DNA of 32,799 nucleotides from Frankiaceae bacterium (GTDB lineage: Bacteria; Actinomycetota; Actinomycetes; Frankiales; Frankiaceae): assembly GCA_017882765.1 (NCBI GenBank), contig JADGOW010000006.1, forward strand, positions 1 to 32,799, in the 5' to 3' direction. The notes under the pieces are model-generated. The model saw only the letters and a program-made list of their open reading frames with translations. It was not told the DNA's origin and ran no database searches. Both the position numbers and the translations under genes were made by a program. Shown here piece after piece: positions 1-32,799 of the stretch (position 1 is the stretch's first letter; each line of letters opens with the position of its first letter).

Positions 1-69
1 GCGGCCGCCCTCACCGCAGTGGCTCGCGCCACCGAACTCCCGGACCGCTACGCCGAAGCGCACCCCTGA
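1..69 (+). CDS. 3' end of an unidentified CDS (…AAALTAVARATELPDRYAEAHP*)
   Basis: Frame 1 is open from base 1 to TGA at 67-69; too short to assign a family. Confidence 0.4.
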   Translation, partial: AAALTAVARATELPDRYAEAHP

Positions 70-285
70 GCCTGGGCCATCCCGTCAGCGCCGGCTCGGC
101 CTGGTCGCGCGTTCCCGCGGGACGGCATGACAGCGTGCCAGTTCGACGTGTCCGCCGGACCGGCGCGGGCCTCGTCTGTCGATGCCCTGATCACATACTG
201 TGGTCTTCCTCGACTGGTCGGGAACTGACTCGGCTCGGGAGCTTGTCAGCGCTTCGGTCAGAGGTTTGGTCCGGCGCTGGGTAGC

Positions 286-1869
286 TCAGGGAGTCGGGGA
301 ATTCCTGCCGCCCGCGTTCCGGCCGCCGGCATTCCCGCCGCCGTGCCTCGGCTCGTCCGCCTCGCGCCAGTCCACCGACATGCGCCGGAGCGGGCGCGCG
401 AGGGCCGGGTCGAAGAGCTGCCACTGCCCGCGCCCGCGGGCCTTGGCCCGGTACATCGCGGCGTCGGCCCGGGCCAGCAGATCCTCGGCGGTCAGTTCGG
501 CATCCAGAGTCAGAGACGCCCCGATCGAGGCGCGTACCGGTACCGCCGTCCCCGCGCCCTCCAGCTCGAACGGTTCCTCGAGGGCAGCGAGGAGGTGGCC
601 GGCGACCAGGGCGACATCCGCCTCGTCGGCAAGGTGCTCGCACAGGATGGCGAACTCGTCGCCGCCGAACCGCGACACCGTGTCCGTGGCTCGTACCGCG
701 GCCTCGAACCGCCGCGCGACCTCACTGAGCAGTTCGTCGCCGGCCGCGTGCCCGAACGCGTCGTTGACGGCCTTGAACCGGTCGAGGTCGAGCCAGAAGA
801 TCGCCAACGGCCGTGGCAGGCGCTGCATCCGAACGAGCGCCGACTCGAGACGGTCCCGGAAGAGCACCCGGTTCGGCAAGCCGGTCACCGGGTCCAACAG
901 GGCGATGCGCTCGAGCCGTTCCTGCTCCGCCTCCCGGGACGTGATGTCACGGAAGGTGACGACCGCTCCAGGCGCACCTCCCTCGGGCAGCGGCGAACTC
1001 ACGTACTCGACAGCGAAATGCGTCCCGTCCCGCCGGCGGAACCGCAAGCCGGTGCAGTAGTCGCCCGCGGCGACCAGCACAACCATGCAGATGGGGCACT
1101 CATCCGGCAGGTAGAGACGGCCTTCCGAGTTGGCATGGCCGAACACCTCGTGGCTGTCGGCTCCGACGACCTGGGCGGCCGCGCGCTCCGGGTCGGCGTA
1201 TCCCATCAGCCGCATAGCGGCCGGATTGGCGAAGCGAATGCGGCCCTCGGTGTCGACGCCGTACACGCCGTCCGTCGCGCCCAGGGCGTGGGCGTGCGCC
1301 TCCCGCGCCTCGTCTGCCACGCGCCACGCGATGAGGTTGACCGCGCTGGCCGCGACCAGGAACCCGACGAACATCGCCGCGGAAGCCAGCGGGGGTCGGG
1401 TCAGCTCCGGTCCCGACACGGCTTCCGGCATGACGACCCCCAACGCTGTCAGGAGGAGGAACGCGAAGCCGGTGCCCAGCAGCACCGAGCGCCAGTCCTG
1501 GTAGAGCGCGAGCAGGCCGATGACCACGAAGAAGGAGTAGGAGCTTTCGGGGAAGACGCCGCTCACGTACATCAGCTGGGCCGCGCAAGTGAGCAGCCCG
1601 AACGACGTGGCGATCGTGCGGGCGAACCGCGGCAACCGCGCCCACGTTGCGAGCCCGGCGGGGATGAGCAGCGCGACGCTGGACGCGACCGCGACGACGG
1701 GCCCTTTCTCGATCAGGATCCAGGGCTCCAAGGACGCGATGCAGGCCCACAGCACGCCGGTGAGGAGACGGTGGCGCTGGCGCCAGACCTCGGCCGGCAG
1801 CCTGCGCCCGCGCGGCCACGCACCCTGGACGCGGGCCATGGCAGAGCCCGCAAGCACGTTGCGCGGCAC
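286..1869 (-). CDS. Membrane-anchored PAS-GGDEF diguanylate cyclase
   Basis: N-terminal hydrophobic helices, PAS-like region (GATDGVYGVDTEGRIRFANPAAMRLMGY), intact RFGGDEFAI motif and an RxxD I-site (RATD) five residues before GGDEF. Confidence 0.93.
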   Translation of the reverse strand: MPRNVLAGSAMARVQGAWPRGRRLPAEVWRQRHRLLTGVLWACIASLEPWILIEKGPVVAVASSVALLIPAGLATWARLPRFARTIATSFGLLTCAAQLMYVSGVFPESSYSFFVVIGLLALYQDWRSVLLGTGFAFLLLTALGVVMPEAVSGPELTRPPLASAAMFVGFLVAASAVNLIAWRVADEAREAHAHALGATDGVYGVDTEGRIRFANPAAMRLMGYADPERAAAQVVGADSHEVFGHANSEGRLYLPDECPICMVVLVAAGDYCTGLRFRRRDGTHFAVEYVSSPLPEGGAPGAVVTFRDITSREAEQERLERIALLDPVTGLPNRVLFRDRLESALVRMQRLPRPLAIFWLDLDRFKAVNDAFGHAAGDELLSEVARRFEAAVRATDTVSRFGGDEFAILCEHLADEADVALVAGHLLAALEEPFELEGAGTAVPVRASIGASLTLDAELTAEDLLARADAAMYRAKARGRGQWQLFDPALARPLRRMSVDWREADEPRHGGGNAGGRNAGGRNSPTP

Positions 1870-1926
1870 GGGCCCGGCATCGGCATTTATCGGCGTGACC
1901 TTGAACGCGGCCCGCCGTGACGGCAG

Positions 1927-2703
1927 TCACGGTTCTTGGGTGGGGTCCTCCCCGTCCTCGATGGCCCGCCACGCGTCCGGGCTGACGGCGGCCACGCCTG
2001 CCGTCCCCCGGGCACCGGCGGCACCGGTAGCCCCGTCGGCCGCTCCCGCCGCGTCGCCTCCGGTGGCCGGCGGGGCGGGCGCGCCCGAGCCGGCGGCGGC
2101 GGCATGCCCGGCCGTGCGTGCGGTGTCGGCCGCAGGAAGCTGGTACCGCTCACCCAGAGCACCCCACTGCCAGCCGCGAGCCAGGACGAGCAGCCCCGCG
2201 GCCGCCATCAGCAGCCCACCAGCCACCGCGAGTGCGGGGGCGACACTCGAGTCGACGGCGACGATGACCACCCGACCCGTCCCGGCCTGCCGAACTGCCT
2301 GCGCCGAGGCTGCCGTCCCGCGGGGATCGGCAAGCACCGACACGGCACCGACAAGGACCCACAGACCCACCGCCACCAGGGCCAGTCCCGGAATGAGACG
2401 GCCCCAGCGCCGGGTGGCCACGACCCCCGCCCCGGCCGCCAGCGCAGCCCCGGCCAGCACCGCCGACCCGGGCTGGACGGCGCCGCCGGACAGTACGACG
2501 GTGACCGGCGCCACGCCTTCGATGATCGAGATCCGGACGGTCAGCCAGGTCATGGACCCGGCGGCAGCCGCGAGGCTCGCGCCGAGCAACCCGGCCACGA
2601 CGGCGGCCCACATTTCGGGCCGGCCACGTATCGTCCTGGCCGCCGTACGGAGGCGGGGTGCTTCCGCCCGGTCCTGCGGGTAGACGTCCCGAGCGTCGGT
2701 CAT
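1927..2703 (-). CDS. Trp-region conserved membrane protein (TIGR02234-like)
   Basis: Four hydrophobic segments, Ala-rich tail, ATGA overlap with the trpE stop; matches the known membrane protein found after trpE in actinobacteria. Confidence 0.85.
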   Translation of the reverse strand: MTDARDVYPQDRAEAPRLRTAARTIRGRPEMWAAVVAGLLGASLAAAAGSMTWLTVRISIIEGVAPVTVVLSGGAVQPGSAVLAGAALAAGAGVVATRRWGRLIPGLALVAVGLWVLVGAVSVLADPRGTAASAQAVRQAGTGRVVIVAVDSSVAPALAVAGGLLMAAAGLLVLARGWQWGALGERYQLPAADTARTAGHAAAAGSGAPAPPATGGDAAGAADGATGAAGARGTAGVAAVSPDAWRAIEDGEDPTQEP

Positions 2704-4292
2704 GCCGGCTCCCCTGCGGTGCGGGCGAACTCGTCGACGGTGGCGTCTTCGCCGCCGGGCCCAGCCGGGCGCAAGGTCCCGGCCAGCGAGATGGCGCGCA
2801 GGACAACCGTCGCCTTGTTCACGCTCTCCTGGTACTCGGTGTCGGGATCACTGTCGGCGACAATGCCGGCCCCGGCCTGGACGTAGGCGTGGCCGTCGCG
2901 CAGAACTGCGGTGCGGATCGCGATCGCCGTGTCGAGGTCGCCGCCGAAATCGAGGTACCCGACGACGCCGCCGTAGAGCCCGCGCCGCGTGGGCTCCAGA
3001 TCGTCGATGATCTGCATCGCCCGTGGTTTGGGGGCGCCCGTCAACGTGCCGGCCGGAAACGTGGCAGCCAGGACGTCCAGAGCGTCGTGGCCTTCGGCAA
3101 CGTCGCCGACCACGGTGGACACGATGTGCATGACATGGGAGTACCGCTCGACCGCCCCGAACTCGACGACGGTCACCGAGCCGGGGGTGCACACCCGTCC
3201 CAGGTCGTTGCGGCCCAGGTCGACGAGCATGACGTGTTCGGCGCGCTCCTTCGGGTCGGCGAGCAGCTCGGCAGCCAGCCGCGCGTCGTCCTCGGGCGTG
3301 GTGCCGCGGGGGCGGGTGCCGGCGAGCGGGTGCAGGCGGGCCCGCCGCCCGGTCACGGTCACGTGCGACTCGGGCGAACTGCCCACGACGTCGTGGTCGT
3401 GAAATCTCAGCAGATACAGGTACGGGCTGGGGTTGGAGCTGCGCAGCACCCGGTAGACGTCGAGCGGGGACGCTCCAGTGGACGTCTCAAAGCGCTGGCT
3501 CACCACGATCTGGAACGCCTCCCCCGCCCTGATCTCCTCGATCGCGGCGCGCACTGCGCGCTGGAAGCCCCCGGGTTCGGTTCGGGACCTCGGAACCGCA
3601 TCGGTACCGACCACGGCAGTGACAGAGCCGTCCAGAAAGGCGACGGTCGGCGGCGACGGCTTGGCGAGATCGGCAGTCATCGCGTCGAGCCGGCAGACGG
3701 CCTCGTCGTAGGCCGTGTCGATGGCCTCCCAAGACGCGGCAGGGTGCGCGCCGGGCGTGAACGCATTGGCCACGAGCAGGCATGACCCGTCGTCGTGGTC
3801 GAGGACGGCGAGGTCGGTGCAGAGAAGAAGGCGCAGCTCGGCGAGGCCGAGATCGTCGACGGCGTGCTCCCCGATGCGCTCCAGCCGGCGCACGATGTCG
3901 TAGGAGAGGTATCCCACCAGCCCGCCCAGCAGCGGCGGGTCGCCGGGATACCGTGGCGAGGACAGAGCCGCCTCGGCCGCCCGCAGCACCGCGAACGGCT
4001 CGCCCGTTTCCGGCACGCCCGGGGGCGGCGAACCGTCCGTCCACACCGCCATGCCGTCGCGTTCGGTCAACGTGGCAGCGGAGCGGACGCCCACGAAGGA
4101 ATAGCGCGACCACGAACGCCCGTGCTCGGCGGACTCGAGCAGGAAGGTCCCCGGCCCACCACCCAGCTTGCGGTAGACACCGACGGGCGTCTCCGCGTCC
4201 GCGAGCAGCCTGCGCGTCACGGGAACGACGGTGTACCGGGTCGCCAGTGACCGGAAACTCTCCCGATCGGGGATGACGACACCGCTGACCAT
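2700..4292 (-). CDS. trpE: Anthranilate synthase component I
   Basis: Chorismate-binding motifs (GEAFQIVVSQRFE, HPLAGTRPRGTTPEDD, LVDLGRNDLGRVC, PAGTLTGAPKPRAMQIIDDLE). Confidence 0.97.
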   Translation of the reverse strand: MVSGVVIPDRESFRSLATRYTVVPVTRRLLADAETPVGVYRKLGGGPGTFLLESAEHGRSWSRYSFVGVRSAATLTERDGMAVWTDGSPPPGVPETGEPFAVLRAAEAALSSPRYPGDPPLLGGLVGYLSYDIVRRLERIGEHAVDDLGLAELRLLLCTDLAVLDHDDGSCLLVANAFTPGAHPAASWEAIDTAYDEAVCRLDAMTADLAKPSPPTVAFLDGSVTAVVGTDAVPRSRTEPGGFQRAVRAAIEEIRAGEAFQIVVSQRFETSTGASPLDVYRVLRSSNPSPYLYLLRFHDHDVVGSSPESHVTVTGRRARLHPLAGTRPRGTTPEDDARLAAELLADPKERAEHVMLVDLGRNDLGRVCTPGSVTVVEFGAVERYSHVMHIVSTVVGDVAEGHDALDVLAATFPAGTLTGAPKPRAMQIIDDLEPTRRGLYGGVVGYLDFGGDLDTAIAIRTAVLRDGHAYVQAGAGIVADSDPDTEYQESVNKATVVLRAISLAGTLRPAGPGGEDATVDEFARTAGEPA

Positions 4293-4726
4293 CAGTGCCC
4301 GTTCCCGCGGGCCGGGCCCCTACCGGCTGGGCCCCCGCCAGGAGGTGCGCCGGGCACCACGTCGAGCTGGTCGGCGTCAAAGCAGGTGCGGTCGCCGGTG
4401 TGGCAGGCCGCGCCGACCTGGTCCACCCGAACCAGCACCGTGTCAGCGTCGCAGTCGAGCGCCACGGCCTTGACCCATTGCTGGTGGCCGCTCGTGTCGC
4501 CTTTCACCCAGTACTCCTGGCGGCTGCGGCTCCAATACGTGCAGCGGCCGGTGGTCATCGTGCGGTGCAGCGCCTCGTCGTCCATCCAGCCGACCATGAG
4601 CACCTCGCCCGTGTCGTGCTGCTGGGCGACGGCGGGGACCAGCCCGTCCGCGTCGCGCTTGAGCCGGGATGCGATGGCCGGGTCGAGAGCAGAAGGGGCC
4701 CGGGGACCGGAAAGGGCTGCAGACAC
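4292..4726 (-). CDS. hisI: Phosphoribosyl-AMP cyclohydrolase
   Basis: Motifs [45 protein letters not shown] and [25 protein letters not shown]; likely GTG start at 4726 ([12 protein letters not shown]); TGATG overlap with trpE. Confidence 0.96.
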
Positions 4727-4848
4727 GTCCCCATCCTGCCAAGCGAAGGCGGGCGGGGCGCGTCGTCCGGTCGGGTCGGCGTCGGTGTGCCTGCGACCCG
4801 AAAGTTGGGAAGACTGGGTCGTCGCGGACCGACCGAGAGGAGCCGACG

Positions 4849-5763
4849 TTGCAGTTGGGTTTCGCGCTTCCCACGTCCGGCAGCTGGGCGCACCGGGAGA
4901 ACATGGCCGCACTGGGCCGGCGGGCGGATGAGCTCGGGTACGCGTCGCTGTGGACCTTCCAGCGACTGCTCTACCCCCCGGACGCGGGGTGGGCGCCCGT
5001 GTACAGGAGCGTCCACGACCCGCTCATCACGCTGGCCTACGTCGCCGGGCTGACCCGCAGGGCCCGGCTCGGAACGGCGATCGTCAACGCTCCCTTCTAC
5101 TCCCCCGTCGTGCTCGCCAAGCAGCTGACATCTCTCGACGAGGTGACGCAGGGGCGCCTGGACGCCGGGCTCGGGCTCGGGTGGTCGCAGGAAGAGTTCG
5201 CCGCGGCCGGCGTCGGCTACGAGCGGCGAGGGGCCCGGCTCGAGGAGTTCGTCCAGTGCCTGCGCACTATCTGGACCGACGAGGTCGTGGAGTTCGACGG
5301 TGAGTTCTACCGGGTGCCCCGCGCCCGGATAGACCCGAAGCCGGTGCAGCGCCCGCACCCGCCGCTGCTCTTCGGCGGGACGGCAGTACCTGCCCTGCGC
5401 CGGGCCGGCCGGATGGCTGCCGGGTGGATCAGCAGCAGCCGAGCAGACCTGTCCGCCCTGGCAACCTCCATTTCCGTGGTGCGGGATGCGGCCGCGGAAG
5501 CCGGCCGAGACCCCTCCGGCCTGCGCTTCGTAGTGCGTGGCGTGGTGCGGGTGCGGCCCGAGGGCGCGAGCGACCAGCCTCCCCTCACCGGCCCGATCGG
5601 CAAGATTCGCGACGACCTCGCGCGGATCGCGCGGCTCGGGGCGACTGAGCTGTTCGTTGACCTGAACTTCGACCCCGAGATCGGCTCGCCCGATGCCGAC
5701 CCGGCGGACTCACTGCGGCGTGCGCACAAGGTTCTGGAGGCGCTGGCCCCAGCCGGGGGGTGA
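4849..5763 (+). CDS. LLM-class (luciferase-like, probably F420-dependent) oxidoreductase
   Basis: Protein begins [13 protein letters not shown] at TTG 4849 preceded by GAGGAG; contains [33 protein letters not shown] and [10 protein letters not shown], typical of the LLM family. Confidence 0.92.
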
Positions 5764-5917
5764 CCGTACCTGCCCACGACTCCAGCCGCGGTTCCCACGC
5801 CCGCCCTCATAGGCGCAGGCATTGGCCCACCTCCCGGGGTCGACCGTCGGCGTTTGCCATGCCGTGAGCGAGGTGTCGGTGGCCAATCGGCGCCGTCCCG
5901 AGTGCCTGCCTGGCCGA

Positions 5918-6586
5918 TCATGACAGCAAGCCCGACTCGGACAGGGGGACGACCGGCAGCCGTGGATTGCTACCGGTGATCGTGATGCCGTAACGACGCA
6001 GCGCCGAGGCGACCACCGGATCGCTGTGCAAGGCGTGCTCGGTATGCGGCCAGTCGATGGCTGCCCCGTAGGGCGCGTGCTCGCCGGCCAGGTCGAACAG
6101 CGTCACCGCACGCAACACCCCCGTCGGATCGTGCTGGATGCCCGTCCACAAGGCCCGCCAACCGGCCCGGTGCAGCTGCAGGGCCCAGCGCCGTGTCAGT
6201 GCCCGGTCGGGCCCTGCCCACAGCCCGACCGTGACCCCGAGACCGCGAGCCCGTGCCGACGTCAGGTGCGCGGCCACAGGCGCCGACACGGGGGCCATCA
6301 CCTCGGCGCGGACCCGGTTCCGCAGCTCGACGTCGGGCAGCAGCCCGCGCCCGAACCCCTGCAGCGCCTCCAAGACGCTGGCCGCGACGCTGCTCGCCAG
6401 ATAGCACGCCCCCAGCGGCGGCGGGAGGTCGAACCGGCCTCCCGCCAGGGGGTCGGCGGGGGCGCTGGCGAACCACCAGGGCGAGGCGCGGCCGCGCCGG
6501 TAGACGCGGTGCACACGGATCCCCGCCAGCGGGTGACGTGGCAGCCGCGTCAAGTCAGGAACGGGCGGCGGTGCCAACAGCGGCAT
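5918..6586 (-). CDS. RES-domain toxin
   Basis: RVHRVYRRGRASPWWFAS…GGRFDLPPPLGACYLASSVAASVLEAL is RES-family-like; overlaps (TGATG) an upstream Xre/DUF2384-type antitoxin. Confidence 0.87.
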   Translation of the reverse strand: MPLLAPPPVPDLTRLPRHPLAGIRVHRVYRRGRASPWWFASAPADPLAGGRFDLPPPLGACYLASSVAASVLEALQGFGRGLLPDVELRNRVRAEVMAPVSAPVAAHLTSARARGLGVTVGLWAGPDRALTRRWALQLHRAGWRALWTGIQHDPTGVLRAVTLFDLAGEHAPYGAAIDWPHTEHALHSDPVVASALRRYGITITGSNPRLPVVPLSESGLLS

Positions 6587-7025
6587 CAGGCCACGCTCGA
6601 CGCCAAGGAACGTGCCAGCGCGAGCGCCGGCGCCACCTCCCCGTCCCGCAGCACATCAATCGGGCGGCGCCCACCGAGCTGGGCATTCGGCGCCGTGAGC
6701 CAGGAGGCGACGGTCAACGGTTCGACCGCGCTGTTCAGCACGTCGACGATTTCGGCCACGCCCGGGAGCAGCCGCCGGCCGTCGAACTGCACCACGGGAT
6801 ACACCGGCCGGCCATCCTGATTACGCAGCCGCAACAGCCGCCCATCCTTGGCGACCGCCTGCTCGGACTTGCCCAGCAGGCGCGCCACATCCCGCTGCGA
6901 CAGGGACGGGCCCAGCTGGGCGCCCCACCGCTGCGTCGCCACATCCTGCTCGAGCACGCGCCGCACGAACGTCTGCGCCGCCGGCGAGGCGGACTTCATC
7001 AGCTGGGCGAGCGCCCGCTCCGTCA
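6586..7025 (-). CDS. Xre/MbcA/ParS-type antitoxin (DUF2384-like C-terminus)
   Basis: HTH region SLSQRDVARLLGKSEQAVAKDGRLLRL plus C-terminal APNAQLGGRRPIDVLRDGEVAPALALARS; start taken at MTERALAQ (7025), because the ORF-track start at 7068 falls in a probable -10. Confidence 0.85.
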
Positions 7026-7063
7026 TTTCGCACCTCGCTACCTGAACCCTCTCACCTATACCC

Positions 7064-7069
7064 ATCATA
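7064..7069 (-). promoter_or_regulatory. Probable -10 box (TATGAT) of the RES/Xre operon
   Basis: Minus strand reads …CTCAACCCGAGTATGATGGGTATAGG…, about 40 nt before the antitoxin ATG; GTTGA occurs twice on the plus strand just upstream (7075-7079, 7084-7088). Confidence 0.5.
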
Positions 7070-7155
7070 CTCGGGTTGAGCTAGTTGACCGGGTCCCGGA
7101 TGGAGACCCTCGCTGCCGCTGTCCTTGTGCGGTCACGGCGGGGGCCGCGCCGGCG

Positions 7156-7236
7156 TCACCTGTTGGCGCCGTAGAAGGGCGCGCTCAGGTCCTTGTAGAA
7201 CTGCGAGCGGTCGGCGCGTTCACAGATACGGCGGCC
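7156..7236 (-). pseudogene. Relic of a chloroperoxidase-like alpha/beta hydrolase
   Basis: Minus-strand reading QTNDPGRRICERADRSQFYKDLSAPFYGANR*; the ADRSQFYKDLSAPFYGANR segment resembles an internal stretch of non-heme chloroperoxidase/arylesterase proteins, with no domain on either side. Confidence 0.55.
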
Positions 7237-7240
7237 GGGA

Positions 7241-7489
7241 TCATTTGTCTGCCGCGGGCGACACGTCGGTCGCTTTGACGATTATTTGCGTCGTCGGGCA
7301 GGGCCAGTGCTTCCCGCACTCCCGACAGAAAGCGAGACCGGATATGGCGGAGTATCGCGCGTCGACGACATGCAAATTGAGGACGTCTTCAATAGCTATC
7401 GTCAGGACGTCGCAGCCGATGTACCTATTGTGGAGCTGGTCCCTCAGCGGGGTGGCGAGGTCATTCATCGGTGGGTCCTTTGTCGACAT
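7241..7489 (-). CDS. Small hypothetical protein with a Cys cluster (CRECGKHWPCPT)
   Basis: Continuous ORF with non-random composition; alternative start at MNDLATPL (7468) preceded by AAAGGA. Confidence 0.6.
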   Translation of the reverse strand: MSTKDPPMNDLATPLRDQLHNRYIGCDVLTIAIEDVLNLHVVDARYSAISGLAFCRECGKHWPCPTTQIIVKATDVSPAADK

Positions 7490-7629
7490 TCTTGAAAGGC
7501 GGCGCTGCTCCAGTTCGGTCTCCCCCGACGCCGCCTGCTCGATGACCGACCACCCAGGCGAACTCGTCTCGGACGAGTCGGGATCGGACTACGTTCTCCC
7601 CCACCTCCTTGGTCCGCAGGTCCTCTTGG

Positions 7630-7959
7630 TCACGTCACGTGGACGCGCGGCGCGTGGGGATCGGCGTCGTCCGGCCGGGCAGAACCCACTCGGGCGAGCA
7701 CGTCGTTTCCGTCCGCACGGTCCCCCCCGGCCGACCGGGAAGGCTGGGCCGCGAGATGGGAAAGCTCGTGCCGGCTGGCTTGTTCGACGAAGATCGGTAG
7801 GTAGACAGTGACGTGGGCGCCCTCCAGCGAGCTCACCCTGCGTCGCACCACCTCCTCGACCACGGTCACCGGGACAGCTCCGAAGTCACGGGTAAGCCGC
7901 GTCTGAACGTCACGGAAGGCGTCGTATTGGTCCGGCCGGTCTCGAAGGCTGGCGCTCAT
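7630..7959 (-). CDS. Small protein resembling the actinobacterial 'three-helix bundle dimerization domain' family
   Basis: DVQTRLTRDFGAVPVTVVEEVVRRRVSSLEGAHVTVYLPIFVEQASRHEL fits that pattern; GGGAGAAGAAG before the ATG. Confidence 0.65.
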   Translation of the reverse strand: MSASLRDRPDQYDAFRDVQTRLTRDFGAVPVTVVEEVVRRRVSSLEGAHVTVYLPIFVEQASRHELSHLAAQPSRSAGGDRADGNDVLARVGSARPDDADPHAPRVHVT

Positions 7960-7993
7960 CTTCTTCTCCCATGCCGCGAGTAGATGATCTATT

Positions 7994-8095
7994 TAACGGT
8001 ATGCCGGGCGGGTGAACGCGTGGTTGCTGGGCGGGGGCGGTAAGAAGAACCGCTCCCGCCAAAGGTCCGAAGCTCCTCGGGCACAAGGACTTTGC
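7994..8095 (-). promoter_or_regulatory. Upstream module copy 1 with DosR/DevR-like boxes
   Basis: CCGCCAAAGGTCCGAAG (8056-8072) and CGGGCACAAGGACTTTGCC, with TAACGGTA at 7994-8001; same layout as 9870-9971. Confidence 0.55.
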
Positions 8096-8251
8096 CTGTG
8101 CGTCGGCGCGGCCGCCCCGCTGGCTCAGCACCACGGGCAGGGCCCGCGCGAACCCGTGCCGGGCCACTTCAGGCTGTCACTGTGCCGCTGAGTAGCGCGG
8201 CAACGACGTGGCGGCGCACACTGGTCCCGCGACCCATCTGGAGGCCATCTC

Positions 8252-8947
8252 ATGGCACGCGGCCCACAGACTCCCGATCTGGTTCCTCTCTTGTCTCGAG
8301 GCAGGCACCGCAACCCACGCAAGGGCGCCTGCTTCATGGAGCTTGCGTCCTATCTCGCCGGCGAGCGGTGGAGTGATCACCCCGCGTGTACCCATCCCCT
8401 CCTCGGGCTCCTCGCCCGCCTGGTCGACGACCACATCTCCGACTCAGCCCGCCAGCGGCTCACCCTTCTCGTACCGGAGGTCATCGGCCTGACCAGCGAG
8501 GATCTCCGCGTGGACGCGCGCATAACCCTGACCTGCTCGACAACGGCACTACCCGTCGTCTCCGCGGAGCGGCAACGGGTCATGGCGGTGTCGATGCTCA
8601 CCTGCCTCCGCGTCCTGGGCCGCCTCGACGTGGACCCGGTCACCCCGGTGACGAAGCGCACCCGCACTGCGCTCGCGCAGGTCCCCGACGCCACGGACTG
8701 GGCCGAGCGGTTCAGCCGCGACATCACCCCGTCGGCAGCCGTCTTCCGGGGGCGGAGCGCACCGGCCGCGGTCCGGCTCGCGGTGCTGGGCATCGCGGAC
8801 TCCTTCGTCGCGGAGCCGGACGCACTGCTTTGCCAGCTCCTCCATACCGTCATTCTGGAATGGGACAGCTACACCTCGGTTCCACGGGGGTGCCACCCCA
8901 CCGACCCCAACCAGGCGCCAGGCGCCACGCCGCCCTACCCGGTCTAG
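8252..8947 (+). CDS. Conserved hypothetical protein
   Basis: CTGGAGG 8-14 nt before the ATG; 231 aa of balanced composition (LLARLVDDHISDSARQRLTLLVPEVIGLTSEDL). Confidence 0.7.
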   Translation: MARGPQTPDLVPLLSRGRHRNPRKGACFMELASYLAGERWSDHPACTHPLLGLLARLVDDHISDSARQRLTLLVPEVIGLTSEDLRVDARITLTCSTTALPVVSAERQRVMAVSMLTCLRVLGRLDVDPVTPVTKRTRTALAQVPDATDWAERFSRDITPSAAVFRGRSAPAAVRLAVLGIADSFVAEPDALLCQLLHTVILEWDSYTSVPRGCHPTDPNQAPGATPPYPV

Positions 8948-8970
8948 ATTCGTCGACCTGATCAAGACGA

Positions 8971-9849
8971 TCATGGCCGGACCGCAGGCGAAAAAAGAAG
9001 ACGCTGATCGTCGTTACCTGTGCCGAGTTCCGCGGACACTGGGATCACGTCCCGCCGCCCGGGCTGGGACGACCAGGCCGGCACGACGCGTTCGGCCCGG
9101 GCACCCGAATCCCCACCCTCGTGCGAGGTGGGACCGCGGCGCTTTGTCGGCGCCGGTAGAACGCTCAACTCGACGTCGAGCTCGACCTCGGTACCGTTGG
9201 CTTCCCTTCGGGTGACGCGCCCGGCTTTTTGGAGCATCCGGAGCGAGGGCTGATTCTCCGCGAGCACAGTGGCGGTGAAGGCGGTGACGCCGAGCGCGCC
9301 TGCGGCGATGACCAGGGCCTGCATCAGTAGCGTGCCGACACCGCGACCCTGCCAAGCGTCGGTGACGGTGTAGGCCACCTCCGCGACCGTGCTGTCGGTG
9401 CGAAGTCGGATGAAACGCCCGACGGCTACCGGCACGGTCTGCGCGTCCGGCCAGGACGGCGGCGCGGCGGCGAACGCGGGGAGGGCCGGGACCATTGCGA
9501 CGAACGCCGCGTGCCAGACGCCGTCGACGTCGTCGACGAGCTGGTCGAGCATCCTCGCTGGTAGTTGCGCATGACAGCTGAAGAATCGACGGTACTTGCT
9601 CTGATCCGACAAGGCCGCGGTCCACTGGGCGAACCAGGCGCGGTCCGCGGCGACCAGCGGGCGCACGGACACCGGGGTCCCGTCACCGAGTACTCCTACC
9701 CGCCGGACGTCGTCGGGGGCCGGCAGAGGAGATGGCCGCGAGCAGTGCTGGTATTGCAGCGTCTCGGCCGGGCAGAAGGATCGCCCGCCCACGCGACCCC
9801 CGTGCACGGCTCGCGTGGTGTCACGCACGACCGACCCTTCCACCGCCAC
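8971..9849 (-). CDS. GNAT-family N-acetyltransferase
   Basis: VAYTVTDAWQGRGVGTLLMQALVIAAGALGVTAFTATVLAENQPSLRMLQKAG is a GNAT acetyl-CoA-binding motif; start may be one of the downstream GTG codons. Confidence 0.9.
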   Translation of the reverse strand: MAVEGSVVRDTTRAVHGGRVGGRSFCPAETLQYQHCSRPSPLPAPDDVRRVGVLGDGTPVSVRPLVAADRAWFAQWTAALSDQSKYRRFFSCHAQLPARMLDQLVDDVDGVWHAAFVAMVPALPAFAAAPPSWPDAQTVPVAVGRFIRLRTDSTVAEVAYTVTDAWQGRGVGTLLMQALVIAAGALGVTAFTATVLAENQPSLRMLQKAGRVTRREANGTEVELDVELSVLPAPTKRRGPTSHEGGDSGARAERVVPAWSSQPGRRDVIPVSAELGTGNDDQRLLFSPAVRP

Positions 9850-9869
9850 CTCCAGCAGAGATTTGATCT

Positions 9870-9971
9870 TTACGGTAGGCGGGACGGGTTAACGAGCGGT
9901 TGCCGTATCTGGGGTGGCCCGAACAATCGTGCCGCCAAAGGTCCGAAGTTTCTGGGACTCAAGGACTATGC
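9870..9971 (-). promoter_or_regulatory. Upstream module copy 2 with DosR/DevR-like boxes
   Basis: CCGCCAAAGGTCCGAAG (9932-9948), TGGGACTCAAGGACTATGCC (9952-9971) and TTACGGTA (9870-9877); matches copy 1 in sequence and spacing. Confidence 0.55.
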
Positions 9972-9997
9972 CCTGCCCGCCGCGCTGCCTCCTGCGG

Positions 9998-11803
9998 TTA
10001 CCCCCTCCGCTGCTGGGACGCCCACGACGCATGGAGGCGCCGGTACACCTCGTTGTCCGCGACGAGGTCGGCATGACGTCCCCGGCCGACGATGCGCCCG
10101 GCATCGACGACCAGCACCTCGTCCGCCGCCTCGGCGGTCGACAGGCGATGGGCGATGGTGACGCTGGTACGCCCGGCGATCAGCAGGTCCAGCGCATGGA
10201 TGAGTCGCACCTCGGTCGCCGGGTCCACCGCCGAGGTGGCTTCGTCGAGGATCAACAGATCGGGGTCGGCCAGGTAAGCCCGAGCCACCGCCACAAGCTG
10301 GCGCTCCCCCACCGACAGCGACGACCCGCGCTCGCCGACCCGCGTCGCGAGCCCCCGGGGCAGGGCCTCGACCCAGTCGGTGAGCCCCAGGCCCGCGAAG
10401 GCCTGCGCCACCTCTTCGAGCGTCGCGCCGGGACGACCGAACCGCACATTGTCTGCCACCGTCGCGTCGAACAGGAAGCCGTCCTGAGGAACGAGGACGA
10501 CGCTGTTGCGGAGCGCGGCGAAACTGACGTCCCGCACCGGCACGCCATTGATCGCGACGGAGCCGCGGGTGGGATCCATCAGCCGGGCGAACAGTTTCGC
10601 GAGCGTGGTCTTGCCCGAGCCCGTCTCCCCGACAAGCGCGTAACGGCGGCCGGCCGCAAGCTCGAAGCTGACGTCGCGGAGCACCGGCGGGCCGCCCGGA
10701 TAGGCGAAATCCACACTGTCCACGCTCAGCGCCGCGGGCCCGGCAGGCAGGTCGAGCCCCTCGTCTCCGGGGTCGACGACGTCCGCGGGCGTATCCAGGA
10801 CATCCAGGACGCGGCGCAGCCCTGCCGTCGCCGTCTGGGCGTCGTTGAGCACCTCGGTCGCCACCTGGATAGGGGCCACGAACAACTGCACGAGGAACAG
10901 GAACGCGAGCAGCTCCCCCGCACTCAGGTCGCCCGCCACCCCGAGCAGGACGCCGCCCACCACGACGGCAGCGGTCGCCGCGGCCGACACGAGCTCGCCG
11001 GTGGAGAACACCGCCGCGACCAGTGCCTGGGCACGCGTCGCTGCCGCCTGATGGGCGCCGATGGCAGTGTCGATACGGCGGGCAGTGCGGTCGCGCACCG
11101 CGTACGCCCGGATCACCTCTGCCCCGACCACGGCCTCGCTCACGGCGGAAAGCACATCACCGATCCGCGCCCGCACCCGCCCGTAGGCAACGCCCAAGCG
11201 CGCCTGGAAAACCCGCACGACAACCGCGTACGGCGCGAAGCAGGCCAGGACGAGCAGGCCGAGCTGCCAGGACCACAAGAGCATGAGCGCGGTGGCGAGC
11301 ACGACTTGCCCCACGGAGACGACGAGCAGGATGCCACCCCACTGCATGAACTGGCTGAGCTGGTCGACGTCGCTGGTGACGCGGGACACCAGCGCGCCGC
11401 GCTGGTGCCGGGACTGGGTGAGCATCGACAGGTCGTGCACGTGCCGGAACGCGCGCGTCCGCAAGGCGGCCAGGCCCGTCTCGGTGGTGCGGTAGAGCCG
11501 GACGTTCATCAGATAGGCCGCGCCCGTTGTGATCAGGACTGCCACCGCGGCGAGCGCGACGGACCGCCTTACGAGCGCGAGGTCAGGGCCACCGGTCGCC
11601 CGCAACCCGTCATCGACCGTGCGCTGCACCACGATCGGAACGACCACGCGACCCGCGGTGGCAACCAGTGCCAGCAGCAGCGTGGTCGCGAGGCCGCGGC
11701 GAAACTCCGGAACCAGCCGCAGACCCCGCAGCAGCGTCCGACCGGCGTCCGCCTCGCTTGCGCGCGAGGCGGCGTCGGCGAAGGCGACGGACCGCAGGCT
11801 CAT
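9998..11803 (-). CDS. ABC exporter subunit B (fused permease/ATPase)
   Basis: ABC transmembrane region followed by Walker A GETGSGKTT, LSVGERQ, LLILDEATSAVD and IAHRLST; ATG at 11803 (MSLRSVAFADA) in an ATGA overlap with the upstream subunit. Confidence 0.94.
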   Translation of the reverse strand: MSLRSVAFADAASRASEADAGRTLLRGLRLVPEFRRGLATTLLLALVATAGRVVVPIVVQRTVDDGLRATGGPDLALVRRSVALAAVAVLITTGAAYLMNVRLYRTTETGLAALRTRAFRHVHDLSMLTQSRHQRGALVSRVTSDVDQLSQFMQWGGILLVVSVGQVVLATALMLLWSWQLGLLVLACFAPYAVVVRVFQARLGVAYGRVRARIGDVLSAVSEAVVGAEVIRAYAVRDRTARRIDTAIGAHQAAATRAQALVAAVFSTGELVSAAATAAVVVGGVLLGVAGDLSAGELLAFLFLVQLFVAPIQVATEVLNDAQTATAGLRRVLDVLDTPADVVDPGDEGLDLPAGPAALSVDSVDFAYPGGPPVLRDVSFELAAGRRYALVGETGSGKTTLAKLFARLMDPTRGSVAINGVPVRDVSFAALRNSVVLVPQDGFLFDATVADNVRFGRPGATLEEVAQAFAGLGLTDWVEALPRGLATRVGERGSSLSVGERQLVAVARAYLADPDLLILDEATSAVDPATEVRLIHALDLLIAGRTSVTIAHRLSTAEAADEVLVVDAGRIVGRGRHADLVADNEVYRRLHASWASQQRRG

Positions 11804-13806
11804 GCCGCGCTTCCCGGCTCGTCGGCACCGGGTTCCGGGCCCGCGACCGCGGCCGCCTCGGCCAGACCCGCGTCCACCCGCTCGACGCTCATGTCGAGGC
11901 CGGGAAGGCCGGCGTCGCCCGTCGTATCCGCCGCGGAGGCCGCCCGGGCGCTCGCGCGAACGCGCGCTGCGCGGCGTTCGTACGCAGTCACCAGATTCCG
12001 GTAGCCCGCGACCTCGGCGAGAAGGGCCTCGTGCCCCCCGGTCGCGACAATGCGGCCGGCCTCCAGGTAGACGACCTCGTCGGCCAGGGCGATCGTGGCG
12101 TTGCGGTAGGCCACCATCACGACAGTGGCGTGGCCGGCGGAGGCCCGCAGCCGCGCCAGAATTGCGCCCTCGACATGAGGGTCGACACTGGAGGTCGCGT
12201 CGTCGAGGACCAGCAGCCGCGGTTGCCGGATCAGCGCCCGCGCCAGGGCAATCCGCTGCCGTTGCCCTCCCGACAAGGTCGCCCCCCGCTCGCCAAGACC
12301 GGCATCGAGGGCGCCGGGAAGGGCCCGGACGAACTGTTCGGCCTGCGCGGCCCGCAGGGCCGCCCACACCTGCCGGTCGTCGTAGTTCGCCCCCAGGGTC
12401 ACGTTGCCCCGCACCGTGTCGTCGAACAGGAATGTCTCCTGCGGAACGAGCGCGACTGCGCCAGCGACCCCCTTGTCGTCGAGCAGGCGGACATCGACAC
12501 CATCGAGGAGCACCCGCCCCGTGGAGGGGTCGACGAGCCGGACGAGCAGGGCCGCCAGGGTCGATTTCCCGGCGCCCGTCGGCCCGACGATGGCGATGGT
12601 GCGGCCCGGCGCTACCTCGAGCGTCACGTCACGAACCGCGGGGGCCGCCCGCCCGACCGCGTCGGGATAGGAATACGAGAGACGATCGAGGTCGACGCGA
12701 ACCGCGGGTGCGGCGACGCCCGCGAGAGCCGCGGGGTCGGTATCGGCCGCTGGCGCCTCCCCGCCACTCGGCTCGGGCTGCAGCCGTCGCGTGCCGTATT
12801 GCATCGCACCGGTCGCGGTCAGCACCGCCTCCACCCGGTCATAGCCCACGACAGCCCGCGGTAGCTCCCCAAGCAACCACCCGATGGCCCGGATCGGGAA
12901 CGCCAGCAGGGTGAACAGATAGGTGACCCGGACGAGATCGCCCGCATTGATCTGCCCAGCATCGACCCGCTGGATGCCGACGAGCAGCACGAGCAGCACC
13001 CCGAGCGTGGGAAGTGCCTCCATCGCCGGGTCGAACATGCCGCGCACGCGCCCGACCCGCACCATGGCGTCGCGCAGCGCCTCGGCGACACGCGCGAACC
13101 GGGCTGTCTCCGCCGCCTCCTGGCCCATGGCCTTGACGACGAGCGCGCCGTCGAACGACTCGTGGGCAACCCCGCTGACCTCTGCCCGCAGTTGCTGGGC
13201 TCGTGCCATCAGCGGGGCGAGGCGCCTGCTGAAGATGACGTTGAGGATCGCGACGCCCGGAAAGACGACGCAGCCGACGAGGGCGAGCACGGGGTCGGTA
13301 CTGACGAGGAAGATCAGTGCGCCGATCACCATGACGACGACGCCGACGGCCATCGGAAACGGGGCGATCGGCCACCAGGCGGCTTCGACGTCGGCGTTCG
13401 CATTGGAGAGCAACTCGCCTGTCGGATGCGCTTGATGCCAGGACAGCGGCAGCCGCAGGTACGCCCTCGTGACGCGCCGGCGGTACTCGGCCTGCAGGCG
13501 GTACTGCATCACCCCCGCCCCCATTCGGCGGGCCACGATGCCTGCCGCCCGGATCACGCCAATGCCGAGAAGCAGGGCAGCAGCACCCGCGAGGGCGCCC
13601 GCGGTCGTGTGGCCGGAGGCGAACGCCGGCAGCACGAGGTTGTTGGTCAGCGTGCCGAGGACGTAGGCGGTGCCGATCGTCATGATCCCGTAGATGCAGC
13701 TCCCGACAGCAGAGACCGTGAAGATCCGTGGCTGTTCCCGCACGGCCCGCCGCAGCAGGCCGAAGCCCCGCCGCAACACCCGCCACGACGACCGCCGCTC
13801 TGCCAT
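11800..13806 (-). CDS. ABC exporter subunit A (fused permease/ATPase)
   Basis: Walker A GPTGAGKST, LSGGQRQRIALARAL, LLVLDDATSSVD; start at MAERRSSWRVL (13806). Confidence 0.94.
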   Translation of the reverse strand: MAERRSSWRVLRRGFGLLRRAVREQPRIFTVSAVGSCIYGIMTIGTAYVLGTLTNNLVLPAFASGHTTAGALAGAAALLLGIGVIRAAGIVARRMGAGVMQYRLQAEYRRRVTRAYLRLPLSWHQAHPTGELLSNANADVEAAWWPIAPFPMAVGVVVMVIGALIFLVSTDPVLALVGCVVFPGVAILNVIFSRRLAPLMARAQQLRAEVSGVAHESFDGALVVKAMGQEAAETARFARVAEALRDAMVRVGRVRGMFDPAMEALPTLGVLLVLLVGIQRVDAGQINAGDLVRVTYLFTLLAFPIRAIGWLLGELPRAVVGYDRVEAVLTATGAMQYGTRRLQPEPSGGEAPAADTDPAALAGVAAPAVRVDLDRLSYSYPDAVGRAAPAVRDVTLEVAPGRTIAIVGPTGAGKSTLAALLVRLVDPSTGRVLLDGVDVRLLDDKGVAGAVALVPQETFLFDDTVRGNVTLGANYDDRQVWAALRAAQAEQFVRALPGALDAGLGERGATLSGGQRQRIALARALIRQPRLLVLDDATSSVDPHVEGAILARLRASAGHATVVMVAYRNATIALADEVVYLEAGRIVATGGHEALLAEVAGYRNLVTAYERRAARVRASARAASAADTTGDAGLPGLDMSVERVDAGLAEAAAVAGPEPGADEPGSAA

Positions 13807-13975
13807 GTCACCTCCGCCGTGACCGCCCTGAGGTAACCCTCGCGCCCAGCCTGCAACACAGCTACGACATCCAGCCTCGGGCTTTGGCATCAGTTCGTCC
13901 GGACTGGGCTGCACTCGTAGCGGCCATTCAGATGACACGCGGTGGGCAGCACTCCCCTGCGATTACGGTGGCGCC

Positions 13976-14269
13976 ATGTGCTGCTTCCTCCTCGTGCTCG
14001 GTGCGCTCGGCCCCCGGCTCGCATTCCTGTACGAATGGATCTTCACGGAACGCGTCAACATCGCGTTTGACAACGGGCTCTTCCTGCCGTTGATGGGGCT
14101 GATCTTCCTGCCCTGGACGTTCATCTGTTACACGCTGGCCTACGCACCGCTCGGGGGGGTGACCGGAATCGGCTGGCTGTTTGTGATCCTCGGCATCCTT
14201 GCCGACGTCAGCATGTGGGCCGGTGGCCCGGCCCGGCGGCAGCGGCGACAGCAAGCGGCCGGGGCCTGA
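13976..14269 (+). CDS. Small conserved membrane protein
   Basis: 97 aa with three hydrophobic helices and a basic tail (GPARRQRRQQAAGA). Confidence 0.75.
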   Translation: MCCFLLVLGALGPRLAFLYEWIFTERVNIAFDNGLFLPLMGLIFLPWTFICYTLAYAPLGGVTGIGWLFVILGILADVSMWAGGPARRQRRQQAAGA

Positions 14270-14381
14270 CCGAACGCGCAGCGACGGCGCCCGCTGCCCT
14301 GCACACACCGGGAACCCCGGCGTCACGATCTCGATCGGAAGGCGGAGCGCCGAGCCGCCGCGGGGGGTCAGTCGCGGGAGG

Positions 14382-14624
14382 TCAGTCGAGCCCCGGCTCT
14401 GGTCCCTCCACCTGATCGAGATCCACGCCCAGCTCACGCGCCTCGAGTTGATCGAGGTCGAAGCTGTCCTCGAGCCCTTCCTCGTCGCCGGACGCGGCCT
14501 CGCTGTCATGCAGTGACGCGACACCGTCCTGCTCGGTGTGAGCCCGGCGCGTCTCTTCCACGCTGGAGAAGGACTCCGGCCTCGGCTCGTCGGGGTCGGG
14601 CGGGGTCATCCCAGAACGCGTCAC
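14382..14624 (-). CDS. Small acidic hypothetical protein
   Basis: 80 aa, strongly acidic, ends FDLDQLEARELGVDLDQVEGPEPGLD. Confidence 0.55.
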   Translation of the reverse strand: MTRSGMTPPDPDEPRPESFSSVEETRRAHTEQDGVASLHDSEAASGDEEGLEDSFDLDQLEARELGVDLDQVEGPEPGLD

Positions 14625-14718
14625 ACGACCTATTCTCGCCCTGGGTGCTCACCATGTCACTCCGGCGCCTCCCCTGCCACCCGCGGACGCGGATGGTGTG
14701 GACCGTATCGGGGCCCGT

Positions 14719-15666
14719 TCAGCGAATGATGTTGTGAGGCGTGCCGGTGCGGAAATCCAGCACATCGTCGATCGCACCGTCGATTGCCCGGTACTCGGCT
14801 TCGTAGGTGTAGTACGCGATGTGCGGCGTCACGAGCACGTCGTCGCGTTCGAGCAGGGCGGGATGGCCCGGATCGAAGTCGAAGCCCGCGCCACCGAGCT
14901 TGCCGCTCTCCAGCGCGGCCAGCAGCGCCGTCTCGTTCACTATGGGGCCTCGGGCGGTGTTGATGAGTACGGCCCCGTCGCGCATGAGCGCGAACTCCGC
15001 CGTGGAGATCAGGCCGCGCGTGTGCTCGTTCAGCGGGACGTGGACGGTGACGACGTCCGAACTCGCGAGCACCTCCTCCGGCCGGCCGGTGAACCACACA
15101 TGCGCGATCTCCCCGGTGCCCACACCGGCGGGTATGTGGGGGGAGAATGCGACCACCCGCATCCCGAAACCCGCGGCGATCACGGCGACCGCTCGCCCGA
15201 TCTCGCCGAAGCCGATGATCCCAATGGTTTTGCCGCGAAGGTCGTGCCCCCGCAGGGCCGTGTTGTCGAAATCGCCGGCACGGGTTCGTGCCGCGGCCGG
15301 TACCAGGCGCCGGTAAACCCCGAGAAGCAACGCGAAGACGTGCTCGGAGGTGTTCGTCGTCGCGTAGGACGGGACGTTCGTGACGGTGATTGCCCGCCTG
15401 CGGCAGTAGTCGAGGTCGACGTTGTCGAAGCCGGTATGCCGGACCGTCAGCAGTTTCAGCCGGCCGAAACTGTCGAGCACCTGTGGTCGTAGGTCGCAGT
15501 GGAACGACGTAGTGATCGCCTCGGCGTCCGCATGGGCTCGTGCGGACAGCGCCGTCAGGGGCGCCGCCTCGATCACAAGATGCACACCCACGCCGGCGAG
15601 ACGGCCGAACCGGTCACGAGCCCAGTCCTCGACCTCAAACATGACCACCTTCATGGATGCGGACAC
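14719..15666 (-). CDS. D-2-hydroxyacid dehydrogenase (NAD-dependent, LdhA-like)
   Basis: GKTIGIIGFGEIGRAVAVIAAGFGMRVVAF Rossmann motif, HVPLNEHTRGLISTAEFALMRDGAVLINTARGPIVNE, and VTPHIAYYT. Confidence 0.94.
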   Translation of the reverse strand: MSASMKVVMFEVEDWARDRFGRLAGVGVHLVIEAAPLTALSARAHADAEAITTSFHCDLRPQVLDSFGRLKLLTVRHTGFDNVDLDYCRRRAITVTNVPSYATTNTSEHVFALLLGVYRRLVPAAARTRAGDFDNTALRGHDLRGKTIGIIGFGEIGRAVAVIAAGFGMRVVAFSPHIPAGVGTGEIAHVWFTGRPEEVLASSDVVTVHVPLNEHTRGLISTAEFALMRDGAVLINTARGPIVNETALLAALESGKLGGAGFDFDPGHPALLERDDVLVTPHIAYYTYEAEYRAIDGAIDDVLDFRTGTPHNIIR

Positions 15667-15810
15667 TACGACCCGGCCGGGGACGTTCGCCCGGTCGGGG
15701 TCGGCAGTTCGCCGAGATCTGGCACGAGCCGCTTGCCGTCATCGCGCGGGGGCGCCAGGGGCGCCGGGAAGGTAGCAGCGATTCCGCCCGAACCAGCAGC
15801 CGTCGCGGGT

Positions 15811-16578
15811 TCACAGCCGCACCGGGTATCCCGCGTCCCGCAGGGCCTCCTTCACAGCCCGGATCCGCAACACGCCGAAGTGAAAGACGCTGGCAGCGAG
15901 CACGGCATCAGCGCCCGCCGCGACCGCTGGCGGGAAGTGCCCGACGGCCCCCGCCCCGCCACTGGCGATCAGCGGGACATCCACGACCTTCCGGACGTCG
16001 GCCGTCATCTCCAGGTCGAAGCCCCGGGTCGTGCCGTCGGCGTCCATCGAATTGAGCAGGATTTCCCCGGCCCCCAGTGCCACGCCCCGCTCAGCCCAGG
16101 CGACCGCGTCGATGCCCGTGCCGCGCCGCCCCCCATGGGTGGTGACCTCATACCGTGGCCCGTCCGGCTCGGGCGAGCGCCGTGCATCGACCGACAAGAC
16201 GATGCACTGCGAGCCGAAGCGGTCCGCGCATTCGCGCAGCAGCTCGGGTCGGGCGACGGCGGCCGTGTTGATGCCCACCTTGTCCGCGCCTGCGCGCAAC
16301 AGGCGGTCGACGTCAGCGGCGCTGCGCACGCCGCCACCGACGGTCAGCGGGATGAACACCTGCTCGGCGGTGCTTCCCACCACGGTGTAGGTCGTCTCGC
16401 GGGAGCCGCTGCTCGCGGTGATGTCCAAGAAGACCAGCTCGTCTGCGCCTTCGGCGTCGTAGAGCCGGGCCATCTCGACGGGGTCGCCGGCGTCGCGCAG
16501 CGACCGGAAGTTCACGCCTTTGACGACCCGCCCGGCGTCGACGTCCAGGCAGGGGATGACGCGGACCGCGACAGTCAT
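15811..16578 (-). CDS. hisF: Imidazole glycerol phosphate synthase, cyclase subunit
   Basis: Starts [37 protein letters not shown]; contains [29 protein letters not shown]. Confidence 0.97.
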
Positions 16579-17294
16579 GACGGGGCCGCCGAAACCGCGG
16601 CCAGCGCCTCGGGCAGCGTGAACGCCCCGGAGTACAACGCCTTGCCGACAATCGCGCCTTCGACCCCGACCACCGCGGCGATCGCGGCCAGGTCGTCCAG
16701 ACTGCTCACTCCGCCGCTGGCGATCAGCGGCCGGTCGGTGGCGCGGACGACGGAACGCAGCAGGTCGAGGTTGGGGCCGGTGAGCGTCCCGTCCCGGCGG
16801 ACATCGGTGACGACGTAGCGCGCGCAGCCGTCGGCATCCAGCCGGGCAAGAACGTCGAACAGCTCGCCGCCCTCGCGCGTCCACCCCCGGGCAGCGAGGG
16901 TCCTGCCGCGGACGTCGAGCCCCACGGCGATGCGGTCGCCCACCCGGGCGATGGCGCGGCGCACCCAGGCCGGGTCCTCCAGCGCCGCGGTGCCGACGTT
17001 GACGCGAGCCGCGCCTGTCGCCAGCGCCGCGCCCAGTGACTCGTCGTCGCGGATGCCGCCGGAAAGCTCGACCGCGACGTCGAGGCGACGGACGACGTCG
17101 GCCAGCAGGTCCCGGTTCGATCCCCGGCCGAACGCGGCGTCGAGGTCGACCAGGTGCACCCAGGACGCGCCTTCGCGCTGCCACCGCAGCGCGGCGTCCA
17201 CCGGGTCACCGTAGGCGGTCTCCGTGCCGGCCTCCCCGCGCAGGAGCCGCACCGCCTGCCCGCTCGTCACGTCCACTGCCGGAAGCAGGATCAC
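16575..17294 (-). CDS. priA: Phosphoribosyl isomerase A (HisA, probably bifunctional PriA)
   Basis: [31 protein letters not shown]…[50 protein letters not shown] is PriA-like; GTG 17294 overlaps hisH stop. Confidence 0.95.
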
Positions 17295-17893
17295 AGCGTG
17301 CCCACCCAGTTGCGCAGCAGGTGGGCCCCCGCGTCCCCGGACTTCTCCGGGTGGAACTGCGTTGAGCACAGCGCCCCCCGTTCCGTGGCGGCAGCAAAGG
17401 CCTCACCGTGCTCGGCGGTCGTGTCCCCCGGCGCGGGACGGGCCGCGTAGGAGTGGACGAAGTAGAAACGCTCCCCGGTCACGCCCTCGAAGAGCACCGA
17501 CCCGGGCGGCGGGGACACGGTGTTCCACCCCATGTGCGGCAGGACGTCCGCGTGCAACCGGGTGACCTGCCCCGGCTGTAGGCCGAGGCCGGCGGTTCGG
17601 CGGCCGTGCTCGTAGCCCGTCTCGTAGAGGATCTGCATCCCGACGCAGATCCCCAGTACCGGGCGCCCCGCCGTCACCCGGGCGCGGATGACCGGCCCGG
17701 CACCGATCGCCTCGATCCCGTCCATGCAGGCCGCGAAGGCACCCACGCCCGGAACGGCCAGGCCGTCGGCCGCACGCGCCGCGGCCAGGTCGGCGGTGAC
17801 GATGACCGACGCCCCGGCCCGCGCGAGCGCCCGCTGCGCGCTGCGCAGGTTGCCCGACCCGTAGTCGAGGACGACGACGCTCGGGCTGCTCAC
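17291..17893 (-). CDS. hisH: Imidazole glycerol phosphate synthase, glutamine amidotransferase subunit
   Basis: [35 protein letters not shown] (catalytic Cys), [13 protein letters not shown]. Confidence 0.97.
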
Positions 17894-18477
17894 AGCACGC
17901 CCTTCGTCGACGGGATGCCGGTCTGCCGCGCGTCGAGCGCGACCGCGTCGCGCAGGGCCCGGGCGACCGCCTTGAACTCAGCCTCGACGACGTGATGGGC
18001 GTTACGCCCCGACAGCACCCGCACGTGCAGGGCGATCTGCGCGGACGACGTGAACGACTCGAAGACATGGCGGGTCAGGGTCGTGTCGTAGGTGCCGATG
18101 AGCTCGACCAGCGCCGGCTCCTCGTGGACGCAGTAGGGACGCCCCGACACGTCGACGGCGGCTTGCACGAGAGCTTCGTCGAGGGGCACCAGCGCGTCCC
18201 CGAACCGGCGGATGCCGGCCTTGTCGCCGAGCGCGTCCCGCAGTGCTGCCCCTAGGGCGATCGCGGTGTCCTCGACCGAGTGGTGCGCGTCGACGTGCAG
18301 GTCACCCTTCGTGCGCACCCGTAAGTTGAAACCGGCGTGCTTGCCCAGGGTCGCAACCATGTGGTCGAAGAACGGCACGCCGGTCTGGCTGTCACCTATC
18401 CCCTGTCCGTCGAGGTCGAGCTCGACGACGACGTCGGTCTCCCGCGTCTTGCGCTCCACGCGCGCGGTCCGGCTCAT
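17890..18477 (-). CDS. hisB: Imidazoleglycerol-phosphate dehydratase
   Basis: [76 protein letters not shown]. Confidence 0.97.
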
Positions 18478-19592
18478 CGGGCGACACCCTCCAGGACGGC
18501 GCCGGCCAAGACCGCGTCCAGCGCGGACAGAAACGCGTCGACCTCCTCGGGCAGGCCGGCGGTGACTCGCAGCCACCCCGGTAGGCCGACGTCGCGGACG
18601 AGCACGCCCCGATCCAGCAGGCCCTGCCACACGATCCGCTGATCGGGAAAGCCGCCGAACAGGACGAAGTTCGCGTCGCTGTCGGCCACCGCCAGCCCCC
18701 GCGCCCGAAGCTCGGCCACGATGCGGTCCCGCTCCGCTTTGACGGCCGCCACCGTGGCGAGCAGATCGTCACGGTGGGCGAGCGCGCTGCGCGCCACGAC
18801 CTGCGTGACCGCGGACAGGTGGTAGGGCAACCGCACGAGGCGCAGCGCATCGACGACCGCAGGCTGCGCCGCCAGGTAACCGACGCGCGCCCCGGCGAAG
18901 GCGAAGGCCTTCGACATCGTGCGCGTCACGATCAGACGCTCATGCCGGGGCAGCAGGGCGAGCGCGCTCGGGACGCCGGCGTGGGCGAACTCGGCGTAGG
19001 CCTCGTCCACGACGACGACGCCGGGCGCGCAGGCGCAGACCGCGCTCACCACGTCCAGCGGCAGGGCGGTCGCCGTCGGGTTGTTGGGCGAGCACAGGAA
19101 CACGATCGACGGGCTGTGCCGGCGTACTGCCGCGGCGGCCTCGTCCGGGTCGAGCGTGAAGTCCGCACGGCGCGATTCGGCAGCCCATCCGGTCGCCGTG
19201 GCCCGCGCGATCAGCCGGTGCATCGAGTAGGACGGTTCGAATCCGAGGGCGACCCGCCCGGGGCCGCCGAAGGCCTGGCACAGCTGCTGCAGAACCTCGT
19301 TCGAGCCGTTGGCCGCCCACACCTGCGCGGCGTCGAGCCCATTGCCGAGGTAACGCGCGAGATCCTCACGGAGGCGGGTGGCCTCCCGGTCGGGGTAGCG
19401 GTTGAGGCCGCGCGCGACGTCGGCGACTGCCGCCGCCATGTCCTCGACCAGGGATTCGGGCGGCGGATGCGGATTCTCGTTGGTGTTGAGGCGCACCGGG
19501 ACGTCAAGCTGCGGCGCCCCATAAGGCTCCAGCCCCCGCAGATCCTCCCGCAGCGGGAGGGCAGACAGGGGGCTGCCGGGCTCGGCGCTCAC
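18474..19592 (-). CDS. hisC: Histidinol-phosphate aminotransferase
   Basis: [44 protein letters not shown] (PLP Lys); GTG start at 19592 overlapping the hisD stop. Confidence 0.96.
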
Positions 19593-20965
19593 GAGTGGTC
19601 TCCCCGCACGCGCACACTCACGGCCTCGACATGCGCCCCCAGATCCTCCGCACCGCCGAGCGCGCGCACGCGCGGAGCCACGGCGGCCAGGGCGCCTCGG
19701 TCGCATTCGACGACGTGGATGCCGCGCAGGAAGGACCCGACCGACAACCCCCCGGAGTGCCTGGCCGTGCCCGCGGTCGGCAACACGTGGTTGGAGCCGG
19801 CCAGGTAGTCGCCGAGACTCACGGGCGCGTACGCGCCGACGAAGATCGCCCCGGCATTGCGCACGGTGGCGGCGACCCTCGCCGCGTCCTCGGTCATGAC
19901 CTCCAGGTGCTCGGGCGCCCAGGCATCGACGACCGCCACGCCTGCCTCGATGTCGTCGACGAGCACAATCGCGGACTGCCCCGCCAGCGCCGCCTCCACC
20001 CGCTCGCGGTGCGGTGTGCCGGGCACCTGCCTGCCCAGCTCGACGTCGACGGCGTCGCCGAGCTCGGCGCTGGTCGTGACGAGCAGGCAAGCCGCCAGCG
20101 GGTCGTGCTCGGCCTGGGCGATGAGATCCGCTGCGACGAACTCTGGATCGGCGGACCCGTCCGCCAGCACCGCGATCTCGGTCGGGCCCGCTTCGGCGTC
20201 GACCCCGACGACCCCGCGCACCAGCCGCTTCGCCGCCGCGACGTACACGTTGCCGGGCCCGGTCACCAGATCCACCCGGGGGCAGCTCGCCGTGCCGTAA
20301 GCGAACATCGCGACCGCCTGTGCCCCGCCGGCCGCGTACACCTCCTCGACGCCCAACAGGGCGCAGGCCGCGAGCACCGCCGGGTGCGGCAGCCCGTCGG
20401 GCTGCGGCGGCGAGGCGACCGCGAGGCTGGCGACCTCGGCGACCTGCGCGGGAACGACGTTCATCACCACCGAACTCGGATAGGCGACGCGTCCGCCGGG
20501 CACGTACAGGCCCACCCTGCCGACCGGCACCCAACGCTCGGTCACGCGGCAGCCAGGAGCGACCTCGACGGTCACGTCGGAGCGGAGCTGGGCCGTGTGG
20601 ACCGCGCGGGCCCGGCGGGCCGCTTCCTCCAACGCGTCCCGAACGGCCGGATCGAGATCGTCCAAAGCGCGCTTCAACGCTGCCGGCGGCACCCGGACGC
20701 TTTCGAGCCGGACACCGTCGAACCGCTCGGTGGCCTCGATCACGGCGGCGTCGCCCCGCGCGCGCACATCAGCGCATACCCGGGCCACCGCGTCCACGGC
20801 CGAACCGACGTCCCCGCCCGCCCGGGGCAACGCGGTCAGGCCGGCAGGGCCGGCAGCTCCAGCAGGGCCGGCAGGGCCGGCAGGGCCCGAGGGCGTACGC
20901 CGATAGTCGATGCGGGCCAGCACAACATCGAGCCTACGGGCGCGTTCCACAACGCGCTCACCCAC
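19589..20965 (-). CDS. hisD: Histidinol dehydrogenase
   Basis: [108 protein letters not shown]. Start uncertain: GTG 20965 (GGAG upstream) or GTG 20923 (VLARIDYRR, the usual HisD beginning). Confidence 0.96.
20839..20888. repeat. Imperfect 9-bp tandem repeat encoding [16 protein letters not shown] in HisD
   Basis: ggccggcagggccggcagctccagcagggccggcagggccggcaggg read directly. Confidence 0.9.
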
Positions 20966-21076
20966 GGCGGCTCCGACACTCTGCTCGTCATCCGGCTGTC
21001 GGCGCGGCGTAACGGGTTTGCCGGCGCCTGGCAGGTGGCTGTCGCTGGCACCCGCCGCATGAGTCTTTCGCGGCGC

Positions 21077-23743
21077 CTATGCGGCTGCTGATCGCGTCGG
21101 CTCGGACGCGCCGACATCGAGGGAACGCACGAGCAGGAACGGCGTGGACTCGCCGCCCTGGCCCAGTGGATTGTCGGCGAGCAAGTCCGCGAGCAGCCGT
21201 TCGTCCACGCCCGGGCTGGCACCCAGGATGTTGGCACCGATGTCGTTGACGTCGATGACCGCCACCTCGACCGGGCCGCCCGCGTCGGCGCTGAGCGCGC
21301 GCGACAGGGCGGCCGCGACCCCGGCCGGATCCTCGGGGGCGCGCTTGGCGTGGGTGTTGTACGGGGGGATCGTGTGCGGCGTCGGGCCGTCGATCGCCGA
21401 CACCTGCGGGCCGACGATCCGGTAGAACACGCCGTGGACGCCGAAGGGCCTGGTCACCGCCGCCGCGACGGCCGCCCGGACAATGCGTGCCGGGCCCACC
21501 TCATCAAGGGCCAGCTGCATCGTCTCGGGCACGCCCAGCCCGATGCCGACGGGCGTTCGGCTGACGAAGCGGCTCAGGGTACGGGCGAGCCGCGTCGGGT
21601 GGATCTCGGCGAGCGGCAATGAGCGCCCCTGGCTGATCGCGACGACCTTCTCGCTGGTCGCCAGCAGGTCACCGGGGCGCAGCCCGGCACCGGACGTGGC
21701 GAGCGCCTCCCGCAGCGCCGCAGTCAGGTCGTCCCCGCTGCTGATGAGCCTGCTGCGCAGCGGCGCGCGCAACCACGGGCGGGCGGGCTCGCCCGCGACC
21801 AGGACCAGATGGCGCCCCTCGTTCGCGGCCAGAGTGCCGACAGCCGCGCGAGTCTCCGCCGGCTGCTGGGCGAGGTAGGCCTCGTCGCCGATCGCCTGGA
21901 ACGACGACTGGACGGTGTGTTTGCGGCTGCGCAGCCGGCCCTCGTCGAAGAACACGCGTAGCCAGATCTCCAGAGCGACGACCCGCCAGAAGAACAGGTG
22001 CGGCTCGATCTCTCCGGCGCAGGCGCGGCGCCACATCTCGGCGATCTTCAACCCGTCCCAGTACGGACGGCTGACGAACGCCGGGGAGCGGTAGATGCTC
22101 TGCAGGATCACCCGACGCGCCTTGAGCCAGCGTGCCTCCGGCGTCGTGAACCCGATCTTCTTCCGGCGGTTGCGGATCTTCTCCGGCAGCATGTCCCGAA
22201 GGCCCTCGCGGTTGATCCAACGGCTCCACCCGTCGCGGATGATGACGTCAGGCGGCAGCGAGAGCACCCACTCCACGAGCTCCTGGTCGAGGTAGGGCAG
22301 GCGGGCCTCGAGGCTGTGCGCCATCGAGTTGCGGTCCTCGTAGCGCAGCGCGGACGGCAGGCTGTACTGCAGGAGGTCCTGCAACAGGCGCAGCTTCAGG
22401 TTGTCGGTGCTGCGCGGGTCCTGCGGAGGGTCGAGCCGGCCCACCCACTCCGCGTTCAGCAGCGACCGGATGGGCAGCGCGTGCCGCCGGTTCTCCAGCT
22501 TGCGCCGGACCAGGGGCCCGACGGTGTCGCGCGCCCCCCACGCCTCGCGGGCGAAGACGCCGAACTTGCGCTCCTTGAGCAGTTGGCGCAGGTAGAAGAA
22601 CTGGTAAGGCACGTAGCCGGCCAGCAGCTCGTCCCCGCCCTGACCGTCGAGGAGTACCGTCACCTGCTCGCGCGCCTCCCGCTGAACGCACCACTGCGCG
22701 TACGGGCCGGTGCTCACGGTCGGTTCCTCGACGTGCCAGATGAAGTCTTCGACCTCGGTGAAGAAGCGCTCACTCGTCGGCCGAACTTCATACGACTCCG
22801 CGCCGGAGGCCGCGAGCACCACGTTGATGTACTCGCTCTCGTCGATCGGGTCACCGTCGAAGAGGGCGCTGAACGTCTTCAGCCGGTCCCCCATGCTGGC
22901 GGCGTCGGGCGCGTGCTCACGCAACAACTGGGTCATCGCCATCACGATGGAGCTCGAGTCGATGCCGCCGGACAGGCACGTCCCGACCGGCACGTCGGCG
23001 ATGAGGCGGCGCTCGATCGAGCGCAGGAACAGCTCGCGGAACTTCTCTGGGCGCCCGTCGCCGTCAGTGGTGAGGACAGGCTCCCAGTAGGCCTCGTCGT
23101 GCACGTCACCTGCACCGTGGATGCTCATCCAGTGGCCCGGCTGGAGCTGGTGGACGCCGGCGAAGAACGTCTCGCTTGTGTGGTCGTGGATGCCGGTCAC
23201 CAGGTAGTCCAGGATGCGCTGGTCGTTCGGGCGGACGTGCATCGACGGGTCCTGCAGGAGCGCCTTGATCTCTGAGGCGAACAAGAGGCGATCGCCGCTT
23301 CGCGCCCAGTACACGGGCTTGATCCCGAAGTGGTCGCGGCAGAGGACCAGCTTCGGGGCGGCGCCCCGCCGGTCGAGGATGCCGATCCCCCACATCCCGT
23401 TGAACCGGCGGAATGCGTCGGTTCCCCACTCTTCGTACGCGTGGACGATGGCCTCGGTGTCGCAGTCGGTTCGGAACGTGTGGCCGAGTGTGCGCAGCTC
23501 ACCGCGCAGGTCACGGTAGTTGTAGATCTCCCCGTTGAAGACCACCTGAACGCTGCCGTCTTCGGTGCCCATCGGCTGCGCCCCGTGGGCGATGTCAATG
23601 ATCGACAGGCGGCGGAAGGCCAGGCTGGCCTCCTCCGACTCCAGGAAGCCGTCATCATCGGGGCCGCGGTGACACTGCACCTCGGCCATCGCGGCCAGCA
23701 GCGCACGGTCCGGCGCACCCCAGAAACCGGCGATCCCGCACAT
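21077..23743 (-). CDS. Asparagine synthase (glutamine-hydrolysing) fused to a C-terminal F420-0:gamma-glutamyl ligase (CofE)-like domain
   Basis: N-terminal MCGIAGFWG (Cys2), HRGPDDDGF, NGEIYNY, PP-loop LSGGIDSSS; C-terminal ~230 aa GLRPGDLLATSEKVVAISQGR…GPQVSAIDGPTPHTIPPYNTHAKRAP…VIDVNDIGANILG resembling CofE-like ligases. One uninterrupted ORF of 888 aa. Confidence 0.87.
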   Translation of the reverse strand: MCGIAGFWGAPDRALLAAMAEVQCHRGPDDDGFLESEEASLAFRRLSIIDIAHGAQPMGTEDGSVQVVFNGEIYNYRDLRGELRTLGHTFRTDCDTEAIVHAYEEWGTDAFRRFNGMWGIGILDRRGAAPKLVLCRDHFGIKPVYWARSGDRLLFASEIKALLQDPSMHVRPNDQRILDYLVTGIHDHTSETFFAGVHQLQPGHWMSIHGAGDVHDEAYWEPVLTTDGDGRPEKFRELFLRSIERRLIADVPVGTCLSGGIDSSSIVMAMTQLLREHAPDAASMGDRLKTFSALFDGDPIDESEYINVVLAASGAESYEVRPTSERFFTEVEDFIWHVEEPTVSTGPYAQWCVQREAREQVTVLLDGQGGDELLAGYVPYQFFYLRQLLKERKFGVFAREAWGARDTVGPLVRRKLENRRHALPIRSLLNAEWVGRLDPPQDPRSTDNLKLRLLQDLLQYSLPSALRYEDRNSMAHSLEARLPYLDQELVEWVLSLPPDVIIRDGWSRWINREGLRDMLPEKIRNRRKKIGFTTPEARWLKARRVILQSIYRSPAFVSRPYWDGLKIAEMWRRACAGEIEPHLFFWRVVALEIWLRVFFDEGRLRSRKHTVQSSFQAIGDEAYLAQQPAETRAAVGTLAANEGRHLVLVAGEPARPWLRAPLRSRLISSGDDLTAALREALATSGAGLRPGDLLATSEKVVAISQGRSLPLAEIHPTRLARTLSRFVSRTPVGIGLGVPETMQLALDEVGPARIVRAAVAAAVTRPFGVHGVFYRIVGPQVSAIDGPTPHTIPPYNTHAKRAPEDPAGVAAALSRALSADAGGPVEVAVIDVNDIGANILGASPGVDERLLADLLADNPLGQGGESTPFLLVRSLDVGASEPTRSAAA

Positions 23744-23888
23744 AGCCGTTCACCCCTCGCTCGCGCACGCGGCAGCCTCGCCGCCCCTGGAAGCTTATTT
23801 CGGTGGGACTCAGGTTCGAGGGTTGGCAGGCCGGTTGCCTGCGCGCCGGTCCGGGCCGGTGCTGGGCCGGAACGGCATGCGTGCCCCG

Positions 23889-23931
23889 CCCGATTCGTGA
23901 TCGGGACGCCCGACAAAGTAGAACTTGTCGG
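23889..23931. terminator. Two adjacent stem-loops, possible terminator
   Basis: CCCGAT-tcgtg-ATCGGG (23889-23905) and CCGACAA-agtagaac-TTGTCGG (23910-23931), between the 24008 gene end and the asparagine-synthase start; no T-tract. Confidence 0.4.
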
Positions 23932-24007
23932 CCTAATCCGGGCGCCGCAGGACCTTGATCGGAAGAGCTTGCATGCAGTTCCGGCCAACCTCACGTGGTG
24001 CGGCCGA

Positions 24008-26542
<2,535 letters not shown>

Positions 26543-26584
26543 GATGTCTCGATGGTACGCCACGCCACATCGGGGGGCGAGCCC

Positions 26585-27229
26585 TCAGGCCGCGCTGCTC
26601 GTCCACACCACGATGTCGAGAACGCGCAACGGTGACAGTGGGGGGCCGTCGGGAGGGACGAGCCGCGAAAACCTGCGCAGCTCGTCGGCGTTGGCCCGCA
26701 GGTCCTCCTGCATGGCCCGCAGCAGCAGCTGCATGTAGTCCCGCCAACTCCGGCCCAGTTTCGGTGCCGGCGGGACGCACGATTCGTGCTGGTAGAACAC
26801 CCGCACCTTGCTGTCGAAGAGCGGGACGAGAGATGGCCGCTTGCGGTGGAGCACCTTCGCAAGCAGGGATCCCTTGACGTCACGATCCTCGACCGAGGGG
26901 TCATCCAGCGGGTCGTAGAGGGAGGCCACGAGATCCAGAGTGGTCTCGTCCGCCGAAGCCAGGTCGATGCCTGGCGACAGCGCGTCCAGCGATCGCTGCA
27001 GCAGCGGCATCAGCCGGGTGAGCGTGTGCATGCGGTCCAAGCTGACGCTGACGCCGAGCAGCGCCGGGGCCAGCAGGTCTCCGGTGCACAACGTCTGGTT
27101 GTCATTGTTGGTGACGAGACCGTCGTAGTACGGGTAGGCGTAGCGCAACCCGGGCTTGTGCGGGCTGACGTACTCGGTAACGAGGCTCTCGGCGTCGAGA
27201 ACCTCGCGCGTGCCCCGGGCGAGCTTCAT
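26585..27229 (-). CDS. DUF6308-like protein of unknown function
   Basis: MKLARGTREVLDAESLVTEYVSPHKPGLRYAYPYYDGLVTNNDNQTLCTGDLLAPALLGVSVS…HRKRPSLVPLFDSKVRVFY; start set at 27229 rather than 27406. Confidence 0.8.
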   Translation of the reverse strand: MKLARGTREVLDAESLVTEYVSPHKPGLRYAYPYYDGLVTNNDNQTLCTGDLLAPALLGVSVSLDRMHTLTRLMPLLQRSLDALSPGIDLASADETTLDLVASLYDPLDDPSVEDRDVKGSLLAKVLHRKRPSLVPLFDSKVRVFYQHESCVPPAPKLGRSWRDYMQLLLRAMQEDLRANADELRRFSRLVPPDGPPLSPLRVLDIVVWTSSAA

Positions 27230-27341
27230 GGCGCAGTGCCTCCTGGCGACGACGTTGTCCAGACCCCTGGCAGCTTCCCACGGCCCACCCCGCTGTGGAC
27301 GGCAACGCGGCCCTACCGCGCGACGCGTATAACTTGGGGAC

Positions 27342-27539
27342 GTGACGACGGCGCAGGGCTGGACGCTGCTGAGCATCCTGGCGGTGTTCGCGAGCCTGGT
27401 CGTCACGCTCGTCCTCGCCCAGATCCACAGTCTGCGCAGCTACATGGACGCCCGCTTCGACGCCGTCGATGCGCGGCTCGACCACCTCGACCGCGACGTA
27501 CAGGCCGTCGTGAACCGGGTCTTCCGGCGCGACGAGTAG
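27342..27539 (+). CDS. Small single-TM coiled-coil protein
   Basis: 65 aa, one hydrophobic helix then heptad-like RSYMDARFDAVDARLDHLDRDVQAVVNRVF; TATAAC at 27328-27333 directly upstream of GTG 27342. Confidence 0.75.
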   Translation: MTTAQGWTLLSILAVFASLVVTLVLAQIHSLRSYMDARFDAVDARLDHLDRDVQAVVNRVFRRDE

Positions 27540-27566
27540 GCAGGTTGGCCGTCAGCCCACGGTGCC

Positions 27567-30500
27567 TCAACCTACGACGCAGCCCGCGCCCAGCAGTTCC
27601 TTCAAGTCACCCATCAGGCTCGCCGTGACCTGCACCCGCAGCCGCTCGTCCAAGCGCAGGACGGTGCTACGCGCCGGCCCGAGCAGCTGAAGTCGCACCT
27701 CCGTCGTGCCCGGGTGGGTCGCGAGGACGTCCTTGAGCCGCTCGACCAGAGGCGGGGTACACCGTGCGGCCTGGAGGCTGATGGTGAGCGGCCCGCGCGG
27801 GCCCTGCGAGATGTCGGGCAGCGTCACCCCGGAGGCGATGAGGCGGGGAACCTCGTCGCGCTTTTCGACCCGGCCCCGGACCAGCACCACCTCGTCCTCG
27901 GCAAGCGAGATGCCGCACTGGGCGTACGTGGCCGGAAAGAAGAACACCTCGACACTGCCGTCAAGATCCTCCAGGAGCGCCGTGGCCCAGGGGCTGCCCT
28001 GTTTCGTGACCCGGCGGCTGAGGCCGGCCAGGATTCCCCCGACGGTGACCGTCGCCCCGTCGTCCACTTCGTCCGCGGCGAGCCGGCGGACGGTACAGTC
28101 GGCGGACGCTGCGATCACGTGCTCGACCCCGAGGAGCGGGTGGTCGCTGACGTAGAGGCCGAGCATCTCCCGTTCGAAGGCGAGCAGCGACTTCTTGTCC
28201 CACTCCCCGACGGGGATGCTGTGCTCGAACAGGGCGCCGGCCTCGCCCTCAGCCGGTTCCGGGGCCTGCTCCGGCTCGCCGAACAGCGAGAACTGCCCGG
28301 CGGCCTCGGCCCGCTTGGTGTCCAGGCAAGCATCGATGGCCTCGGCGTGGATGTGCAGCAGCCCGCGCCGGGAGTGCCCCAGCGAGTCGAACGCCCCGGC
28401 CTTGACCAGCGACTCGACGACCCGCTTGTTGCAGGCGACGGGCTCCACCTTGCGCAGGAAGTCGTGGAATGAGGCGAACCTGCCTTTGGCCCGGCGGGTA
28501 CCGATCAGCGACTCGACGACGTTCGCCCCGACGTTGCGCACGGCGGAGAGCCCAAACCGGATGTCGGTACCGCGCGGCGTGAAGTCGGAATCGGAGTCGT
28601 TGACGTCCGGTGGCAGCACCTTGATGCCCATCCGCCGGCATTCGGCCAGGTAGACGGCACTCTTGTCCTTGTCGTCGCGGACCGAGGTGAGTAGGGCCGC
28701 CATATATTCGGCCGGGTAGCGCGCCTTGAGGTAGGCCGTCCAGTAGGAGACGAGCCCGTATCCCGCCGAGTGCGCCTTGTTGAAGGCGTAATCAGCGAAG
28801 GGGACGAGCACCTCCCACAGCTTGGTGATCGCGGCGTCGCTGAACCCGTTGCTGCGCATGCCCGCCGCGAACGGGACGTACTCCTGGTCGAGGATGGCTT
28901 TCTTCTTCTTGCCCATCGCCCGGCGCAGCAGGTCGGCCTGACCCAGGGTGTAACCGGCGACCTTCTGGGCGGCCGCCATCACCTGTTCCTGGTAGACGAT
29001 GACGCCGTAGGTCTCGCCGAGGACGTCGGCGAGCGGCTCGGCCAGCTCGGGGTGGATCGGGTCGCGGGGGCGCCGCCCGTGCTTGCGCTCGACGTAGTCG
29101 AGGTGGGCCCCGACACCCATCGGCCCCGGCCGGTACAGCGCGATGAGTGCGGAGATGTCGTCGAACGTCGTGGGCTGCATCGCGCGCATGAGCGAGCGCA
29201 TGGGCCCGCCCTCGAGCTGGAAGACGCCGACCGACTCGCCTCGGCACAGCAGCGCGTACGCCTCCGGGTCGTCGAGCGGCAGCTCTTCGATCACGACCTG
29301 CTCGCCCCGGTTGGCCTCGAGGTGGCGCAGGCAATCGTCGAGCACGGTCAGGTTGCGCAGCCCGAGGAAATCCATCTTCAGCAGGCCCAGCTTTTCCACG
29401 GTGCCCATGTCGAACTGCGTGATCACCGCGCCGTCGGCCTCGCGGCGCCACACCGGGATGTGCTCGGTCAGGGGGTCGCGGCACATGACGACCCCGGCCG
29501 CGTGCACCCCCGCCTGCCGTTTGAGGCCCTCAAGGCCACGGGCGGTCTCGATGACACGCTTCGCGTCCGGATCGGTTTCGAAGGCCTGCCGAAGTTCGGC
29601 CGCCTCCCCGTACCGGGACGACGAGGAGTCGAAGCACTCCTTCAGCGACATCTCGCGGCCCATGACCGGCGGAGGCATCGACTTGGTCAGCCGGTCACCC
29701 ATCACGTAGGGGAAGCCCAGCACGCGCGCCGAGTCTTTGATCGCTTGCTTCGCCTTGATGGTGCCGAAGGTGATGATCTGGGCGACCCGGTCCTCGCCGT
29801 AGCGCTCGGTGGCATACCGGATCATGTCGCCGCGCCGGCGTTCATCGAAATCCATGTCGATGTCGGGCATCGACACGCGTTCTGGGTTGAGGAAACGCTC
29901 GAAGATCAATCCGTAGCGCAGCGGGTCGAGTTCGGTGATGCCCAGGCAGTAGGACACCGTGCAGCCGGCCGCGCTGCCCCGGCCCGGGCCGACCCGAATG
30001 CCGTGCTCCTTTGCGTAGCGGACCAGGTCGGCGACGACGAGGAAGTAGGACGGGAAGCCCATCTGGACGATGACGCCGACCTCGTAGTCGACCTGCCGGC
30101 GCACCTCGTCGCCGGGATGGTCCCCATACCGGCGGCGCATGCCCTCGATCACCTGCTTGCGGAACCAGCTCTCCTCATCCTCGCCCGCCGGTACGGGGAA
30201 ACGCGGCAGCAGGTCACGCTTCTCGAACACGGGCGGGACCACGCGCTCCGCTATGGCGAGGGTGTTGTCACAGGCCTCGGGCAGCTCGGCGAACAACTCC
30301 CGCATCTCGGCCGGGCTCTTGAGGTAGAACTCCTCGGCCTCGAAGCGAAACCTCGACGGATCAGCCAGGGTCGCGCCCGTCTGCACGCACAGCAGCACCT
30401 CGTGCGGCTGGGAGTCGGCCCGCCGGGTGTAGTGCAGGTCGTTCGTCGCGAGCATCGGCAGCCCGAGCTCGCCGGCCAGCCGCACCAGGTGCGGAAAGAC

Positions 30501-31079
30501 CCGCTTCTCGATCCCGATGCCGTGCTGCATCAGCTCGACGAAATAGTTGCCCGGACCGAAGATCTCCGCATACTCCCCCGCGGTTCTCTTCGCCCTCTCG
30601 TAGTCGCCGCGCTCGATGAGCTGGCTCACCTCGCCACCCGGGCATCCCGTGGTGGCGATGAGCCCTCCGCTGAAGCGGCTCAGCAGCTCACGGTCCATCC
30701 GTGGCTTGTAGTAGTACCCCTCCAGGCTGGCGAGGCTGGAGAGCTTGACCAGGTTCGCCCAGCCCTGCCCGTCCGCCGCCAGGAGTGTCATGTGGCTGTA
30801 CTTGTCGGTCTTGGCATTGCCGCCGTCGGGCAGCCGCTTGTCGAACCGGCTGCCGGGGGCGATATAGGCCTCCGTGCCGAGGATCGGTTTGACCCCGGCG
30901 GCCGCGCCCTGGCGAGCGAAGTCGTAGGCGCCGTAGAGGGAGCCGTGGTCGGTCATGGCCAGGGCGGGCATCCCCAGCTGCGCGCAGGACTCGAACAGCT
31001 CGCTGAGCCGCGCCGCCCCGTCCAACATCGAGTACTCGGTGTGCACGTGCAGATGCACGAACGACTCGCGGGACGACAT
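27567..31079 (-). CDS. dnaE: DNA polymerase III subunit alpha
   Basis: PHP domain (FVHLHVHTEYSMLDGA), GPGRGSAAGCTVSYCLGITELDPLRYGLIFERFLNPERVSMPDIDMDF, and C-terminal OB-fold region. Confidence 0.98.
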   Translation of the reverse strand: MSSRESFVHLHVHTEYSMLDGAARLSELFESCAQLGMPALAMTDHGSLYGAYDFARQGAAAGVKPILGTEAYIAPGSRFDKRLPDGGNAKTDKYSHMTLLAADGQGWANLVKLSSLASLEGYYYKPRMDRELLSRFSGGLIATTGCPGGEVSQLIERGDYERAKRTAGEYAEIFGPGNYFVELMQHGIGIEKRVFPHLVRLAGELGLPMLATNDLHYTRRADSQPHEVLLCVQTGATLADPSRFRFEAEEFYLKSPAEMRELFAELPEACDNTLAIAERVVPPVFEKRDLLPRFPVPAGEDEESWFRKQVIEGMRRRYGDHPGDEVRRQVDYEVGVIVQMGFPSYFLVVADLVRYAKEHGIRVGPGRGSAAGCTVSYCLGITELDPLRYGLIFERFLNPERVSMPDIDMDFDERRRGDMIRYATERYGEDRVAQIITFGTIKAKQAIKDSARVLGFPYVMGDRLTKSMPPPVMGREMSLKECFDSSSSRYGEAAELRQAFETDPDAKRVIETARGLEGLKRQAGVHAAGVVMCRDPLTEHIPVWRREADGAVITQFDMGTVEKLGLLKMDFLGLRNLTVLDDCLRHLEANRGEQVVIEELPLDDPEAYALLCRGESVGVFQLEGGPMRSLMRAMQPTTFDDISALIALYRPGPMGVGAHLDYVERKHGRRPRDPIHPELAEPLADVLGETYGVIVYQEQVMAAAQKVAGYTLGQADLLRRAMGKKKKAILDQEYVPFAAGMRSNGFSDAAITKLWEVLVPFADYAFNKAHSAGYGLVSYWTAYLKARYPAEYMAALLTSVRDDKDKSAVYLAECRRMGIKVLPPDVNDSDSDFTPRGTDIRFGLSAVRNVGANVVESLIGTRRAKGRFASFHDFLRKVEPVACNKRVVESLVKAGAFDSLGHSRRGLLHIHAEAIDACLDTKRAEAAGQFSLFGEPEQAPEPAEGEAGALFEHSIPVGEWDKKSLLAFEREMLGLYVSDHPLLGVEHVIAASADCTVRRLAADEVDDGATVTVGGILAGLSRRVTKQGSPWATALLEDLDGSVEVFFFPATYAQCGISLAEDEVVLVRGRVEKRDEVPRLIASGVTLPDISQGPRGPLTISLQAARCTPPLVERLKDVLATHPGTTEVRLQLLGPARSTVLRLDERLRVQVTASLMGDLKELLGAGCVVG

Positions 31080-31231
31080 GGCCGCGGTCGACCTCCTCTG
31101 AGCATGGGGTTAACTCGCCCACTGCGCCGAGCAGGCTCCCCTCGGGAGGGAGGCTTCGGGTGGGCAGACCCTCAGTCTCGCACCGGGGCGCGACGTTTCG
31201 GCCCTGCCGCGGCCGTGGCGCGAGGGACCGG

Positions 31232-32734
31232 TCAGTACGTGCACGCGTTGGCAGGGTCCGCCGCGGTCACTTGCGGCGGGCTCAGCGATGTGGGCAAGGC
31301 CGACGGGGCGGGCGCCGGCGGGAGCGCGCTGGATGGCGCGGCAGCCGGCGCACCGGGGGCGGCGACGTGCACCAGCGACGTGAACGAGCTGCCGACCACA
31401 AGGACGATTCCCGCCGCCGCCGGGTCCTCGCGCAGCTGGGCGCCGGGGACTGCCGCCGCGACGGTGCGGGCGGCCTCGACCGAACCCGGTGGGTAGCTCA
31501 CGACCGAGTCGGCGTAGTCATGGCGGTCGGCGTTGGCATAGGCACCCACGTGGAAACCCTGGGCCGCGAGGCCTTGAGTGACGCTTCGCGCGATGCCGGG
31601 TGTCCCACTGCCGTTCTGCACCGTCACCGTCACCGCCGCCGGGGCCACCGTCACCGGCCTGCCGTCACCTGCGGTCGGACCCGGACTGGGCGAGGCGGCT
31701 GGCGACTGCGACTGCGACGATGGACGCAGCGGAGCGAAGAACGCGTCCACCGCTGGCTGGTCGTACATCAGGACCGAGCCGATTCCCCGCAGCTCCCAGA
31801 ACCCGTTGGCGTCCCGGAAGGTGCCGGGATCGGTGCTGCGGAGCTCTCGCACGGGGATGGTTGCAAAATGGATTTTGGCTGCATCGTTGCCGCGCAGCCG
31901 CCCGCTCAGCGACACCAGATCCCGTACGGACGTCGCGTCGTCGGTGGTCAGCGAGGACGCGGCCGAGTTCGCCAGCGACAGCAGCCGGTCCGGGTGGAAC
32001 AGATTGCTGCTGGCGCTGGCCTTGCGGAACACCGCACCGAGGAACTGCTGCTGGCGCTGGATTCGGGCCAGGTCGCCGCGGGGCAGACCGTGACGCTGCC
32101 GCACGAACGCCAGCGCCTGCGTCCCGTCGAGGTGGTTCATACCGGGATGACCGTGGAAACCGCTGAAGTCGTCGTTGAGGTTGTCGAACCCGACGGCCTT
32201 GCGCACGCAGACATCCACACCGCCGATCGCGTCGGTCATGCGCTGGAAACCGGCGAGATCGATCTGGACGTAGTGGTCGACGCGCACGTCGCTCAGGCGC
32301 TCCACCGTCTGCACGAGCAGCGCCGGGCCGCCCAGATCGAGGGCCACGTTGATGCGATTGCGGCCCTCGGGGTGGGGCCGCCCGGACGGGTCGGTGTAGG
32401 CGGGGATGGTCACCACCGTGTCGCGCGGGAAGGAGATCAGCGTCGTCGTGCCGTCGCTGTCCAGGTGCGCCAGGATGAGCGAGTCGGAGCGCTGGCCGGT
32501 GACGTGGTCGCGCCCGTTCCCCTGGTACGTCGAGCCGGTGCCCGCGCGGCTGTCGGAGCCGACGAGAAGGTAGTTCTGGTCGCCGGCGGCCCCGGCCGGC
32601 CGCAGCCCGCCGGGCAGGTGGAACCTGCCGATCTGGCCGTCGTAGTACTTGTAGATCACCCAGCCGCCCAGGGAAATCACGAGCGTGCCCACCGACAGCG
32701 CGATAGCGACCCGTCGCAGCCAGCGCCGCAGCAC
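31232..32734 (-). CDS. LCP-family (LytR-CpsA-Psr) protein with LytR C-terminal domain
   Basis: N-terminal TM, NYLLVGSDSRAGTG, RSDSLILAHLDSDGTTTLISFPRDTVVTIP, LDGTQALAFVRQRHGLPRGDLARIQRQQQFL; C-terminal VTVQNGSGTPGIARSVTQGLAAQGFHVG. Confidence 0.95.
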   Translation of the reverse strand: MLRRWLRRVAIALSVGTLVISLGGWVIYKYYDGQIGRFHLPGGLRPAGAAGDQNYLLVGSDSRAGTGSTYQGNGRDHVTGQRSDSLILAHLDSDGTTTLISFPRDTVVTIPAYTDPSGRPHPEGRNRINVALDLGGPALLVQTVERLSDVRVDHYVQIDLAGFQRMTDAIGGVDVCVRKAVGFDNLNDDFSGFHGHPGMNHLDGTQALAFVRQRHGLPRGDLARIQRQQQFLGAVFRKASASSNLFHPDRLLSLANSAASSLTTDDATSVRDLVSLSGRLRGNDAAKIHFATIPVRELRSTDPGTFRDANGFWELRGIGSVLMYDQPAVDAFFAPLRPSSQSQSPAASPSPGPTAGDGRPVTVAPAAVTVTVQNGSGTPGIARSVTQGLAAQGFHVGAYANADRHDYADSVVSYPPGSVEAARTVAAAVPGAQLREDPAAAGIVLVVGSSFTSLVHVAAPGAPAAAPSSALPPAPAPSALPTSLSPPQVTAADPANACTY

Positions 32735-32799
32735 CGACGGCCGAGACCCTCGGCGGGCAGGCGTCGGACGGTAAGAGGCGGGCGAGCCTGCCGGCCGCT

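Follow-up and report, generated by a model that had tools for sequence, protein, structure and literature searches.

Results

An asnB gene fused to a CofE-like domain

The window, that is, the whole stretch of 32,799 nt analysed here, carries on its minus strand an ORF that runs unbroken from an ATG start to a TAG stop and encodes a protein of 888 residues; an earlier note made from the sequence had located this ORF but named no strand. The features of the gene and its product are listed here, with the evidence for each in brackets.

21077..23743, minus strand: AsnB and CofE-like fusion, 888 aa, stop codon included (ORF, Pfam/NCBIfam, codon-position GC)
23129..23743, minus strand: class-II glutamine amidotransferase domain, residues 1 to ~205 (Pfam and residue check)
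21956..23044, minus strand: AsnB-type synthetase domain, residues 234-596, with the SGGIDS PP-loop at 258-263, Asp371 and Lys529 (Pfam and alignment)
22640..22642, minus strand: Gln368 codon, at the position of E. coli AsnB Glu348 and human ASNS Glu364 (alignment)
21818..21943, minus strand: linker, residues 601-642 (pLDDT minimum at 607-611)
21113..21817, minus strand: CofE-like domain, residues 643-877 (Pfam, conservation, AF2 model, Foldseek)

A complete AsnB occupies residues 1-600, with Pfam matches to GATase_7 at 44-164 (2.8e-42) and to Asn_synthase at 234-596 (4e-72). The earlier note had read the chain as a complete class-II amidotransferase and AsnB synthetase joined to a CofE-like domain beginning near residue 640, and had proposed both an F420_ligase profile search and a structural comparison with CofE. 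Pfam, the catalytic residues and the predicted structure bear out this reading: the domain limits are 643-877, the F420_ligase profile matches residues 662-832 (E=1.6e-12, 47.8 bits against a cut-off of 25) and Foldseek pairs the domain model with A. fulgidus CofE.

As read from the sequence, leuA-like and hisD-like genes flank the fusion gene. An open frame at 24011-24760, between the fusion gene and leuA, has a weak match to DUF2567 (E 0.009), and a DUF6308 protein (26585-27406, E 2.9e-34) is encoded upstream of leuA.

The C-terminal domain

An AlphaFold2 model of the CofE-like domain, built with 53 homologues as input, has a mean pLDDT of 94.6, and its only significant Foldseek matches are A. 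fulgidus CofE entries (2PHN; probability 1.00, E 3e-10), at a TM of ~0.6 and an identity of ~20%. When profiles are compared, 25 FbiB/CofE sequences match the domain with an E of 1.2e-9, and the invariant Asp831 falls opposite the Asp of the CofE TDT motif. On the NCBIfam CofE equivalog TIGR01916 solo relatives of the domain score 31-32 bits; because the focal protein scores only 23 bits, far below the threshold of 180.65, its C-terminal domain is a CofE relative rather than a CofE.

Among 53 diverse members of the CofE-like family 27 positions are invariant, among them acidic residues of a kind typical for metal sites, and the domain is conserved at least as well as the AsnB half. The focal domain has the motifs SEKxVAIxQGR, IDGPT..PPYN, DxND.G and DNPLGQG..TP; SEKxVAIxQGR, IDGP, DxND and DNPLGQG..TP are strictly kept in the family, and the invariant residues (protein numbering) include E698, Q705, R707, D785, D831, D834, D857, N858, Q862 and T867; Asp785 corresponds, by eye only, to the Asp of the CofE GxD motif.

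With CofE (F420-0:L-glutamate ligase) the domain shares the fold, an xKxVxxxxGR motif, an L-x-P-x-D-P-D stretch and an Asp after the central strand. It has QGR where CofE has EGR, lacks the TDT.GR.WR segment, which is replaced by DxND.G, and contains an inserted helical stretch at about domain residues 95-135. It is shorter over the region that follows Asp150 of CofE, where CofE has F420-contacting segments (PMC10861534).

The AsnB half and Gln368

The focal protein has every glutaminase residue (Cys2, Arg45, Asn70-Gly71-Glu72 and Asp95, for Cys1, Arg49, Asn74 and Asp98 of the reference), and in the synthetase site the SGGxDS PP-loop and the equivalents of Asp351 and Lys449 are intact. Both domains, the catalytic Cys, Asn-Gly-Glu, the PP-loop and the Asp351/Lys449 equivalents are thus common to this protein and asparagine synthetase B (E. 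coli AsnB, 1CT9; human ASNS, 6GQ3), but where the latter has Glu348/Glu364 the focal AsnB has Gln368. The full catalytic set is retained in 25 of the 32 fusions examined. The PP-loop is intact in 27 fusions, of which 26 have Gln at the Glu348/364 position and one has His; Gln also stands there in adjacent and split partner AsnBs whose PP-loop is intact.

The same Gln (SGQGADE) is found in the N-acetylglutaminylglutamine (NAGGN) amidotransferase (TIGR03104), an AsnB-like enzyme whose substrate is an acylated dipeptide that a separate ligase produces, although the partner ligase in that case is a GNAT/ATP-grasp enzyme and not CofE-like. This amidotransferase is ~33% identical to the focal AsnB, belongs to a different clade and has its own separate copy in the genome; the focal protein remains below threshold on TIGR03104 (295 bits against 570). 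It does pass TIGR01536 (asparagine synthase; 424 bits against 267.1), a profile that is non-discriminating here, as the NAGGN amidotransferase passes it too.

Human ASNS with E364Q or E364A is inactive with aspartate (PMC6748925). Because of this, and because the NAGGN amidotransferase has the same Gln, Gln368 points away from free aspartate as the substrate; it is compatible with a ligated substrate, without identifying one. As the earlier note had supposed, the role of the fusion is probably something other than plain asparagine synthesis, since the Glu needed by asparagine synthetase is replaced by Gln. In a tree of 70 AsnBs, a single branch (support 85) divides all those partnered with CofE-like domains (fused, adjacent or split) from all 30 separate AsnBs. 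The focal AsnB is set apart from ordinary AsnBs both by its clade and by its fusion to, or pairing with, a CofE-like domain.

The genome's other AsnB (L003, at G000:C155) is the NAGGN amidotransferase, scoring 943 bits on TIGR03104, and is followed by an S9-type-peptidase-like gene.

Distribution and gene arrangements

A scan of a GTDB genome set for the CofE-like domain yielded 80 loci, the best 80 of 170. Of these, more than 30 have the domain fused behind AsnB in one ORF of ~780-960 residues, and these homologous fusions occur in Actinomycetota, Bacillota and Saccharibacteria. Dozens of genomes are represented, including named isolates and the complete chromosome of Brachybacterium sp. SGAir0954, and the AsnB halves from unrelated assemblies are up to ~66% identical to the focal one. 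In two Chloroflexota (L034 and L043) AsnB and the CofE-like protein are encoded by adjacent, overlapping genes, and in actinobacterium G275 the genes for the two halves share a reading frame and are parted by one stop codon. Other loci are solo CofE-like genes, many in genomes without any partner AsnB, and a strict two-component idea, in which the domain always accompanies AsnB, was rejected on this ground. The family as a whole is found in Actinomycetota, Bacillota, Chloroflexota, Armatimonadota, Fermentibacterota and Patescibacteria; the plasmids searched gave no match.

In an even sample of the phylum, 30 of 398 genomes have a match to the domain, some of them weak. A strong AsnB match is present in eight genomes of this sample, six of which have the CofE-like domain fused, adjacent or on another contig (G099), and two of which, at 40-42% identity, have no CofE-like domain. 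The domain tree contains two fused clades, with an SH-aLRT of 97 for the focal one, and it would fit either two fusion events or one event followed by later separation.

No gene recurs beside the domain across phyla, the neighbours being lineage-specific, and they give no clue to a substrate. In Microbacteriaceae (L031, L049, L091 and others) the solo gene faces a sugar-transfer associated ATP-grasp gene (ATPgrasp_ST, PF14397), a neighbour kept in 17 loci, and a nearby gene in the same loci reads like a lysine/alanine-rich sigma factor. Clostridial solo genes (L050, L059, L064, L066, L067 and L068) are followed by apparent DUF1538 and P-II-like genes, both conserved, and one Clostridiales locus (L104:6181-8660) has three CofE-like stretches as tandem or overlapping copies. 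In Fermentibacterota/Aegiribacteria (L053, L061 and L063) the solo gene adjoins a 4-TMS holin-like gene (PF04020).

Decay of the AsnB half

Six fusions (L027, L088, L092, L098, L105 and L079) have an AsnB half from which the catalytic Cys and the PP-loop, or much of the domain, are gone, while the CofE-like half is intact. In the AsnB tree this degeneration occurs on no fewer than three branches. Compared with their nearest intact sisters, the degenerate proteins are 30-51% identical in the AsnB half and 56-82% identical in the CofE-like half, whereas in intact pairs both halves diverge about equally. Within Brachybacterium the AsnB half is intact in L073 and L083 and decayed in L088, L092 and L105. 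In two genomes (G477 and G485) the degenerate fusion is accompanied by an intact, separately encoded AsnB from the partner clade, as if the AsnB activity had moved to another gene; in three Brachybacterium with a degenerate fusion no other AsnB relative was found. Because AsnB decays or relocates while the CofE-like half stays intact, the ligase-like half appears to be the constant part and amidation the variable part. Given these three Brachybacterium and the genomes with solo genes, amidation would not always be part of the function.

Separation from F420 biosynthesis

The source genome encodes a separate, canonical FbiB adjoining FbiA, and from these genes it appears to make F420. Among 50 genomes carrying the CofE-like domain, however, CofH is above the cut-off in only eight; 36 have no CofH match above ~110 bits, and the other six give matches of ~260-372 bits, partial or under the cut-off, perhaps to relatives from the menaquinone pathway. 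The survey includes draft genomes, from which a gene may be lost, but not in the proportion observed, and none of the seven Brachybacterium tested, one of them a complete chromosome, has CofH. Since the genome has a canonical FbiB and 36 of the 50 carriers lack a good CofH match, the fusion stands outside F420 biosynthesis, and no link to F420 is supported.

Discussion

The fusion described here is real and recurrent and is built from known kinds of domain, and we have found no description of a pairing of AsnB with an F420-ligase domain in the open-access literature. To our knowledge CofE has been described solely as the F420 tail ligase. The fold and the fusion together make amide chemistry likely, and the two-step ligation and amidation suggested by the earlier note is plausible. 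The reading that we prefer, argued by analogy and given about an even chance, is that of an amide-forming enzyme, bifunctional and unconnected with F420 metabolism, in which CofE-like ligation would be followed by AsnB amidation. CofE activates a carboxylate as an acyl phosphate and then joins glutamate to it (PMC10861534, PMC8498797). The CofE-like domain would similarly use a metal-bound nucleoside triphosphate to turn an acceptor carboxylate into an acyl phosphate, to which it would then join an amino acid, L-glutamate being the default guess. The AsnB half would hydrolyse glutamine, channel the ammonia, and adenylate and then amidate a carboxylate other than that of free aspartate, most simply that of the newly added residue or of its acceptor. 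Ligation would be the core activity and amidation a second step, relocated to a separate gene or lost in some lineages. Counting against this two-step scheme are neighbours that differ by phylum, the many CofE-like genomes without a partner AsnB, a moderate similarity to CofE with differing key motifs, and the TIGR01536 score of 424 bits.

That score and the complete glutaminase and PP-loop would also suit an asparagine synthetase, or another AsnB amidotransferase, with a non-catalytic CofE-like tail for regulation or dimerisation, as would the fold common to fused and separate AsnBs and the full-length predicted model, which packs as a single unit (pTM 0.89). We consider this unlikely, given that the supposed tail equals or exceeds AsnB in conservation, with its 27 invariant residues, is encoded on its own in many genomes and persists undamaged beside decayed AsnB halves, and that Glu364Gln abolishes the activity of human ASNS with aspartate (PMC6748925). 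The genome also encodes GatB, so that a tRNA-dependent route to asparagine may be available.

Comparably doubtful is the idea that the CofE-like domain acts as a transferase, kinase or hydrolase, making or breaking an acyl phosphate but attaching no amino acid, with AsnB supplying ammonia or acting on a different compound. In its favour, the EGR and TDT.GR.WR motifs of CofE are altered in this domain, and no neighbour names a substrate, but fusion to an amide-forming enzyme suits a ligase better, and the characterised members of the CofE fold known to us are all amide ligases. A role for the fusion in modifying F420, such as amidation of the glutamate tail, is very improbable; the CofE fold and a source genome with FbiB and FbiA would allow it, but the genome's canonical FbiB, the scarcity of CofH among the carriers, Brachybacterium included, and the shortening of the domain over the F420-contacting region after Asp150 (PMC10861534) all oppose it. 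An assembly or sequencing error merging two genes, conceivable in a 292-contig draft, is refuted by independent fusions in dozens of unrelated assemblies, one a complete chromosome, by the Foldseek match of the AlphaFold2 model to A. fulgidus CofE, and by codon-position GC that is even across the junction, with the pattern of a real gene on both sides.

Returning to the bifunctional amide-forming enzyme, a parallel may be drawn, by description and not by sequence, with MurT/GatD and LtsA. MurT is a Mur ligase and GatD an amidotransferase of a different class. In these systems, of which LtsA is a purF-type glutamine amidotransferase, amide formation caps carboxylates of a glutamate- or diaminopimelate-containing peptidoglycan precursor (PMC3266927, PMC7920481). 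Their role is in the cell wall, whereas no cell-wall gene recurs near the fusion.

Because the pairing recurs in several phyla, mostly without a recognisable F420 pathway, it probably builds some amide-containing molecule other than F420. There is a good chance that the CofE-like family represents a new enzyme function. The fuller proposition, that the domain founds a widespread, uncharacterised and F420-independent family of bacterial amide ligases and that the AsnB fusion makes an undescribed ligated and amidated small molecule or cofactor, seems to us evenly balanced. In practical terms, an annotation of 'F420-0:glutamate ligase' in such genomes should not be taken as a sign of F420 synthesis, and the solo, adjacent, fused, split and decayed forms provide a natural series for tests of function. 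A conserved CofE relative, found mostly in genomes that lack CofH and repeatedly linked with an amidotransferase, would imply an undescribed metabolite or cofactor common to soil actinobacteria, gut clostridia and candidate phyla.
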